A stretch of 58,552 nucleotides of DNA, taken from positions 45,089-103,640 of the forward strand of contig JAJYLG010000002.1 in NCBI GenBank assembly GCA_021787985.1. Direction: 5' to 3'. Made by a program: the position numbers and the translations under genes. The stretch's first letter is position 1; every line of letters starts with the position of its first letter. The stretch is from Chloroflexota bacterium. GTDB lineage: Bacteria; Chloroflexota; Dehalococcoidia; DSGV01. A model generated the notes under the pieces. That model had not been told where the DNA came from and did no database searches. It saw only the letters and a program-made list of their open reading frames with translations. Positions 1 through 58,552 of the stretch are shown here, piece by piece.

Positions 1-1
1 C

Positions 2-313
2 GGACTCGGCGAGCGAGACGACGAGCTGCGCGCCGTCTTCCACGACCTGCGCGCCGTCGACTGCGACGTGCTCACCCTCGGTCAGTACCTGCGCCCGACG
101 CCGCGGCACGCTGCCGTCGCGAAGTATTACCATCCCGACGAGTTCGTCGCCCTCCGCCAGGAGGCGCTGCGGCTCGGTTTCGTGCACGTCGAGTCCGGGT
201 CGCTGGTGCGCTCCTCCTACCACGCGGAGCGCCACGCCGTCCGGCGAGACTCTGCGGCGGTCGCGGAGGTGGCCGTTCCGCTGACCCCGGTGGAGCGGCC
301 GGAGACTCGATGA
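2..313 (+). CDS. lipA: Lipoyl synthase, C-terminal part (gene cut by window start)
   Basis: About 103 codons are visible and the N-terminus lies before the window. The visible part carries the LipA C-terminal signature: CDVLTLGQYLRPT, then a KYYHPDEF block and a GF.HVESGSLVRSSYHA block. LipA is a radical-SAM enzyme that inserts two sulfurs into protein-bound octanoyl groups to make lipoyl cofactor. The radical-SAM and auxiliary cluster cysteines near the N-terminus cannot be checked, but the conserved RSSYHA serine that ligates the auxiliary cluster is present. The stop overlaps the next start by 4 nt (ATGA), so the two genes are probably cotranscribed. Confidence 0.93.
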   Translation, partial: GLGERDDELRAVFHDLRAVDCDVLTLGQYLRPTPRHAAVAKYYHPDEFVALRQEALRLGFVHVESGSLVRSSYHAERHAVRRDSAAVAEVAVPLTPVERPETR

Positions 314-1362
314 CCAACGGGACCCGCCTGCGGGCCCTCCCTAAGGCGGAGCTGCACCTGCATTTCGAGGGGACGGCACGGGCCGCGCGCTGGCGCGCCC
401 GCCAGGAAGGACGGCCGCTGCCCGAGTGGGAGTCCCACGCGCGCGCGGTGCAGGCGATGGCGGGGAAGCCGCTGGACCGCCTGCGCGCGCTGCTCCAGCC
501 GATCGAGCAGCCGGGCGAGGACGCCGATCCGGAGGTTTTCGAGGCGCTGGTCGGCGACCTGGTGGTCGGGAAGCAGGACGAAGGCGTCCGCTATCTCGAG
601 GTCAAGTTCGGTCCGCAGCGGGCGTTCGACGACTGGTTCCTCGAACGGTTTCGCCGCGGCTGCGAGCGCGCGGCCGCTGCCGGTGCGGACATGCGCGTGC
701 GGCCGCTGATCACGTTGAATCTGACACGGCCGGAGGTGCGCGCCAGCCTGCCCGAGCTGCTCGCGCGCCTCGAGAAGCTGGCGGGCGAAGGGCTTGCCGG
801 CGTTGACCTCATTCCGGAGCCGTATGACCGGCCGCCGCCCCTGCGGATCGTCGCGCCGGCGCTCGAACGCCTGGCCCTGGCCGGGCTCGGTATCGCCGCC
901 CATGCCGGTGAGGTGAACGCGGCCACGCTGCCGGCCGTGCTCGATCTTGGGCTGGTGGACCGCATCTCTCACGGCGTGCAGGCGGCGTACGACCGGCGGC
1001 TGCTGGGACGCGTGCTCGAGAGCGGTGTCACGCTGGACATCTGCATCACCAGCAATGTCGTGCTGGGAGTGGTGGCCTCGGTCCGCGAGCACCCGGTGTC
1101 GCGGCTGGCCCTGGCGGGCGTGCCCTTCACACTCGGCACGGACAATCCGCTGCTGCTGGCGACGGACATGCCGCGCGAGCTCGCCGCGGGGCTGGAGGCG
1201 GGCCTGCTGCTCGGTGATCTGCGCGCCGCCACGCTCGCCGGCGCGGATGTCGCTTTCCTGCCGTCGGAGGAGCGGGCGGCGCTGCGGGAGCGCCTGGCGC
1301 TGGAGTGGGACGCCGCGGTCTGGCGCGAGGCCACTGCGGCCGGGGTGGGTGGCGCGCCGTGA
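310..1362 (+). CDS. Adenosine deaminase-family amidohydrolase
   Basis: This 350-aa protein has the layout of adenosine/aminodeoxyfutalosine deaminases, zinc TIM-barrel enzymes that hydrolyse the 6-amino group of purine nucleosides. Visible motifs are KAELHLHFEG (metal ligands H16 and H18), HAGE (H198, catalytic-type E201) and RISHGVQ (H221). The normal TDDP motif near the C-terminus reads TDNP (T277-D278-N279): the zinc-ligand Asp is kept, while the neighbouring Asp that contacts substrate in ADA is Asn. Activity may be retained, but specificity could differ from adenosine. It overlaps lipA upstream and the DarA gene downstream by 4 nt each. The exact substrate is not decided by the sequence. 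Confidence 0.85.
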   Translation: MTNGTRLRALPKAELHLHFEGTARAARWRARQEGRPLPEWESHARAVQAMAGKPLDRLRALLQPIEQPGEDADPEVFEALVGDLVVGKQDEGVRYLEVKFGPQRAFDDWFLERFRRGCERAAAAGADMRVRPLITLNLTRPEVRASLPELLARLEKLAGEGLAGVDLIPEPYDRPPPLRIVAPALERLALAGLGIAAHAGEVNAATLPAVLDLGLVDRISHGVQAAYDRRLLGRVLESGVTLDICITSNVVLGVVASVREHPVSRLALAGVPFTLGTDNPLLLATDMPRELAAGLEAGLLLGDLRAATLAGADVAFLPSEERAALRERLALEWDAAVWREATAAGVGGAP

Positions 1363-1619
1363 GGCTGCTGGTGGTGGTCGCGCGCGAGATGGACGTGGAG
1401 GGCGTGACGCGGGCGCTCGCCGCGGCGCGGATCAGCGTTACCAAGCTCGGCGCGAGCGGGGGCACGCTGCGCGGCGGTCGGGCAACGCTCCTGATCGGGG
1501 TGGAGGATGAGAGGGTAGCGGAGGCGGAGCGCATCCTGCGCGAGCGCGCGCGTCGGCGCGGACGGTCCAGCGGGGTGACGTGGTTCGTGCTCCGGCCGAC
1601 CGGGGTGGTGGAGGTGTGA
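1359..1619 (+). CDS. darA: Cyclic di-AMP receptor DarA/PstA-like (short)
   Basis: The 86-aa protein starts at GTG 1359, overlapping the deaminase stop by 4 nt. It carries the signature of the PII-like c-di-AMP receptor family: VTKLGASGG, LRGGRATLLIG and VEDERV in the N-terminal 50 residues, and a final beta strand (VTWFVLRP). Well-studied DarA/PstA proteins have about 109 residues; here the stretch between the core and the last strand is missing, so one of the large loops is shortened. It is probably a trimeric cytosolic sensor. A PgpH-type c-di-AMP phosphodiesterase is encoded at 25971, which fits c-di-AMP signalling in this organism. No diadenylate cyclase lies in the window. Confidence 0.8.
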   Translation: MRLLVVVAREMDVEGVTRALAAARISVTKLGASGGTLRGGRATLLIGVEDERVAEAERILRERARRRGRSSGVTWFVLRPTGVVEV

Positions 1620-1906
1620 GCGCGTCGCCGCCGCCCGCACACGAGCATCCGCCGCTGGAGGGTTCGACCATGACAACGCCGGGAGCGATCGTCGGCAACC
1701 GCTGCTACGGGCATCTGGGCGGGCGGCTGGGCGCCGCTTTGCTCGCGCGCTTCCTCGAGCTGGGCTGGCTCGATCCCGTGCAAGACGGCCGCAATACCCG
1801 TTACGGCTTGACGGACGAGGGCGCGCGAGGGCTGGCCGCGCTGGGAGTCGCGCCGTCCGCGCTCGGTTCGGCCGGTGAGCGGCCGCGTGGCCGTGGGAGT
1901 TCGTAG
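1616..1906 (+). CDS. Small protein resembling the C-terminal part of ArsR-type regulators
   Basis: The frame opens at GTG 1616, overlapping darA by 4 nt; ATG 1670 is an alternative start. From residue 19 the protein reads MTTPGAIV, then NRCYGHLGGRLG, LLARFLELGWL, YGLTDEGARGLAALGV. This is the order found at the C-terminus of many ArsR-family regulators (CYDHLAGRLG, LTPAGRAWLAALG). The N-terminal winged-helix DNA-binding half is absent, so it is either a remnant or a stand-alone C-terminal domain. The last 20 residues are low-complexity. The overlap with darA suggests it is still translated in the operon, but function is unknown. Confidence 0.5.
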   Translation: MSASPPPAHEHPPLEGSTMTTPGAIVGNRCYGHLGGRLGAALLARFLELGWLDPVQDGRNTRYGLTDEGARGLAALGVAPSALGSAGERPRGRGSS

Positions 1907-1973
1907 CAGCGCCGGAAGCGATCGGGGTATGGTAGGCGCATCTCACGGCGCCTCGTGCGCGGAGGAGCGGGCC

Positions 1974-2321
1974 ATGGCACATCCGGTGGTGCACTGGGAA
2001 ATCGCGGCCAAGGATGCCGGGAAGCTGCGGGAGTTCTACGCCAAGCTCTTTGACTGGCGGGTCAACGTCGACCAGGGTGGCTACGCGATGGTCGAGCCGG
2101 GCGGCGAAGGCGGCATCGGCGGCGGGATCATGCAAGCTCAGGGCGACGTGCCCTCCTACGTGACGGTGTACGTGCAGGTGGACGACCTGCAGTCCTACCT
2201 GGACCGCGCCGTCAGCCTGGGCGGCACCGCGGTTGTTCCGCCCACGCCGATCCCGGGGATCGGGGCGTTCGCCATGTTCCTCGACCCGGAGCAGCACCTG
2301 ATCGGTCTCTTCAAGGAGTAG
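1974..2321 (+). CDS. VOC (glyoxalase/bleomycin-resistance fold) protein
   Basis: A 115-aa single-module VOC protein starting at ATG 1974 behind a good GGAGGA ribosome site at 1961-1966. It begins with HPVVHWEIAAKD and REFYAKLFDW, and ends with AMFLDPEQHLIGLFKE, as in the many small VOC proteins annotated as putative glyoxalases or hydroxylase-like enzymes. Metal-ligand positions typical of the fold (H at residue 7, E near the C-terminus) are present. A specific substrate cannot be inferred. It lies 67 nt after the ArsR-like fragment, with its own ribosome site. Confidence 0.8.
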   Translation: MAHPVVHWEIAAKDAGKLREFYAKLFDWRVNVDQGGYAMVEPGGEGGIGGGIMQAQGDVPSYVTVYVQVDDLQSYLDRAVSLGGTAVVPPTPIPGIGAFAMFLDPEQHLIGLFKE

Positions 2322-2346
2322 CCGAGAGGCCGCGGCGCGACGTCAC

Positions 2347-2394
2347 GGGAACCGGGAACCGGGACTTGAGATCTGAGATCTGAGATCTGAGATC
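2347..2394. repeat. Short tandem repeats (GGGAACC and GAGATCT units)
   Basis: Two runs of 7-bp units stand next to each other between the VOC gene and tRNA-Thr: CGGGAAC-type units at 2347-2363 and GAGATCT at 2368-2394, the latter as three full copies and one partial. No coding role is visible. The GAGATCT run is self-complementary in part and could form slipped structures. Confidence 0.7.
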
Positions 2395-2503
2395 GGGTGA
2401 AAGCGCGCGGTCGTGGCGCGCGAGCGGAGGGATTGCTACGCTCTGAGTGCCGGCCGCATCCGCCAGGGTTCCACCTGAGGTGAACGGGCGCGGCCCTTCT
2501 CAT

Positions 2504-2578
2504 GCCGGCGTAGCTCAGTGGTAGAGCAGCCGCTTCGTAAGCGGCGGGTCGGGGGTTCGAATCCCTTCGCCGGCTCCA
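2504..2578 (+). tRNA. tRNA-Thr (anticodon CGT)
   Basis: A full cloverleaf can be drawn. The acceptor stem is GCCGGCG with CGCCGGC (2568-2574), the discriminator is T, and an encoded CCA ends at 2578. The D arm has GCTC/GAGC. The anticodon stem GCCGC/GCGGC (2529-2533 and 2541-2545) encloses loop TTCGTAA with anticodon CGT at 2536-2538, reading ACG threonine codons. The T arm has TTCGAAT between GGGGG and CCCTT, with two G-T pairs. Confidence 0.96.
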
Positions 2579-2829
2579 GCGATTCTCCCGCGCGTGCTAC
2601 GAACGAGCGAGTGTGGCGCCAGGTAGTGGCTGCGGGCCTGCCCGTGGACCGCGTGGTTTCGTGGATGCACAGTGGCGCTCACCACAGGCTCGGTCTCGCT
2701 GCCCGTGACAGACTCATTGATGCCCGAGAGGACGCCATGCGGGCGACAACCCCGGCACGCGCAGCCACGTTCGCTCGTGGTGGTGCTGGTTTGCAGCTTG
2801 AGCGGGGAGCGCCGGCGAAGGCACAAATC

Positions 2830-3030
2830 GTGGAAGTCCAGACCAACCCGAGCACCGTGGCAGCGGTCCCCATGCTGGCTCGGCTCGTTGCCACCGACGG
2901 CGCGGAGGCGTTGACCCCGGACGAAGCCGAGCGAGAGTTGTGGGCCCTGTTCGCGGACGTGCCCGTGAGCCTGAGCGACGAGCTCTGCCGCGAGCGTCGG
3001 GAGGAGGCTCGTCGCGAGGCTATGCGCAAT
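2830..3030 (+). pseudogene. Remnant of a VapB-type antitoxin
   Basis: One frame here carries LTPDEAERELWALFADV followed by SLSDELCRERREEARREA. This is the usual C-terminal half of short antitoxins paired with PIN-domain toxins (family knowledge). The N-terminal DNA-binding half does not appear. The frame runs back through unrelated sequence into tRNA-Thr and no convincing start is present, so I read it as a decayed fragment. It is directly followed by a PIN-domain fragment in another frame, which supports the reading. Confidence 0.45.
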
Positions 3031-3050
3031 GGGGCCGTCATAAGCCCGGT

Positions 3051-3245
3051 GAATATGGCGGGGGGTTGCGCAAAGCCACTGACTACGACCAGGACTGGCG
3101 AGCGGTGGCCGGACTGCTCAGCGCGAGCGGGTTGATTCAACGGCCATTCGAACCGTCCGACGCGGCACCAAGCGCTGATATCTACCCGCGTGTGAAGCAC
3201 CTTGGTCGGTCCCTCGGTGACCGGGCGAGCTGGCGCTGGGACTGA
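3051..3245 (+). pseudogene. Remnant of a VapC-type PIN-domain toxin
   Basis: The frame ending at TGA 3243-3245 reads LRKATDYDQDW, then GLIQRPFEPSDA, ADIYPRVKHLGRSLGDRASW. This matches the middle of VapC proteins, where a PF..eDA block is followed by LGLSLGDRACLALA. The N-terminal part with the first catalytic Asp and the C-terminal part with the last acidic residues are both missing, and the conserved RACLA has become RASWRWD before the stop. No start codon with a ribosome site is seen. It therefore cannot be an active nuclease as it stands. Confidence 0.5.
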
Positions 3246-3323
3246 GAACTAACCTGCCGCTCCGCCTCGCTCTTCCGCCATCACCACCTCGCTCGGCGTA
3301 GCCCGCGGCCCCCCGTCTCGCGC

Positions 3324-3671
3324 TTACGGCAGCTTGGCCCGCCGCGGCGGCGACGCCGGCATCAAGCGGCGCACCGACACGCCGGCGATCGCGCCGACGA
3401 TCGCCCACAGGACGGGCAGCCCGCCGACCGAGAACTGCAACGGCAGTCCGATCAGCCGCGCGATCAGCGCGCCCACGAACGCCCCGAGGATGCCGGAGAA
3501 GAGGCTGGCCAGCGCGCTCCCGCGCCCCGGTCCGACCACGGCCTCGGCGATCAGCGCCGCGATCAAGGCGATGATGGCGGCGATCGCCAGCACGACGACC
3601 GTGCGGATGACGACGACAAACAACACCAGCAGCAGCAGGCCGGCGAGCAAGGCCGCGACGACGAACCACAT
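3324..3671 (-). CDS. Small multi-pass membrane protein, GlsB/YeaQ-like
   Basis: The 115-aa protein is almost wholly hydrophobic. Helices fall at about 3-25, 26-47, 53-75 and 82-100, with glycine-rich spacing (LFSGILGAFVGALIARLIGL and WAIVGAIAGV) like the transglycosylase-associated/YeaQ/YmgE group. The tail is basic. It is the last gene of the psp operon, 4 nt after the PspAA stop, so a role in envelope stress is plausible by context. The family call is tentative. Confidence 0.6.
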   Translation of the reverse strand: MWFVVAALLAGLLLLVLFVVVIRTVVVLAIAAIIALIAALIAEAVVGPGRGSALASLFSGILGAFVGALIARLIGLPLQFSVGGLPVLWAIVGAIAGVSVRRLMPASPPRRAKLP

Positions 3672-3675
3672 GGCG

Positions 3676-3963
3676 CTACGGGTTTCGGTCCGGCACGAGC
3701 CCTTCGGAGACGAAGAGCTGTTTCAGCTCGTCCATGGTCGAGTCAGGCGCCGGCAGGATGAGGGTCGACGGTGCCAGCTCCTCATCCGCCAGGCGGCGGC
3801 CCGACGAGCGCACGAATCGCAGCAGCTCCTGGAAGGTGGAGGAGAAGCGGACCGCGTCGCCCGCCTCCACCAGCTCGACCAGCGTGTTGTCGTAGCGATT
3901 GAGCTGCTCGTACTGCTTCTCGTCGAGCTCGTACTGGCCTTCGGTGAGGATGCGCACGATCAT
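3676..3963 (-). CDS. pspAA: PspA-associated protein PspAA
   Basis: The 95-aa protein begins MIVRILTEGQYELDE, with NRYDNTLVELVEAGD in the middle and LPAPDSTMDELKQLFVSEGLVP at the end. This is the standard signature of PspAA, a small partner found beside PspA in Actinobacteria, Chloroflexi and some archaea. It probably modulates PspA assembly. ATG 3963 overlaps the PspA stop by 4 nt, indicating translational coupling. Confidence 0.88.
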   Translation of the reverse strand: MIVRILTEGQYELDEKQYEQLNRYDNTLVELVEAGDAVRFSSTFQELLRFVRSSGRRLADEELAPSTLILPAPDSTMDELKQLFVSEGLVPDRNP

Positions 3964-4694
3964 GGTTGTCCTGATCCTAACTGCTTCGGCTGCTGACCGG
4001 CTCCGAGCTCCTGCTTGAGTGACTGCAGCTCGATCTCCACGTTCTGCTGTGTACCGATCTTGGCGAGCTCCGCTTCCACCTTGTCGGGGCTCCCCGACAG
4101 GTCGGTGAGGACGCCCTGGTCGACGAGCTCGTCGATCGCGCCGGCCCGAGCCTGCATCTCCTGAGTCTTGTTCTGCGCCCGGTCGAGCGCCATGCCGACA
4201 TCGGCCATCTCCTCGGAGACGCCGGTGAACGCTTCGCCGATCTTCACCTGCGCGGTGGCGGCGGAGTACTGGGCCTTGACGACCTCCTTCTGCGAACGGA
4301 ACGTCTCGATCTTCGTCTCGAGGCGGGCTTCCGCCGCGCTCAGCTTCTGCTGCTGGGCGTCGAGGTCGGCGATCTGCTGCTGGAGCGCCGTGAGCTGCGC
4401 CTGCGCGTCCTGCTTGCGTTGCAGGACGACGCGCGCCAGGTCCTCGCGCCCGGCGGCCAGCGCGCGCCGCGCCTGGTCGTCCGCCTTGCTGAGGTTGTCC
4501 TGAATCTGCGCCGCCTGAAGCTCGAGACGATGCTTGGATGTCGTGACCTCCACGACGCCCTGCTTGACCTGGCGCAGCAGATCGAGCTGCTTCTCGTACG
4601 AGTAATCGAGGATCTCGCGCGGGTCCTCGGCGCGGTCGAGCAGCTTGCTGATCTTGGCGCGGACGATGGTGCTGGTGCGGGAGAAGATGCTCAT
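3960..4694 (-). CDS. pspA: Phage shock protein A / IM30 (PspA)
   Basis: A 244-aa, mostly alpha-helical coiled-coil protein of the PspA/Vipp1 (bacterial ESCRT-III) family. It starts MSIFSRTSTIVRAKISKLLD, then DPREILDYSYEKQ, and continues as a long Q/A/E-rich coiled coil to about residue 190. A short helix ends in NVEIELQSLKQELG. PspA binds damaged or stressed inner membrane and polymerises. The N-terminal amphipathic helix expected for membrane binding is present. It overlaps both neighbours by 4 nt in an operon with the protease HtpX. Confidence 0.92.
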   Translation of the reverse strand: MSIFSRTSTIVRAKISKLLDRAEDPREILDYSYEKQLDLLRQVKQGVVEVTTSKHRLELQAAQIQDNLSKADDQARRALAAGREDLARVVLQRKQDAQAQLTALQQQIADLDAQQQKLSAAEARLETKIETFRSQKEVVKAQYSAATAQVKIGEAFTGVSEEMADVGMALDRAQNKTQEMQARAGAIDELVDQGVLTDLSGSPDKVEAELAKIGTQQNVEIELQSLKQELGAGQQPKQLGSGQP

Positions 4695-5296
4695 CGGACC
4701 TCCTCGGATGACGTGTCGGCAGCAGCGAGCGGCGCGTCCCAGAGGGCGTACCACTGGGCGGGGTCACGCTCGATCGGCAGCTCGTGCTCCATGACGGCGG
4801 CGAGCCGCAACTCAGTGGCGTTGTCGCGCCGCTGGCCCGTCTTGAGCGGGACGAACGGGTAGAACCGAGCGCGCTTGAAGTTGTAGATCCAGGCGACCTC
4901 CTGCCCATCCTCATCGACGAAGGGGAACATCGCGGCCAGCACCTGGTCCAGGTAGCCGCCGTCCGCGATCGTGAGGCTGGCGGCGTACACGGTGGAGACC
5001 ACGTCCTCGAAGCGGTCGTCGCGGGCCACCACCCAGAGGTAGCCGTAATCGTCCTTGGCCAGCGCGACCCGCGCGCCCGTCTCCTTGCTGCTGAGGTCGA
5101 GGATGCGCCGCATCTCCGCCTCGGTGGCGCTGAAATCGGACGCGCTGACCGGCCGGATCGCCAGGCCGCCGCGCCCGGTGGGCTTCAGGCGGAGCTGGGT
5201 CTCCAGCGTGACGGCGGCGGTCGCGACGGCGAACAGCCCCTCCGCGCGCGACCGTACCGGCTTGGTCCGCCCGAACAGCACGTCGAGCAGCTTCAC
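4691..5296 (-). CDS. pspAB: PspA-associated protein PspAB
   Basis: A 201-aa protein beginning MKLLDVLFGRTKPVRS with conserved blocks DDYGYLWVV, DVVSTVYAAS and YLDQVLAAMFPF, and W.YNFKRARFYPFVP towards the C-terminus. This is the PspAB family, defined by its fixed position between htpX and pspA. Its biochemical role is not established. Four-nt overlaps with htpX (upstream) and pspA (downstream) point to tight cotranslation. Confidence 0.85.
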   Translation of the reverse strand: MKLLDVLFGRTKPVRSRAEGLFAVATAAVTLETQLRLKPTGRGGLAIRPVSASDFSATEAEMRRILDLSSKETGARVALAKDDYGYLWVVARDDRFEDVVSTVYAASLTIADGGYLDQVLAAMFPFVDEDGQEVAWIYNFKRARFYPFVPLKTGQRRDNATELRLAAVMEHELPIERDPAQWYALWDAPLAAADTSSEEVR

Positions 5297-6204
5297 GCCG
5301 ACTCCAGCTCAGCTTCGAGCTTCCGCAATTGGGCGAGACGCTGCTCGATCGACGGGTGGGTGGAGAAGAGCGAGGCGAGCGATTCGCGGCTGAAGGCCGG
5401 CACGATCATCAGGGCGCTGGCGCCCTCCACCTTGCGCAGGTCGCGGTTGGGGATGCGTGCCATCGCCCCGCTGATCTTCATCAGCGCCGAGGCAAGCTGC
5501 GACGGCGCGCCGGTCATGATGGCGGAGCCGCGGTCGGCGGCCAGCTCGCGATAGCGCGACAGGGCGCGGATGAGGAAGAAGCTGATTAGCCAGACCAGGA
5601 TCGACGCCAGGTAGACCAGCACGATCGCGCTGGCGCCCTCGTCCCGCTCGCGGCGGCCGCCGCCATAGCCGCCCATGAGGCCGAACCACATGCCCATCTG
5701 CACGATGAAGGAGGCCACGGTGGCGAAGAAGCTGGCGATGGTCAGCACCGCGACGTCGTGGTTCTTGACATGCGTCAGCTCGTGGGCGATCACCGCCTCC
5801 AGCTCCGGCTCGTCCAGCCGGTTCATGATGCCGGTGGTGACCGCGACGACGGAGTGCTTGGGGTTACGGCCGGTGGCGAAGGCGTTGGGGGCGTCGGTAT
5901 CGATGATCGCCACGCGGGGCTTCGGCAGGTCGAACTGAGCGGCCAGCCGGTCGATCAGGGCGTGGAGCTGGGGGGCCTGCTCGGGCGTGACGGTGTGCGC
6001 CCCGACGCTGGCCAGCACCATCTGGTCGGAGAAGAAGTACTGTACCGCGAGCATCCCGCCGGCGATGAGGGCGATGATGATGAAGCTCACGCCGGCGGCC
6101 CACAGAACCGCGATGAACAATAAGTAGACGGCGGCGAGCAGGAAGGAGGTAAACGCCATTCGCGCCGTCAGCCCGCCGTCGCGGGGAAGCTTGCGCTGTG
6201 CCAT
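5293..6204 (-). CDS. htpX: Membrane zinc metalloprotease HtpX (M48)
   Basis: The 303-aa protein has two N-terminal membrane helices (about 16-37 and 40-58) and the zinc-protease motif HELTH at 141-145 followed by KNHD. A second hydrophobic pair (about 155-215) follows, then the distal metal-ligand region SRYRELAADRGSA. HtpX degrades misfolded membrane proteins. ATG 6204 is preceded by GGGAGG, and it is the first gene of the operon with pspAB, pspA and pspAA. An extended -10 (TGCTAGAAT on the minus strand) lies 27 nt upstream of the start. The length is typical for the family. Confidence 0.93.
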   Translation of the reverse strand: MAQRKLPRDGGLTARMAFTSFLLAAVYLLFIAVLWAAGVSFIIIALIAGGMLAVQYFFSDQMVLASVGAHTVTPEQAPQLHALIDRLAAQFDLPKPRVAIIDTDAPNAFATGRNPKHSVVAVTTGIMNRLDEPELEAVIAHELTHVKNHDVAVLTIASFFATVASFIVQMGMWFGLMGGYGGGRRERDEGASAIVLVYLASILVWLISFFLIRALSRYRELAADRGSAIMTGAPSQLASALMKISGAMARIPNRDLRKVEGASALMIVPAFSRESLASLFSTHPSIEQRLAQLRKLEAELESA

Positions 6205-6230
6205 ACGGGCCTCCCACGTGACCCGTGCGT

Positions 6231-6239
6231 ATTCTAGCA
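6231..6239 (-). promoter_or_regulatory. Candidate promoter (extended -10) of the psp operon
   Basis: On the minus strand TGC-TAGAAT lies 27 nt before the htpX ATG. No good TTGACA box is found 16-18 nt upstream, so it would depend on the extended -10 or on an activator. It is the only recognisable promoter element before the five-gene operon. Confidence 0.4.
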
Positions 6240-6430
6240 GCATTCCCGAGCGGGCGCGGCCAACGCGGTGAGAGTGGGTGGCGCGATGGATCAACGCGCC
6301 GCCGGACCAGGCGGGTCGCCGGTTTGGGCGCTGGCGGGCGCCTGAACGGCATCGGCTCGCGGACGGCTCGCGCGTTCAGCCGTCGAGGCCAGGCCGCGTT
6401 GCCTCCGCGGAGTTCTGCCGCGCGGAGACG

Positions 6431-6601
6431 TGCTAAACTTCCGCCACACGCACCCATCCGGGAGGTTCCGCTACCGCACCGGCGTCGGCCGGGCGGCGCG
6501 CCCCCGCCGATTCGCGGGGGCAGGCACCAACGGGACCGCGGGTGCGACGTCCCCGCCATCGGTCGCGATGGCGGACCGATCGTGCGGTCAGGGGGAGTCC
6601 G
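6431..6601 (+). promoter_or_regulatory. Extended -10 and structured 5' leader of the gltD-like gene
   Basis: TGCTAAACT at 6431-6439 resembles an extended -10, leaving a leader of about 160 nt. Inside it, GCCCCCGC (6500-6507) and GCGGGGGC (6514-6521) form a perfect 8-bp hairpin. Next, GGGACCGCG at 6532-6540 matches nine bases of the T-box core (GGNACCGCG) and can pair GGGAC with GTCCC (6549-6553). The TCCCC at 6550-6554 could also pair with the ribosome site GGGGGAG (6591-6597). The U that T-boxes need to pair with the tRNA CCA end is a C here, so I call it only a structured leader. The region from 6205 to 6430 shows no gene. Confidence 0.35.
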
Positions 6602-8071
6602 ATGGCCAACCGGGTGCACCGCAAGCTCGCCATACCCGTACAGCCCGTGCCGAAGCAGCGGCCGGAGGAGCGGCTGCTGAACTGGGACGAGGTCTACCGC
6701 GGCTACGATCAGGAGACCGCGATGGTGGAGGCGGCCCGTTGCATCCAATGCCCCACGGCGCCGTGTCAGGAAGTCTGCCCGGTGCACAATGACATCCCGG
6801 GCGCGCTCGCTCGGCTCGAGGTGGGCGACGTGCACGGCGCGGCCGGCGTGTTCCGCCAGACCAGCAACCTGCCCGAGATGTGCGGCCGGCTGTGCCCGCA
6901 GGAGCGGCTGTGCGAGGGGAACTGCGTCGTCGGCTTCGCGATCCGCCCGGGGAACTTCAGCCAGCCGCCGGTCAGCATTGGCAAGCTCGAGGCGTTCGTG
7001 ACCGACCACCAGCGCCGTGAGCTGGGCGGCTTCCCGGTCCCCGAATGCGCGGCGCCCAGCGGCCGCCGGGTCGCGATCGTCGGCAGCGGCCCGGCGGGAC
7101 TGGCCGCGGCCGAGGAACTGGCGCAGGCGGGCCACGCGTGCACCGTGTTCGAGGCTTGGCCGGAGCCGGGCGGGGTGCTGCTCTACGGGATCCCGAACTT
7201 CAAGATGCGCAAGGAGATCCTGCAAGAGAAGATCGCGATGCTGCGCGGGGTCGGCGTCGAGTTCGTCTGCGATGTCTGGATCGGCTCCGACGTCAGCCTG
7301 GATGACCTCTTTGACCGGGGCTTCGACGCCGTCTTCCTGGGCACGGGTGCCGGCGTCGGGAACACGCTCGGCGTGTCGGGCGAGGACGAGTTCGCCCAAA
7401 TCTTCGCGGCAACCGACTTCCTGGTGCGCGGCAACCTGAGGCCGGAGCAGCTCCCGCCGGGGCTGCGCGAGCCGTTGGACGTCGGCCGGCGCGTGGTCGT
7501 GATCGGCGGTGGCGACACGTCGATGGACTGCGTGCGAACGGCGCGGCGGCTCGGCGCGGACGAGGTCACCTGCGTCTACCGGCGGACCGAGGCGGAGATG
7601 CTCGGCCGCGACGAGGAGCGGCGACACGCCCGCGAGGAGGGGGTGCGCTTCCTGTGGCTGACGGCGCCGTTGCGCTTCGTGGGCGAGCCGGATGGGAGGG
7701 TGACGGGCGTGGAGTGCGTGCGCATGGAGCTGGGCGAGCCGGACGAGTCGGGTCGGCGCCGCCCGCGGCCGGTGCGTGGGAGCGAGTTCGTCATCCCGTG
7801 CGACACGGCGGTGGTGGCGATCGGCTACAACGCCGACCCGACGGTGCCGCAGGCGGCCGGGCTGAGGACGCGTCGCGGGGCGCTGGTCGAGGTGGACCCC
7901 GAGACGTTCGAGACGAACCGCCCCGGCGTCTTTGCCGGGGGCGACAATGTCAACGGCGCGGACCTGGTGGTCACCGCGTTGGCCGACGGACGGCGCGCGG
8001 CGGCCGCGATCGACCGGTACCTGAGTGCGCTGCCGGCGGAAGCGAGGGGGACGGCATCCCGTGGACGCTAG
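6602..8071 (+). CDS. gltD: GltD-type NADPH-dependent flavoprotein (glutamate synthase small subunit-like)
   Basis: The 489-aa protein has the N-terminal double [4Fe-4S] pattern of GltD (CIQCPTAPC..VCPVHNDIPG, then CGRLCPQERLCEGNC). An FAD fold follows (VGSGPAGLAAAEE) and then the NADPH fold (VIGGGDTSMDCVRTA). It ends with the usual FAGGDNVNGADLVVTALADGR block. Such proteins feed electrons from NADPH to glutamate synthase, or act as electron-transfer subunits of related enzymes. No large subunit (gltB) is beside it, so the partner is unknown. ATG 6602 follows GGGGGAG. Confidence 0.85.
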   Translation: MANRVHRKLAIPVQPVPKQRPEERLLNWDEVYRGYDQETAMVEAARCIQCPTAPCQEVCPVHNDIPGALARLEVGDVHGAAGVFRQTSNLPEMCGRLCPQERLCEGNCVVGFAIRPGNFSQPPVSIGKLEAFVTDHQRRELGGFPVPECAAPSGRRVAIVGSGPAGLAAAEELAQAGHACTVFEAWPEPGGVLLYGIPNFKMRKEILQEKIAMLRGVGVEFVCDVWIGSDVSLDDLFDRGFDAVFLGTGAGVGNTLGVSGEDEFAQIFAATDFLVRGNLRPEQLPPGLREPLDVGRRVVVIGGGDTSMDCVRTARRLGADEVTCVYRRTEAEMLGRDEERRHAREEGVRFLWLTAPLRFVGEPDGRVTGVECVRMELGEPDESGRRRPRPVRGSEFVIPCDTAVVAIGYNADPTVPQAAGLRTRRGALVEVDPETFETNRPGVFAGGDNVNGADLVVTALADGRRAAAAIDRYLSALPAEARGTASRGR

Positions 8072-8292
8072 GCCGCGCGCGGTCGCGCCAGCGCGCGGTG
8101 CGCGGGCATGCGAAGCGCTTCCACCAGCAGGCGCAGGCTCGGCAGGTTGAGCTGGGCGAAGTTGGAGTAGTCCAATCGCAGCTCCATCTCTGCCTCGATC
8201 TGCCGCCAACGCTGGCAGTAGTCGCCCCCGAAGCGCTCGTCCAGCAGCTCAACCAGCTCGTCTATGAGCTGCTCCCGTGGCGTGCGTTGCAT
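8068..8292 (-). CDS. Small conserved-looking protein of unknown function
   Basis: The 74-aa protein reads MQRTPREQLIDELVELLDER, then RWRQIEAEMELRLD and LPSLRLLVEALRMP. It appears to be a helical, acidic/Leu-rich protein. ATG 8292 has a good ribosome site (AAAGGAG, 8 nt before). It is convergent with the gltD-like gene and overlaps its stop by 4 nt. I do not recognise the family. Confidence 0.55.
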   Translation of the reverse strand: MQRTPREQLIDELVELLDERFGGDYCQRWRQIEAEMELRLDYSNFAQLNLPSLRLLVEALRMPAHRALARPRAA

Positions 8293-8421
8293 GCGCGGAC
8301 TCCTTTCCGCGTGCTGGCCGGCGATTCCGTGCCGTCCCCCGGCTCGCACTAGGATCTTCGGCGCGCCCGCGGGGACCTTCAGTCGCCGCGAGGGATGAGT
8401 TCGGGCGAGAGTGACGGAAGC

Positions 8422-9402
8422 TCACGGGCCCTGGGGACTGACCACTCCGGGCACGCCCGCCTCGAAGTGCGCCGGAGGGTCTGCCGGGACCGTCCCGTCG
8501 ATTACCGCCGAGACCCGCGCGAGCGACGCCAAGGCCAGCAGATTGCGGACGTTGAAGCCGTAGGCCAGGCAGCGCGGCGAGAGGTCGGCGGCGCCGTCGG
8601 GACAGGTGCTGGGATGAATGCCGTCCGCGCCCAGTCCCTCGCCCGCGGTGAAGCGCTCCAGCGCCAGGTGGAAGTCCATCACCGGCAGGCGCAGGTTCTC
8701 GCCGATCTCGCGGATGGCGGCATTCACGTCGGCGACGGGCATCGATGCGTGGGGCAGGCCCGGCCGCTGCGGGATGGTGGAGAGGACAGGCACCACGCCC
8801 GCTTGCTCGATCCGCTCGACCAGCGCGATGAGACCGGTGGCGAAGCAGCCCAGCTCGCCGCCGCAGAAGGCCCAGTCGTTGGTTCCGACCTCCACCAGCG
8901 CGACCTGCGGACGGATCTCGCGGAGCTCGGCGCCGAGGAAGGACTCGCCGGGGAAGCAGCCGGCGGCGGTGCACGGGGTGAGCAAGTAGCCGGCGCCCGC
9001 GCCGGGCACGGCCGCGAAGCTCGCGCGGTTGCACGAGGTGGCGCTGGCGCCGTCGATCACCTGGTTGCACCAGCGCAGCGCGGCCGGCTGGAGATCGGCG
9101 TAGTCGCCGAACTCGCCGTGTCCACCGCTGAAGCCGCACAGGGAGTTGCAGCTCGAGGTGATGCTGTCGCCAACCTTGATGAAGACGGCCGGCCGCTCCC
9201 CTTGTGTGGCGCCGGCTTCGACCAGCGCCTGGATGTGCTCGGCCGTCGCGGCGTCGATCGACGGGACGCCGGGGATCCCGGCCCATGGTTCGGCGGAGGT
9301 CGCCGGACTTCGGGCCGGCAGCGGCAGTCCACTGCCGATGACCAGCGCGGCGGTCAGCGCCATGAGCATCAGGGCGAGCAGCGTGGCGCGGCGGGGGCGC
9401 AC
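8422..9402 (-). CDS. Secreted SGNH/GDSL-family hydrolase
   Basis: The 326-aa protein starts with an Arg-rich N-region and a hydrophobic segment (about 8-28), a signal peptide or anchor. The catalytic blocks of the SGNH esterase/lipase fold follow: GDS with S80, GTND with N175, and DGIHPS with D260 and H263. Several Cys lie in C.{4-5}C pairs, suggesting disulfides and extracytoplasmic location. Family members deacylate lipids, sugars or peptidoglycan; the substrate is not predictable. The start is a GTG with a weak ribosome site. Hairpin 9445-9483 separates it from dnaE. Confidence 0.82.
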   Translation of the reverse strand: MRPRRATLLALMLMALTAALVIGSGLPLPARSPATSAEPWAGIPGVPSIDAATAEHIQALVEAGATQGERPAVFIKVGDSITSSCNSLCGFSGGHGEFGDYADLQPAALRWCNQVIDGASATSCNRASFAAVPGAGAGYLLTPCTAAGCFPGESFLGAELREIRPQVALVEVGTNDWAFCGGELGCFATGLIALVERIEQAGVVPVLSTIPQRPGLPHASMPVADVNAAIREIGENLRLPVMDFHLALERFTAGEGLGADGIHPSTCPDGAADLSPRCLAYGFNVRNLLALASLARVSAVIDGTVPADPPAHFEAGVPGVVSPQGP

Positions 9403-9444
9403 GCGCTACCCCGCGCCACCGGCGCCGGGGCCCGCCGCGGCCTG

Positions 9445-9483
9445 TCCCCGCCTGCCTGGCGGGCAGACAGGCGCAGGCGGGGA
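9445..9483 (-). terminator. Hairpin between dnaE and the SGNH hydrolase gene
   Basis: TCCCCGCCTGC (9445-9455) pairs perfectly with GCAGGCGGGGA (9473-9483), 11 bp with a 17-nt loop that can pair further. It sits 8 nt after the dnaE stop, as expected of a terminator, but has no T-run. In such GC-rich genomes T-runs are often absent; a rho-dependent end is also possible. Confidence 0.5.
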
Positions 9484-9490
9484 ACCGGCG

Positions 9491-12400
9491 TCAGGCGCGG
9501 GCACCGGCGGCTACCGGCTCGAGGATATCGCCGAAGGCACCGAGGGCGACGCGCAGGTCGGTCAGCAGCTCCGGTGTGACGTGGGCGCAGCCGATGCGGA
9601 AGCGCTGCCGGCCGCCGAGGGCGGGCAGCTCGAGCACCACCGGCCGCTCGCCGGGCTGGCGGCGCACGAGGTCGACCACGCGCTGGAGGCGCAAGCGGTC
9701 GTCCTCCGGGTGGTCGCTCTCGGTGATGCGAAGGAGCAGGAGCGGCCCGGCGTCGGTGTCCGCGGCGGCGGTGTCGGGCGGCCGCGGCGGTGTCGCCGGT
9801 ACGACGTTGGCCTCGACGGCGGGCAGGGGCGGCGGCTCCGCGGTGGGCGCAGCGCAGGCGGGCTCCGCGAGGGGCGCGGTCGCGGCGTCCATGTCCCACG
9901 CCTCTTGCACAGCGAGCGAGAGGCGGTCATCGCGCTGGCGAACGCGGACGATCGCCACGACGATGCGGCCGTCCTGCCAGAGGTCACGTGTCCGCTCGTA
10001 CTGGTCCGGCCAGACGGTGACCTCGGCCGAGCCCGAGAGGTCCTCGAGCATCACGGCCAGGAACGACCTGCCGTCACGGGTGACCAGGTGGCGGACGCCG
10101 GTCACTAGGCCGGCGATGGTGACGTCGCGCCCGGCGAGCTCGGGCGACACCTCGGTGATCACGGCCGTGGTCTGTTCGGCGACGCGGGAGGCCGCCTGGC
10201 GAAACGGGTGCTCGGTCACGTACGTGCCGAGCAGCTCCTTCTCCCAGGCGAGCATCTCACGGGCCGGAGCTGGGGCGTTGGCGATCTCGACTTCCGGCGC
10301 CGGGGTGGCCACGTTCTGGCCGAACAGGTCGAACATGGTGGTCTGTCCGGACTCGCGCAGTCGCGCCTCGCGCTGCATGATCGCGAGCAGCCGCTCCGCC
10401 CCGGCAAGCAGCGACCCGCGGTCACCGAAGTCGTCGAGGGCGCCTGCCTTGACCAGGCTCTCGAGCACGCGGCGGTTGCAGTGGCGCGGGTTGGTGCGGC
10501 GCAGGAAGTCCGCGAGCGAAGGGTAGGGGCCGGCGGTCGCGCGCTCGGCAACGATCGCCTCGGCCGCGCCCTCGCCCACGTTCTTGATGGTCGAGAGGCC
10601 GAAACGGATGGCGTGCTCGCCCGGCGCCACCAGCTCGCAGGAGAAATTGACGGCGCTGCGGTTGACGTCCGGCCGGAGCACGGCGATGCCGCGGCGGGCG
10701 CACTCAGCGGCGGCCTGGGCCACGCGGTCGGCCAGGCCGGAGGGGTGGTTCGCGGCGAGCATGAGCACGGCGGTGAGGTACTCTACCGGATAGTTCGCGG
10801 CCAGGTAGGCAGTCTGGTAGCTGATGGTCGCGTAGCAGACGGCGTGCGCTTTGTTGAACGCGTAACCGGCGAACGGCTCGACCAGGTCGAAGATCTTCTC
10901 CGCGTCCTCGCGCGAGTAGCCCCGGGCGATTGCGCCGGCGATGAAGCGGTCGCGCTCGGCGAGCATGACGTCGCGCTTCTTCTTCCCCATCGCCTTGCGC
11001 ATGATGTCGGCCTGACCGAGGGAGTAGCCGGAGAACTTGCGCGCGATGAGCAGCACTTGGTCCTGGTAACAGATGACGCCGTAGGTCTCGTCCAGGATCT
11101 CCGCCAGGTCGGGGTGCGGGTAGACGATCGGCTCGCGGCCGTGCTTGGCGGCGCAATAGCGCGGGATATGCGCCATCGGCCCGGGGCGGTAGAGCGCGAC
11201 CATGGCGGTGAGCTCGGCGATCGAGCGCGGCTGCAGCTCCTGAATGTAGCGCCGCATGCCGGCCGACTCGAGCTGGAAGACGCCGAAGGTCTCGCCGCGG
11301 CCGAGCATGTCGTACGTTGCGGCGTCGCCGTCGGGCAGTGTCTTGAGCTCGAGGGGGAGGCCCCGGAGCTCGCGGACCAGCTCGACGGCCTTGCCGAGGA
11401 TGGTCAGGTTGCTCAGGCCGAGGAAGTCCATCTTGAGCAGCCCGATGGCGGCGACGTCGTTCATCTCGAACTGCGTCATCGGGATGGCGTCGTCCTCGCC
11501 GCGGGCCGGTCGCTGCAAGGGCACGTGCTCGACGAGTGGGTCGCGGGCGATCACCACGCCGGCGGCGTGGGTCGAGGCGTGGCGGGCGACGCCTTCCAGC
11601 CGGCGGGCGGTGTCGACGAGGCGGCGCAGGGCCGGGTCGCCGTCGTATGCCTGACGGAACTCCAGGCCCTCCTCGAGCGCCGCGTCGAGGGTGACGCCGA
11701 GGCGTACGGGCACGAGCCGGACGATCCGGTCGACGTCGCTGAAGGACATGCCATAGGCGCGGCCGACATCGCGGATGGCGGCACGGGCGCCGAGCGTGCC
11801 GAAGGTGATGATCTGGGCGACGCGGTCGGCGCCGTACTTGTCCGAGACGTAGCGGATCACCTCGTCGCGCCGGTCGTCGGCGAAGTCCATGTCGATATCG
11901 GGCATCTCGCGCCGCTCGATGTTGAGGAAGCGCTCGAAGACGAGCTGGTTGGCGAGCGGGTCGATGTCGGTGATGCCGAGCGTATAGAGGATGATGCTGG
12001 CGGCGGCGGAGCCGCGCACACCGTAGGGGATGTCGCGCCCGCGGGCGAAGTCGGCGAAGTCGGCAACGATGAGGATATAGGACGCGAAGCCGGTCTGGCG
12101 GACGACATCGAGCTCGTACTCGAGGCGGCGGCGCGCGTCCTCGCTGCCGGCCGGGTAGCGGCGCTCCAGTCCCTGGGAGCAGAGAGCGGCGAGGTGCTCG
12201 TCGGCCGTGCGGCCGAGCGGGAGGTCGGGGTCGGGCAGGTGCAGGCGGCCGAAGTCGATCTCCAGGTCGCAGAGGTCGGCGACGAGCTGGGTGTTGCTGA
12301 TCGCCTGGGGGAGCTCGGGGAAGAGGTCGAGCATCTCCTGCTCGCTCTTGACGTAATACGAGCCGCCGTCCAGCTTGAGGCGGTCCTGCTGGTCGACGGT

Positions 12401-13069
12401 GCTGCCGGTGCCGATGCACAGCAGCACGTCGTGCGGCTCGGCGTCGTCGGGCAGGAGGTAGTGCGAGTCGTTGGTGGCGACGACGGGGATGCTCAGCTCG
12501 CGGCCCAGGCGGTAGAGCGTCGGGTTCACCCGCGAGAACCGCTCGTCGCCGTGCTCCTGCACCTCGAGGAACAACGCGTCGAAGGCCTCGCGCTGCCAGG
12601 CGATGGCGGCGCGGGCGTCGTCTTCACGGCCGTCCTGCAGGGCGCGGTGGATCTCGCTCGATGGACATCCGGAGAGCGCGACGATGCCGCGCCCGTACTG
12701 CTCGAGCGCCGCGCGATCCATGCGTGGGCGGTAGTAGTAGCCCTCGAGGTGGGCGATGGTGCTGAGCCGCATCAGGTTGCGGTAGCCTTCGGCGTTGCGC
12801 GCGAGCAAGGTGAGGTGATGGGGCGACTTGTCGCGCGGGTCGCGGTCGTGCCGCGAGCCGGGGGCGACGTAGGCCTCGAGGCCGATGATCGGCTTGAGGC
12901 CCGCATCGCGTGCGGCACGGTAGAACTGGATGGCGCCGTGCATGGCGCCGTGGTCGGTGAGCGCGACGGCCTGCTGGCCGAGCTCGCGGACACGCTCCAT
13001 CAGCGGCGCGATGCGGGTCATGCCGTCGAGCAGGGAGTACTCCGTGTGGAGGTGTAAATGAGTAAACAT
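9491..13069 (-). CDS. dnaE: DNA polymerase III alpha subunit
   Basis: A 1192-aa replicative polymerase. It opens with the PHP domain (FTHLHLHTEYSLLDG, LTDHGAMHG). The palm block with catalytic aspartates is PDIDMDFADDRRDEVI, and FNKAHAVCYATISYQTAYL belongs to the finger/thumb region. Helix-hairpin-helix sequence lies near residues 830-880, and an OB fold at about 990-1070 (VTIAGLVTGVRHL ... LEDLSGSAEVTVWP). The tail holds a low-complexity Pro/Ala linker and a final domain. E. coli DnaE has 1160 residues. It starts at ATG 13069. Confidence 0.97.
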   Translation of the reverse strand: MFTHLHLHTEYSLLDGMTRIAPLMERVRELGQQAVALTDHGAMHGAIQFYRAARDAGLKPIIGLEAYVAPGSRHDRDPRDKSPHHLTLLARNAEGYRNLMRLSTIAHLEGYYYRPRMDRAALEQYGRGIVALSGCPSSEIHRALQDGREDDARAAIAWQREAFDALFLEVQEHGDERFSRVNPTLYRLGRELSIPVVATNDSHYLLPDDAEPHDVLLCIGTGSTVDQQDRLKLDGGSYYVKSEQEMLDLFPELPQAISNTQLVADLCDLEIDFGRLHLPDPDLPLGRTADEHLAALCSQGLERRYPAGSEDARRRLEYELDVVRQTGFASYILIVADFADFARGRDIPYGVRGSAAASIILYTLGITDIDPLANQLVFERFLNIERREMPDIDMDFADDRRDEVIRYVSDKYGADRVAQIITFGTLGARAAIRDVGRAYGMSFSDVDRIVRLVPVRLGVTLDAALEEGLEFRQAYDGDPALRRLVDTARRLEGVARHASTHAAGVVIARDPLVEHVPLQRPARGEDDAIPMTQFEMNDVAAIGLLKMDFLGLSNLTILGKAVELVRELRGLPLELKTLPDGDAATYDMLGRGETFGVFQLESAGMRRYIQELQPRSIAELTAMVALYRPGPMAHIPRYCAAKHGREPIVYPHPDLAEILDETYGVICYQDQVLLIARKFSGYSLGQADIMRKAMGKKKRDVMLAERDRFIAGAIARGYSREDAEKIFDLVEPFAGYAFNKAHAVCYATISYQTAYLAANYPVEYLTAVLMLAANHPSGLADRVAQAAAECARRGIAVLRPDVNRSAVNFSCELVAPGEHAIRFGLSTIKNVGEGAAEAIVAERATAGPYPSLADFLRRTNPRHCNRRVLESLVKAGALDDFGDRGSLLAGAERLLAIMQREARLRESGQTTMFDLFGQNVATPAPEVEIANAPAPAREMLAWEKELLGTYVTEHPFRQAASRVAEQTTAVITEVSPELAGRDVTIAGLVTGVRHLVTRDGRSFLAVMLEDLSGSAEVTVWPDQYERTRDLWQDGRIVVAIVRVRQRDDRLSLAVQEAWDMDAATAPLAEPACAAPTAEPPPLPAVEANVVPATPPRPPDTAAADTDAGPLLLLRITESDHPEDDRLRLQRVVDLVRRQPGERPVVLELPALGGRQRFRIGCAHVTPELLTDLRVALGAFGDILEPVAAGARA

Positions 13070-13169
13070 CTGAGCCGTTCGGTCTTGGGTTGACGCCCTT
13101 GAGGATACACCCGCCGGGGCGCCTCAGCGGGGGGCGGTTATAGCAACTTGCCCGGGTCAGGCGTGGACT

Positions 13170-13187
13170 GCGGGAGCTTGCTCCCGC
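13170..13187 (-). terminator. Hairpin downstream of the GT2 gene
   Basis: GCGGGAG (13170-13176) and CTCCCGC (13181-13187) form a 7-bp hairpin with a CTTG tetraloop, 24 nt after the glycosyltransferase stop and before dnaE. It probably marks the end of the two-gene unit at 13212-14779. Confidence 0.4.
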
Positions 13188-13211
13188 CTTCGCGTGTGGC
13201 GCGCTACGTCG

Positions 13212-13958
13212 CTACGGGCGAGCGCCGCGGTGCCACCAGCGGATGCGAGCCAGGTCCCAGGCCACACGCGTCGCGTTGCCGACGGTCGGTCGGAGCTGGC
13301 TGCCGGGCCGGTGCTCCCACACGACCGGCACGACCGCGATCCGCATGCCCATGCGCCGCGCCAGGTACAGGATCTCGGTATCGAACACCCAGCCAGTTGA
13401 ACGCTGGGCGGAGAAGAGCCGACGCGCCGCCGGCCGGGCGAAGCACTTCAGCGGGCATTGCGGGTCGGCGATCCCCGGCAGCACCAGCCAGGAGCGGAGC
13501 TGCGAGTAGCTGCGTCCCAGCAGCCGCCGGTAGGTCGGCTGGCTGGTGCGCATATCGTATCCGCCCGGCTGCACCCGCGAGCCCACGGCGACGTCGAACC
13601 CGCGGCCGAGCGGCTCGAGGACACGGTCGATCTCCTCGAGCGGCGTCGCCAGGTCGGCGTCGGTGAAGCACACGCGCTCGCCTTCTGCCGCCAGCATGCC
13701 GGTGCGCACGGCCGCGCCCTTGCCGCGGTTGTGGCGGTGGCGGAGCAGCCGCAGCGGCGCGCGCTCGGGGAACTCCGGGATCACCGCCTCGACCAGCGCG
13801 GCCGTCTGATCTTGCGAGCCGTCGTCCACCACGATGACCTCGCACGGCTCGCCGCGACCGTCCACGTACGCCCGCAGAGCGGCGAGCGTTGGGCCGAGGC
13901 GTCGGGCCTCGTTGTACGCCGGCACGACGATCGAAAGGGCGGGACGACGAGGGGTCAC
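13212..13958 (-). CDS. Family 2 glycosyltransferase (dolichyl/polyprenyl-phosphate glucose synthase type)
   Basis: The 248-aa GT2 enzyme has SIVVPAYNEARRLGPTL, then CEVIVVDDGSQDQT, NRGKGAAVRTGML, DADLATPLEEI and GWVFDTEILYLARRMG. This is the DPG-synthase-like subgroup that transfers a sugar from a nucleotide to a polyprenyl phosphate at the membrane. No C-terminal membrane helices follow the catalytic domain. GTG 13958 overlaps the upstream gene by 4 nt. The actual sugar and acceptor cannot be told. Confidence 0.85.
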   Translation of the reverse strand: MTPRRPALSIVVPAYNEARRLGPTLAALRAYVDGRGEPCEVIVVDDGSQDQTAALVEAVIPEFPERAPLRLLRHRHNRGKGAAVRTGMLAAEGERVCFTDADLATPLEEIDRVLEPLGRGFDVAVGSRVQPGGYDMRTSQPTYRRLLGRSYSQLRSWLVLPGIADPQCPLKCFARPAARRLFSAQRSTGWVFDTEILYLARRMGMRIAVVPVVWEHRPGSQLRPTVGNATRVAWDLARIRWWHRGARP

Positions 13959-14779
13959 GCGCCCTCGCGCTGGCCCGCGCCTGCGGACCGCCGCCGCTGT
14001 CGCGGCCGGAGCTCGGGAGCGATCTCGACCGGGCAGCCGGATAGCGCCGCGACCGCGTCGGCCGCGGTCCGCAGGCGCGCCACGCCCGCGGCGCGCGCGG
14101 CCGCCGGCGCCAGCAGGAAGCCGATGCGCAGACGGCGGCCGCTGCTCTTGACCAGCGCCAGCTCCAGCTCGGCGAACTCCGCGCGCGTGCCGTCCGTTGT
14201 GGTGGGGTTGTTCAACTGCTCGATGACCAGCTTCGCGATCTTCTCGAACGGGACCAGCTCGCGCGTGCCGACGCCCATCCCCAGCACGCCCTGCTGCCAC
14301 ACGGCCGACCCCTTGGCCCGGTCGACGACGACATTGGCGCCGACCAGCGCGTAGACCACTCCCATGCCAGAGAAGGGGATGAGCACCAGCGCCACGAGGA
14401 GCAGCAGCGCATCGAGCACGAGCGGCAGGTTGAAGCCCGACAGGACCAGCGCCAGCACCGCTCCGACGCCCAGGGCAAGCCCGGCGCCGGGGACGATGAG
14501 CAGGCTGCGGGCCGGGCGGACCTCGACCCGGCCGGGCGACAGCACGGCCACCTGGCGGTGCAGGTAGACGGTGCGACGTCCGCGTGACGCAGCGGATACG
14601 GCCAGCGGCCGTGCCGGCCGGTCGGTCAAGCGTGCGGCCACGCCCCGATCGTCCGGCCCGCTCTCTGGCGCGTCAAGCGGCGGTGGAGGCTCGGCACGGA
14701 CCGGACGCCACCTGACCGCTGGTGGTCCGGGACCCCGGCCGGTGCTGGCGGAGCCGACGCGGATCGACGATGCGGTCAT
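13955..14779 (-). CDS. Membrane protein of unknown function
   Basis: About 274 aa if ATG 14779 is used. That start lies inside an extragenic repeat, so the true start may be further inside, nearer the conserved-looking RRTVYLHRQVAVLSPGRVEV. Two hydrophobic segments follow (LLIVPGAGLALGVGAVLALVL, and LVLDALLLLVALVLIPFSG). A cytoplasmic domain then carries VGTRELVPFEKIAKLVIEQ, in a style recalling PH-like membrane proteins. It is translationally coupled to the glycosyltransferase. I do not recognise a named family. Confidence 0.55.
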   Translation of the reverse strand: MTASSIRVGSASTGRGPGPPAVRWRPVRAEPPPPLDAPESGPDDRGVAARLTDRPARPLAVSAASRGRRTVYLHRQVAVLSPGRVEVRPARSLLIVPGAGLALGVGAVLALVLSGFNLPLVLDALLLLVALVLIPFSGMGVVYALVGANVVVDRAKGSAVWQQGVLGMGVGTRELVPFEKIAKLVIEQLNNPTTTDGTRAEFAELELALVKSSGRRLRIGFLLAPAAARAAGVARLRTAADAVAALSGCPVEIAPELRPRQRRRSAGAGQREGA

Positions 14780-14849
14780 TCCGGGCGAGCGCGAGCCGGA
14801 ACCCAGGGGTGGCGAGCAGGGCGCTGGGTTCCCGCCTTCGCGGGAATGA
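14776..14849. repeat. Extragenic palindromic repeat (TCATTCC...GGAATGA type)
   Basis: The element is bounded by TCATTCC (14776-14782) and GGAATGA (14843-14849) and contains the hairpin CCCGC-CTTC-GCGGG at 14831-14844. Related pieces occur at 28224-28262, 42037-42062 and 47214-47231. Such elements are common between genes in GC-rich genomes. Here it covers the presumed start of the upstream membrane-protein gene. Confidence 0.6.
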
Positions 14850-15009
14850 CGAGAGAGAGCGCGCGGGAGTGACGGCAGAGCGCGGCCGCTCCTCGATTCG
14901 CTGGAGCAAGCGTGGAACCGGCCCGCTGGCGCCGTTGCCGGGGCACGGAGCGGATGGGACAATCGGAAGGCGGGCGCAGTCCCGCAGTCGGTTCGACAGG
15001 ACCCCTAAG

Positions 15010-16041
15010 GTGACGCAGTCGAAGACCCTCCAGTACGCAGCGGCGGGCGTCGACATCGATGCGGCCGAGCGGCTCGTGGCGCGCTTCCGGGCCCTCGCCG
15101 AGTCGACCCGACGGCCGGAGGTGGCCGCCGGCGTCGGCCCGTTCGCCGCGCTCTTCCGTGCGCCCACCGGCCGGGCGCCGCTGCTGGTCGCCTCGGCCGA
15201 CGGCGTCGGCACGAAGGTCCGCATCGGCGCGCTGCTCGGGCGCTACCGCGGGCTCGGCGCGGACCTGGTCAACCACTGCGTGAACGACGTGCTGTGCGCT
15301 GGGGGCCGCCCGCTTTTCTTCCTCGACTACCTGGCGAGCAACGGCCTTATGGACGACGCGCGCGTGGAGCTCGTCGGCGGGATGGCGGACGCCTGCCGGG
15401 CCACCGGCGCGGCGCTGATCGGCGGCGAGACGGCCGACATGCCGGACGTGTATCGCGCCGGCGACTTCGACATCGCTGGATTCCTGGTGGGAGTGGTCGA
15501 GGAGGACGCCGTGCTCGGCCCCGCGCGCGTGCGGCCGGGTGACGCGCTGCTCGCGCTCCCATCGAGCGGGTTGCACACCAACGGCTACAGCCTGGCGCGG
15601 CGCGTGTACGCGCTCGAAGGGGCGGACGCGGCGGCGCGCCTGGCGCAGCCGCTCCCGGGTGACACGCGCACGCTCGGCGACGCGTTGCTCGAGGTGCACC
15701 GCTGCTACCTGGCGGAGCTCGAGCCGCTCTTGCCGCGCGTCCATGCGCTCGCCCACATCACCGGTGGCGGCATCCCCGGAAACCTGGCGCGAGTGCTGCC
15801 CGCGGACACGGTCGCCCGCGTTCGCCGGCGATCCTGGCGTCCGCCGGCGCTGTTTCGACATATCCAGGCCGAGGGGCGGATCGAGAACGACGAGATGTTC
15901 CGCGTTTTCAACATGGGCGTCGGGATGGTCGTCGTCTGCGCCGCCGACGAGGTCGATGCGCTCCTGGCCGCGCTTCCCGGCGCCTGGCGCCTGGGCGAGG
16001 TGATCGCGGCCGCGGGCAGCCCACACGTGGAGCTTCGCTGA
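15010..16041 (+). CDS. purM: Phosphoribosylformylglycinamidine cyclo-ligase (PurM)
   Basis: The 343-aa AIR synthetase catalyses ATP-dependent ring closure of FGAM, the fifth step of purine synthesis. Motifs are YAAAGVDIDAA, SADGVGTKVRIGALLG, LVNHCVNDVLCAGGRPLFFLDYLA, IGGETADMPDVY, LPSSGLHTNGYSLAR, HITGGGIPGNL and FNMGVGMVVV. All belong to the PurM N- and C-domains, and the length is normal. The start is GTG 15010. The stop overlaps the purH start (TGATG). Confidence 0.96.
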   Translation: MTQSKTLQYAAAGVDIDAAERLVARFRALAESTRRPEVAAGVGPFAALFRAPTGRAPLLVASADGVGTKVRIGALLGRYRGLGADLVNHCVNDVLCAGGRPLFFLDYLASNGLMDDARVELVGGMADACRATGAALIGGETADMPDVYRAGDFDIAGFLVGVVEEDAVLGPARVRPGDALLALPSSGLHTNGYSLARRVYALEGADAAARLAQPLPGDTRTLGDALLEVHRCYLAELEPLLPRVHALAHITGGGIPGNLARVLPADTVARVRRRSWRPPALFRHIQAEGRIENDEMFRVFNMGVGMVVVCAADEVDALLAALPGAWRLGEVIAAAGSPHVELR

Positions 16042-17606
16042 TGCCGATCGCGATCGTCTCGGTCTCCGACAAGGCAGGCGTGGTGGATTTCGCCCGCGGG
16101 CTCGAGGTCCGCGGGTTCGAGATCTACAGCACGGGCGGCACGCGCAAGGCGCTGCACGACGGCGGCGTACGGGTGCGCGGCGTGTCCGACCTGACGGGCT
16201 TTCCGGAGATCCTGGACGGGCGCGTCAAGACGCTCCACCCGGCCGTGCACGGCGGCATCCTGGCGCGGCGCGACCTGCCCGCTCACCTGGAGGAGCTGCG
16301 CCGCTCGGGCATCCAGCCGATCGACCTGGTGGCGGTGAACCTGTACCCCTTCGCCCAGACCGTCGCCCGCCCCGGCGTGACGATGCAGGCCGCGCTGGAG
16401 CAGATCGACATCGGCGGGCCCACACTCATCCGGGCCGCCGCCAAGAACTTCCCGTCTGTCTCGGTGGTGGTCGATCCGGCGGACTACGAGATGGTGCTGA
16501 ACTACCTGAGCGAGGGCGAGGTGCCGCTCGATCTCCGCCGCGCGCTTGCCGCCAAGGCGTTCCAGCACGTCGCCGCGTACGACACCGTGATCGCGGAGTA
16601 CATCCGCGGCGAGGGCGCGGACTTCCCGCGCGAGCTGACCGTGGCGATGGACCTGGTGCAGTCGCTGCGCTATGGCGAGAACCCACACCAGCGCGGCGCG
16701 TTCTACGCCCTGCGCGCGCCGGAGCGCCCCGGCCGCTGGGGCGTCGCGGCCGCCGAGCAGCTTCACGGCAAGGAGCTCTCCTATAACAACATCCTCGACG
16801 CCGACGCGGCCTGGAGCTCCGCCGTCGATTTCGAGGAGCCGGCCTGCGCGGTCGTGAAGCACACCAACCCGTGTGGCCTGGCGGTGCACGAGGATCCGGT
16901 GGAGGCCTACCAGCGGGCGCTCCGTGGCGATCCCATCTCGGCCTTCGGCGGCATCGTGGCGTTCAACCGGCCGGTGGACGGCGCGATCGCCCGCGCGCTG
17001 CGCGAGAGCAAGAGCCCTTCCAGCGGGCAGCGGATGTTCTACGAGATCGTCCTGGCGCCGGACTTCACCGACGAAGCGGTCGCCCTGCTGTCCAAGGCGC
17101 GCGACCTGCGCATCTTGAGGATGGGGCAGCCGACGCCGCCGGAGCGGCTCCAGGTGCGCAGCGTGGGCGGCGGCGCGCTCGTCCAGACGCCCGACACGGA
17201 CGAGGGCGCGGCGCTGCAGCTCCGCACGGTGACCCGGCGAGCGCCCAGCGATGAGGAGCTGCGCGACCTGCGCTTCGCCTGGCGCGCCGTGCGCCACGTC
17301 AAGTCCAACGCGATCGTGGTGGCGAAGGACCGCATGATGCTGGGCATGGGCAGCGGCCAGCCGAATCGGGTCGTCAGCGTGCGACTGGCGCTCGAGAAGG
17401 CCGGTGCAGACGCACCTGGCGCGGTGCTGGCGTCGGACGCCTTCTTCCCGTTCAGCCGCAACGACTCGGTGGAGATCGCGTGCCAGGCAGGCGTCACGGC
17501 GTTCATTCATCCGGGCGGGTCGCTCCGTGATCAGGAGGGGATCGACGTCTGTGACGAGTACGGCGCCGCCATGGTGCTGACCGGGGCGAGGCACTTCCGT
17601 CACTGA
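16041..17606 (+). CDS. purH: Bifunctional AICAR formyltransferase/IMP cyclohydrolase
   Basis: The 521-aa enzyme performs the last two steps of IMP synthesis. Residues 1-150 form the MGS-like IMP cyclohydrolase domain, with KAGVVDFARGL, STGGTRKAL and KTLHPAVHGGILARRD. The rest is the AICAR transformylase, with RYGENPHQRGAFY, SYNNILDADAAW, KHTNPCG (catalytic Lys-His near 273) and FFPFSRNDSVE. It is directly coupled to purM through a TGATG junction. Confidence 0.97.
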   Translation: MPIAIVSVSDKAGVVDFARGLEVRGFEIYSTGGTRKALHDGGVRVRGVSDLTGFPEILDGRVKTLHPAVHGGILARRDLPAHLEELRRSGIQPIDLVAVNLYPFAQTVARPGVTMQAALEQIDIGGPTLIRAAAKNFPSVSVVVDPADYEMVLNYLSEGEVPLDLRRALAAKAFQHVAAYDTVIAEYIRGEGADFPRELTVAMDLVQSLRYGENPHQRGAFYALRAPERPGRWGVAAAEQLHGKELSYNNILDADAAWSSAVDFEEPACAVVKHTNPCGLAVHEDPVEAYQRALRGDPISAFGGIVAFNRPVDGAIARALRESKSPSSGQRMFYEIVLAPDFTDEAVALLSKARDLRILRMGQPTPPERLQVRSVGGGALVQTPDTDEGAALQLRTVTRRAPSDEELRDLRFAWRAVRHVKSNAIVVAKDRMMLGMGSGQPNRVVSVRLALEKAGADAPGAVLASDAFFPFSRNDSVEIACQAGVTAFIHPGGSLRDQEGIDVCDEYGAAMVLTGARHFRH

Positions 17607-17643
17607 GCCATCCCTTGCGCGTCGATGGTGGCGAGGGGCTAAG

Positions 17644-18759
17644 GTGGTGAGTGACGGAGCAGAGATGCCGATAGCCGCTGATGCCACCATTACCCAGCTC
17701 GACGAGATCGTGGCCGAGCTCCCCTTCGAAGAGCGGGCGCTCTTCGAGCGCATCTTCCACGTCAGCGTCACCTACGGTGAGCTGGTCCCGCCCGACGAGA
17801 TGCACCCCTGGATCGAGCGGCAGTTCGGCTCGGTCGAGGCGACGCGCGTTCAGAAGATCGTGCGCGTGACGAACAACGTCACGCTCGATGGCGTGATGTT
17901 CAACTACCTGCGCTCCAACCGGCCGATGTGGCGCTCCCACGACCTCGACCTGGAGGAGGAGCTGCGCCAGAATCTCGCCGACCCGTTCTCCGATCCGTAC
18001 CGCAGCACCCCGGCCGACCCGTTCGGCCGCGTGCGCGGCCGCTTTTGTGTGACGGCGGCCAACATCGCCAAGTTCGACGGCTTCCACGCCGTCATCGTCT
18101 TCGACGAGCCGCACCCGCTCCGCTTTGCCCGCGAGGACCTGCACGACTACATCGACACCGGAACCCGCTGGGCGATGGCGGCACACGCCTACGACCCGGA
18201 GGCGCGCTACTACCTCTTCATTTGGAACTGCCTGTGGCGGGCCGGGGCGTCGCTGCTCCACGGCCACGCCCAGGTGATGCTCGGCCGCGACGTCCACTAC
18301 GCCGCCGTCGAGAAGCTGCGGCGCAACGCGCTGATGTACGAGGCCTCGTTCCGCCAGAATTACTTCGAGGATCTGTTCCGCGTTCACCAGAGCGCGGGCT
18401 GCGCCTTCGAGGTCGACGGCGTGCGCGTCTTCGCCAACCTGGCTCCCGTCAAGGAGAACGAGATCCTGCTGATCGCGCCGGCACTCTCGCCGATGCTCAA
18501 AGACCGGCTGTACGATGCGCTCGACTGCCTGCGACAGGGGCTGAACGTGACCTCGTTCAATGTGGCGATCTACCAATCGCCGATCGCGCCCACCGAGGAG
18601 AACTGGGAGGGGTTCCCGGTCATTGTGCGCATCGTCGACCGTGGCGATCCCACGAGCCGCACCGCCGACATCGGCGCCATGGAGCTGTACGCGGCGAGCG
18701 TCGTCTCCAGCGACCCCCTGCGGCTTGCGCGCCTGCTGCGCGAGCACATGTCCACCTGA
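17644..18759 (+). CDS. GalT/HIT-superfamily nucleotidyltransferase-like protein
   Basis: The protein is 371 aa from GTG 17644; GTG 17647 and ATG 17665 are alternative starts. It carries SLLHGHAQVML with H206-G-H208-A-Q210. The H-x-H-x-Q spacing is that of galactose-1-phosphate uridylyltransferase rather than the H-x-H-x-H of HIT hydrolases. FCVTAANIAKFDGFHAVIVF and YYLFIWNCLWRAGA resemble the beta-barrel core of GalT-like proteins. No zinc-binding Cys set of classic GalT is visible. It is followed 8 nt later by a GT2 gene, so the pair may make and use a sugar nucleotide. The substrate is unknown. Confidence 0.65.
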   Translation: MVSDGAEMPIAADATITQLDEIVAELPFEERALFERIFHVSVTYGELVPPDEMHPWIERQFGSVEATRVQKIVRVTNNVTLDGVMFNYLRSNRPMWRSHDLDLEEELRQNLADPFSDPYRSTPADPFGRVRGRFCVTAANIAKFDGFHAVIVFDEPHPLRFAREDLHDYIDTGTRWAMAAHAYDPEARYYLFIWNCLWRAGASLLHGHAQVMLGRDVHYAAVEKLRRNALMYEASFRQNYFEDLFRVHQSAGCAFEVDGVRVFANLAPVKENEILLIAPALSPMLKDRLYDALDCLRQGLNVTSFNVAIYQSPIAPTEENWEGFPVIVRIVDRGDPTSRTADIGAMELYAASVVSSDPLRLARLLREHMST

Positions 18760-18767
18760 GCGGCCCG

Positions 18768-19508
18768 GTGGCACGCGTCGACTGCGTCATCCCCGTCTAC
18801 AATGAGGCGCACGTCCTGGCGCAGAGCATCGGGACGTTGCACCGCTTCCTCTCCGAGCGGCTGGCCGACCACGACTGGCAGATCGTCATCGCCGACAACG
18901 GCAGCACCGACGCCACGCTCGCCGCGGCGCAGCGGCTGGCCGCCGAGCTGTCGCGCGTGCGGGTGCTGCACCTGCCGGAGAAGGGTCGCGGCCGGGCGCT
19001 GCGACGAGCATGGCTGGAGAGCGACGCCGACGCGCTCAGCTACATGGACGTCGACCTGTCGACTGAACTGGAGCACTACCCGCAGCTCGTCGATGCGGTC
19101 GTCAGTGGGCGGTGCGATGTCGCAAGCGGCAGCCGGCTCGCCAGAGGCGCGCGCGTGCGGCGGTCGCCCCGGCGCGAGGTGCTGAGTCGCGGCTACAACC
19201 TGATCATCCGCTCGTGGATGCGGACCCGCTTCCGCGACGCGCAGTGCGGCTTTAAGACCGTGCGGCGCGACGCCGCGCAGCGCCTGCTGCCGCTGGTGCG
19301 CGACAACGAATGGTTCTTCGACACGGAGCTGCTGGTGCTGGCCGAGAAGCTGCGCTACCGGGTGTGCGAGATCCCGGTGCGCTGGACCGAGGATCCGGAC
19401 ACGCGCGTGCGGATCGCGAGGACGGTACGGCAGGACCTGCGCGGACTATGGCGGCTGTGGCGGACCCGCCCGTGGGCGTCCGCCGGGCCGGACATCAGGA
19501 ACAAGTAG
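18768..19508 (+). CDS. Family 2 glycosyltransferase (polyprenyl-phosphate sugar transferase type)
   Basis: The 246-aa protein starts at GTG 18768. Motifs are VDCVIPVYNEAHVLAQSI, IVIADNGSTDAT, LPEKGRGRALRRAW, YMDVDLSTELEHYP, FRDAQCGFKTVRRDAA and EWFFDTELLVLAEK, as in DPM/DPG-synthase-like GT2 enzymes. There is no membrane domain. It resembles the GT2 at 13212 in layout but differs in most residues. It is probably cotranscribed with the GalT-like gene. Confidence 0.84.
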   Translation: MARVDCVIPVYNEAHVLAQSIGTLHRFLSERLADHDWQIVIADNGSTDATLAAAQRLAAELSRVRVLHLPEKGRGRALRRAWLESDADALSYMDVDLSTELEHYPQLVDAVVSGRCDVASGSRLARGARVRRSPRREVLSRGYNLIIRSWMRTRFRDAQCGFKTVRRDAAQRLLPLVRDNEWFFDTELLVLAEKLRYRVCEIPVRWTEDPDTRVRIARTVRQDLRGLWRLWRTRPWASAGPDIRNK

Positions 19509-19621
19509 CCTTCGTGCGGCGCGGCGCGCGCCGGCTCCCAGATCTCGGTTCTTCCATCCCAGGCCGGTGCGAGGAACGAGTAGGATCGCGGCGGCGCGGC
19601 ATCAGGTCCTCCCCGACTTGC

Positions 19622-19650
19622 TTGATCCTCGCGAAACGCGGTGCTAGTGT
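19622..19650 (+). promoter_or_regulatory. Candidate promoter of the cytochrome bc operon
   Basis: TTGATC (19622-19627) and TAGTGT (19645-19650) are 17 bp apart, and the -10 is preceded by TGC (extended -10). A GCCGGGCT/AGCCCGGC hairpin (19659-19666 and 19681-19688) follows in the leader. No gene lies between 19509 and 19743. Confidence 0.5.
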
Positions 19651-19743
19651 CAGGTTGCGCCGGGCTTCACAAACTCGCGGAGCCCGGCTTTAGGGCGCCG
19701 ACGGCGCCGCCCGAGAGCGGCGCGCGCCGCGAGGGAGCAGGGC

Positions 19744-19842
19744 ATGGAAGTCGGCGGAGTCCAGGAGCTCGTGTACGTCTTCGCCACCGTGATCGTCTCG
19801 CTGGCGATCCTGGTGGCGTTCGGCAAGTGGTGGGAGCGATAG
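19744..19842 (+). CDS. 32-residue single-span membrane peptide in the bc operon
   Basis: ATG 19744 is preceded by GGGAG at a suitable distance. The frame reads [11 protein letters not shown], then [15 protein letters not shown], then GKWWER and stops at TAG 19840-19842. It is one clean transmembrane helix with a positive C-terminal end. The next gene (cytochrome b) begins 11 nt later. Position and size recall the small single-helix subunits of cytochrome b6f (PetN, PetG, PetL), but there is no sequence basis for naming it one of these. Confidence 0.6.
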
Positions 19843-19853
19843 GGGGCAGGGCG

Positions 19854-20609
19854 GTGGCGGTTTCCGAGCAACCGACGCGGCAGACCTGGCAGGACCTTCT
19901 CTACGAGAAGCTGTTCCACAACTACATCTGGCAGTCGATCTTCCGCTCTGGCTATCCGAACACTCCGCGCAACCAGATGCTCGTGGTGGCGACCAACGTC
20001 TTCCTCCATCTGCACCCGACGCGCATTCACCGCACCCATGTCAAGATCACCCACACCTACTGTCTCGGCGGGCTGACCTTCTTCATGTTCCTCGGCCTGA
20101 CGGTCACCGGCGCGATGCTGATGTTCTACTATGTGCCGTCCGTCAACCGGGCGTATACGGACATCCAGACGTTGCAGACGAGCGTCCAGTTCGGGCAGCT
20201 CATGCGGAACATGCACCGCTGGATGGCGCACGCCATGGTGCTGCTCGTCTTCATGCACATGATGCGGGTCTTCTACACGGGCGCCTATAAGCCGCCGCGC
20301 GAGTTCAACTGGGTGGTGGGTGTCGTCCTGCTCGTGCTGACCCTGCTGCTCTCGTTCACCGGGTATCTGCTGCCGTGGGACCAGTTGGCCTACTGGGCGA
20401 TCACGGTGGGCACGAACATGGTGGGCTCGGCTCCGATCTTTGGGCCGAAGGTGCGGTTCATGCTGATCGGCGGATTCAGCGTCGACCAGGCCGGGTTGAT
20501 CCGGTTCTACACGCTGCACGTCATCGGGCTGCCGTTGCTCGCCGCGGTCTTCATGGCCGTGCACTTCTGGCGCATCCGCCGCGACGGCGGGCTGGCGCGC
20601 CCACTGTAG
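19854..20609 (+). CDS. qcrB: Cytochrome b6-type subunit of the bc complex
   Basis: The 251-aa protein starts at GTG 19854 and corresponds to the four-helix N-terminal half of cytochrome b. Haem ligand regions are [20 protein letters not shown] and [29 protein letters not shown] and [12 protein letters not shown] match b6. C70 in [11 protein letters not shown] aligns with Cys35 of plant b6, which binds the extra haem ci covalently. The protein ends GGLARPL like b6 (ISGPL). It works with the next two products as quinol oxidase at the Qo site. Confidence 0.93.
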
Positions 20610-20626
20610 GCGGGGAGGGAGGCGCG

Positions 20627-21469
20627 ATGGCCACGGCGGTACAGGCGGCACGGCCGGCCGGGGCGGCAGCGCGCCCGCGCCGCGAGCGCGAGGAAGAGGT
20701 CCTGGTCTGGCCGGACCTGCTCTTCCCCGAGTTCATCGCGGCGGTCGTCTTCACCATGACGTTCCTCGTCCTCTCCACGGCGGCCAACGCGCCGCTGCTG
20801 GAGATGGCGAACTCCAACCTGACGCCCAACCCGTCCAAGGCGCCGTGGTACTTCCTCAACCTGCAGGAGCTCCTCCTGCACATGAACCCGGCGCTCGCGG
20901 GCGTCATCGTGCCGACGGTCGCCATCCTGCTGCTGATGGCGGTGCCGTACTTCGACGGCGACCACGAGGGCCAGGGCGTCTGGTTCGGCACGCCCAATGC
21001 CGTGAAGATCATGGCGTTCTCCGCGATCTACAGCACCGTCGCCACTGTGGCGCTGATCCTCTATGACTCGTTGAAGTTCGACCAGGTCTGGCAGATGATC
21101 ACCGGACACCACATGCCGGCGTGGGCGCAGGGACTGGCGGGGATCCAGCACGGCATCCAGTGGCCGAGCTGGTCGCTCAACATCCCCTATCTGCCGTTCA
21201 ACCTGCACCTGATGGACTCGGACTTCCGCACGTTGGACTTCCCGTACTTCCTGTCGCAGATCTTGATCCCCATCGGTACGATGGCGATCCTGCCGCTGGT
21301 CCTGATCTGGATCTGCCGGCGCTGGGATCCGACGCGGCGTGGGGCGATGGTCGCGTTTTTCACCGGCTTCATGGCGTCCTGGGTCGTGTTGACCGTGATC
21401 GGCACGGCATTCCGCGGTGAGGGGCTGCAGTTGCTGCCGGTGTGGGACGTCTGGAACATCATGGCGTAG
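20627..21469 (+). CDS. qcrC: Subunit IV-like cytochrome b C-terminal subunit
   Basis: The 280-aa protein starts at ATG 20627 behind GGGGAGGGAGG. Membrane helices lie at about 35-57, 83-105, 122-145, 216-240 and 250-268. NPSKAPWYFLNLQELLL is the Qo-site region, where the PEWY of bc1 is replaced by a PWYF-type sequence as in Gram-positive and b6f-like complexes. Plant subunit IV has about 160 residues; this one has an added segment around residues 150-210 (GIQWPSWSLNIPYLPFN). It follows the b6-type gene by 17 nt. Confidence 0.88.
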   Translation: MATAVQAARPAGAAARPRREREEEVLVWPDLLFPEFIAAVVFTMTFLVLSTAANAPLLEMANSNLTPNPSKAPWYFLNLQELLLHMNPALAGVIVPTVAILLLMAVPYFDGDHEGQGVWFGTPNAVKIMAFSAIYSTVATVALILYDSLKFDQVWQMITGHHMPAWAQGLAGIQHGIQWPSWSLNIPYLPFNLHLMDSDFRTLDFPYFLSQILIPIGTMAILPLVLIWICRRWDPTRRGAMVAFFTGFMASWVVLTVIGTAFRGEGLQLLPVWDVWNIMA

Positions 21470-21513
21470 CAGCCCGGGGGAGCGAGGATCACTGGTGTCA
21501 GGGGCTGGATGCG

Positions 21514-22383
21514 ATGGCTGACGAAGTAGACAAGGCCGAAGTGCAATCTCCGGTGTCGGAAGGGACGGCTGCTGAGGCCGTCGAGCCGGCGGCCGGGGTT
21601 GAGGCGGCTCCGGCGGCGGAGGCGCCGCGGGGGCAGCCCGCGGGGCTCGTGCCCCCGGCCGAGGCGCAGACAACCGTGGCCCGCGCTCGTGAGGAGCGAG
21701 CCGACGCGGCCGCGCCCGCGACCGCGGCGCCCGAGGCGTCGGTGGCGTGGCGGACCGATCACCTGCCGAAAGGCTCGTCCGTCGTCACCGCCTACGGGGA
21801 CCAACGGGCCGCCCTGAAGGCGGAGCTCCAGGCGCGGGAGAAGCGAGTGGAGTTCACCCGGCGGCAGCTCGTCCGTACCGGGTTCTTCGCCGGCGGGCTG
21901 GTTGCCCTGACGGGCGCGGTCGCCTACCTGCTCAACTACTTCAACCCGCGCGACGTGACCGGGTTTGGCGCCATGTTCGGCGTTCCGGCGAACCAGGTGC
22001 CGCCCGCGGGCTCCAACCCGGTCCACCTGATCGAGGCGAAGACCTGGCTGGTCAACCTCAAGCCGGGCGACGGCGGCTCGCCTGCCTTCGCCGTACCGGG
22101 ATCGAAAACGGGCGGTGCGCTGGCAATCTACCAGCGCTGTGTGCATCTCGGCTGCACCGTGCCCTGGCGCTCAGACTTCGCGTTCGGCGGCGAGGTGGGC
22201 TGGTTCCGCTGCCCCTGCCACGGAAGCACCTATACCAAGGGCGGGGCACGGGTCTTCGGGCCGGCGCCGCGTTCGCTCGACACCTTCGATCTGACCGTCA
22301 AGCCGGACAAGTCGCTGCTGATCGACACCGGCAAGATCACCCTCGGCGGACTCGACGACCCGCAGCGGGCGAAGCTGCTGTGA
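21514..22383 (+). CDS. qcrA: Rieske iron-sulfur protein of the bc complex
   Basis: The 289-aa protein has an unusual N-terminal extension of about 110 residues rich in Ala, Glu and Pro. RRQLVRTGFFAGGLVALTGAVAYLL forms the Tat-like membrane anchor at about 115-138. The [2Fe-2S] boxes are C209-V-H211-L-G-C214 and C233-P-C235-H236-G-S, with both disulfide cysteines present. It shuttles electrons from the Qo site to the cytochrome/cupredoxin protein encoded next. Start ATG 21514 is chosen because upstream codons run into the qcrC end; the ribosome site is weak. Confidence 0.94.
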   Translation: MADEVDKAEVQSPVSEGTAAEAVEPAAGVEAAPAAEAPRGQPAGLVPPAEAQTTVARAREERADAAAPATAAPEASVAWRTDHLPKGSSVVTAYGDQRAALKAELQAREKRVEFTRRQLVRTGFFAGGLVALTGAVAYLLNYFNPRDVTGFGAMFGVPANQVPPAGSNPVHLIEAKTWLVNLKPGDGGSPAFAVPGSKTGGALAIYQRCVHLGCTVPWRSDFAFGGEVGWFRCPCHGSTYTKGGARVFGPAPRSLDTFDLTVKPDKSLLIDTGKITLGGLDDPQRAKLL

Positions 22384-22459
22384 GTGTGCCGGCCAGCCGG
22401 CGGACGAATCGTGGTTCGACCCCCGCCGGCCGATACCTGTGCGGCGGTGACGCTGAAGC

Positions 22460-23755
22460 ATGAACACCGGCAAGCAGATCTACCTGATGGTCGTGCTCGT
22501 CTTCCTGCTGCTCGCAGGCTGTGGAGCGTACGCACTCTGGGAGCCCACGCGTCAGGAGCACGCCGCCCAGTGGACCCTGGACCTGACCGCCGCGCGCGGG
22601 GCCGAGATCTTCGCTCAGAACTGCCGGAACTGCCACGGCGACGGCGGCGAGGGGCGTATCGGCCCGCAGCTCAACACGGCGAAGCTCCGCCCCACCGACC
22701 CGACGGACCTCGGCCTCATGCAGCAGTTCATCACCAATACCGTAAGCTGCGGCCGTATCGGCGCCATCATGCCGCCCTGGCTGATCCAGAACGGTGGCTC
22801 CCTCGACGAGGAGCAGATCCGCGAGGTGATGACCTTAGTCACCACCAACGCGGGCAACGCCTGGGCGAACGCGAAGCAGCAAAGCCTGCGGCTGAACGAG
22901 GGGCAGAACCTGAGCTCCGCGGCGGGTGGCTGGCTCGGGCAGCTATTCTTGCGCGCCGACCCGAACAAGCTCTTCGCGCTGCCGGCGGTCGAGGACGTGC
23001 TGGCCGCCGCTTCCGTTACCGGCGAGACGGCCTCCGTCTGTGGCCAGAAGCCCCTGGCCACTCCGACGGCGAGCGGCACGCCATCGGCCAGCCCGACGGC
23101 TCAGGCGAGTGGCCCGGCCACCACCAGCCCGACGGTGGTGGCGGGCGACAATTTCTTCAAGGAGAAGACCATCACGGTTCCCGTCGGTCAGCCAGTCACG
23201 CTGACGTTCAAGAACGACGGCCAGGCGGTTCACACCTGGACGCTGATCGACCCCAAGGGCTTCACCGGGACGACGGACACCAGCATCGTGAACGGCGGCG
23301 GGACGAAGACGATCACCTTCACGGCGAGCCAGCCGGGCACCTATCAGTTCCACTGCACGGTGCACCCGACCGAGATGACCGGCCAGCTCATCGTGGTACC
23401 GGCCGGCGGCAGCCAGGCGGGTGGCGCAACCCCCACGGTGACGGCGACCCCCGGTCCGGGCGGCGCGGCGGCAACCTCCGTGACGGAGGACATGGGCGAC
23501 AACTTCTTCAAGTCGAAGACGCTCACCGTTGCCGCCGACAAGCCGATCACGGTGACGGTGAAAAACGAGGGCCAGGCAGTGCATACCTGGACGGTGCTCG
23601 ACGCGACCGGCGCGAGCGGCCAGAAGATCGACAGCGGCATCCTGCAGCCCGGCGACACCAAGACGGTGACGTTCACCATCACGAAGCCGGGCACGTACAA
23701 GTTCGACTGCTCCGTGCACCCGACGGAGATGACCGGCACGCTGGTGGTGAAGTAG
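22460..23755 (+). CDS. Membrane-anchored monohaem cytochrome c fused to two cupredoxin domains
   Basis: This 431-aa protein has an N-terminal helix (7-22) ending in a possible lipobox LLAG-C21. The cytochrome c domain has haem-binding C55-R-N-C58-H59 and probable sixth ligand M104. After a Thr/Ser/Pro linker come two blue-copper domains. Domain 1 ligands are H258, C299, H302 and M306; domain 2 has H375, C417, H420 and M424. Both contain AVHTWT and VHPTEMTG, so the copper domains arose by internal duplication. Position after the Rieske gene suggests it accepts electrons from the bc complex on the outer face and passes them to a terminal oxidase, possibly taking the place of separate carriers. 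Confidence 0.9.
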   Translation: MNTGKQIYLMVVLVFLLLAGCGAYALWEPTRQEHAAQWTLDLTAARGAEIFAQNCRNCHGDGGEGRIGPQLNTAKLRPTDPTDLGLMQQFITNTVSCGRIGAIMPPWLIQNGGSLDEEQIREVMTLVTTNAGNAWANAKQQSLRLNEGQNLSSAAGGWLGQLFLRADPNKLFALPAVEDVLAAASVTGETASVCGQKPLATPTASGTPSASPTAQASGPATTSPTVVAGDNFFKEKTITVPVGQPVTLTFKNDGQAVHTWTLIDPKGFTGTTDTSIVNGGGTKTITFTASQPGTYQFHCTVHPTEMTGQLIVVPAGGSQAGGATPTVTATPGPGGAAATSVTEDMGDNFFKSKTLTVAADKPITVTVKNEGQAVHTWTVLDATGASGQKIDSGILQPGDTKTVTFTITKPGTYKFDCSVHPTEMTGTLVVK

Positions 23756-23831
23756 GGGCGGCGCGTTTGCCCCTGCGGATCGAGGCGTCCTAGACTGAAG
23801 ACGTACAGGAACACAACGGGGGCTTTGCAGC

Positions 23832-23948
23832 GTGGCGAACCAGACGGGCAAGCGCTATCAGTGCGACAAGTGCGGCACGCAGATGATCGTGACCAAGGGC
23901 GGTGACGGTGCGCTGGCGTGCTGCGGCCAGCCGATGAAGCAACTGTAG
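23832..23948 (+). CDS. Desulforedoxin-like rubredoxin miniprotein (38 aa)
   Basis: The 38-residue frame from GTG 23832 reads KRYQCDKCGTQM and then ALACCGQPMKQL. A CxxC pair and an adjacent CC pair give the four cysteines of a desulforedoxin iron site (Fe(S-Cys)4). Desulforedoxin itself is a 36-aa protein of the same pattern, so the frame is a full domain. A close paralogue follows 16 nt downstream. The partner enzyme is unknown; such proteins act in superoxide reduction or electron transfer, or as small zinc-ribbon-like proteins. Confidence 0.75.
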   Translation: MANQTGKRYQCDKCGTQMIVTKGGDGALACCGQPMKQL

Positions 23949-23964
23949 GCAGGGGCAGGGCGAG

Positions 23965-24108
23965 ATGTCGAACCAGCTCGGTAAGCGGTACCAGTGCGAG
24001 AAGTGCGGCTCAGAGGTGCTCTGCATCAAGGCCGGCGAGGGCGAAGCCGTCTGCTGCGGTGTGCCCATGCAGGTGATGCAGCCCAAGGTGCTTCCCAGCG
24101 CCGACTGA
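23965..24108 (+). CDS. Second desulforedoxin-like miniprotein (47 aa)
   Basis: ATG 23965 follows AGGGGCAGGGCG. The protein has KRYQCEKCGSEVL and AVCCGVPMQVM, with an 11-residue tail beyond the family norm. It shares the N-terminal NQ-GKRYQC stretch with the preceding protein, so the two arose by tandem duplication. The CxxC and CC cysteines predict one Fe or Zn site. Any functional difference between the copies is unknown. Confidence 0.75.
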   Translation: MSNQLGKRYQCEKCGSEVLCIKAGEGEAVCCGVPMQVMQPKVLPSAD

Positions 24109-24178
24109 CTCGCAGAACGGTCTGTACAGCGGGCCGGCCGCCGCACAGGTGGGCGGCCTGCGCGGCGTTTCGGCGCCC

Positions 24179-25516
24179 ATGAGCGCGACGGGCCCCGGCT
24201 GGGCCGTCGCCGGCCGATGGGATCCGCATGTCCACCTGCTTTCCGGCGCCGCCTGGTGCTGCAGCGTGGATTGCTCTCCGGCGGCCGTTCGCTCCGTCGG
24301 GGAGATCGTCGCCCGCGTGCGCGAGGCGGCCGCGCATGTTGCGCCCGGCGCCTGGGTGCGCGCGGTGGGCTATGACGAGGCCGCGCTCGCCGAGCAGCGA
24401 CACCCGACGCGTGACGATCTGGACCGGGCGGCGCCGCGCCACCCGGTACGGCTGCAGCACCGCACCGGCCACCTCTCGGTCCTCAGCTCCGAAGCGTTGC
24501 GCCGCTGCGGCATCGGTGAGTCGACCGACGAGCCGCCGGGCGCCGCCATCGAGCGCGACCTGGCGAGCGGGCGGCTCACCGGCGTGCTCGTGCAGATGGA
24601 AGACCGTCTCTCGGCCTGCATCCCGCCCCTCGGCGAGGCGGAGCTGCGCGCCGGCTTTCGTCGCATGGCGGACCGCTGCGCCGCCGGCGGCGTGACCGGG
24701 GTCGTGGACGCGAGCCACACCAACGACACGGCCGCGCTGGCGTTGATCGAACGTCTCGCCGAGGAGGCGCCTTGGCTCGCCGTGCGGGCGATGATCGGCG
24801 GGGCGGCGGCTGGTGCGCTGCGCCCGCGCGAAGTTCCACCGCGGATGCGGGCCGGGTGGGCCAAGGTGATGCTGCGGGAGCTGGGTGAGGACCGCGTCGA
24901 GCCGGTCGTTCCGCGGGCGGAAGGGCTGGTGGAGTGGTGTCGCGAGCTGGCGGCGCGGGGATGGGCGGTCGCCGTGCATGCCGTGTCGGAGTCGGCGGTC
25001 CGCGCCGCGGCAGCGGCGCTCGAACACGCGCCGCGGCCGGGGCGGCTGCCCCACCGGATCGAGCACGCGGCCGTCTGCCCGCCGGACGTGGCGCGGCGGA
25101 TCGCCGCGGCGGGCATCCAGGTCGTCTCCAATCCGCTGTTCCTGTGGGAGAACGGCGGGCGGTACCTGCAGACCGTACCGCGGCCTCTCCAGCCGTGGCT
25201 GTATGACGTGGGTGGTATGCTTGCGCTAGGCGTCAAGGTACGGGCGGGCAGCGACCTTCCGGTGGCATGGCCGAACGTACCGGCGTCCGTGTACGCGGCG
25301 GCGACGCGGCGGAGCAGGCACGGGAGTGTCGTGCCAGGGCGAGGACTCGACGCGCGGCGCGCCTGGCGGATCCATCCTTTTCGGCCAAGGACCCGTGCCT
25401 GGTGGGACCGGCCGCCCCGCGGCCCAGACGGTCTGCCCGACCCGTCAGCACGCGTGTTGCGCGTCGAGGTCGACGGCGTCGTGGCGTGGCGCGCGGGCGA
25501 GGGAGTGAGGGCATGA
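24179..25516 (+). CDS. Amidohydrolase (YtcJ-like), shortened at the N-terminus
   Basis: The 445-aa protein starts at ATG 24179. WDPHVHLL has the first metal-binding H-x-H. GAWVRAVGYDE, LQHRTGHLSVLSS, VVDASHTNDT, AVAVHAVSES, RIEHAAVCPP and VRAGSDLPVAWPNVP follow the order seen in YtcJ-type metal-dependent amidohydrolases. Family members usually have about 50 more residues before the H-x-H (the beta-sandwich that precedes the barrel) and a longer C-terminal composite domain. Here the protein begins almost at the barrel, and its last 60 residues are Arg/Pro-rich. Activity is uncertain. The stop overlaps the next ATG by 4 nt. Confidence 0.7.
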   Translation: MSATGPGWAVAGRWDPHVHLLSGAAWCCSVDCSPAAVRSVGEIVARVREAAAHVAPGAWVRAVGYDEAALAEQRHPTRDDLDRAAPRHPVRLQHRTGHLSVLSSEALRRCGIGESTDEPPGAAIERDLASGRLTGVLVQMEDRLSACIPPLGEAELRAGFRRMADRCAAGGVTGVVDASHTNDTAALALIERLAEEAPWLAVRAMIGGAAAGALRPREVPPRMRAGWAKVMLRELGEDRVEPVVPRAEGLVEWCRELAARGWAVAVHAVSESAVRAAAAALEHAPRPGRLPHRIEHAAVCPPDVARRIAAAGIQVVSNPLFLWENGGRYLQTVPRPLQPWLYDVGGMLALGVKVRAGSDLPVAWPNVPASVYAAATRRSRHGSVVPGRGLDARRAWRIHPFRPRTRAWWDRPPRGPDGLPDPSARVLRVEVDGVVAWRAGEGVRA

Positions 25517-25959
25517 GCCTCAAACAACGGATCCCCGAGGACCTCAAGCAGGCGATGCGCAGCGGCGATGAGCGGCGAAAGATCGCGTTGCGCATGCTGC
25601 AGGCCGCCGTTCACAACGCCGAGATCGCGCAGGGTCATGAGCTGGACGAGACCGGCGTCGTGACTGTGGTGCGCAAGGAGGTCAAACAGCGACGCGACGC
25701 GATCGAGCAGTTCCAGAAGGGGGGCCGCGAGGACCTGGCCGCCAAGGAGCAGGCCGAGCTGACGGTGCTCGAGGCGTACCTGCCGGAGCAGCTCTCGCGC
25801 GCGGAGATCGAGCGGATGGCGCGCGAGGTGATCGCGGAGGTCGCGGCGCGGGGGCCGCACGACCGTGGTCGGGTGATGGGTCCGCTGCTCCAGCGGATCG
25901 CGGGCCGCGCGGAGGGTCGCGAGGTCAGCGAAGTGGTGGGCGCACTGCTGGCAGGCTAG
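25513..25959 (+). CDS. yqeY: GatB/YqeY domain protein
   Basis: The 148-aa protein starts MSLKQRIPEDLKQAMRSGDE, then RKIALRMLQAAVHN and VVRKEVKQRRDAIEQFQKGGR, ending LQRIAGRAEGREVSEVVGALL. This is the whole YqeY family, which shares the tail domain of GatB and may interact with tRNA or aminoacyl-tRNA, although its function is not settled. It overlaps the upstream gene by 4 nt. Confidence 0.9.
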   Translation: MSLKQRIPEDLKQAMRSGDERRKIALRMLQAAVHNAEIAQGHELDETGVVTVVRKEVKQRRDAIEQFQKGGREDLAAKEQAELTVLEAYLPEQLSRAEIERMAREVIAEVAARGPHDRGRVMGPLLQRIAGRAEGREVSEVVGALLAG

Positions 25960-25970
25960 GCGCCGCGACC

Positions 25971-28202
25971 ATGACAGGTTCCGCCGGCCGTCTCGCGTCC
26001 TCGCTCCGCCGTCACGCCGTGCCGATCGCCTTCGCGGCGGCTCTGACTGCGGGTGTCACCGTCGTGTTCTTCCCGCTGTTGCCCTCACACCTGAGCTTGC
26101 ACGAGGGTGACATCGCCTCGCAGACGATCCGCGCGCCCCGTGACCTCACGTTCACCTCGCAGGTGCTCACCGACCAACGGAAAGAGGAGGCCGCGCGCGC
26201 CGTGCCCGAGGTTCGCACCTACGACACCGGCGTACGGGATGCGCAGCTACAGACACTCCAGGACCTGATCGCGCGGATCTCCTCGGTCCGCGACAATCCC
26301 GCGCTGCCGGCCGACCAGCGCGTCACCGAGCTGAACCGCATCGGCGGCCTCCAGCTCACGCCGTCCGACCAGACGACGCTGCTTCAGCTTTCCGCCACGC
26401 GTTGGCAGATCGCGACCAGCGACTCGGTACGCGTGCTCGGCTCGGTGCTGCAGGACGGCTTTGGCCAGGACCAGGTCGAGTCGAAGCGCGCCAGCGTCAT
26501 CGGTCGCGTCAACCCGAATATGTCGCCCGCCGAGCAGACGCTGGTGGCGGATCTCGTGAGGCCGCTGGTCGTGCCTACCCAGGTGGTCGACGTTGCGCGG
26601 ACCGCGCGAGCGGAGCAGCAGGCGCGCGACGCCGTGCCGCCGCAGCAGGTCCGCCTCTCGGCCGGCCAGGTGATCGTGCGCGACGGTGACAAGATCGGCG
26701 CCGGGGACATCGAGGCGCTGCGGGCCGCGGGGATGCTCGACGTGCGCTTCCGCTGGAACAACCTGCTCGCGGCTGTGACGCTCGCCGCCGCGGTCTCGGT
26801 GACGCTGGCCGTGGCGATGTGGCGGCGGCGAGGGCCTCGTCCAGGCTGGCGGGAGTGGGTGACGCTGGGCGTCATCATCGTGGCCATGGTCGGGCTGATG
26901 AAGCTCTACCTGCCGCTGGTGCTGCCCGACACCGGCCGCCGCTTCCTCGCCTTCGGCCTGCCGGTCGCCATCGCCCCGATGCTGGCCGCCTCGCTCTTCG
27001 ACGGGAGCCTGGCGATCACGGTGGCGGCGGTGGTGGCGCTCCTCGGCGCGTTCGCCGCGGTATACTTGCCGGACCTGTCGGGCGTCCGCGGCCTGCCGTC
27101 GATGCAGCCCGTGGCGCTGGCGGCCAGCTACTTCCTGGGCGGGTTCTTCGGGGCGCACGCCGTGCGGCGCGCCGAGCGGCTGAGCCGCTACTTCTTCGCC
27201 GCGGTCGCCATCGCCGCGGCCGCGGCCGTGCCGGCGTTTGCCTTCTTCGCGCTGGACCCGGCGCGCAGCGCGCGCGACGCCGGATGGATCCTGCTGGCGT
27301 GCTCGGTTGGCGGCATCCTGGCGGCCGTGCTCACGGTGGGCGCGTTCGCGCTGCTCGGCACGGTCTTCAACTTCACCACCCGTCTACAGCTCATGGAGAT
27401 CTCGCAGATGAGCGCCCCGCTGCTGCGGCGGCTGCAAGAGGAAGCGCCCGGGACGTTTCATCACAGCATCATCGTGGGTAACCTGGCCGAGCGCGCGGCC
27501 GCGCGCGTGGGCGCCGACCCGCTGCTGGTCCGCGTCGGCGCGTATTACCACGACGTGGGCAAGCTCGCCGAGCCCATCGCCTACATCGAGAACCAGCTCA
27601 GCGGGGAGAATCCCCATGACGCGCTCTCGCCACAGGAATCGGCGCGGCTCATCATCCAGCACGTGCGCTACGGCACGGACCTGGCGCGGCGGTATCGGTT
27701 GCCCGACCGGGTGCGCGCCTTCGTTCCCGAGCACCATGGCACGCGCCTGGTAGCGTACTTCTACCGCAAGGCGGCGCTCGACGACCCGCGCGTCGACCCG
27801 GCGCCGTTCATCTACCCCGGCCCGCGGCCCCAGTCGCGCGAGACGGCGATTGTGATGATGTCCGACTCGGTGGAGGCGGTGGTCCGCGCGAGCAGCGATC
27901 GCTCCCCGGAGCGGATCGCCGAGCTGGTGGAGGGCGTCATCGCCGAGCGGCTGGCCGAGGGCCAGCTCGATGACTGCGACCTCACCTTGCGCGACCTGCG
28001 CGCGATCGCCGAGTCGTTCAAGGCGTCGCTGCGCGCCATCTACCATCCCCGCGTGCCCTACCCGGCGCCGACAGCATTGGAGCGGGAACGCGGGGCGCTG
28101 ATCGGCGCGCTGGCGGGCGAGGGCGAAAGCCCGGCACGCGTGCCGGTGCCGTCGGCCGAGGCGGCCGCGGCGGCGAAGCTGCGCCAGGATCCCACGGCCT
28201 GA
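25971..28202 (+). CDS. pgpH: Seven-TM HD phosphohydrolase, PgpH-type c-di-AMP phosphodiesterase
   Basis: The 743-aa protein has an N-terminal helix (about 15-38), an extracellular 7TMR-HDED domain to about 265, seven membrane helices (about 265-475) and a cytoplasmic HD domain. Motifs are APGTFHHSIIVGNLAERAA, YYHDVGK with H527-D528, ENPHDALSPQESARLIIQHV, PEHHGT and MMSDSVEAVVRAS. In Gram-positive bacteria this family hydrolyses c-di-AMP to pApA. It links functionally, though not physically, to the DarA-type receptor at 1359. The gene begins 11 nt after yqeY. Confidence 0.92.
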   Translation: MTGSAGRLASSLRRHAVPIAFAAALTAGVTVVFFPLLPSHLSLHEGDIASQTIRAPRDLTFTSQVLTDQRKEEAARAVPEVRTYDTGVRDAQLQTLQDLIARISSVRDNPALPADQRVTELNRIGGLQLTPSDQTTLLQLSATRWQIATSDSVRVLGSVLQDGFGQDQVESKRASVIGRVNPNMSPAEQTLVADLVRPLVVPTQVVDVARTARAEQQARDAVPPQQVRLSAGQVIVRDGDKIGAGDIEALRAAGMLDVRFRWNNLLAAVTLAAAVSVTLAVAMWRRRGPRPGWREWVTLGVIIVAMVGLMKLYLPLVLPDTGRRFLAFGLPVAIAPMLAASLFDGSLAITVAAVVALLGAFAAVYLPDLSGVRGLPSMQPVALAASYFLGGFFGAHAVRRAERLSRYFFAAVAIAAAAAVPAFAFFALDPARSARDAGWILLACSVGGILAAVLTVGAFALLGTVFNFTTRLQLMEISQMSAPLLRRLQEEAPGTFHHSIIVGNLAERAAARVGADPLLVRVGAYYHDVGKLAEPIAYIENQLSGENPHDALSPQESARLIIQHVRYGTDLARRYRLPDRVRAFVPEHHGTRLVAYFYRKAALDDPRVDPAPFIYPGPRPQSRETAIVMMSDSVEAVVRASSDRSPERIAELVEGVIAERLAEGQLDDCDLTLRDLRAIAESFKASLRAIYHPRVPYPAPTALERERGALIGALAGEGESPARVPVPSAEAAAAAKLRQDPTA

Positions 28203-28223
28203 GCGCATCCGCGCGCACGCCCC

Positions 28224-28262
28224 GCCCCCGCGAAGGCGGAGGCTCGTCATTCCCGCGTGCGG
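28224..28262. repeat. Extragenic palindromic repeat fragment
   Basis: GCCCCCGCGAAGGCGGAGGC and CATTCCCGCGTGCGGG make two small hairpins between pgpH and purQ. The CCGC-GAAG-GCGG core is shared with the element at 47214 and related to that at 14776. It could also end transcription of pgpH. Confidence 0.5.
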
Positions 28263-28320
28263 GCTGGCGGCGTCCGGCCCGACGGGTAGACGATAGAGCG
28301 AGACCATACCGGAGCACGCC

Positions 28321-29025
28321 ATGCCCTTGCGCTTTGCCGTTGTCGTCTTCCCCGGCACCTGGAGCGATGGAGACTGCCAGCACGCGCTGCAGGACATCCT
28401 CGGCCAGCGGGCCGACCTGGTCTGGCACACGACTCGCTCGCTTGCAGGCTATGACGTCGCGGTGCTTCCCGGCGGCTTCTCGTACGGCGACTACCTGCGC
28501 GCCGGCGCGGTGGCGCGCTTCTCCCCGGTGATGGAGGCGGTGCAGCGGATGGCCGAGGCCGGCAACCCGGTGATCGGCATCTGCAACGGGTTCCAGGTGC
28601 TGTGCGAGGCGGGCCTGCTGCCCGGCGCGCTACTCCGCAACGACTCGCTGCAGTTCCGTTGCGTGCCGACCTACCTGCGCGTGGAAGCGGCGGACACGCC
28701 GTTCACCCGCGAGTGCCACGAGGGAGACGTGCTGCGCATTCCCATCAGCCACGGCGAGGGGCGCTACTTCGCCGAGGCGGACGTGCTGGACCGGCTCGAA
28801 CGCGAGCGGAGGGTGGCGTTCCGCTACTGCACGCCGCGGGGCGAGGTGACGCCGGCCGGCAACCCCAACGGGTCGTTGCGCAACATCGCCGGCATCGTGA
28901 ATGAGCGCCGCAACGTGCTCGGCATGATGCCGCATCCGGAGCGAGCCGTCGAGGCCCTGCTCGGCGGCGAGGACGGGCTGGCGATCTGGCGCAGCCTGGT
29001 GGCGCACGCCGTGGCCGTGGCCTGA
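28321..29025 (+). CDS. purQ: FGAM synthase glutaminase subunit PurQ
   Basis: The 234-aa class I glutamine amidotransferase has the nucleophile C88 in GICNGFQVL and the HPERA block with catalytic His and Glu near the C-terminus. [15 protein letters not shown] and ISHGEGRY are PurQ-specific. It supplies ammonia to PurL (gene at 31797). The usual small PurS, needed by short PurL proteins, is not found in the 118 nt before or anywhere in this window. Three unrelated genes separate purQ from purL. Confidence 0.96.
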
Positions 29026-29120
29026 GCCGCCCGCCTCTACCGGGCGGTAGGCAGGCACTCCAAGGCCGCCGCGCGTGCGAGAATCGTCCGAGAACGTCTG
29101 TCAGTGGGGAGGCCGTCGAG

Positions 29121-30170
29121 GTGGCGATGGATCAGTTCGACCGCATGGCGCGGCTCGACGAGTTGCGCGCGCAGGTCCGCGACGGGCAGTGGCAGGAAGG
29201 CGTCGCCAGCGCCAACGCGTTGCTCGAGCAGCACGGGCCGCAGCGCGAGGTGTACCTCCTGCGCTCGCAGTGCTTCTCCGCGCTCGGCCTCGGCAGCCTG
29301 GCGGAGCAGGACCGCGAGTCCGCCGAGCGGCTGACTGAGCCTTCCCCTGGAAGGGCCGAGCCGCCGCCACCCACGCCCACGACACCGGCCGCCGCACCGG
29401 GGCTGGCGTGGCAGCCGGCCGCTGAAGGCGGGACAGCGCCGCCCGGACCGGAGCCCGCGATGGGCGCGGAAGCGGCTGCCGGCGGCGTGCCCACGGGCAT
29501 GGCGCTGTGGTACGACATGGCCCCGCCGGGGCGGCAGTCGCGCTGGAAGACGGGCTTCCGCTGGCTGCTGGGGCTGCCGCACGTCCTGATCGTCGGCGGG
29601 CCGGGCGTCGGTCTGGGCGCCAACAGCTCCGACGGCGTGCTGGGGAGCGTCGCCAGTCTGGTGGCCGTGTTCGCCTGGTTCACAATCTTGTTCACCGGCC
29701 GTTATCCCCGGGGGCTGTGGGGGCTTGGCCACCTCTATCTGAGCTGGCGCGCGCGAGCGCTCGCCTACCTGCTGCTGCTGCGCGAGGAGTATCCGCCGTT
29801 CGGCGAGGGCGAGTATCCGGCCCTGTTCCAGATGGAGTACCAGGAGCGGCATTCGCGCTGGACCACGTTCTTTCGGCTCATCCTGGCGATCCCGAATGTC
29901 CTGGTGTTCGCCCTGGCGTCGATCGCCTGGGCGTTCCTGATGTTCTTCTCATGGGTGGCCACGCTATTCGCTGGGCGGCATCCGGAAGGGCTGTGGCGCT
30001 TCCACGTCGGCATGGTGCGCTGGAGCCTGTGCCTGCAGGCGTACCTGCTGCTGTTGCGCGATGAGTACCCGCCATTCGGCTTCGCCGGCCCGATCGGCGT
30101 GGCGCGGCCGCCCGCCGGGCCAGCGGAGCCGGTCGGCTCGCCCGCGGGGCCGGCACCAAGCACCGCCTGA
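29121..30170 (+). CDS. Two-module DUF4389 membrane protein with TPR-like N-terminus
   Basis: The 349-aa protein starts at GTG 29121, 8 nt after GGGGAGG (ATG 29127 is 14 nt away). Residues 1-70 look like a short TPR-like helix pair, followed by a Pro/Ala linker to about 125. Two DUF4389 modules follow, each with SRW.T.FR, hydrophobic helices and a Y.LLLREEYPPFG-type end. DUF4389 is a family of membrane proteins of unknown role. The gene at 31023 encodes another member. No catalytic residues are evident. Confidence 0.75.
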   Translation: MAMDQFDRMARLDELRAQVRDGQWQEGVASANALLEQHGPQREVYLLRSQCFSALGLGSLAEQDRESAERLTEPSPGRAEPPPPTPTTPAAAPGLAWQPAAEGGTAPPGPEPAMGAEAAAGGVPTGMALWYDMAPPGRQSRWKTGFRWLLGLPHVLIVGGPGVGLGANSSDGVLGSVASLVAVFAWFTILFTGRYPRGLWGLGHLYLSWRARALAYLLLLREEYPPFGEGEYPALFQMEYQERHSRWTTFFRLILAIPNVLVFALASIAWAFLMFFSWVATLFAGRHPEGLWRFHVGMVRWSLCLQAYLLLLRDEYPPFGFAGPIGVARPPAGPAEPVGSPAGPAPSTA

Positions 30171-30266
30171 CTTTCCGCCGTTCGACGACGGCACGACGGG
30201 ATCTGTCGCACCCCTTCCGCACGGTAGGTGCTGGACGTTTCCGGTACCACTATCGGAGGGAGTCTG

Positions 30267-30830
30267 ATGAAGCGTGTTCTGCAGTGGGGCGCCATCATCG
30301 TCGTGGCGCTCGTCGTCATCCTGGTGGTGGCGTCCGTCGCGGGCGGCGGCGGGAGCAAGAGCAAGGAAGGGGAGCAGGCGCAGAACGCCACGACCTCGGC
30401 CGCGTCGGCGACGGTCGCGGCGACGGGCACCCCGGGGCAGGGCGACGCGGTCCGCGTTGGCAGCGTGAGCCTGGAGGTCACCGGGGTGGTGGTCGGCTGG
30501 ACCAGCCCGAATCCGTTCGATTCGCCCGGCGCGGGGAAGCAGTACGTCCGCGTCGGCGTGCGCCTAGTGAACCAGGGGAGCGGCCGCTACGATTACAATC
30601 CGCTGTATTTCCAGCTCGCCGACAGCACGGAAGCGCGCCATGACATCGAGATCGTGGCGGGCGGGAACGACGAGCTCACCGCCGGCATGATGGGAACAAA
30701 GAGTGAGGCCGTACGCGGTGAGCTCTACTTCGCCATCCCGGCCGGCGCGCGACCGACCCTGCTGCTCTACGAGCCACTGCTCAGCACGAACCACGGCCGT
30801 GTCGACCTGTCGCCGTTCCTGAAGCGGTAG
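30267..30830 (+). CDS. Membrane-anchored DUF4352-like extracellular protein
   Basis: The 187-aa protein starts at ATG 30267 behind GGAGGGAG. One N-terminal helix (about 6-26) is followed by a Gly/Ser/Thr-rich spacer. A beta-rich domain has GSVSLEVTGVVVGW, GKQYVRVGVRLVNQGSGRYDYNP and LYFAIPAGARPTLLLYEP, the pattern of DUF4352 (immunoprotective-like beta sandwich). It is probably exposed outside the membrane. It lies between two DUF4389 genes in the same direction, which suggests a shared envelope function. Confidence 0.65.
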   Translation: MKRVLQWGAIIVVALVVILVVASVAGGGGSKSKEGEQAQNATTSAASATVAATGTPGQGDAVRVGSVSLEVTGVVVGWTSPNPFDSPGAGKQYVRVGVRLVNQGSGRYDYNPLYFQLADSTEARHDIEIVAGGNDELTAGMMGTKSEAVRGELYFAIPAGARPTLLLYEPLLSTNHGRVDLSPFLKR

Positions 30831-30859
30831 GCAGGCGGACATCGTCTTCTCCTTGCGCC

Positions 30860-30910
30860 GGCCCGCCGCCTCGCCGATCGTTACCTCCGTGTCGGACGGG
30901 GCGGCGGGCC
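30860..30910 (+). terminator. Hairpin after the DUF4352-like gene
   Basis: GGCCCGCCGCC (30860-30870) pairs exactly with GGCGGCGGGCC (30900-30910), 11 bp with a 29-nt loop, starting 29 nt after the stop. There is no T-run. It may mark a transcript end between 30267-30830 and the next gene; the large loop makes this uncertain. Confidence 0.35.
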
Positions 30911-31022
30911 AAACCTTCATCGTGACCTTGGACGTTGATCAGGGCGTGGAATTCACGGTTGCTTTGCAGTAGCATTCCAGCGAAGCGCCGCGAGCGCGGG
31001 GCCAAGGAGAGGAGCACAGGCA

Positions 31023-31628
31023 ATGACCATGTCGACGGGACCGCAGCCGGTCTCACTGCAGGTAGCGGCGCCACAGGGCGCGCGGGATAAGGCAAGCGTC
31101 GCGCTGCGGCTGATCTTCGCGATTCCACCGATAATCGTTCTGTACATCTACAGCTTGATCGCGATGGTCTTCGCCATCATTAGCTGGTTCCAGATCATTC
31201 TCGGTGGCACCATGAGCAAGTCGGCCGAGGCCTTCATCGCCAAGACCGTGCGCTATGGTGCAGCGGTGCTCGCGTATCTGTTGCTGCTGACCGACCGGAT
31301 GCCAGCGCTCGACGCCAGCGACCATCCCGACGTGCGGGTGCGCATCGCGCCCGCGGCGGAGCAGCGGGACCGGCTCTCGGTCGGCCTGAGGCTCATCTAC
31401 ATCATCCCTCACGCGATCATCGTGGGTGTCCTGATGGACGTGGCGTATGTCATTGCCTTCATCGCCTGGCTGATGATCCTGTTCGCGGGCGGATACCCGC
31501 AGGGCGTGTGGGACTTCAGCGTGGGGACGCTGCGCTGGTATACCCGCTACGCCGCGTACGCTTTTCTGCTGACCGACATCTACCCGCCGTTCTCGCTGGA
31601 GGAGGGCCAGGTCGCCGCGGCCGCCTGA
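31023..31628 (+). CDS. DUF4389 membrane protein
   Basis: The 201-aa protein (ATG 31023; ATG 31029 also possible) has two DUF4389 modules. These read RLIFAIPPIIVLYIYSLIAMVF and RLIYIIPHAIIVGVLMDVAYV, with LAYLLLLTDRMPALD and AFLLTDIYPPFSLEE as the repeated ends. It has four membrane helices. Function is unknown. It is the third of three envelope genes between purQ and purL. Confidence 0.75.
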   Translation: MTMSTGPQPVSLQVAAPQGARDKASVALRLIFAIPPIIVLYIYSLIAMVFAIISWFQIILGGTMSKSAEAFIAKTVRYGAAVLAYLLLLTDRMPALDASDHPDVRVRIAPAAEQRDRLSVGLRLIYIIPHAIIVGVLMDVAYVIAFIAWLMILFAGGYPQGVWDFSVGTLRWYTRYAAYAFLLTDIYPPFSLEEGQVAAAA

Positions 31629-31684
31629 GCGTGGAGTTCCGCACGGTCGCCCGCTGAGCCTCTCTCCCTGGGCGTCAGCTCACG

Positions 31685-31723
31685 CCTGGCCCCCCTCCAA
31701 CCGCACGTTGGAGGGGGGCCAGG
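31685..31723 (+). terminator. Perfect 16-bp hairpin before purL
   Basis: CCTGGCCCCCCTCCAA (31685-31700) and TTGGAGGGGGGCCAGG (31708-31723) are exact complements with loop CCGCACG. It starts 57 nt after the DUF4389 stop and ends 73 nt before the chosen purL start. It is likely a terminator for the upstream unit. It could also act as a purL leader structure. Confidence 0.6.
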
Positions 31724-31796
31724 TGGCGTGGACGCGTTGCCCTTGAGCGCCGGCCATGGCGGCCCGGACAATGGATCCGGCCCCGGAGGTGCTCGC

Positions 31797-34082
31797 GTGC
31801 CCGCCGACCCCGAGACGCTTGCCCGCATCGCCCTCGCGCCGGAGGAGTACGACCTCGCCTGCCGCCGCCTGGGCCGCGAGCCGAACGAGGTCGAGCTCGG
31901 CATGATCGGCGCGCTCTGGAGCGAGCACTGTGGCTACAAGAACAGCAAGCTGCTGCTGCGCCGCTTCCCCACCGAGGGCCCCGCCGTCTTGACGAAGCTC
32001 GGCGAGGAGAACGCCGGCGCCGTCGACATCGGCGACGGCTGGTGCGCCGTCATGAAGGTCGAGTCGCACAACCACCCCTCGGCGGTCGAGCCGTTCCAGG
32101 GCGCCGCGACGGGCGTCGGCGGCATCGTGCGCGACATCTTCGCCATGGGAGCGCGGCCGATCGCGATCCTGGACTCGCTCCGCTTCGGCCCGCTGGAGGA
32201 CGACCGCACCCGCTACCTGTTCGGCGGCGTCGTCGGCGGGATCGGCTGGTACGGCAACTGCCTGGGCGTGCCGACCGTGGGCGGCGAGACCTGCTTCGAC
32301 GCGGCCTACCGCGAGAACCCGCTCGTCAACGCGCTCTGTGTCGGCGTGGCGCGCGTCGGCCGGCTGGTGCGGGCGCGCGCGGACGGCCCCGGGAACGTGT
32401 TGCTGCTGGTCGGCGCGGACACGGGACGCGACGGGATTCACGGCGCGACCTTCGCCAGCGCGGCGCTGGATGAGGCGAGCGAGGAGCGCCGCCCGGCGGT
32501 GCAGGTCGGCAACCCCTTCATGGAGAAGCTGCTCATGGAGGCGTGCATCGAGCTGGTCCAGCACAACTGGATCGTCGGCCTCCAGGACCTGGGTGCGGCC
32601 GGGCTGACGAGCTCGGCCGTCGAGTGTGCGGCGCGCGCGGGCACCGGCGTCGAGCTGGACGTGCTGCGGGTTCCGCGCCGCGAGCGGGGAATGAGCGCGC
32701 ACGACGTGATGCTCAGCGAGTCGCAGGAGCGGATGCTCGTCATCGCGAAACGCGAGCACGTCGAGGAGGTGCGCGGCCTCTTCCAGCGGTGGGAGCTGCA
32801 CTGCGCCGAGGTGGGGGTCGTGACCGACACCGGCGAGGCGGTGGTGCGCGAGGGCGAGCGCGTGGCCGCGCGGCTGCCGGTCGGCATGCTGGTGGACCCG
32901 CCGCTGTACCGCCGTCAGGGCGCGCGCCCGGCCGAGCTGGCGGAGCGCAACGCCTACGACCTGGCCGCGCTGCTGGACCTACGGCCCGAGGACGCGACCG
33001 CTCGCCTGCGCGAGATGCTGGGCGCGCCGAACGTTTGCGCGAAACGCTGGGTCTGGCGGCAGTACGACCACCAGGTGCTGACCAACACCGTGCAGGGGCC
33101 GGGCGGCGACGCGGCCGTGCTGCGCATCAGGGGCAGCAAGCGCGGCATCGCCATCGCGACGGACGGCAACGGCCGCACGGTGGAGCTCGATCCGTTCACG
33201 GGCGGCGCGCTGGCGGTGGCGGAGGCGGCGCGCAACGTGTCGTGCACCGGCGCTCGACCCGTCGCCTGCACCGACTGCCTGAACTTCGGGGATCCGCTGC
33301 GGCCCGAGGTCTACTACCAGCTCGAGCAGGCGGTCGAGGGGATGGCCGCCGCCTGCCGGGCGCTCGGCACGCCGGTCGTTTCGGGCAACGTGAGCCTCTA
33401 CAACGAGACGGTCGGTCGAGCTATCGCCCCCACGCCGGTTGCCGGCGTGCTCGGCGTGCTCGAGGACGTCTCGCGCGCCGTGCCGGCCGGGTTCGCCGGC
33501 GAGGGCGACGCCGTGTATCTGCTGGGAGCGGACCCGTCCGGCGAGCCGGCCGACCTGGCCGGCAGCGAGTACCTGCACGAGCTGTATGGGCTCGTCGTCG
33601 GCATGCCGCGGCTGGACCTGGAGCTCGAGGCGCGGCTGCAGCGGCTGCTCGTGCGGCTGGCGGAGGATGGCGTGGCGCGTTCCGCGCACGACTGCGCCGA
33701 GGGCGGGCTGGCCGTGTGCCTGGCCGAGAGCGCGCTGCTGGGCGAAGTCGGCGTCGACTGCTCGGGCATGACGCTCGCTGGGCGTCTCGACGCGGCGCTG
33801 TTCGGCGAGCGGCCTTCCCGCGCCGTGGTCAGCGCCCGGCCGTCGGACGCGGCCCGCCTGGAGGCGCTGGCAGGCGAGCACGGGGTGCCGTGCACGCGCA
33901 TCGGCACGACGGGAGGCGATGGGGTGGCCGTCGGCCCGGCGGCGCTGCCGCTGGATGAGGCGTGGGCCCACTGGGAGACGGCGCTCGCCGCGCGGCTCGG
34001 CGCCTCGCCGGTGCTCGCCGCCGCGGGTGGCGCACCGGCGGGGGAGCCGTCCGTCACGCCCGGCCCGCCCAGCGAGACGTAG
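31797..34082 (+). CDS. purL: FGAM synthase large subunit PurL
   Basis: From GTG 31797, 7 nt after GGAGG, the protein has 761 residues; an in-frame GTG at 31728 would add 23 residues but begins just behind the strong hairpin. Motifs are LWSEHCGYKNSK, ESHNHPSAVEPFQGAATGVGG, MGARPIAILDSLRFG, LQDLGAAGLTSS, CTDCLNFGDP, VSGNVSLYNET and SAHDCAEGGLAV. It is the short (Bacillus-type) form that needs separate PurQ and PurS, and PurQ is encoded at 28321. Confidence 0.96.
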   Translation: MPADPETLARIALAPEEYDLACRRLGREPNEVELGMIGALWSEHCGYKNSKLLLRRFPTEGPAVLTKLGEENAGAVDIGDGWCAVMKVESHNHPSAVEPFQGAATGVGGIVRDIFAMGARPIAILDSLRFGPLEDDRTRYLFGGVVGGIGWYGNCLGVPTVGGETCFDAAYRENPLVNALCVGVARVGRLVRARADGPGNVLLLVGADTGRDGIHGATFASAALDEASEERRPAVQVGNPFMEKLLMEACIELVQHNWIVGLQDLGAAGLTSSAVECAARAGTGVELDVLRVPRRERGMSAHDVMLSESQERMLVIAKREHVEEVRGLFQRWELHCAEVGVVTDTGEAVVREGERVAARLPVGMLVDPPLYRRQGARPAELAERNAYDLAALLDLRPEDATARLREMLGAPNVCAKRWVWRQYDHQVLTNTVQGPGGDAAVLRIRGSKRGIAIATDGNGRTVELDPFTGGALAVAEAARNVSCTGARPVACTDCLNFGDPLRPEVYYQLEQAVEGMAAACRALGTPVVSGNVSLYNETVGRAIAPTPVAGVLGVLEDVSRAVPAGFAGEGDAVYLLGADPSGEPADLAGSEYLHELYGLVVGMPRLDLELEARLQRLLVRLAEDGVARSAHDCAEGGLAVCLAESALLGEVGVDCSGMTLAGRLDAALFGERPSRAVVSARPSDAARLEALAGEHGVPCTRIGTTGGDGVAVGPAALPLDEAWAHWETALAARLGASPVLAAAGGAPAGEPSVTPGPPSET

Positions 34083-34107
34083 CGAGTCCACCACGAGGGG
34101 AGACGAG

Positions 34108-34869
34108 ATGGCATACCTCGACCGCGATGGCATCCGCATCTACTACGAGGATCGGGGCAGCGGGCCCGCGGTCCTGCTCACGCATGGCTACAGCGCGACC
34201 TGCAACATGTGGAAGCCGCAGGTCGATGCGCTGGCCGACCGCTACCGCTTCATCACCTGGGACATGCGCGGCCACGGCCAGACGGACAGCCCAGACGACG
34301 CGTCGCGGTACTCGGAAGCGGTGACGGTCGCGGACATGCGCGCGCTGCTGGACGCCAGCGGTGTGAGGCGCGCGGTGGTGGGCGGGCTCTCGCTCGGCGG
34401 CTACATGTCGCTGGCGTTCTACCGGACTCACCCGGAGATGGTGGAGGCGCTACTGCTGGCCGACACGGGGCCGGGCTATCGCAACCCGGCGGCCCGCGAC
34501 GGCTGGAACCAGATGGCGCAGCAGCGTGCGCGCGAGTTCGAGGAGCAGGGGCTCGCCGCGCTGGGCCAGGGGAGCGAGGTCCGCATCGCGTTGCACCGCT
34601 CCGCGCAGGGGCTGGCGCACGCGGCGCGCGGGATGCTGGCGCAGGTGGACGACCGGGTGATCAGCGTCCTGCCGGAGGTGCGCGTGCCCACGCTCGTCGT
34701 GGTCGGTGAGCAGGACGAACCGTTCCGCGCGCCGAGCGACTACATGGCGGCGAAGGTCCCGGCGGCCGAGCTGGTCATCATCCCGACCGCGGGGCATGCC
34801 TCGAATCTCGACCAGCCGGATCGGTTCAACGAGGCGCTGTCGCGCTTCCTGGGCAAAGTCGCCGGTTAA
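34108..34869 (+). CDS. Alpha/beta hydrolase
   Basis: The 253-aa protein starts at ATG 34108 behind GAGGGGAG. The triad is S95 in GGLSLGG, D203 in GEQDEP and H230 in TAGHASNLD. The oxyanion region is LTHGYSATCNMW. The fold and length fit esterase/haloperoxidase-like hydrolases such as 3-oxoadipate enol-lactonase relatives; the substrate cannot be inferred. It lies 25 nt after purL. Confidence 0.87.
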   Translation: MAYLDRDGIRIYYEDRGSGPAVLLTHGYSATCNMWKPQVDALADRYRFITWDMRGHGQTDSPDDASRYSEAVTVADMRALLDASGVRRAVVGGLSLGGYMSLAFYRTHPEMVEALLLADTGPGYRNPAARDGWNQMAQQRAREFEEQGLAALGQGSEVRIALHRSAQGLAHAARGMLAQVDDRVISVLPEVRVPTLVVVGEQDEPFRAPSDYMAAKVPAAELVIIPTAGHASNLDQPDRFNEALSRFLGKVAG

Positions 34870-34981
34870 CACGGTTCGGCTGCCGCCAGCCGTACGGCGG
34901 TGGTCGAGACGGCTGGCCGGTATACTGGTCGGCGGGAGCGGCCCGGCGTCGTGGCGGCGACCGGGCGAGGGCGAATTGAAG

Positions 34982-36397
34982 ATGGGCCTGTTGGCGCGTT
35001 CCGGCCCACCGAACAGCACGGTGGGCCGTTTCCTTCCCGTCGCGTGGACGGCGGCGCGCGTCTACCTGGGTTACAAATATCTGCAGCGCCGTCGCCGCCG
35101 GCTCGGTTTCGAGGCCACCGAGCCAGCCTTCCAGCGCCACCACCAGCGCAGCGCCCGCTGGTTCTACGAGACCGCCGTGCACCTGCGCGGCCTGCTCATC
35201 AAGACCGGGCAGTTCGTCGGCGCCCGAGCCGACGTGGTGCCCGAGCCGTACGTCGTCACGCTCTCGCACCTGCAGGACCGCGTCCCGCCTCGGTCCTTCG
35301 CCGAGATGCGCCACGTCGTCGAGCGGGAGCTGGGGCGCCCGCTGAAGCTGGTGTTCCGCGAGTTCGACGAGCGACCGGTGGCCTCGGCATCGCTGGCGCA
35401 GGTGCACCGCGCCGTGCTGCACGACGGACGCGAGGTGGCGGTGAAGGTCCAGTACCCCGAGATCGCCGAGGTCGTGCGCCGCGACCTGCGCAGCTTGAAG
35501 ATCCTGGTCGACCTGCTGCAGCGGTTCGAGCCCGCGTTCGACTATCGCGTGCTCTACGACGAGCTGGCCTACCACGCGCCGATCGAGCTCGACTTCGTCC
35601 ACGAAGGGCAGAACGCCGAGCGGGTGGCGCGCGAGCTCCGCGGGCGCGAAGACGTCTACGTGCCGCGGATCCACTGGGACTACACCACCCGTCGGGTCCT
35701 GGTGATGGAGTACGTCCACGGTCTGCGGCTCACGGACGTGGACGGGATGCGCGCCCGCGGGATCGACCCGCGCCGCGTCGCCCAGACGCTGATCGAGGCG
35801 TACTGCGACCAGATCTTGGTGAACGGCTTCTTTCACGCCGACCCGCACCCCGGCAACCTCTTCGTCCAGGAGGGGCCGCGGGTCGTCTTCGTAGACTTCG
35901 GGCTCGCGAAAGAGGTCCCGCGGAGCTTTCGGCGCGGGCTCGTTGATCTCACCCGCGCGATTCTCGAGCAGGACTTCGACGCGGCAGCCCGCGCCTTCCA
36001 CGACCTGGGCTTTCGGACCCGGTCCGGCGATCCGCGGACCTTCGTCGCGGTGGGCAAGGCCTACCTGCACAGCCTCGAGGAGATGAGCAGGCGCGGGAAC
36101 CAGCGCGAGATCGTGGTGGAGATCAACCAGCAGCTCGCCGAGATCGTTCGCGCAAACCCGGTGGTGCGCGTGCCAGGCGACATCGTGCTGGTCGGGCGCG
36201 TGATGGGACTGCTCAGCGGGCTGGGTAAGACGCTCGACTCGCGCGTCGACCTGGTGCGCACGTTGGTGCCGTACGTGGCCGAGCAGGCGGCGCGGGAGCA
36301 TGGGTTCGACGCCGAGGTGGCGCGCACTCTGCGCGCAGCGACCGAGGCACGGCTGGTGCAGCTCGAGGGTGAAGGCGCCGCGCGTGGCCCGAAGTAG
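34982..36397 (+). CDS. ABC1/UbiB-family atypical kinase-like protein
   Basis: The 471-aa protein carries LLIKTGQFVGARADVVPEPY (the KxGQ motif), ASASLAQVHRA, EVAVKVQYP, ELDFVHEGQNAER, FFHADPHPGNLF and VFVDFGLAKEVP. These are the complete set of UbiB/ADCK kinase-like signatures. A hydrophobic stretch typical of the C-terminus is only weak. UbiB proteins support quinone biosynthesis or lipid trafficking. A quinol-oxidising bc complex is encoded at 19854, but there are no quinone genes nearby. ATG 34982 is used. Confidence 0.9.
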   Translation: MGLLARSGPPNSTVGRFLPVAWTAARVYLGYKYLQRRRRRLGFEATEPAFQRHHQRSARWFYETAVHLRGLLIKTGQFVGARADVVPEPYVVTLSHLQDRVPPRSFAEMRHVVERELGRPLKLVFREFDERPVASASLAQVHRAVLHDGREVAVKVQYPEIAEVVRRDLRSLKILVDLLQRFEPAFDYRVLYDELAYHAPIELDFVHEGQNAERVARELRGREDVYVPRIHWDYTTRRVLVMEYVHGLRLTDVDGMRARGIDPRRVAQTLIEAYCDQILVNGFFHADPHPGNLFVQEGPRVVFVDFGLAKEVPRSFRRGLVDLTRAILEQDFDAAARAFHDLGFRTRSGDPRTFVAVGKAYLHSLEEMSRRGNQREIVVEINQQLAEIVRANPVVRVPGDIVLVGRVMGLLSGLGKTLDSRVDLVRTLVPYVAEQAAREHGFDAEVARTLRAATEARLVQLEGEGAARGPK

Positions 36398-36661
36398 CAG
36401 CAGGGCGGTTGTGAGCCGGGTACGCATCGGTTACAGTACCGGCGACATGAGCGGTCCGCTCTGGCGCCGCGGCCACCTCTCCGGCCGCGGGTCGTCCGTC
36501 CTACGGGACGCCGTTGCTCGCGGTTGGCCGGTTGACAGAACGCTTGCCCGCACCGGGCGCCGCGGGTTAACAAAACACGCTCCTGCGCGTTGTTACCAGT
36601 GGAAGGCCGCCGCGGGAACGGGGCGGAGACTGGCCTGCCGTGGCGCCGACGGACCGCCGCC

Positions 36662-37246
36662 ATGATCTCGGCCGAAGAGAGCATGGCACGGGACGAAGCG
36701 GTGCTCGTGGCCCGAGCGGTCGGGGGTGACGGCCCGGCGCTCGGCCAGCTCTACGACCAGTTCCACGAGCGCATCTTCCGCTACCTCTTGGCCCGCAGCG
36801 GGCGTATCGAGGAAGCGGAAGACCTCACCGGTGAAGTCTTCCTGCGTGTTGTGCGTAACATCCAGCGCTACCGGTCACAGGGAGTGCCGTTCTCAGCCTG
36901 GCTGTTCCGCATCGCGCACAACGTGGTGGCCAGCCACCACCGGGCCAATGGCCGCCGGCCGGACGTGATCCCGATCGACGAGGACCATGCCGCCGTCGCC
37001 GACCCGGCCGTGGAGGCCGCCGTCCGCGCCGACCTGCGGGCCGTGCGCGCGGCACTGGTGCACTTGCCCAAGCACCAGCGCGCCGTTGTCGAGCTGCGGT
37101 TCTTCGCCGACCTTTCGGTGAGCGAGACCGCGGCGGTCCTGGGCAAGAACGATGGCCTCGTGCGGGTGTTGCAGCACAAGGGGCTTCGGCGGCTGCAGCA
37201 ACTGCTCGGGCAACCCGGACCGAAGGATGTGGTGGCGGATTCGTAG
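36662..37246 (+). CDS. ECF sigma factor
   Basis: The 194-aa protein (ATG 36662; ATG 36683 possible) has region 2 with LYDQFHERIFRYL, AEDLTGEVFLRV and PFSAWLFRIAHNVVASHHR. Region 4 has LPKHQRAVVELRFFADLSVSETAAVLGKNDGLVRVLQHKGLRRLQ. It overlaps the next gene by 20 nt; that product is a membrane DUF5667 protein, probably its regulator. A TTGACA at 36532 upstream has no matching -10, so I do not claim a promoter. The 264 nt before it contain no other gene. Confidence 0.9.
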   Translation: MISAEESMARDEAVLVARAVGGDGPALGQLYDQFHERIFRYLLARSGRIEEAEDLTGEVFLRVVRNIQRYRSQGVPFSAWLFRIAHNVVASHHRANGRRPDVIPIDEDHAAVADPAVEAAVRADLRAVRAALVHLPKHQRAVVELRFFADLSVSETAAVLGKNDGLVRVLQHKGLRRLQQLLGQPGPKDVVADS

Positions 37247-38189
37247 GAACGAGGAGCAGCGAGCGGCGGACGAGTTCGCCGTCCGGCTCGAGCACGGGAA
37301 CGGCGATGACGCCGCGCTCGAGACCGCCGCACGCCTGCACGCGCTGCGCGAGGCGCTCCCTCCGCATCCGGCGCCGGCGCGGCAGCGGGCGCGCCTGCTG
37401 GCCGAGGCAGCGCGGCTGAGCGGCGGGCAGCACGGCCCGCGGCGACAGCGGACGTGGCGCCACATGGCGCTTGCCGGCGGCGCCTGCGTCGCCGCTCTGG
37501 CCGTGGCGTTCGCCGTACTGGTGAACACGTCCCAGGCGGCGCTGCCTGGTGACTGGAACTACGTGTTCAAGCGCGCCGGCGAGGACGTACGGCTGACGCT
37601 AACCGTCAGCCGGGCCGCTCGCGCCGAGTATCGTCTGCAGCTCGTCAACCGGCGGGCTGAGGAGGTCGCGCGCCTCGTCGAGCGCGGACGGGTCGACCCC
37701 GGCGCGTTCACCACGCTGATCAGCTACGGGACCGACGCCGTGTCCCGTTACCAGGCGGTGCCCGGTCAGCCGGCTTCCGCTCCCAGCGGCGCTGCTCGTC
37801 AGCAGCTCGAACGGCTCTCCACCACGCTGGACCGCCTGCTGGCGAATCCGGAGGTGACCAGCCAGCCGGCGGTCGTGACGCACCTGCGCGAGCTGCGGCG
37901 AGACACCTCGGATGCGCTCGGCAACGCCAAGCCGATCACCCCGACGCCCACGCCGTCGCCGACGGCCACCCCCACCCCCAGCCCGACCGCGACGCCGACC
38001 GCCTCGGCTACCGCGTCGGTCACGCCGACCGCGACGCCGTCGGCCACGCCCGAGCCCTCCAGCACGCCTTCCCCGACCGGAACGGCGACGTCGGATCCCG
38101 CGAAGCAGGGCTACGGATCGGCCACACCGACGCCGAGCGTGACGCCGACGACGACCGGCACGCCGGGCCCGGTCGCGTCTACCCCGTAG
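37227..38189 (+). CDS. Membrane DUF5667 protein, probable anti-sigma partner
   Basis: The 320-aa protein from ATG 37227 has a cytoplasmic N-terminus of about 75 residues (DEFAVRLEHG and similar). One membrane helix follows (about 79-100), then PGDWNYVFKRAGEDVRLTLT, the DUF5667 signature, and a helical extracytoplasmic domain to about 235. The last 80 residues are Thr/Pro/Ser repeats such as TPTPSPTATPTP. The overlap with the ECF sigma gene and the single-pass layout suggest membrane control of the sigma factor. No zinc-binding anti-sigma HxxxCxxC motif is present. Confidence 0.7.
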   Translation: MWWRIRRNEEQRAADEFAVRLEHGNGDDAALETAARLHALREALPPHPAPARQRARLLAEAARLSGGQHGPRRQRTWRHMALAGGACVAALAVAFAVLVNTSQAALPGDWNYVFKRAGEDVRLTLTVSRAARAEYRLQLVNRRAEEVARLVERGRVDPGAFTTLISYGTDAVSRYQAVPGQPASAPSGAARQQLERLSTTLDRLLANPEVTSQPAVVTHLRELRRDTSDALGNAKPITPTPTPSPTATPTPSPTATPTASATASVTPTATPSATPEPSSTPSPTGTATSDPAKQGYGSATPTPSVTPTTTGTPGPVASTP

Positions 38190-38227
38190 GCTTTCCTGGC
38201 CTCAACCTCGCCCCGGCCGACCGACAG

Positions 38228-38875
38228 TCAGCGGGCGGGCGCAGCGCGCGCCGCGCCTTCCCCTTCCGTGCGCTTCACGATCAGATCGCCCCACTGGGCG
38301 AGCTGATCGGGCGGTCCGAGCACGCTGGGCGACGTCGCGAAGACCTCGAACAGCACATTGGCCACGCGGAAGTTGAGATGGTACTCGAACACCTTGAGCG
38401 TCGCGCCCTGGAGCTGCTGCGTGCGCTCGACCGTGTACGCGAACGTGTCGCTGCCGACGCGCGGCGGCTGGGCGACGAACTGGACCTTGCCGGACTTGCG
38501 CAGCGTGTCCTCAGCTTCCTGCAGCGCCACGCGCGCGGTGGCGGTCGAGTCGAAGCGGATGGCGGTGTCGATCACGGTGCACCAGCCCTGCGTGCGGAAG
38601 CCGCCCTGGGTGCAGGCTGGCAGCTCAAAGCCGCTCTGGTAGCCGTCCTGGCGACCGGGCGGCGGGTTCGAGACGGTGTACGTGCGCGGGTACGGCGGCG
38701 TCGTCGCCCAGCCGAAGGGCAGGTCGTTCACCCGGAGCACGATCTGGTCGAGCGGCCGGGTGATGTTCGGGGCGGGTGTCGGCGTCGGGTGGGATGAGCC
38801 TGACGCGCCGCACGCGGCAGCGACGAGGGCGACGGCGAGGAGCGGCGCGAGGAGGAGCGCGGCGGGCCGCGTCAT
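38228..38875 (-). CDS. Lipoprotein of unknown function (A)
   Basis: The 215-aa protein has a signal peptide ending in the lipobox VAAAC (Cys 22). The mature part has a Pro/Thr linker, then ITRPLDQIVLRVNDLPFGW, a GYQSGFELP block, TAIRFDSTATARVALQEAEDTL and VLFEVFAT. The same order occurs in the upstream protein (38872-39696). ATG 38875 overlaps that gene's stop by 4 nt. The domain is not recognised. Confidence 0.7.
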   Translation of the reverse strand: MTRPAALLLAPLLAVALVAAACGASGSSHPTPTPAPNITRPLDQIVLRVNDLPFGWATTPPYPRTYTVSNPPPGRQDGYQSGFELPACTQGGFRTQGWCTVIDTAIRFDSTATARVALQEAEDTLRKSGKVQFVAQPPRVGSDTFAYTVERTQQLQGATLKVFEYHLNFRVANVLFEVFATSPSVLGPPDQLAQWGDLIVKRTEGEGAARAAPAR

Positions 38876-39696
38876 GGCGTGGCGGTGGCCCGCGGTCCGG
38901 GCGGCGTCGGCGTAGGGGTGGCCGCGGGCGAGATCTGTCCTGGCGCCGTGGGCGGCTGCTGGCCGAGGGCGCGCGCTTGCACGATCTTCGCCCAGACCAG
39001 CGGCTCCGGCAGCACGGGCTGGACCGCGGCCAACGCGCCGTACTCGCCCACGATCGCCAGGATGTTGTTGACGCGCATCACCACGATCACCTGGAGGAAA
39101 TCGACCTGCTGCTTGGCCACGGTGCCTTTGCTGGCCACCTGGTATTGGTACGACTCGTCGCCCACCTGGCCGAGGTTGACGAAGCGGATCTGGCCGGCCT
39201 GCTCGCGCTGGCGGTCGGCATCACGCAGCATGGCCATGACGGCGCGTGCCGAGGAGGCCGAGTCGTAGCGCAGGACACGGTTGTAGAGCTCCACCCAGCC
39301 GTTGCGCAGGCCCAGGCCGGACAGCGCGAGGGGGTCGTCGTAGAGGACGTCGATGCCCTGCTGGAACCCCTTCCGGTAGGCGTCAGAAGGCAGGTCCTGG
39401 GCGGTAACCACCTTCGGATAGTCTTTGGCGACGTTCCAGGTCGTGGGGGTCATCTCGACGGGTATGGCGATCTGGTCGACGGCGTACGTGATCGGCGCCG
39501 CGTCCGCGGCAGCGGTAGCCGTCGGGGCCGCCGTGCCGGAAGTGGTGGCGCTCGGTGCGGGGATGGCCTTCGAATTGCCACAGGCGGCGAGGATGCCCAG
39601 CAGGGCGAGCGCCGCCGCGGCGCGCAGATAACGCAGTGGTCGAAGTCCTCCCTTGCGTGCCTGGCTACGGGAGCGGCGCGCCCGGGCTCCTCCCAT
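38872..39696 (-). CDS. Lipoprotein of unknown function (B)
   Basis: The protein is 274 aa if ATG 39696 is used; the Arg-rich N-region is long. A hydrophobic stretch ends at the lipobox ILAAC. Blocks ITYAVDQIAIPVEMTPTTW, YRKGFQQGIDVL, NRVLRYDSASSARAVMAML and VNNILAIVGEYGAL parallel lipoprotein A, so the two are likely tandem paralogues. A Thr/Pro-rich tail follows. The function is unknown. Confidence 0.65.
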   Translation of the reverse strand: MGGARARRSRSQARKGGLRPLRYLRAAAALALLGILAACGNSKAIPAPSATTSGTAAPTATAAADAAPITYAVDQIAIPVEMTPTTWNVAKDYPKVVTAQDLPSDAYRKGFQQGIDVLYDDPLALSGLGLRNGWVELYNRVLRYDSASSARAVMAMLRDADRQREQAGQIRFVNLGQVGDESYQYQVASKGTVAKQQVDFLQVIVVMRVNNILAIVGEYGALAAVQPVLPEPLVWAKIVQARALGQQPPTAPGQISPAATPTPTPPGPRATATP

Positions 39697-39832
39697 GCTG
39701 CCGGAGCGCCCGACGAAGATCAACTGACCGCGGCGGGTCGCCGCCTCCCGGAGCGCGGCAGCGTCGGAGTCCGGGATCTCGCTCCCGCGTTCGAAAGTGG
39801 CGGTTCTTCCGCGGACGGACTGCTGTCCTGCC

Positions 39833-40615
39833 CTACCGACCGGCCGCCGGCGGGTCGGGGTCGCCGGGCGTGGCCGCGGGCGGCGGCCAACTCGCCTCGG
39901 GCAGGCCCGCGGTTGACGCGGCCGGCTCGTCGGCCGCGACCGTGCGCGGCGCCCAGGTGGGCTCGGGGACGCCTGGCGTCGGCTCCGCCGCTGGCGTCTC
40001 GGAGGGTCCTTCCGCGGAAGCACCCGTCGTGGTCGCCGCGCGTGCCGCGCCGAACTCGGTCCAGTCGGTGAGGCGCAGGACCCCGACGAGCAGCAGCAGC
40101 AAGAGCCCCACGAAGCTCAAGGCGAAGCGTAGGAAGCGCGATGCGAAGCCGGCCGGAGCAGGCGCTCCGGCGGCGACGAGCGTCAGGAGGTTGATTGAGC
40201 CCGTGGGCGCGTAGTCCGGCAGCGGGACGAGCGTGCGCCAGAGTCCGTAGCCGAGCACGAGCAGCGCGGCGGCCAGCATGCCCAGCCGCAAGTAGTTCAG
40301 CGCTCCCGGCAGGGTGAGCGCCAGCAGCGCGAGAATGAGAGCGATGCCCGCCATCGCCAGGAAGACGTTGCGCTGGAAGACGGGAACGGCCTTCCGGAAA
40401 GCCTGCAACTGCCCGAGGTAGGCGTCGATCTGCCCGCTGATGCGGTCGCCGGTGGCGGCATTGCCCCCCGCGCTGTTGATGTCTGTGAAATTGTAGGTTG
40501 GGGCCTGCGGCGGTTGTGGGCCGGCGGAGACGGTCTTGGCGCCGAGCACCGCGGTCGCCGCGAGGAAAACGGCCAGCAGCGCAGCGAACGCGAGCCGAAC
40601 CGACGTGAGCCGCAT
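39833..40615 (-). CDS. Membrane protein of unknown function
   Basis: The 260-aa protein starts at ATG 40615 behind GGGAGG. It has a signal-like first helix (about 6-27). An outer segment contains FTDINSAGGNAATGDRISGQ. Three helices follow at about 86-104, 111-130 and 163-185. The Pro/Glu/Ala-rich tail of about 70 residues is probably cytoplasmic or disordered. It is in the direction of the two lipoprotein genes, 136 nt before them. No family is recognised. Confidence 0.6.
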   Translation of the reverse strand: MRLTSVRLAFAALLAVFLAATAVLGAKTVSAGPQPPQAPTYNFTDINSAGGNAATGDRISGQIDAYLGQLQAFRKAVPVFQRNVFLAMAGIALILALLALTLPGALNYLRLGMLAAALLVLGYGLWRTLVPLPDYAPTGSINLLTLVAAGAPAPAGFASRFLRFALSFVGLLLLLLVGVLRLTDWTEFGAARAATTTGASAEGPSETPAAEPTPGVPEPTWAPRTVAADEPAASTAGLPEASWPPPAATPGDPDPPAAGR

Positions 40616-40738
40616 GCAGGTGCCTCCCGGGCAGGATGCAACCAGTATAGAGGCCGCGCTGCCCGCCGTGGCCGGCCGCGATGGCGACGGCACGGAGAGC
40701 CGTGGCCGGGCGCCTTCGGACGGCCATCGTCGAGGCCG

Positions 40739-41869
40739 ATGATCACCCCGGAGGAAGTGACGGTGCGCATCTGGCGGAGGAGGTCCGCGGGGAGCCAGGA
40801 CCCCGCGTCCCTGGCGGTGCAGGAGCGGACGCGCGCGCTCAGTGAAATGAACGTGGGCCTGCTCTTCGCCACCCTCGAGTTCGTGCTCGAGGACCCCGAG
40901 CTGCGCACTCGTGCGTTCCTGACCGAGGTGAACCGCGCCACGCGCGCGGTGACCGACGCCGGCAGGGCCGCGCAGGTGCGGGACGCGTCCTCGCGGGTGC
41001 TCGCGGAGATCCGCGGCTACGCGCGTCGGCAGCACGCCTACATCGACGACCGAGAGCATGAGCTCAAGCGGGCCGCGAAGGCGCTCACTGACGCGCTGGC
41101 CGACCTGGGGACGGACGATGACCGGCATCTGCGGCTGCTGGTGTCGCACGGACAACGGCTGGAGCAGGCGAGCAGGCTCTCCGACCTGCGCGACATCCGC
41201 CGCGCTCTGGCGGACGAGGTGGACCGGCTGAAGGCAGTGGTGCGGGAGCGCCAGCACACCCAGGTCACGCGCGCCGCGGCCTTGAGCGCCCGACTCGGCG
41301 AGCTCCAGGTCCGGTTGCTACGCGCGGCCGGCCGCGCCGAGATGGACCCCGTGACGGGGTTGCCCAACCGCGCGGCGTTGGAACGCAAGCTCGACGAGGT
41401 CCGCCTGCTGCGGCGGTTCGGCGACCGGCCCTGCAGCTTCTTCCTCGTGGCGGTGGACGGCGGCGACGCGCTGCGCGAGCGGCTCGGTCGCTTGGCGGCG
41501 GACGCCTGGCTGAGCGGGCTGGCGCGGGCCGTGCGCGGCGCGTTTCGCGACGATGACTTCGTGGCGCGCGCGGCCGGCGACGATTTCCTGGCGGTGGTGT
41601 GGCTGCCGGTGCCCGCGGAGGCGCTCGACAAGGCGGAGGCGGTCCGCCGAGCGGTCGAGCGGACCGAAGTCGAGGTGGAGGGCGTGGGCACGGTGAAGGT
41701 TACGGCCAGCATCGGGATCGCGTGGCTGCATCCCGACGAGGGGCCCGACGCGGCAGTCCAGCGCGCCGAGCGTGCGCTGGGCGAGGCCCGCCGCCGCGGG
41801 GGCAACCGGGTGGCCGGCGAGATCGAGGTCGAGCCGGAGCCGGACGTCGAATCGGCCGGCTCCGGCTAG
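40739..41869 (+). CDS. GGDEF-domain-like protein with altered signature motif
   Basis: The 376-aa protein has a soluble helical N-terminal half (about 1-200, charged heptads such as REHELKRAAKALTDAL). A GGDEF fold follows: MDPVTGLPNRAALERKLDE, FFLVAVDGGDAL, and VTASIGIAWLHP with ERALGEARRRGGNRV. The active-site loop GGDEF is AGDDF (A279 to F283), so the first Gly and the catalytic-type Glu differ. It may be a weak or inactive diguanylate cyclase, or a c-di-GMP/GTP sensor. ATG 40739 has a GAGG nearby. Confidence 0.8.
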   Translation: MITPEEVTVRIWRRRSAGSQDPASLAVQERTRALSEMNVGLLFATLEFVLEDPELRTRAFLTEVNRATRAVTDAGRAAQVRDASSRVLAEIRGYARRQHAYIDDREHELKRAAKALTDALADLGTDDDRHLRLLVSHGQRLEQASRLSDLRDIRRALADEVDRLKAVVRERQHTQVTRAAALSARLGELQVRLLRAAGRAEMDPVTGLPNRAALERKLDEVRLLRRFGDRPCSFFLVAVDGGDALRERLGRLAADAWLSGLARAVRGAFRDDDFVARAAGDDFLAVVWLPVPAEALDKAEAVRRAVERTEVEVEGVGTVKVTASIGIAWLHPDEGPDAAVQRAERALGEARRRGGNRVAGEIEVEPEPDVESAGSG

Positions 41870-42000
41870 CCGCTCGCTGCTTGGCCGCTGTAGCTGATCA
41901 GGTAGAAGATGCTCCCCTCCGGGTCTTGGAAGCCGCGATACGCGTGGTCACCCGCGTGCACGCTGGGCTCGAGGAAGCGAAGGCCGCGCGGTGCGGGCTC
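41866..42000 (-). pseudogene. C-terminal fragment of a VOC/glyoxalase protein
   Basis: Only the end of a VOC module remains. It reads EPAPRGLRFLEPSVHAGDHA and then YRGFQDPEGSIFYLISYSG, which matches the last strands of glyoxalase-fold proteins. It has no start of its own, and sequence upstream is an extragenic repeat (42037-42062). Its stop overlaps that of the convergent GGDEF gene. It is probably a leftover from deletion. Confidence 0.55.
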
Positions 42001-42036
42001 GTCGCAGGCTGCTTCCGGCCGGCGCTCGCGCCCTTC

Positions 42037-42062
42037 ATCATTCCCGCGGAGGTAGGAATCCA
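42037..42062. repeat. Extragenic palindromic repeat fragment
   Basis: TCATTCCCGCGGAGG and TAGGAATCCA form a short member of the TCATTCC-type family seen at 14776-14849. It borders the VOC remnant on one side and the dnaK end on the other. Confidence 0.45.
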
Positions 42063-42164
42063 GCCTCGGACGGCCCGCGGCCGCCGCTCGATTGCGGCTG
42101 GCGCTCACCTGCGCTCGCTTGGGTGGAACGACGGGCGGTCGGCATGATGTGCGGGGCGGGCGGC

Positions 42165-44063
<1,899 letters not shown>

Positions 44064-44097
44064 GAGTTGCAATCCTTCCTTGCTGCCGACCGCGCGT

Positions 44098-44649
44098 TCA
44101 GGACTCGGCCGGAGCGCCGTCGCCGACGATGACCATTGACGGGCGGATCACGCGGCCATCAATGGTGAAGCCGCGCTGCACGACGGCGACGATCTTCCCT
44201 TCCTCGCCCGGCGCGCGGCTGACCGCCTCGTGCAGGTTGGGGTCGAAGGTCTCACCCTCCGCCTCGATCTCACGCACGCCAAGCTGCTCCATCATGTAGC
44301 TCAGCTTCTGATAGATCTGGACGATCCCCTGCGCCCAGGTGAGCCCGGCGAGACGGGCGTCCAGGCTGCGCACCGCCCGGTCGAGGTCGTCGAGCACGGG
44401 CAGCACCACCAGCACGACGCGCGCGGTCGCCAGCTTGCTGATCTCGCCCCGCTCGTCCTCGGTGCGGCGCTTGAGGTTCTGGTAGTCGGCGGCCGCCCGT
44501 GCCCAGCGGTTATGCAGCTCGTCGGTGCGCTGGCGCTCCCGCTCGAGCTGCGCCGCGAGCGACTCAACGGTGGGCTCTTCCACCGGGGTGGGCGGCGCGG
44601 TCTCCTGCTGCTCGGTCTCCTGGATCTGCTCATGTTCGGACGGGCGCAT
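44098..44649 (-). CDS. grpE: Nucleotide-exchange factor GrpE
   Basis: The protein is 183 aa from ATG 44649, 6 nt after GGAG; ATG 44655 is a second option, adding two residues. It has the long N-terminal helix ([15 protein letters not shown] and [19 protein letters not shown]). The beta domain contains the GrpE signature [25 protein letters not shown] and [12 protein letters not shown]. It releases ADP from DnaK. It sits between hrcA and dnaK. Confidence 0.96.
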
Positions 44650-44673
44650 CCACATCTCCAGACGTTCAGTCGT

Positions 44674-45717
44674 TCACGACGCGTACAGCCGTTCCATCAG
44701 GCCGGTGACGATCTCGGACAGGTAGCGCACGGTGGCGATCGCCCGGCCGTATTGCATTCGGGTCGGTCCGAGGATGGCCACGCAGCCACCGGGGCCATCG
44801 GCGGCGCCGTAGCGGGCGAGTACCAGGCTGAACTCGCGCATTCGCTCCTGGCTGTGCTCCCGCCCGATCACCACTGCCACGCCGTGTTCCGGTAGCTCGC
44901 GGATCGGCAGGGCCTGGGGCAAGCGGCGCTCGTCGAGCACATCCATGAGCGAGAGCATCTTCTCGCTGGGGTGGAACTCCGGCTGCGCGAGCAGCTCACG
45001 CACGCCTTCCATGTGGGCGTGCACGTGCTGGCCGGCGTCCTCCTCCTCGACGATGCGAAGCAGCGTCTCGGTCACCTGCCCCTCCAGGCCCTCGAGCCGG
45101 TGCGCGGCGTGGACCAGCGCGGGGGCGTCGGCCCCACGCAGGGCGTCGTTCAGGCGGCTGGCAACCTGGGTGAGCGTCTCCTGGTCAACGGGCTCGGTCA
45201 GCGTCATCACCCGCTCGCGGACCTTGACGTCTTGCAGCACCGCCACCAACAGCGCACTGGTCTCCGTGAGAAAGACGATCTGAACGTGCTTGACGCGCGC
45301 CCCCGGCTCGGACGGCTCGGTGACGAGCGCGATGTTGCGCACGGAGCGGGCCAGCACGCTGGCGGCCAGTCCGAGCCACTCGTGGAACTCGGAGGTGGCC
45401 TGGTAGAACTGGTGCAGGATACGCCGCTTCTCCTGGAGCGCCAGGTCCTCGTCCGGCATCAAGTACTCGACGAAGTAGCGATAGCCGCGGTCAGACGGTA
45501 CCCGGCCGGCCGAGGTATGCGGCTGAAGGATGAATCCCTCTTCCTCGAGGCGGGCCATCTCGTTGCGGATGGTGGCCGAGGACACTTCGAGCTGGTGCCT
45601 GCGCACGATGTTCTCGGAGCCCACCGGCTGGGCCGACTCGACGTAATCGCTGACGATAAGCCGGAGAATCGCCGCGCGGCGCTCCGACAGCATGGGATCA
45701 ACCTCGCGCTCCGCCAC
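44674..45717 (-). CDS. hrcA: Heat-inducible transcription repressor HrcA
   Basis: The protein is 347 aa from GTG 45717; ATG 45693 is another option. It has the winged-helix DNA-binding region (LSERRAAILRLIVSDYV, VSSATIRNEMARLEEEG, PHTSAGRVPSDRGYRYFV), a GAF-like central part and the end VAILGPTRMQYGRAIATVRYLSEIV. HrcA binds CIRCE, and a perfect CIRCE lies 31 nt upstream of its own start, so the operon is self-repressed and released on heat shock. Confidence 0.96.
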   Translation of the reverse strand: MAEREVDPMLSERRAAILRLIVSDYVESAQPVGSENIVRRHQLEVSSATIRNEMARLEEEGFILQPHTSAGRVPSDRGYRYFVEYLMPDEDLALQEKRRILHQFYQATSEFHEWLGLAASVLARSVRNIALVTEPSEPGARVKHVQIVFLTETSALLVAVLQDVKVRERVMTLTEPVDQETLTQVASRLNDALRGADAPALVHAAHRLEGLEGQVTETLLRIVEEEDAGQHVHAHMEGVRELLAQPEFHPSEKMLSLMDVLDERRLPQALPIRELPEHGVAVVIGREHSQERMREFSLVLARYGAADGPGGCVAILGPTRMQYGRAIATVRYLSEIVTGLMERLYAS

Positions 45718-45747
45718 GACCTCACGAGGCGCGGCCGCAGTTGGCGG

Positions 45748-45774
45748 TTAGCACTCTCAGGGCGAGAGTGCTAA
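45748..45774 (-). promoter_or_regulatory. CIRCE operator of hrcA-grpE-dnaK
   Basis: TTAGCACTC, a 9-nt spacer, and GAGTGCTAA give the complete consensus inverted repeat without a mismatch. It is centred about 44 nt upstream of the hrcA start and lies immediately downstream of the -10 box. It therefore covers the transcription start and is the binding site for HrcA. Confidence 0.97.
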
Positions 45775-45785
45775 CCAACACCCGC

Positions 45786-45814
45786 AATCTAGCACCCGCC
45801 CCCAGCACTGTCAA
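45786..45814 (-). promoter_or_regulatory. Promoter of the hrcA operon
   Basis: On the minus strand TTGACA (45814-45809), exactly 17 bp, then TAGATT (45791-45786), preceded by TGC. This is a near-ideal vegetative sigma-70-type promoter, and the CIRCE begins 12 nt after the -10. This explains control by repression rather than by a heat-shock sigma factor. Confidence 0.85.
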
Positions 45815-45871
45815 GGCGAGCGCTGTTCCCCGAATCGGCCTCCTCCGCTACACTGTGACAACGTCGTCGCT

Positions 45872-46459
45872 GTGAACGAGAACCTCACCGGCTACTCCGC
45901 CCTCTCGGATGAAGACCTGGTCCGCCGCGCGCGTGAGGACCGGGCCGCCTTCGGCGCCCTCTACCAGCGCTACTACGACCGCATCTACCGTTACCTGCTG
46001 TACCGGACTCACAACCAGCACGACGCCGAGGACCTGGCGGGCCGGGTCTTCGAGCGTGCGCTGCAGCACCTCGGTCGCTATCAGGAGCGGGGCTATCCCT
46101 TCGGCGCCTGGCTGTTCACGATCGCCCACAACCTGGTCGCCAACTACCTGCGCGAGCGGCAGCGCCGTCCCACCACACGCCTCGAGTTCGCGCCCGAGCC
46201 GACCGGCGACGACGTCGTGGAGGCGCTCGAACAGGAGGACCTCGCGGCGCTGCTGGAGCGCGCCGTTTCACGGCTCAGCCCGGAGCGCCAGCACCTGATC
46301 TGGCTGCGGTACGTGGAGGAGCTGCCCCACGCGGAGATCGCCCGCCGGCTCGGGAAGTCTGAGGAAGCGGTCCGCGCGCAGCTCTCGCGCGCCCTGCGCA
46401 CGCTGCGCCAGGACCTGGCTCGGCACCCGGCCGTGCACGACCCCGGCTCGGCGCGTTGA
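45872..46459 (+). CDS. ECF sigma factor without adjacent anti-sigma gene
   Basis: The 195-aa protein from GTG 45872 has region 2 (FGALYQRYYDRIYRYLLYR, AEDLAGRVFERAL, PFGAWLFTIAHNLVANYLRE) and region 4 (LSPERQHLIWLRYVEELPHAEIARRLGKSEEAVRAQLSRALRTLRQDL). It is related to the factor at 36662. It is divergent from hrcA, and its 5' end lies 58 nt from the hrcA -35. The following gene is a metallo-hydrolase, not an anti-sigma factor, so control is unknown. Confidence 0.9.
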   Translation: MNENLTGYSALSDEDLVRRAREDRAAFGALYQRYYDRIYRYLLYRTHNQHDAEDLAGRVFERALQHLGRYQERGYPFGAWLFTIAHNLVANYLRERQRRPTTRLEFAPEPTGDDVVEALEQEDLAALLERAVSRLSPERQHLIWLRYVEELPHAEIARRLGKSEEAVRAQLSRALRTLRQDLARHPAVHDPGSAR

Positions 46460-46520
46460 CCGGGCGACCCGGCGGCCCGTACCGTATGCCCGATGACCGG
46501 CCGCCTGGGGGAGGACGCTT

Positions 46521-47159
46521 GTGGAGATCGTCTGGCTCGGGTACTCGTGCTTCCGCCTGCGCGCTGGCGGGACGACGGTGATCACGGACCCCTGCCCCAA
46601 GAGCACTGGCTACAACATCGGCCGCGTCAACGCCGATATTGTCACCGTCAGCCACGAGCACGAGAACCACAGCCACCTGGCCGCCGTGCAGGGCCACCGC
46701 CAGGTCCTGCGCGGCCCGGGCGAGTACGAGGTCGCCGGTGTCTACGTCGTGGGGGTCCGGACCTACCACGACGCCACGCGCGGCGCGGAGCACGGCAGCA
46801 ATACCTGCTTCGTCCTCGAGATGGACGAGGTGCGCGTCTGCCACCTGGGCGACCTGGGCCACGCGCTGACGGCCGAGCAGCTCGAGCCGCTGGCGACGGC
46901 TGATGTCCTGCTGGTCCCGGTCGGCGGCGGCTGCACGATCGACGCGGTGCAGGCGGCCGAGGTCGTGTCGCTGATCGAGCCGCGGATCATCGTGCCGATG
47001 CACTACGGCACGGAAGCCGGCAAGGATGGGTTCGCCCCGGTGGACAAGTTCCTGCGCGAGATGGGCGTCACCTCGGTGCAGTCGCAGCCGAAGCTCACAG
47101 CGACGCGTGGCACGCTGCCCGACGCGCCCCAGGTGGTGGTGCTGGACTACCGCGGCTGA
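46521..47159 (+). CDS. MBL-fold metallo-hydrolase (UlaG-like), altered metal motif
   Basis: The 212-aa protein starts at GTG 46521 after GGGGGAGG. It has IVWLGYSCFRLRAGGTTVITDP. The first metal motif reads H45-E-H47-E-N49-H50 where H-x-H-x-D-H is usual. Later motifs are CHLGDLGHAL and IIVPMHYGTE with the last His. It resembles the short UlaG-like COG2220 proteins. The Asp-to-Asn change at the second metal site may lower or alter hydrolase activity. The substrate is unknown. Confidence 0.8.
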   Translation: MEIVWLGYSCFRLRAGGTTVITDPCPKSTGYNIGRVNADIVTVSHEHENHSHLAAVQGHRQVLRGPGEYEVAGVYVVGVRTYHDATRGAEHGSNTCFVLEMDEVRVCHLGDLGHALTAEQLEPLATADVLLVPVGGGCTIDAVQAAEVVSLIEPRIIVPMHYGTEAGKDGFAPVDKFLREMGVTSVQSQPKLTATRGTLPDAPQVVVLDYRG

Positions 47160-47213
47160 GGCGCCTGGCTGCAGTGGGCAGGCGCAGCCTGGCGCGAGCG
47201 ACGGGGGCGCCCG

Positions 47214-47231
47214 CCCCCGCGAAGGCGGGGG
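47214..47231. terminator. Bidirectional hairpin between two convergent genes
   Basis: CCCCCGC (47214-47220), GAAG loop, GCGGGGG (47225-47231) form a 7-bp GC hairpin, placed between the ends of the MBL gene and the M23 gene. It shares the GAAG core of the extragenic repeats. It could stop transcription from both sides. Confidence 0.5.
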
Positions 47232-47243
47232 GCCCTGCGGAGG

Positions 47244-48449
47244 TCAGCGCCCCGGCAGGTAGCCGAGCGGGTTCACCGGGTGCCAGGCGCCGCGATGCAC
47301 CTCGAAGTGCAGGTGCGGCCCGAAGCACCAGCCCGTGCAGCCGACGCGGCCGATCACCTGCCCTTGCGCCACGACCTGCCCCTCGTGCACGGCGATCTGT
47401 GACAAGTGGGCGTAGAGGCTGTAGATGCCACCGCCGTGGTCGATGCGCACGAAGTTGCCCCAGCTCGAGTCGTATCCCGCGCTCACGATGCGGCCGTAGG
47501 CGACCGCGCGGACCGGGTCGCCGTAGCCGGCGTGGATGTCGATGCCGTGATGCCCGCGCGGGTGGTAACTATCCACCACGCCGAAGCCGACGCCGAACAC
47601 CGAGCCGGGCACCGGCCAGATCCAGGCCGTGCCGGGCGCCGGTGGACGGGGCGGCGCGGGCGGCTGGCTGGGAGAGGGCGCGACGGCGCCGCCGCCGGGC
47701 GGTGCGGGTGACTGGCCGGGAGAGGGCGCGGAGGGCGGTGGCAGCGGCAGCTTGCCGTCCGGAATCAGGAGCGTCTGGCCCACGAACAGCAGGTTGCGCT
47801 CCTGCAGGCCGTTGGGCTTGAAGTTGAAGATCTTGTCGGCCTCGGACTGGAACGTCTGCGCGATGCCGATCAGCGTGTCGTTCTGACGGACGTCATAGAT
47901 GATGCCGTCGACGGGCGGCACGCGGATCTGCTGGCCCACGGTGATCAGGTCGCCCGACCCCAGGCCGGGGTTGTTGGCGAGCAGCGTCGCGACATTGAGG
48001 CCGTGGGCCGCTGCCACGCCGGAGAGCGTGTCTCCCGGCTGCACGATGTGGACGGTGAAGAGCGGCTGTGGCGGCTCGTCGGAGGCGATCTCGACCGGCT
48101 GCCCGTCGCCGCTCAGCGCCCCGGCAGCCTGCGTGATCCGACCGGCCGTCGTCGTTCCCTGCTGCGGAGGGGCCGCCTGCCCCGTGGGTGCGGTGTCGCG
48201 CGCCGCCGCCTCGGCGATGCGCTGGGATCCGCCCGGGATAGCCGCGCGCAGCGACTCGCCGCCGAAGACGGCCGGCGATACGAGGCCGACCTGCACGCCC
48301 GGGCGCGGTTCGCTGCGCCCGATCGTGACGCCGCTGGCCAGGCCGACCAGCGCGGCGCCGAGCGCAGCCGCCAGCACCGCCGCGTGGAGGCGTCGCCGCC
48401 GTCCGGAGATGCCGTGATGCGTCGCCCGTGATACGCGCGGCAAGGGCAC
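47244..48449 (-). CDS. LysM-M23 peptidoglycan peptidase (1)
   Basis: The 401-aa protein starts at GTG 48449. An N-terminal helix (about 20-45) exports or anchors it. Two LysM modules follow (HIVQPGDTLSGVAAAHGL and YDVRQNDTLIGIAQTFQ), then a Pro-rich linker. The C-terminal M23 (LytM-type) domain has HHGIDIHAGYGDPV and HLHFE, the two zinc-ligand motifs, so it is predicted to be active. It is likely an endopeptidase acting on the cell wall. It begins 7 nt after the paralogous gene. Confidence 0.88.
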   Translation of the reverse strand: MPLPRVSRATHHGISGRRRRLHAAVLAAALGAALVGLASGVTIGRSEPRPGVQVGLVSPAVFGGESLRAAIPGGSQRIAEAAARDTAPTGQAAPPQQGTTTAGRITQAAGALSGDGQPVEIASDEPPQPLFTVHIVQPGDTLSGVAAAHGLNVATLLANNPGLGSGDLITVGQQIRVPPVDGIIYDVRQNDTLIGIAQTFQSEADKIFNFKPNGLQERNLLFVGQTLLIPDGKLPLPPPSAPSPGQSPAPPGGGAVAPSPSQPPAPPRPPAPGTAWIWPVPGSVFGVGFGVVDSYHPRGHHGIDIHAGYGDPVRAVAYGRIVSAGYDSSWGNFVRIDHGGGIYSLYAHLSQIAVHEGQVVAQGQVIGRVGCTGWCFGPHLHFEVHRGAWHPVNPLGYLPGR

Positions 48450-48456
48450 GGCGAGC

Positions 48457-49695
48457 CTAGGGCAGGAACGCCAGCGGGTTCATCACCCGCCCGTAGTAGC
48501 GGATCTCGAAGTGCACGTGCGGCCCGGTGCTGTAGCCGGTGTTGCCGCTGTAGCCGATGACCTGTCCCTGGGAGACCCGTTGGCCGATGTGGACGGGCGG
48601 CGGCTTCATCATGTGCCCGTAGCGGGTCACCCAGCCGTTGCCGTGGCTGATCTCGACGTAGTAGCCCAAGCCGCAACATGGGTCGCCGCCGGCGAAGGCG
48701 ACGACACCCGCCGAGGCCGCGACGATCGGCGCGCCGGGCGTGTGGTACTGGTCGATGTCGATGCCGTGCGGGTGGCTTGGGCCGCAGTAGGAGGTGATGA
48801 TCCCGTGCGCCGGCCAGATGAAGCTCGGCGCGCCCGCGATGCGGCCGCCGCAAAGGCCGCCCGAGCTGGGGATGTCGGGCGTGGGCCGCGGCGCCGGCTG
48901 GGAGCTCGGCTGGCTGGTCGGAGCGGCGGGTGACGGGGCCGGGGGCGGGGTAACCGGGGCCTGCGGCTTTCCGCCCGGTACCAGGATGAGCTGCCCGTTG
49001 TGGATGTCGTTCGCGTTGCTGATGCCATTGGGCGCGAAATCGATGATCGCCTGCACGGTCACGCCGAAGCTCTGCGCGATGGTGCTCAGCGAGTCACCAA
49101 GGCGCACGTGGTACAGGATGCCGTCCGCTCCCGGAACGCGGATGACCTGGCCGACGATGAGTGTGTCCTTGTCGGTCACGTCGGGGTTGGAGCTAAGGAT
49201 GCTCTGTACCGAGACCCCGTACCGTTGCGCCAGCCCGGAGAGCGTGTCGCCGGACTCGACGCGGTGGTCGTGGTAGAGCTGCAGCAGCACCGGCGTCGGG
49301 GGCGCGCTGCCGAGCGCGGCGATCGGCGCCGGGGTGGGCGTGGGAATGACGATCGTACGGAAGTCACCGAGTGACTGCTCGGCCGCCTGGGTGGCGCTGA
49401 GACCGGGGAGCGCGCGGAGCGCGGCGTGGCCGCTGGCGCGGCTCTCGGCGACCCCGCCGGGCAGGGTCAGGTCGGTCAGCAGGAGGCGAGGGGTTGGCTG
49501 TGAAAGAGTGGTGCCCCGAACAGAGATAACAACGCCCGCCACGGCCGCGAGCATGGCCAGCACCAGGAAGTGAGTAACCGGCCGGCGGCCGAGCCGGCGC
49601 TGGCTGCCTCGCCCCGTGTCATTCGACGCATCCCTGCGAGTGACATGCGCGGCGCCGCTGCCGTGGCGCCGGCGCAGGCTGAGTGGGCCGTAAAT
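48457..49695 (-). CDS. LysM-M23 peptidoglycan peptidase (2), probable ATT start
   Basis: The layout is membrane helix, two LysM modules (HRVESGDTLSGLAQRYGV and YHVRLGDSLSTIAQSFGV), Pro/Ser linker and M23 domain (PHGIDIDQYH, HVHFE). The frame has no ATG or GTG upstream of GTG 49563, which lies inside the membrane helix and has no ribosome site. The in-frame ATT at 49695 lies 8 nt after a perfect AAGGAGG (49710-49704). Starting there gives 412 residues with an Arg-rich cytoplasmic N-terminus before the helix. ATT is a rare start known from infC. I prefer it, with the GTG as the fallback. Confidence 0.8.
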   Translation of the reverse strand: MYGPLSLRRRHGSGAAHVTRRDASNDTGRGSQRRLGRRPVTHFLVLAMLAAVAGVVISVRGTTLSQPTPRLLLTDLTLPGGVAESRASGHAALRALPGLSATQAAEQSLGDFRTIVIPTPTPAPIAALGSAPPTPVLLQLYHDHRVESGDTLSGLAQRYGVSVQSILSSNPDVTDKDTLIVGQVIRVPGADGILYHVRLGDSLSTIAQSFGVTVQAIIDFAPNGISNANDIHNGQLILVPGGKPQAPVTPPPAPSPAAPTSQPSSQPAPRPTPDIPSSGGLCGGRIAGAPSFIWPAHGIITSYCGPSHPHGIDIDQYHTPGAPIVAASAGVVAFAGGDPCCGLGYYVEISHGNGWVTRYGHMMKPPPVHIGQRVSQGQVIGYSGNTGYSTGPHVHFEIRYYGRVMNPLAFLP

Positions 49696-49703
49696 GACTC
49701 ACG

Positions 49704-49710
49704 CCTCCTT
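49704..49710 (-). promoter_or_regulatory. Shine-Dalgarno AAGGAGG setting an ATT start
   Basis: Minus-strand AAGGAGG is followed by the 8-nt spacer CGTGAGTC and then ATT in the frame of the LysM-M23 gene. An in-frame TGA at 49701-49699 precludes any start further upstream. The GTG within the spacer is only 1 nt from the SD and leads to a different, short frame. Confidence 0.6.
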
Positions 49711-49858
49711 GGCCGGAAGCGGACTCGCGCGCCCGCGGGTTCCCCGACATTATACCTGTGCGTCAAGTCACAAACAGCGACGGCGGTCCAGATTCGCCGA
49801 GCCGCCGCCCCGATTCGCGAGGTCGTACCGAAGGAGCAGCCGCGGAGCGGCGGCCCCG

Positions 49859-51121
49859 CTAGACCTCTTGTTTGATCGTGTCCAGGAACTCCTGGTTGCT
49901 CCCGGTGCGTGACAGCCGCTCCAGGAGCCGTTCCGTGCTCTCCGTGGGATTCGGCGAGTTCGACTGGATGGCCGCGATCATGCGCCGCAGCAGGTAGACC
50001 TGCCGCAGCGTGCGGTCGTCGAGCAGCAGCTCCTCGCGGCGGGTGCTGGAGCCGAGGACGTCGATCGACGGGAAGATGCGCCGTTCGGCCAGCCGCCGGT
50101 CGAGGCGTACCTCCATGTTCCCGGTGCCCTTGAACTCCTCGAAGATGACGTCGTCCATGCGCGAGCCGGTGTCGACCAGGCAGGTGGCGATGATCGTCAG
50201 GCTGCCGCCCTCCTCGCACTTGCGGGCCGCGCCGAAGAAGCGCTTGGGAGGGTAGAGGGCGATCGGGTCGATGCCGCCGGAGAGCGTGCGCCCGCTGGGG
50301 GGCATCGCCAGGTTGTAGGCGCGCGTGAGGCGGGTGAGCGAGTCCATCAGGATGACGACGTCCTTGCCCATCTCCACCAGGCGCTTGGCGCGCTCCAGCG
50401 CCATCTCCGCCACGCGCGTGTGGTCCTCGACGGGCTCGTCGAAGGTCGAGGAGATCACCTCGCCGTCCACCGACCGCTTCATGTCGGTGACCTCTTCCGG
50501 CCGCTCGCCTACCAGGACGACCATCAGGTGGATGTCGTCGTAGTTGTAGGTGACGCCGTGGGCGATGTTCTTGAGCAGGATGGTCTTGCCGGCCTTCGGT
50601 GGCGAGACGATGAGCCCGCGCTGGCCGCGGCCGATGGGAGCGATCAGGTCGATGAGGCGGCCGGAGAGGTTGTCGCCCGTGGTCTCGAGCCGCATGTGCT
50701 CCCTTGGGAAGATGGCGGTGAGCTGGTCGAAGTAGGGCCGGCCACGCGCCGTCTCCGGGTCGACGCCGTTGACGGTGTCGACCCGCAGCAGGCCGTAGTA
50801 CTTCTCGGAGTCCTTGGGTGGCCGGATCTGGCCCGTGATGAAGTCGCCGGTGCGCAGGGCGAAGCGGCGGATCTGCGACTGCGAGACGTAGACGTCGTTC
50901 GGGCCGGGCAGCAGGCTCTCACCGCGAATGAACCCGTAGCCGTCGTCAACGATCTCGAGGATGCCGCCGGCGTAGAGCTGGCCTTGAGCCTCGGCGGTCG
51001 ACCGAAGGATGCGATAGATGAGCTCCTGTCGCCGCAGGCGGGCCGGATCGGTCAAACCGAGGCCCTCGGCGACCTCGACCAGTTCGTCGCGCGACTTCGT
51101 CTCGAGTTCCGCGATATTCAC
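49859..51121 (-). CDS. rho: Transcription termination factor Rho
   Basis: The 420-aa hexameric RNA helicase starts at GTG 51121. It has the Rho N-terminal helix region, the RNA-binding cold-shock-like fold ([18 protein letters not shown]), Walker A PPKAGKT, Walker [13 protein letters not shown], and Q/R-loop region [28 protein letters not shown] and [11 protein letters not shown] are typical. The length equals that of standard Rho without insertion. The scarcity of T-run terminators in this window fits strong use of Rho. Confidence 0.97.
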
Positions 51122-51272
51122 GCGCTGCTCCGGGTGGAAGTTGGGTAGTCCGTAGCGAACCGCTCCTGCATGATCCAGGCTCGCGGAGCGTGCGGTTCCG
51201 GCCAGGGGGACCGTGTGGTCACTCTGAGCGTAACGCCGCCGATTTCGGGTGGCAAGCGTTATACGGGCTCGC

Positions 51273-52280
51273 TCACCCCCCGATATAGGACATCTCTACC
51301 TTGGGCAGGCCCACCGTCTCCGACGACCGGACCTCCGAGTAGCGGTCGTCGCGAACGGACCAGACGCGCCGGATCGCCGCCGCGATCTCCTCGTCCGTGG
51401 CGCCGGCGCGCATCAGGTCCCGCAGGTCGCGCCCTTGCGTGGCGAACAGGCAGCCAAAGAGCCGCCCGTCCGCCGACAGCCGCGCTCGCGTGCAGTCGCC
51501 GCAGAACGGTTGCGTGACCGAGGCGATGACGCCGATCTCGCCGGCGCCGTCGCGGTAGCGGTAGCGCCGCGCCACCTCGCCGCGGTAGTTCGGCTGCGCC
51601 GGCTCCAGCGGGAAGACCGAGCTGATCGCGCGCACGATCTCCACCGCGGGGACCACGTCGTCCATCCGCCAGCCGTTGGTGTGGCCGACGTCCATGAACT
51701 CGACGAAGCGCAGGATGTGACCGGTGCCGCGAAAGAAGCGCGCCATCTCCAGGATGCTGCCCTCGTTCATGCCGCGCTTGACGACCATGTTCAGCTTGAT
51801 CGGCGTCAGCCCGGCCCGCTCGGCCGCCTCGATTCCAGCGAGGACGCCGGCCACTGGGAAGTCGGCGTCGTTCATTGCCTTGAATATCGCGTCATCGAGC
51901 GAGTCCAGGCTGACCGTGATGCGACGCAACCCGGCGTCCTTCAGCGCCTGTGCCTTCTGGGCCAGCAGCGCACCGTTGGTCGTAAGGGTGAGGTCGCTCA
52001 GCCCCTCGATCCGCGACAGCATGGCGACGAGCTGCTCCACGTCGCGGCGCACCAGCGGCTCGCCGCCCGTGAGCCGGATCTTCTCCGCGCCGAGGGCGAC
52101 GAAGACGCGGGCGAGGCGGGCGATCTCCTCGAAGCTGAGCAGCCGGTCGCGGGCGAGAAACGCGTAATCCTGGCCGAAGACCTCCTTCGGCATGCAGTAG
52201 ACGCAGCGGAAGTTGCAGCGGTCAGTCACCGAGACGCGCAGGTCACGCATCGGCCGGCCCAGCGTATCCGTCACGCTCAT
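51273..52280 (-). CDS. moaA: GTP 3',8-cyclase MoaA
   Basis: The 335-aa radical-SAM enzyme makes the first intermediate of molybdenum cofactor. The SAM cluster ligands are C22-x3-C26-x2-C29 in [12 protein letters not shown]. The GTP-binding [4Fe-4S] cluster uses CGDC and a later Cys in [15 protein letters not shown] is conserved, and the protein ends in the functional GG (SYIGG). Start ATG 52280. No other mo genes adjoin; MoaC and MoaD must be elsewhere. Confidence 0.96.
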
Positions 52281-52368
52281 GCCTGAATTGTAGCGCCGGC
52301 GCGGCCGCGTCCGGCGTGACCAGCGACACGCGCCGGGTGCTCGGCGCGCCCACTGCCCGACGAAGGGA

Positions 52369-52412
52369 AGAGCCCCCGGTCGCGTGCGTCCTCGCACGCG
52401 ACCGGGGGCTCT
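52369..52412. terminator. 20-bp near-perfect hairpin between the thioredoxin-like gene and moaA
   Basis: GAGCCCCCGGTCGCGTGCG (52370-52388) pairs with CGCACGCGACCGGGGGCTC (52393-52411) around a TCCT loop; A52369-T52412 adds one more pair. It lies 28 nt after the end of the upstream gene (52440) and 89 nt before moaA. It is the strongest hairpin of the window and very likely a terminator, though without a T-run. Confidence 0.75.
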
Positions 52413-52439
52413 CCTGCATGGGAGACCGCGCCGCGCGTG

Positions 52440-53114
52440 CTAGCCGGCGGCCGCCAGCACGCTGTCCAGGAATCGCTCCTCCGGGACCGCGCCCATCACC
52501 TCGACCGTGTCGTTGATGACGGTCTTGGGCACGCCCATCACGCGGTACTTCTGGGCCAGATGGGGGAACTCGGTCGCCTCGATCACGTCGGCCGTGACGC
52601 GGGAGCTTGCCTTCGCCATGAGGTGGGCCAACCTGGCCGCACTGGGGCAGTACGGTCAGGTGGGGGTGACGAAGACCTTGATGTTGACGTCGCCGGTGAG
52701 CTCGGCCAGCTTGGTGACCGTTTCCGGCTGCAGGTCCGCTTCGGCGCGCGAGGCGTCGACCAGGTCCGAGACGATCACGGCGAACTCATAGCCCGAGGGC
52801 ACGCCCCAGTAGCGCATGCCGCCGGCGACGTGCGGGCTGCGGACGATGGTGACCGGGACGGCATCGACGCCGTGCTCCTTCGCCTTGTCGGCGTCGGCCA
52901 CCAGGTCGTAGACGGTGAGGTCGATCTTGTCGGTGAAGGTGGCGACTTCTTCCAGGAGCTCACGTGTCTCGGTGCAATACTGGCAGTCGTGCCGCCCGGG
53001 GACCAGCAGCGGCGAAGCCGCCTGCGTGAAGTGGATGACCTCGACGGGGTCCGTGAGGTTCTTCTCGAAGTGCTGGCGGATCTCCTCCGCCTGCTCAGGG
53101 GTGAACAGCGACAT
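52440..53114 (-). CDS. Two-domain thioredoxin-fold disulfide oxidoreductase, predicted selenoprotein
   Basis: Reading through one in-frame TGA (52656-52658) gives 224 residues from ATG 53114, which follows GGAGG. The protein is a tandem thioredoxin-fold (PDO-like) oxidoreductase. The first domain has C44-Q-Y-C47 with AVPVTIVRSPHV; the second reads VKVFVTPT-[TGA]-PYC-PSAARLAHLM with MGVPKTVIND further on. The TGA occupies residue 153, where homologous domains have the first Cys of CPYC, so selenocysteine is the simplest reading. Without readthrough the protein would end one residue before its second active site, leaving a separate 63-codon frame whose homology starts before its first ATG. A hairpin with an AGGUU loop begins 13 nt after the TGA. 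No selenocysteine machinery lies in this window; mutation or sequence error are the alternatives. Confidence 0.78.
52623..52642 (-). promoter_or_regulatory. Candidate bacterial SECIS element
   Basis: In the mRNA, GUG-C-GGCC, loop AGGUU, GGCC-CAC folds into a 7-bp stem with one bulged C. The loop starts 21 nt after the UGA (52656), inside the 16-37 nt window usual for bacterial SECIS. It has G residues at the loop start like the AGGUCU loop of E. coli fdhF. The expected bulged nucleotide is C rather than U. Confidence 0.5.
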
Positions 53115-53293
53115 TCGCACCTCCGGGAGCGTTTGATCTCGCGTCAATCGCTGCTCTCATGATACTCCCCTCGGGTATCCGCTCGCCTAGCCCGCGAGCC
53201 GAGCGGGGCCGCGGCCGCGCTGCCGAGGGCGGGAATCCGCGGATGAACGCCGATAACGCAGATGGCGGGGGTGTCCACCCGGGGCGGATGGCC

Positions 53294-54349
53294 CTACGCT
53301 TGCGGCGACCCGACGAGCTCGGCGCGCAGCCGGGGCAGGCTACTCGGGTAGCGCCGCTGCAGGAACTCGATCAGCTTCTCCCGCACCTCGCAGCGCAGGT
53401 CCCACGCCGTCGAGGAGTCGCGGGCGCTCACCAGCGCCCGCAGCTCAACGCCGCGCTCGCTCGCGTTCGTCACCTGCAGGACCATGACCCGGCCGTCCCA
53501 TCGCGGCGACTCCTGGACGATCCGCTCGAGCTCCGCCCGCAGCTCCGTCATCGGCACCGTGTAGTCGACGTAGAGGTGCACGGACCCCAGGAGCTGGGAC
53601 ACGGACCGGGTCCAGTTCTCGAACGGGTTGCGAGTGAAGTAGCCGATGGGCAGGACCAGGCGGCGCTCGTCCCAGATCTTCACCACGACGTAGGTAAACG
53701 TGATCTCCTCGATCCGCCCCCACTCACCCTGGACCACCACCACGTCGTCGATGCGGATCGGCTCGGTGAACGCGATCTGGATGCCGGCCATGAGATTGGA
53801 GAGGGTCGACTGGGCCGCGATGCCCAGGACCAGGCCGGCAATGCCGGCTGACGCCAGGATGCTGGCGCCCAGCGCCCGCGCCTGCGGAAAGGTGGTCAGC
53901 ATGATCGCCGCGGTCACGATGCTCACCACCACCACGGTCACACGGCGGATGACCGCGACCTGGGTCCGGATCCTGCGGGCCTTCAGGTTGTCGCTGACCT
54001 GGATGTCGAAGCGGCGGATCGCCAGGTCCTCGAGCGCGGCGAGCAGCGCCACCAGCAGCCAGGCCACCGAGCCGATCAGGATCAAGGAGAGCGCGTGTCG
54101 GGCTGGGTCCTCGATTGCCGCCCGCAGTCGCACGCCGGGCAGCGTCAGGTCGACGGCGGTCACCAGCACGAGCGCTCGCGAGGGCCACCAGAACCGGGCA
54201 GCCAGGAGTCGCCCGAGGTCGGCGACGCCGGCCAGGGGCAGCGTGCGAAGGACTCGGAACACCGCCAGATGAGCGGCAAGCGCGATGGCCACCGCGAGGA
54301 CGACCGCCGCGGCGCCGACGACGGTGGCGTCGTGCAGGACATCGGTCAT
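53294..54349 (-). CDS. MscS-type mechanosensitive channel
   Basis: The 351-aa protein starts at ATG 54349 behind AGGAGGG. Membrane helices lie at about 10-32, 52-70, 90-108 and 130-150. The pore helix follows, with the MscS signature LGASILASAGIAGLVLGIAA and LSNLMAGIQIAFTEPIRIDD. The cytoplasmic beta and alpha/beta domains come next (VVVVQGEWGRIEEITFTYVV, DERRLVLPI). It releases solutes under low osmolarity. It is smaller than MscK-type channels and larger than E. coli MscS (286 aa). Confidence 0.9.
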   Translation of the reverse strand: MTDVLHDATVVGAAAVVLAVAIALAAHLAVFRVLRTLPLAGVADLGRLLAARFWWPSRALVLVTAVDLTLPGVRLRAAIEDPARHALSLILIGSVAWLLVALLAALEDLAIRRFDIQVSDNLKARRIRTQVAVIRRVTVVVVSIVTAAIMLTTFPQARALGASILASAGIAGLVLGIAAQSTLSNLMAGIQIAFTEPIRIDDVVVVQGEWGRIEEITFTYVVVKIWDERRLVLPIGYFTRNPFENWTRSVSQLLGSVHLYVDYTVPMTELRAELERIVQESPRWDGRVMVLQVTNASERGVELRALVSARDSSTAWDLRCEVREKLIEFLQRRYPSSLPRLRAELVGSPQA

Positions 54350-54705
54350 GAAGGTCCCTCCTGGTCGTCGGCTTCGCCGGGACGGCGCCCGCGGGGCGGC
54401 GGGCCGTCGGGTGCATGCCGGGGAGGAGGACGCGGTCGGTCCACCGTCGGAAGGCCGTGGCATCTGCGGCGAAGCTGCCGGTCCGCCGGACGCGGATGGC
54501 GCGACCATGATCACTGTAGCCGAGGAGGAGGGCGGCACGGGCAGCGGCCCATCGTTCATCTCGCCGAGCAGCCCGCGGCGCAGAAGCGGGCTGCTCGCAC
54601 CGGCAGAACTTCCACCTGGGAGGGCGGCGGAGCTCCACCGGCAGAATCCGCGCCACGGTCGCGACCCGGCCCGGGAGCGGACGCAGGCGGTGGGGTCTGA
54701 CAGGC
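54350..54705. other. Gene-free interval between mscS and the HEPN island
   Basis: No convincing gene is seen in 356 nt. It holds the hairpin listed at 54566-54596 and a direct repeat CACCGGCAGAA (54598 and about 54639). The base composition is as GC-rich as the flanking core, in contrast to the island. Confidence 0.6.
54566..54596 (-). terminator. 11-bp hairpin downstream of the HEPN island
   Basis: GAGCAGCCCGC (54566-54576) and GCGGGCTGCTC (54586-54596) are exact complements with a 9-nt loop. It lies about 110 nt after the last gene of the island and may end its transcript before mscS. Confidence 0.45.
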
Positions 54706-55077
54706 CTACAGCCGATCGCAGACGTGTTGGGCAAGTCGCAGGGCGCTTTGCGCGTCATGCGGCCGGAAAAGGTCCTGCAATCCGTAATCTGCTTGCGCAC
54801 GCTGGACCCTGAGACTATCCAGTTGATCGCCGAGCGACCCCCCTTGTTCTCTCAGCGCCTGAATCACTCGTCCGTGATCCCTGCCCGTACCAGTCGAACG
54901 CAGTAGCGCCTGAGCGATGAGCGCTTCGCGCGCCCGGAGGTGGGCCGCGTAGTACGCCCGACTGATCGCTGTGCGCAGTGCCGCCTGCGTCAGAGCGTGG
55001 GTCGGACCCTGGGTCGTCATGAGCGCGGCAGCGACCTGTAGGAAGTCTCGGGGATCAAACGGTCCCTGTGTCGTCAT
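54706..55077 (-). CDS. HEPN-domain protein (UPF0332-like)
   Basis: The 123-aa protein from ATG 55077 has AALRTAISRAYYAAHLRAREALI with R40-x5-H46, the R-x4-6-H motif of HEPN ribonucleases. GRDHGRVIQALREQG and RVQRAQADYGLQDLF follow, as in the short HEPN proteins of the COG1895/UPF0332 group. These are often toxins paired with MNT nucleotidyltransferases, but no such partner is adjacent. It overlaps the gene at 55055 by 23 nt, which suggests coupled translation. Confidence 0.75.
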   Translation of the reverse strand: MTTQGPFDPRDFLQVAAALMTTQGPTHALTQAALRTAISRAYYAAHLRAREALIAQALLRSTGTGRDHGRVIQALREQGGSLGDQLDSLRVQRAQADYGLQDLFRPHDAQSALRLAQHVCDRL

Positions 55078-55648
55078 CTTCCCAGGCCAAGTGCACCCCG
55101 AGGTGCCTGTCAAGCAGTACCCGGTCGTCGTGGTCAAGCCCCACCTTGGCTCCGTCGATTGCCGATGCCAGCGAGTCCCAGAGGCGAAGAGCAGTCTCGC
55201 CGTCGGTGCGAAGTCGGACTACCAGCACGGCCTCGGTCCATCCCGGGCTTTCGGGGTCCGTCACCGCCACCGCCCGGACAGCGACCACAGGCGCTTGCTG
55301 CATCCACGCGCGGATCTCAGCCAGGACGGCGGCGAGCGCGTGCCAGGGCAACCGCGAGAGGGGCCTTCTGGCAAACGGTTCAACGGTCAATGGAACGCGG
55401 CCAAGGTCGAGATGGATGGGGGACGCGGTCACCGGGATCATCGCTTGACCGGTCGGTCCGTCGCTGATCATCCAAGCGGCGCTCTCAGGCTGATCTGACG
55501 AATACTGACTGGCGACCGAGGTCGCTCTCTCGATCCGCAGTTGGTACAGCGCAGGGACGTTCACACAACCGAATCCCGTCTGGGCGGGCGCGTTGAGCCC
55601 CGCATTAGCCTGCGATATCTCGGGAGGCGCGGCAACGGTCGAGTGCAT
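55055..55648 (-). CDS. Unknown protein of the HEPN island
   Basis: The protein has 197 aa from ATG 55648 (GGAGA about 15 nt upstream, so the start is not certain). The N-terminus is low-complexity (MHSTVAAPPEISQANAGL). Later segments such as IHLDLGRVPLTVEPFARRP, ALAAVLAEIRAWMQQAP and AVLVVRLRTDGETALRLWDSL suggest an alpha/beta fold. The acidic tail is WEDDDTG. I do not recognise the family. It lies between the HEPN gene and the gene at 55663. Confidence 0.6.
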   Translation of the reverse strand: MHSTVAAPPEISQANAGLNAPAQTGFGCVNVPALYQLRIERATSVASQYSSDQPESAAWMISDGPTGQAMIPVTASPIHLDLGRVPLTVEPFARRPLSRLPWHALAAVLAEIRAWMQQAPVVAVRAVAVTDPESPGWTEAVLVVRLRTDGETALRLWDSLASAIDGAKVGLDHDDRVLLDRHLGVHLAWEDDDTGTV

Positions 55649-55662
55649 GGCAGTGCCGTCTC

Positions 55663-56358
55663 CTAGGCGAGCAGCCGTTCCAAGAGCCCCGTGAAGATCT
55701 GCCACTTGCCCAAGAAGTCCGACTTCAAAGTGTCCTCCAGGGCCACAGCACTGGCTGTCAGATCGTAGTGATAGTTGATGGAAGCGAAGAATCGAGGTGA
55801 CGTGGTTGCCAAGAGCTGTCCTTCAATTCGAGGCTCGAGCAGAAGGGTGGACAGGGCCTTTCCTTCTTCGAAGTACAAGCGAAGACCAGCCCCCAGCGGC
55901 GAAATGTTCGCTTGCCTGATAGCCTTCGCGTCTGTGAATCGCTCCAGGATAGCCACTGCTGCAGACGAGTCGCCGGGCGCGTCGAATGCCATCGCGAAGT
56001 TATAGCCATAGGCCTTGAACTGCACGCCCTTGCTGCGAAATAGCTCCACGAAAGCTTGCACGATGTCGGGAAGACGTGCTGATGGGCTCGTATCTCCGCT
56101 GTGATCGTGGAACACAAGCTGATTGCCTGAGATCTGGACTACGACTTGCTCCCTCATGCTCATGATCTGCAACTGCGATGCCAGTGCGGCCACCTGACCC
56201 TGTATTGGCGCGATCGGAGGCTGCATCATCTGGACCTGGGCGTCGCGCAGGATCGTCGCAATGTCCTGTGACGACAGCGCAATCGTTGCATCCTCGGCCG
56301 GAAGCATGACGACGTTGGCGGAAAGCTTCTCGAGCTGACGAAGCGTCATGGCTCCCAT
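55663..56358 (-). CDS. Unknown protein of the HEPN island
   Basis: The 231-aa protein (ATG 56358; ATG 56349 possible) has MTLRQLEKLSANVVMLP, VVVQISGNQLVFHDHSGD, KAYGYNFAMAFDAPGD and GLRLYFEEGKALSTLLLEPR. The mix of beta strands and helices gives no family match I can name. The codon use has more A/T than the neighbours, suggesting transfer. It is the first gene of the unit and ends 15 nt before the next start. Confidence 0.6.
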   Translation of the reverse strand: MGAMTLRQLEKLSANVVMLPAEDATIALSSQDIATILRDAQVQMMQPPIAPIQGQVAALASQLQIMSMREQVVVQISGNQLVFHDHSGDTSPSARLPDIVQAFVELFRSKGVQFKAYGYNFAMAFDAPGDSSAAVAILERFTDAKAIRQANISPLGAGLRLYFEEGKALSTLLLEPRIEGQLLATTSPRFFASINYHYDLTASAVALEDTLKSDFLGKWQIFTGLLERLLA

Positions 56359-56526
56359 AGCCTACTCTGGCAGCCCGAGAGCGGCAATGCGTCGTAACGG
56401 TCCCGCGGGGGCGGCTCGTCCCCTCGGTGGCCTTCGAGCGCCCCGTCGCGCTTCTCTCCAGCGCGTCGTTCGGGTCGAACCTGAATCGGTGGTGCTGGTG
56501 ACCGTCGCCCGGCCGCTGCGCCGGCG

Positions 56527-57192
56527 TCAGCTCGCCGGTGTGCGCTGACCGAAGACCCGCTCGTAGTCCGCCAGGAAGCGCTCGATGCCGCTGTCGGTGA
56601 GGGGATGCTTCAGCATCTGCAGCAGGACGTTGAACGGCAGCGTGGCGACATGCGCGCCGGCCTTGGCCGCCTCGGTCACGTGGCGCGGATGGCGCAGGCT
56701 TGCGGCCAGCACCTGGCACGGTAGGTGATAGCGGTCGAACACCTCGGCGATCTCGCGCACCAGGCCGATACCGTCCTCGCCGATGTCGTCCAGCCGCCCC
56801 ACGAAGGGAGAGACGTAGCTCGCGCCCGCCTCGGCGGCGAGCAGCGCCTGGTTCACCGAGAAGATCAGCGTCGTGTTGATGCGCACGTCCTGGGCGGACA
56901 GCCGGTGGATGGCGGCCAGGCCCGCCTCATCCAGCGGCACCTTGACGACGACGTTGGGATGCCACGAGGCAAGCCCCAGCCCTTCCTCGACGATCTCGTC
57001 GGTCGTGCGCGTGATGCACTCGGCCGAGATCGGGCCGTCCACCACCTCGGCGATCTCGAGAACGCGCTGCCGGTAGCTGACGCCGCCCTCCTTCGCGATG
57101 AGCGTCGGATTGGTGGTCACACCGCTCACCACGCCCATGCGCGCAGCGCGCCGGATCTCGTCGATGTTGGCCGTGTCGAGGAAGAGGCGCAT
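56527..57192 (-). CDS. fsa: Transaldolase / fructose-6-phosphate aldolase-like
   Basis: The 221-aa protein is MRLFLDTANIDEIRRAA, GVTTNPTLIAKEGG, HPNVVVKVPLDEAGL (Schiff-base Lys in VVKVPL), INTTLIFSVNQALLAAEAGASYVSPFVGRLDDIG and ATLPFNVLLQMLKHPLTDSGI. This is the small transaldolase (TalC/MipB/FSA) subfamily. Sequence alone does not separate transaldolase from fructose-6-phosphate aldolase. The 168 nt between its end and the island contain nothing I can identify. Confidence 0.93.
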   Translation of the reverse strand: MRLFLDTANIDEIRRAARMGVVSGVTTNPTLIAKEGGVSYRQRVLEIAEVVDGPISAECITRTTDEIVEEGLGLASWHPNVVVKVPLDEAGLAAIHRLSAQDVRINTTLIFSVNQALLAAEAGASYVSPFVGRLDDIGEDGIGLVREIAEVFDRYHLPCQVLAASLRHPRHVTEAAKAGAHVATLPFNVLLQMLKHPLTDSGIERFLADYERVFGQRTPAS

Positions 57193-57308
57193 CGTTGCCT
57201 CCCTGGTCGATCTCTCCTTGCAGGGTACCGGACGCCCCGCGGCGGCGCACCGGTGACCGGGAGCCTGAATGGTACGATGGGCGGAGCCAGCCGCGCCGGA
57301 GTCAGCCG

Positions 57309-58538
57309 ATGGGCATCCAGATCCGCCCGGCCACGCCGGACGAGTTCGAGCTCTTGCACGCCACCGTGGCGACCGCGTTCGGCGAAGCGCCGAGCGAGCG
57401 CTTCGTGGAGCAACTGCGACGTCTCGTGCCGCCCGAGCGAACGCTGTGCGCGTTCGACGGGCCCGCGCTGGTCGCGGGCATGAACGTCCTGCCGCTCCGC
57501 GTGCGCTGGGGCGACGGCTGGCTGCCGATGGGCGGCGTCAGTGGCGTGGGCACGTTGCCGACGCACCGGCGACAGGGGCTGCTGCGCAGCTTGATGGAGC
57601 GCGCGCTGGCCGAGATGCACGAGCGCGGCGAGATGGCCGCCATCCTCTACGCGTCGCTGGCGGCGATCTACCACCGCTACGGCTACGGCGTCGCGACCGC
57701 GCAGCAGCGGATGGACGCGCGCCGCGACGCGTTCCGCTGGCTGGACGACGACCGTCCCGGCGGCCGCGTGCGGCTGGTGCAGGCGGCCGCGGCGGCATCG
57801 CAACTCGGGCCGGTCTACGAGCGCTGGGCCGAGCTGCGCACGCTCGCCCTGGCGCGGACGCCGGAGTGGTGGCGGCTGGGCGTGCTGAACCCGCCCGAGC
57901 TCGAGCAGCAGGCGTTGCTCACCGCGCTGCACGAGGGACGCGACGGGCCGGACGGCTATGTGCTCTACCGCATGGCGCAAGGAGCGGAGGGCGGCGACCT
58001 GGCGGACGGCTGGCCGCCTCACCAGCGGCTGGTGGTGCGCGAGCTGGTGGCGACCCGCCCGGCGGCGTATCGCGCGCTCTGGGACTATCTGCTGCGATAC
58101 GATCTGGTGGACACGTACCGCGTCACGCACGCGCCGGCCGACGACCCGCTGTTCCACATGGTGCAGGATCCACGTCACCTGAACGGCGTCGTTCACGATG
58201 GCCTCTATATGCGGCCGCTGAACTGTCGCGCGCTGGTCGAAGGCCGCCGCTACGGCGGCGATGGACGGCTCGTGCTGGAGCTGCGCGACCCGCTTTGCCG
58301 GTGGAACGACGGGCGCTGGCTGATCGAGGCCGACAGCGGCGGCGCGCGATTCGAGCGGACGGAGCTCGAGCCGGAGCTCTGGCTCGAGGTCGGCGCGTTC
58401 GCCACGCTGGTCAGCGGCTGCGCCGGGGCGGGCCGGCTCGCGGCCGCGGGCCGCGTGCGGGCCAGCGACGACGCGATCGAGCTGGCCGAGCGGCTGTTCC
58501 GGGTGGCGCGGGCGCCCTTCTGCGCGGACGGGTTCTGA
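57309..58538 (+). CDS. Eis-like GNAT acetyltransferase
   Basis: The 409-aa protein from ATG 57309 has the GNAT core IRPATPDEFELLHATVATAFGE, then GGVSGVGTLPTHRRQGLLRSLM with the acetyl-CoA P-loop (V.T.P.HRRQGL). YHRYGYGVATAQQRM follows, the Eis family region, and a second GNAT-like domain. The C-terminal SCP2-like domain ends in Phe as Eis proteins do (its carboxylate serves as general base). Eis enzymes acetylate amines, including aminoglycosides. The native substrate is unknown. Confidence 0.87.
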   Translation: MGIQIRPATPDEFELLHATVATAFGEAPSERFVEQLRRLVPPERTLCAFDGPALVAGMNVLPLRVRWGDGWLPMGGVSGVGTLPTHRRQGLLRSLMERALAEMHERGEMAAILYASLAAIYHRYGYGVATAQQRMDARRDAFRWLDDDRPGGRVRLVQAAAAASQLGPVYERWAELRTLALARTPEWWRLGVLNPPELEQQALLTALHEGRDGPDGYVLYRMAQGAEGGDLADGWPPHQRLVVRELVATRPAAYRALWDYLLRYDLVDTYRVTHAPADDPLFHMVQDPRHLNGVVHDGLYMRPLNCRALVEGRRYGGDGRLVLELRDPLCRWNDGRWLIEADSGGARFERTELEPELWLEVGAFATLVSGCAGAGRLAAAGRVRASDDAIELAERLFRVARAPFCADGF

Positions 58539-58552
58539 CGGCGCGCGTCAGA

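Follow-up and report, generated by a model that had tools for sequence, protein, structure and literature searches.

According to the excerpts of PMC5472188 on which we draw, dependence on a non-canonical start codon has been demonstrated for few bacterial genes besides infC. The same excerpts describe autoregulation of infC by initiation factor IF3, the destabilisation by IF3 of complexes on non-canonical starts, and the GTC start of sigR in Streptomyces, a gene mis-annotated in databases, whose protein becomes less abundant with more IF3 and more abundant in IF3 fidelity mutants. For Staphylococcus aureus, extracts of PMC13009471 report that initiation is lowered at the AUU start of cvfC1 and the AUA start of ccpN, which have extended Shine-Dalgarno motifs, and that the AUU of cvfC1 lowers output with no effect of the medium. 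In vitro, with AUU and the normal initiator anticodon, raising IF3 to 1.5 uM reduced the share of fully started product to 31.1% (PMC10158994, in extract).

The gene described here lies in a 58,552-nucleotide stretch of DNA from a Chloroflexota bacterium (contig JAJYLG010000002.1), referred to below as the window, and encodes a LysM-LysM-M23 peptidase whose proposed start codon is ATT. We consider it highly probable that this start, and the AUU, AUC or AUA (AUH) starts of its homologues, are real and conserved. The gene shares the conserved AUH start with infC, which also has one in these genomes, but infC encodes the repressor itself whereas the product here is a wall peptidase, and the Shine-Dalgarno sequence of the peptidase gene is often the stronger of the two, as judged by eye and uncounted. 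Like sigR, as excerpted in PMC5472188, it is a gene outside the translation machinery with a conserved non-canonical start; unlike sigR, its codon is AUH and not GTC, and the IF3 effect is experimental in sigR whereas the peptidase is known from sequence. With ccpN and cvfC1 it has in common a conserved AUH start behind a strong Shine-Dalgarno sequence, although those genes encode a regulator and a small protein of S. aureus and are backed by experiments (PMC13009471, in extract). The M23 proteins TagE, ShyA and DipM, found among the PDB matches, have the M23 domain with HxH, and some matches cover the LysM part; the window protein differs from them in its one N-terminal helix, its AUH start and its longer motif HPHGID. 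AUU and AUA starts with strong Shine-Dalgarno sequences, and IF3-repressed GTC starts, are thus already published. What is new here is that the product is a wall peptidase and that the AUH start is conserved in many families of one class; among the matches listed in our literature search, mostly open papers, none describes an AUH start for an M23 or LysM gene.

The peptidase gene and its start region

The peptidase frame runs for 413 codons from stop to stop (Table 1). Its product scored 95.4 bits against Pfam PF01551 (Peptidase_M23; cut-off 28.7) and 85.5 bits, over two stretches, against PF01476 (LysM; cut-off 20.9). We infer that it is a membrane-anchored peptidoglycan peptidase, with a predicted action on the wall. 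The zinc ligands of M23 peptidases are provided by HxGxD and HxH at canonical spacing. In the window the first of these motifs reads HPHGID, one residue longer than HxGxD, and the His of this motif lies one residue further in 8 of 12 aligned rows, the window included; HPLGID is found in seven aligned relatives, and the usual HxGxD spacing in L008, L012, L013 and L014. The HxH motif and the Asp are invariant across the 12 rows.

Table 1. Positions of the peptidase gene, its start region and its neighbours in the window
Feature	Position	Strand	Remarks
Second LysM-M23 gene, directly downstream	47244-48449	-	42% identical to the first in the matched part
LysM-LysM-M23 peptidase gene	48457..49695	-	412 codons, counted from ATT to the TAG stop inclusive
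Stop codon TAG of the peptidase gene	48457..48459	-	
M23 peptidase domain	48475..48768	-	Pfam; HxH motif present (HVH)
Second LysM domain	48976..49113	-	residues 196-241; model LysM3_LYK4_5
First LysM domain	49132..49266	-	residues 145-189 of the stop-to-stop frame
Hydrophobic helix THFLVLAMLAAVAGVVISV	49519..49575	-	putative single membrane anchor, from hydropathy
ATT, proposed start codon	49693..49695	-	Shine-Dalgarno spacing; ATT/ATC/ATA at the corresponding place in homologues
In-frame TGA stop	49699..49701	-	rules out a start further upstream
Shine-Dalgarno sequence AAGGAGG	49704..49710	-	8-nt spacer to ATT
TATAAT, possible -10 element between rho and the peptidase gene	49749..49754	-	consensus only, by eye
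rho, upstream neighbour	49859..51121	-	about 160 bases ahead of the peptidase frame

What the preliminary description had read around the ATT is borne out by the window: the codon at 49695 stands 8 nt behind AAGGAGG, the in-frame TGA at 49701 bars a longer form, and translation from ATT gives an Arg-rich N-terminus of about 40 residues ahead of the helix. The possible -10 element is accompanied by no good -35 when read by eye. No ATG, GTG or TTG occurs ahead of the helix in the peptidase frame of the window. The first such codon, GTG 49563, falls within the hydrophobic stretch THFLVLAMLAAVAGVVISV; it had been described as the only canonical start, lying in the helix without a ribosome site, and its position and the missing site stand, but it is followed by ATG 49554 and GTG 49542. 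By eye, we saw no Shine-Dalgarno sequence in the 20 bases upstream of each of the three codons. Initiation at GTG 49563, which its position within the helix and its choice by a finder limited to ATG, GTG and TTG speak for, would shorten or remove the anchor and leave the conserved upstream part untranslated. We give it very little credence: besides the missing Shine-Dalgarno sequence, the first canonical codon of locus L004 (same place as L032) is codon 83, beyond the helix, and the segment between AUH and the helix shows conservation at the protein level.

The window contains two copies of AAGGAGG-N8-ATH where 0.07 would be expected, one of them lying in no long frame, and taken from the window alone the motif is therefore suggestive only; we accept the start at ATT because the homologues decide. 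The second occurrence, AAGGAGG-N8-ATT at 6143-6160 on the plus strand, lies within a 47-codon frame and is probably due to chance.

The second LysM-M23 gene begins with a GTG 7 nt past the first gene's stop codon; by eye no Shine-Dalgarno sequence precedes this GTG, and the arrangement suggests translational coupling of the second gene to the first.

AUH starts in homologues

Homologues were searched for in 60 relatives and then in 393 genomes of the class, with 127 genomes at E <= 1e-60; the small single-contig genomes of family f14 are without the peptidase gene. We read 30 and a further 60 loci, and then 39 as a later sample, under one rule: a Shine-Dalgarno match of 5 nt or more, placed 5-10 nt ahead of an in-frame codon that itself lies 70 to 5 codons before the helix. 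The count covers 89 loci, the window included and L060 (G107, one of the 90) left out. ATT, ATC or ATA fitted the rule in 35 of the 89, that is 35 of the 60 outside family f33, with the fitting codons 29-47 codons before the helix. Every locus matched in f17 (9/9), f59 (7/7), f66 (3/3), f60 (2/2), f70 (2/2) and, with one locus each (1/1), f1 (the window's genome alone), f31, f36 and f53; f25, f34 and f50 gave 2/3 each, f2 2/24 and f33 0/29. Eight loci of further families gave 2/8, one match each in f3 and f46 and none in f16, f22, f23, f41 or either f4 locus. One f25 match by the rule, L169, is a second gene copy with an ATG of its own also present; in the 35 AUH loci picked by hand, L169 is out and L040, with a 4-nt Shine-Dalgarno match, is in.

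The later sample, counted under the same rule with L302, L303 and L306 left out, gave 8/12 in f59, 2/2 in f70 and 1/2 in f31, and none in 23 loci of f2 (0/2), f4 (0/2), f21 (0/9), f23 (0/2) and f33 (0/8). A different, second LysM-M23 type with canonical codons before the helix was noticed at the f59 loci L316, L319, L321 and L322. Three of these (L316, L319 and L322) are misses with canonical starts, while L321, counted as a match, is doubtful since it resembles the second type and has an ATG adjoining its ATA; the remaining f59 miss, L326, has no helix in view.

Since the window's family is a single genome, a draft in 189 contigs, a sequencing error or assembly frameshift might have removed an ATG, as the preliminary description had allowed. 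The same arrangement is found in 14 further families besides f1, from other assemblies (f2 with only 2/24), and recurs in the later f59 and f70 loci; an error is thus excluded by independent genomes, and the probability we leave to it is negligible.

The start codon varies, with ATT in 16, ATC in 16 and ATA in 3 of the 35 loci, and no ATG turned up at the AUH place in a motif scan that also allowed this codon. Over all loci, within the region before the helix to which the rule applies, a Shine-Dalgarno site of the rule type precedes 35 of 132 ATH codons versus 117 of 4237 other codons; many of the 117 are the next-door codon, and as the loci are related the small Fisher value is no true probability.

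Conservation begins at the AUH codon. The protein reads I-x-G-T-L-S-P-R, or near it, in f17, f25, f36 and f60 (L040 of f25 diverges after I-D-G-T), I-Y-G-P-L-S in the window, I-P-G-T-L-R in f31, I-R-[DEG]-P in f59 and I-Q-A-I-[KN]-K-R-T in two f66 loci. From AUH to the helix, differences at codon positions 1/2/3 were 0.29/0.17/0.59 in f66, 0.33/0.29/0.43 in f17 and 0.33/0.30/0.47 in f59, and 0.53/0.30/0.49, which is not the coding order, in the two f60 sequences (47 codons). By this comparison the stretch appears coding-like in three of the four groups tested (f66, f17 and f59). Further upstream, positions -60 to -19 (42 bases) show differences of 0.57-0.93 and no regular pattern in an ungapped comparison, which inflates differences.

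Among the 35 picked loci, the interval from the in-frame stop to the helix is free of ATG, GTG and TTG in 17 and contains some canonical codon in 18; from AUH to the helix, 23 have none. An in-frame stop lies 4-15 codons upstream in 7 of 9 f17 and both f60 loci, and in several loci of these two families an in-frame TAG overlaps the Shine-Dalgarno sequence itself, which leaves no room for a longer protein there, and a start further downstream would cost the conserved part. Variation among ATT, ATC and ATA would be expected also of an internal Ile codon, and it is solely the nearby in-frame stops that exclude this.

Ribosomes could also reach the frame from a start further upstream, through frameshifting, reinitiation or readthrough. 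In the window GTG 49702, in another frame, overlaps the TGA, sits 1 nt after AAGGAGG and by eye opens a short frame; at L005 (same place as L041) an in-frame GTG comes right after GGAGG, three codons before the ATT, and at L047 one stands two codons before the ATC. However, L047 is alone among the nine f17 loci in having such a GTG, the f59, f60 and f66 loci have none by eye, and the conserved feature is a Shine-Dalgarno sequence with AUH at 5-10 nt spacing. Upstream entry is accordingly most improbable in our estimation, and initiation at AUH is the reading we retain.

The AUH start is not tied to rho: within an upstream stretch of at most about 1.5 kb, rho was seen on the same strand in none of the nine f17 loci. 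Judged within that distance, rho lies upstream on the same strand in the window, in f2 (20/24), f33 (25/29), f59 (7/7), f66 (3/3) and f60 (2/2), and in some loci of other families; the rho-M23 gene order is kept in many relatives, not all.

A possible hairpin at the start codon was seen by eye: short complementary arms GAGC/GCTC surround the codon in f17, f25, f36 and f60 and are not common to other families, and in the window (f1) arms TGAGT/ACTCA surround it (49701-49680, minus strand); a stem search across families found no common stem at the start codon. We also considered whether downstream codons pair with the Shine-Dalgarno sequence and so sequester it, and rejected this, the longest pairing averaging 3.91 versus 4.01 in codon-shuffled sequences over 35 loci.

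General start usage, infC and canonical lineages

Start usage in general was surveyed over 400 kb of G099, an AUH genome of f60, in which a simple script based on codon usage called 326 genes; the stretch includes infC (122 kb) and excludes the peptidase gene (663 kb). Behind Shine-Dalgarno sites we counted ATC in 8/389, ATT in 4/167 and ATA in 4/154, like other codons, and ATG in 62/384, TTG in 17/194 and GTG in 24/353. A general relaxation of start usage was rejected for this stretch: ATC, ATT and ATA are not enriched, so AUH starts are no general habit there.

As the positive control, infC of the window's genome reads CGGAGG-tccgagc-ATC. The conserved first codon of infC is AUH in all 35 non-f33 genes read as DNA, the window's genome included, in a count from which upstream canonical codons were not excluded gene by gene (infC of G033 has an ATG two codons ahead of its AUH). 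Left out of it were L202, L226, L275 and L296, where the pattern was unreadable, and L274, L277, L282, L283 and L285-L288 of f2, available as peptide only; 9 of 60 genomes searched gave no infC match.

In f33 an ATG of the peptidase gene precedes the helix by 19 codons in 23 of the first 29 loci, and in 11 f33 loci the sequence ATG-GGN-AT[CT]-GAR-GGA places an ATG two codons before the AUH place; no f33 ATG in the pre-helix region has a Shine-Dalgarno match of 5 nt or more. The eight f33 loci of the later sample carry GTG, TTG or ATG in differing positions, none of them an ATG 19 codons before the helix. infC of f33 begins with TTG-AGR-(AAR or AGA)-CGA in all six genes (L204, L205, L208, L211, L217 and L276). 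Homologues with an in-frame ATG at another site, which the preliminary description had envisaged as evidence against the ATT, therefore exist, but in one family, in which infC starts with TTG.

Four f2 peptidase loci have TTG at the AUH place, and infC, readable in three of these four genomes, has retained ATC in all three, so the two starts do not switch strictly together. With one family (f33) and the f2 exceptions, a link between infC and peptidase starts is a hint only. The canonical starts of f33 and the four f2 loci also mean that the weak start is not indispensable. Most f2 loci are without a strong Shine-Dalgarno site. Two f2 loci with the same genus label read ATG-GAG-CCG-CTC-ATC (L185) and ACG-GAG-CCG-CTC-ATC (L184); this pair may record the gain or loss of a canonical start just upstream of AUH.

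Twenty homologues of other classes (L254-L273, with poor helix calls in L255 and L260) have canonical codons, and the sole AUH behind a Shine-Dalgarno match of 5 nt or more among them is an ATT in L273, 81 codons before the helix. No clear AUH case was seen in the 16 examined of 80 named loci; L062, on the same contig as G001, has an ATT behind GAGG only. The loci of other classes are weaker homologues, which makes the absence of AUH there a soft result.

Initiation at a probably weak start

AUH recurs in many families behind a Shine-Dalgarno sequence, though one substitution would give ATG, and this supports a start that is weak on purpose, as had been proposed from the window, where the comparison of first codons in homologues was also foreseen. 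On balance we incline to low, IF3-controlled initiation as that purpose. In these bacteria AUH is presumably read by the initiator tRNA as fMet, weakly. A strong Shine-Dalgarno sequence would recruit the 30S subunit to the AUU start, where IF3 would reject the mismatched pairing of AUH with the initiator tRNA and initiation would stay low; by analogy with the described systems, IF3 probably represses the peptidase start, and output would track the ribosome-to-IF3 ratio as it does for infC. A potentially dangerous wall hydrolase would thereby stay scarce and in step with translation capacity, and selection would keep the weak start in much of the class. An excess of wall peptidase would presumably be harmful, which would select for a weak start.

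It is also possible, if less probable, that the AUH start is real and weak and that IF3 has no regulatory role, the level being low and constitutive and set by the Shine-Dalgarno sequence. The same sequence evidence applies to this reading, and the AUU of S. aureus cvfC1, as reported in the extracts of PMC13009471, is a precedent for lowered output with no medium effect. Yet a weak promoter or a weak Shine-Dalgarno sequence would suffice for a low level, whereas a strong site and a bad codon are kept together, and f33, which is standard in both infC and the peptidase gene, hints at a link, in one family only. We keep IF3 control as the preferred reading.

A wider and more tentative proposal is a small IF3 regulon in the class, in which conserved AUH starts would dose both IF3 and a membrane-anchored wall hydrolase through the ratio of free IF3 to ribosomes; if it were true, wall opening would be tied to translation capacity. 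The canonical start in both infC and the hydrolase gene of f33 might fit such a regulon, a reading we put forward with similar caution. The retention of such a start by a wall peptidase in many families points to start-codon discrimination as a possible link between wall growth and translation; the lineages with canonical codons (f33 and part of f2) are natural controls. Finders limited to ATG, GTG and TTG are likely to mis-annotate the gene, cutting it into the membrane helix.

Follow-up and report, generated by a model that had tools for sequence, protein, structure and literature searches.

The window analyzed here, a stretch of 58,552 nucleotides from a Chloroflexota draft genome, carries on its minus strand a gene for a protein of 224 residues of the protein disulfide oxidoreductase (PDO) type, provided that one in-frame TGA is read as selenocysteine (Sec) (Table 1). 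The frame is open from the ATG to the final TAG but for this TGA, and the first-pass annotation, which had joined two adjacent frames into a 224-residue product by readthrough, placed the protein correctly and left the strand unstated. Without readthrough, the region falls into an open reading frame of 163 amino acids, counted from an upstream TTG and closing at the TGA, and a second one of 63 amino acids, whose TTG start (52631) lies nine codons past the TGA and within the conserved region. The neighbors of the gene share its strand, moaA lying downstream and a gene for an MscS-type channel upstream, and no redox-partner operon surrounds it in the window. It appears to form a single-gene unit, parted from moaA by a perfect inverted repeat that is possibly a transcription terminator devoid of a T run; a consensus scan for terminators followed by a T run returned none. 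In some relatives, the PDO gene is located amid genes for a glycosyltransferase, a CDP-alcohol phosphatidyltransferase, and a peptidase-MA protein, a neighborhood that does not suggest a redox partner either. An Rfam scan of the window returned a single tRNA-Thr and no further RNA family.

Table 1. Features of the PDO locus (positions in the window)
Feature	Position	Strand	Evidence
PDO coding sequence, 224 amino acids with UGA read as Sec	52440..53114	minus	ATG at 53114, TAG at 52440-52442; translation
In-frame UGA, predicted selenocysteine 153	52656..52658	minus	translation; codon common to Sec homologues
C-terminal redox center U153-P-Y-C156	52647..52658	minus	aligned to CPYC of 1a8l, 1j08, and Cys homologues
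N-terminal redox center C44-Q-Y-C47, ordinary cysteines	52974..52985	minus	aligned with CQYC of 1a8l
V195-P196, conserved proline of the C-terminal thioredoxin fold	52527..52532	minus	invariant in 19 homologues
Predicted bacterial SECIS hairpin GUG-c-GGCC-AGGUU-GGCC-CAC	52623..52642, core 52626-52638	minus	folding and covariation
Perfect inverted repeat separating the PDO gene from moaA, 20 bp, loop of 4 nt	52369..52412		sequence

Since 311 TGAs in this 70% GC window are preceded by at least 40 open codons and followed by at least 25 (scan of all TGAs), an open frame around a TGA is weak evidence by itself. What exceeds chance is that one family model extends across the TGA, that proteins of known structure have a Cys at its position, and that a TGA occupies the same codon in dozens of genomes. 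In particular, the model TIGR02187 (NCBIfam PDO_seleno_TRX, a name that itself contains "seleno") matches the protein with 256.1 bits (cut-off, 185; 1.8e-76) from residue 7 to residue 221, covering model positions 3 to 208 of 209 and running straight across the TGA. The PDB alignments with the PDOs of Pyrococcus furiosus (1a8l) and P. horikoshii also pass through the TGA, and they place the Cys of the CPYC motif exactly there, as do the Cys homologues, in agreement with the initial proposal that the TGA stands for the first Cys of such a motif. The ordinary C44-x-x-C47 that had been read in the N-terminal domain is C44-Q-Y-C47 in the translation and, together with U153-P-Y-C156, it gives the pair of an N-terminal CxxC and a C-terminal (C/U)xxC that marks the TIGR02187 family.

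The predicted structure points to the same family. The AlphaFold2 model, obtained with the TGA read as Cys and with an alignment made of the window and locus proteins only, reached a mean pLDDT of 91.7 and a pTM of 0.87, and Foldseek matched it over the whole chain to the P. furiosus PDO 1a8l (TM, 0.90/0.89), so that the protein is predicted to consist of tandem thioredoxin folds. The conserved P196 occupies what we take to be the position of the cis-proline that faces the active site. Two other identities were considered and rejected, namely AhpF (alkyl hydroperoxide reductase subunit F), whose model gave 54.7 bits where 502.9 are required and whose full length, with thioredoxin-reductase-like domains at the C-terminus, is not attained by a protein of only 224 amino acids, and the Uxx-star glutaredoxin-like selenoprotein NF041212 (25.6 bits against 66). 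The same genome encodes a second TIGR02187 protein (L083, G000:C138:46000-51500, 2289-3197, minus strand) that scores 172 bits, below the cut-off, and has its second center reduced to C-P-Y-S. Its neighbors are genes for a glycosyltransferase, a CDP-alcohol phosphatidyltransferase, a peptidase-MA-like protein, and prfB, and similar genes surround the PDO gene, in its Sec or Cys form, in several relatives.

The genome that holds the PDO gene (3.5 Mb, a draft in 189 contigs, 95.6% complete, with 3.9% contamination) was searched for selA, selB, selC, and selD, as the first-pass annotation had recommended, and all four were found. The tRNA-Sec, with the anticodon UCA, scored 78.7 bits, and the profile scores of selA (489.8 bits), selB (341.6 bits), and selD (331.6 bits) were each above the cut-off. 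The GC content of the contigs with sel genes (69 to 73%, compared to 70% in the window) gives no sign of contamination. A piece that had been considered a second selA copy was a contig-end duplicate, 98% identical, and the match taken for a second selB copy was EF-Tu. Furthermore, selD (L019, G000:C22, around 1501-1560) contains one in-frame TGA, in the catalytic motif CGGU; it is thus a predicted selenoprotein gene itself and serves as an internal positive control. The tRNA-Sec gene (L001, G000:C86, 1501-1598) adjoins trxA-trxB, which encode thioredoxin and thioredoxin reductase, and the same adjacency occurs in several other genomes of the class (L053, L055, L056, L058, L059, L065, and L072).

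Homologues were surveyed in 100 close relatives, then in 393 genomes of the class, and then in 400 genomes of the phylum, mostly draft MAGs. Within the class, a single in-frame stop, in all cases TGA, interrupts 26 homologues from 25 genomes. In the Sec forms read residue by residue, this TGA takes the initial position of the second C/U-x-x-C, with the motif U-P-[YHW]-C in the class. The codon is TGA in 24 distinct Sec homologues, almost all of which belong to the class, and in all 30 fetched from outside it; among the roughly 110 homologues retrieved across the phylum at E<=1e-50, 55 contain exactly one TGA. One apparent Sec form (L270) owed its place to a loose pattern, its stop being TAG, and was removed from the set. 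The alignment of homologues at position 153, which had been advised at the outset, revealed either TGA or Cys in this column, never Trp among the sequences aligned, and no frameshifts in the relatives. A strong tRNA-Sec was present in 25/25 genomes with a TGA form versus 256/393 (65%) class-wide, with a naive chance of about 2e-5 that ignores relatedness.

Of the Cys forms, those closest to the Sec group come from two genomes (G037 and G011) in neither of which a tRNA-Sec was found. Seven Cys-form genomes that were checked do possess a tRNA-Sec, and it follows that an organism able to use Sec in this protein need not do so. The group of homologues, judging from its sequences, probably belongs to Chloroflexota. 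In a quick tree whose deep branching is unsure, parsimony counts 8 changes between the Sec and Cys labels, and at least 3 of them fall on well-supported branches, which indicates that the exchange is recurrent. Between close pairs of Sec forms, the dN/dS ratio downstream of the UGA is 0.14 to 0.31, which indicates that this part of the gene is translated and constrained. The PDO of the window shares 58 to 65% identity with its Sec relatives after the UGA and 41 to 49% before it.

The first-pass annotation had regarded a Sec confined to the second active site as unusual. This arrangement occurs, however, in every Sec homologue examined, and the family had already been catalogued. Moreover, among the 15 Sec forms read first, 8 (L028, L029, L033, L037, and L039 to L042) have no N-terminal CxxC and keep U-P-[YH]-C as their only redox center of this kind, so that in these proteins the Sec center would have to work alone; a further Sec form, L043, is a cut-short sequence and stands outside these eight. 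It is possible to speculate that some Chloroflexota PDOs form a distinct, single-center seleno-PDO group, with a chemistry or a partner other than those of the two-center archaeal enzyme, and that Sec has been gained and lost several times, but this is a tentative idea toward which we lean less than away. A presumed tandem pair of Cys and Sec PDOs (L119) was discarded, the second gene encoding a separate Sec glutaredoxin-like protein. This small gene, found around position 4448 of an Anaerolineae contig roughly 1 kb beyond a PDO gene of the Cys form, contains an in-frame TGA (MKVIVYTTPTUPYCYQAKEFL).

Downstream of the UGA, the predicted SECIS hairpin of the window begins its loop after 21 to 22 nt and has a folding energy of -11.0 kcal/mol over 24 nt, a stability attained by 0/500 synonymous recodings. 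The published bSECIS model asks for a loop of 3 to 9 nt, a stem of 4 to 16 bp, a G in the first two loop positions, a spacing of 16 to 37 nt after the UGA, and an energy of at most -7.5 kcal/mol (PMC13188914), and the hairpin, with its spacing and its GGCC-AGGUU-GGCC core, lies within these limits. Most Sec forms of the class have GGCC-AGGNU-GGCC starting 17 nt past the UGA, with the loop at 21 to 22 nt, and across the Sec forms a hairpin with a G[G/U] apical loop is located 20 to 22 nt after the UGA; the Cys forms encode the same residues in this region, mostly with other codons. Both of the pairs that join two wobble positions are of the Watson-Crick type in 20/24 Sec forms versus 13/97 Cys forms of the class (p=1e-10) and in 19/30 versus 5/33 of a held-out set from outside the class (p=1e-4). 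In the held-out set, a hairpin with an [N]G[G/U] apical loop, a criterion that allows a register shift and was fixed after a first look at these sequences, occurs in 30/30 Sec versus 8/33 Cys forms (p=6e-11). The compensatory changes at the wobble-wobble positions are G-C to C-G, C-G to A-U, and C-G to G-C, and the covariation score was matched in 0/500 shuffles, this value and the Fisher values being overstatements of significance because the sequences are related.

Folding and generic rules were less informative than the comparison of homologues. Of the TGA trinucleotides present in the window, 19.5% satisfy the generic bSECIS filter, which accepts 18/24 Sec versus 35/97 Cys forms; in GC-rich DNA it discriminates poorly and is too weak when used alone. 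When the 47 nt are folded in isolation, the MFE structure is a competing hairpin, CCGUACUG-CCC-CAGUGCGG, which directly follows the UGA and is more stable than the SECIS hairpin, and the overall stability of this segment is unremarkable (z, -0.67). Thus, MFE folding of the 40 to 47 nt past the UGA did not pick out the SECIS hairpin, whereas the comparative evidence did.

Among the other explanations of the TGA, the one that survives best is that it is decoded as something other than Sec, be it Trp under an altered code, the product of generic readthrough, or Cys carried by tRNA-Sec when selenium is short. The eukaryotic Sec machinery can insert Cys under selenium limitation, and a partial misinsertion of this kind would be compatible with our data. 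However, the aligned column with Cys and never Trp, the release factor 2 gene (with its GGQ motif) present in the genome, the complete Sec machinery, and the in-frame TGA of selD all speak against non-Sec decoding, and generic readthrough would need neither a conserved hairpin nor a catalytic position; we judge this explanation to be very improbable. A recent nonsense mutation, leaving a pseudogene whose product is only the N-terminal part, agrees with a frame that stops at the TGA if there is no readthrough, but not with a single stop, always TGA, at one codon in dozens of genomes that represent many families, nor with the constraint downstream, the tRNA-Sec in all 25 class genomes with a TGA form, and the covarying hairpin. 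Given this conservation, the mutation can be considered refuted in practice, with only the slightest probability left to it. A sequencing or assembly error that turned TGC or TGT into TGA, conceivable in a draft of 189 contigs, is just as implausible, since about 50 independent genomes share the TGA and have, downstream of it, the hairpin that most Cys forms do not have. Least credible of all are two separate genes, one for an N-terminal domain and the other for a C-terminal domain with a start of its own, since the TTG available at 52631 would yield a product devoid of the first strand and the catalytic motif, and all the homologues are continuous.

The sequence elements by which bacterial selenoproteins are recognized, namely, a UGA at the Cys position of homologues, the genes selA, selB, selC, and selD, and a SECIS hairpin, are all found here. 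We therefore hold it to be highly probable that the PDO is a genuine selenoprotein of the TIGR02187 family, in which SelB and Sec-tRNA(UCA), with the help of the hairpin, would insert Sec153, and in which the U-P-Y-C center would act in redox exchange. The selenocysteine-dependent disulfide oxidoreductase that the first-pass annotation had put forward is thus supported by the family model, the fold, the machinery, the conservation of the codon, and the hairpin, all of them read from sequence. For its decoding, redox activity, electron donor, and substrates, we infer a scheme of the following kind. SelB, charged with Sec-tRNA(UCA), would recognize the UGA and the hairpin just 3' of it, so that Sec is incorporated as residue 153. 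Its selenolate would be the attacking, nucleophilic half of a selenylsulfide/dithiol exchange center, with Cys156 as the resolving residue. The protein would work on its substrates as a monomer of two thioredoxin folds, with the N-terminal CQYC as a second, ordinary dithiol center. By analogy with archaea, where PDO-type proteins are reduced by thioredoxin reductase (PMC7278568), this enzyme is the presumed electron donor.

The PDO family has already been listed as a UxxC selenoprotein family (PMC1794560, PMC9312934, and PMC13188914), and in the open-licence texts searched, we found no statement about its Chloroflexota members. What the present sequence comparison adds is that predicted Sec PDOs are frequent across Chloroflexota, that Sec and Cys have been exchanged repeatedly, and that some Sec lineages have lost the N-terminal CxxC. 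An annotation with translation table 11 alone would truncate the PDO at the UGA, here and in many Chloroflexota, with the loss of one of its two redox centers. Related genomes, of which some possess a tRNA-Sec and others do not, alternate between the Sec and the Cys form of the protein; the family may therefore be used as a natural experiment on the benefit of selenium in a thioredoxin-fold enzyme, and it could also serve to study the gain or loss of a SECIS hairpin within a constrained coding sequence.

With the catalogued Sec PDO family, which includes members in Symbiobacterium and in the Asgard Sifarchaeia, the protein of the window shares the TIGR02187 model and the UxxC motif listed for the family; it differs in its phylum, Chloroflexota, and the likeness is drawn from the family listing. 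The N-terminal domain of AhpF (5h29 and 1zyn) has a similar tandem thioredoxin-fold architecture (TM, about 0.8), but the PDO described here has no flavoprotein reductase module. The closest parallels are the PDOs of P. furiosus (1a8l), P. horikoshii, Aquifex, and Aeropyrum, which likewise have two thioredoxin folds per chain, with CQYC and CPYC at matching places (35% identity; TM, 0.90). Different from these P. furiosus-type enzymes, where the first residue of the C-terminal center is Cys, the PDO of the window is predicted to have Sec at this position.
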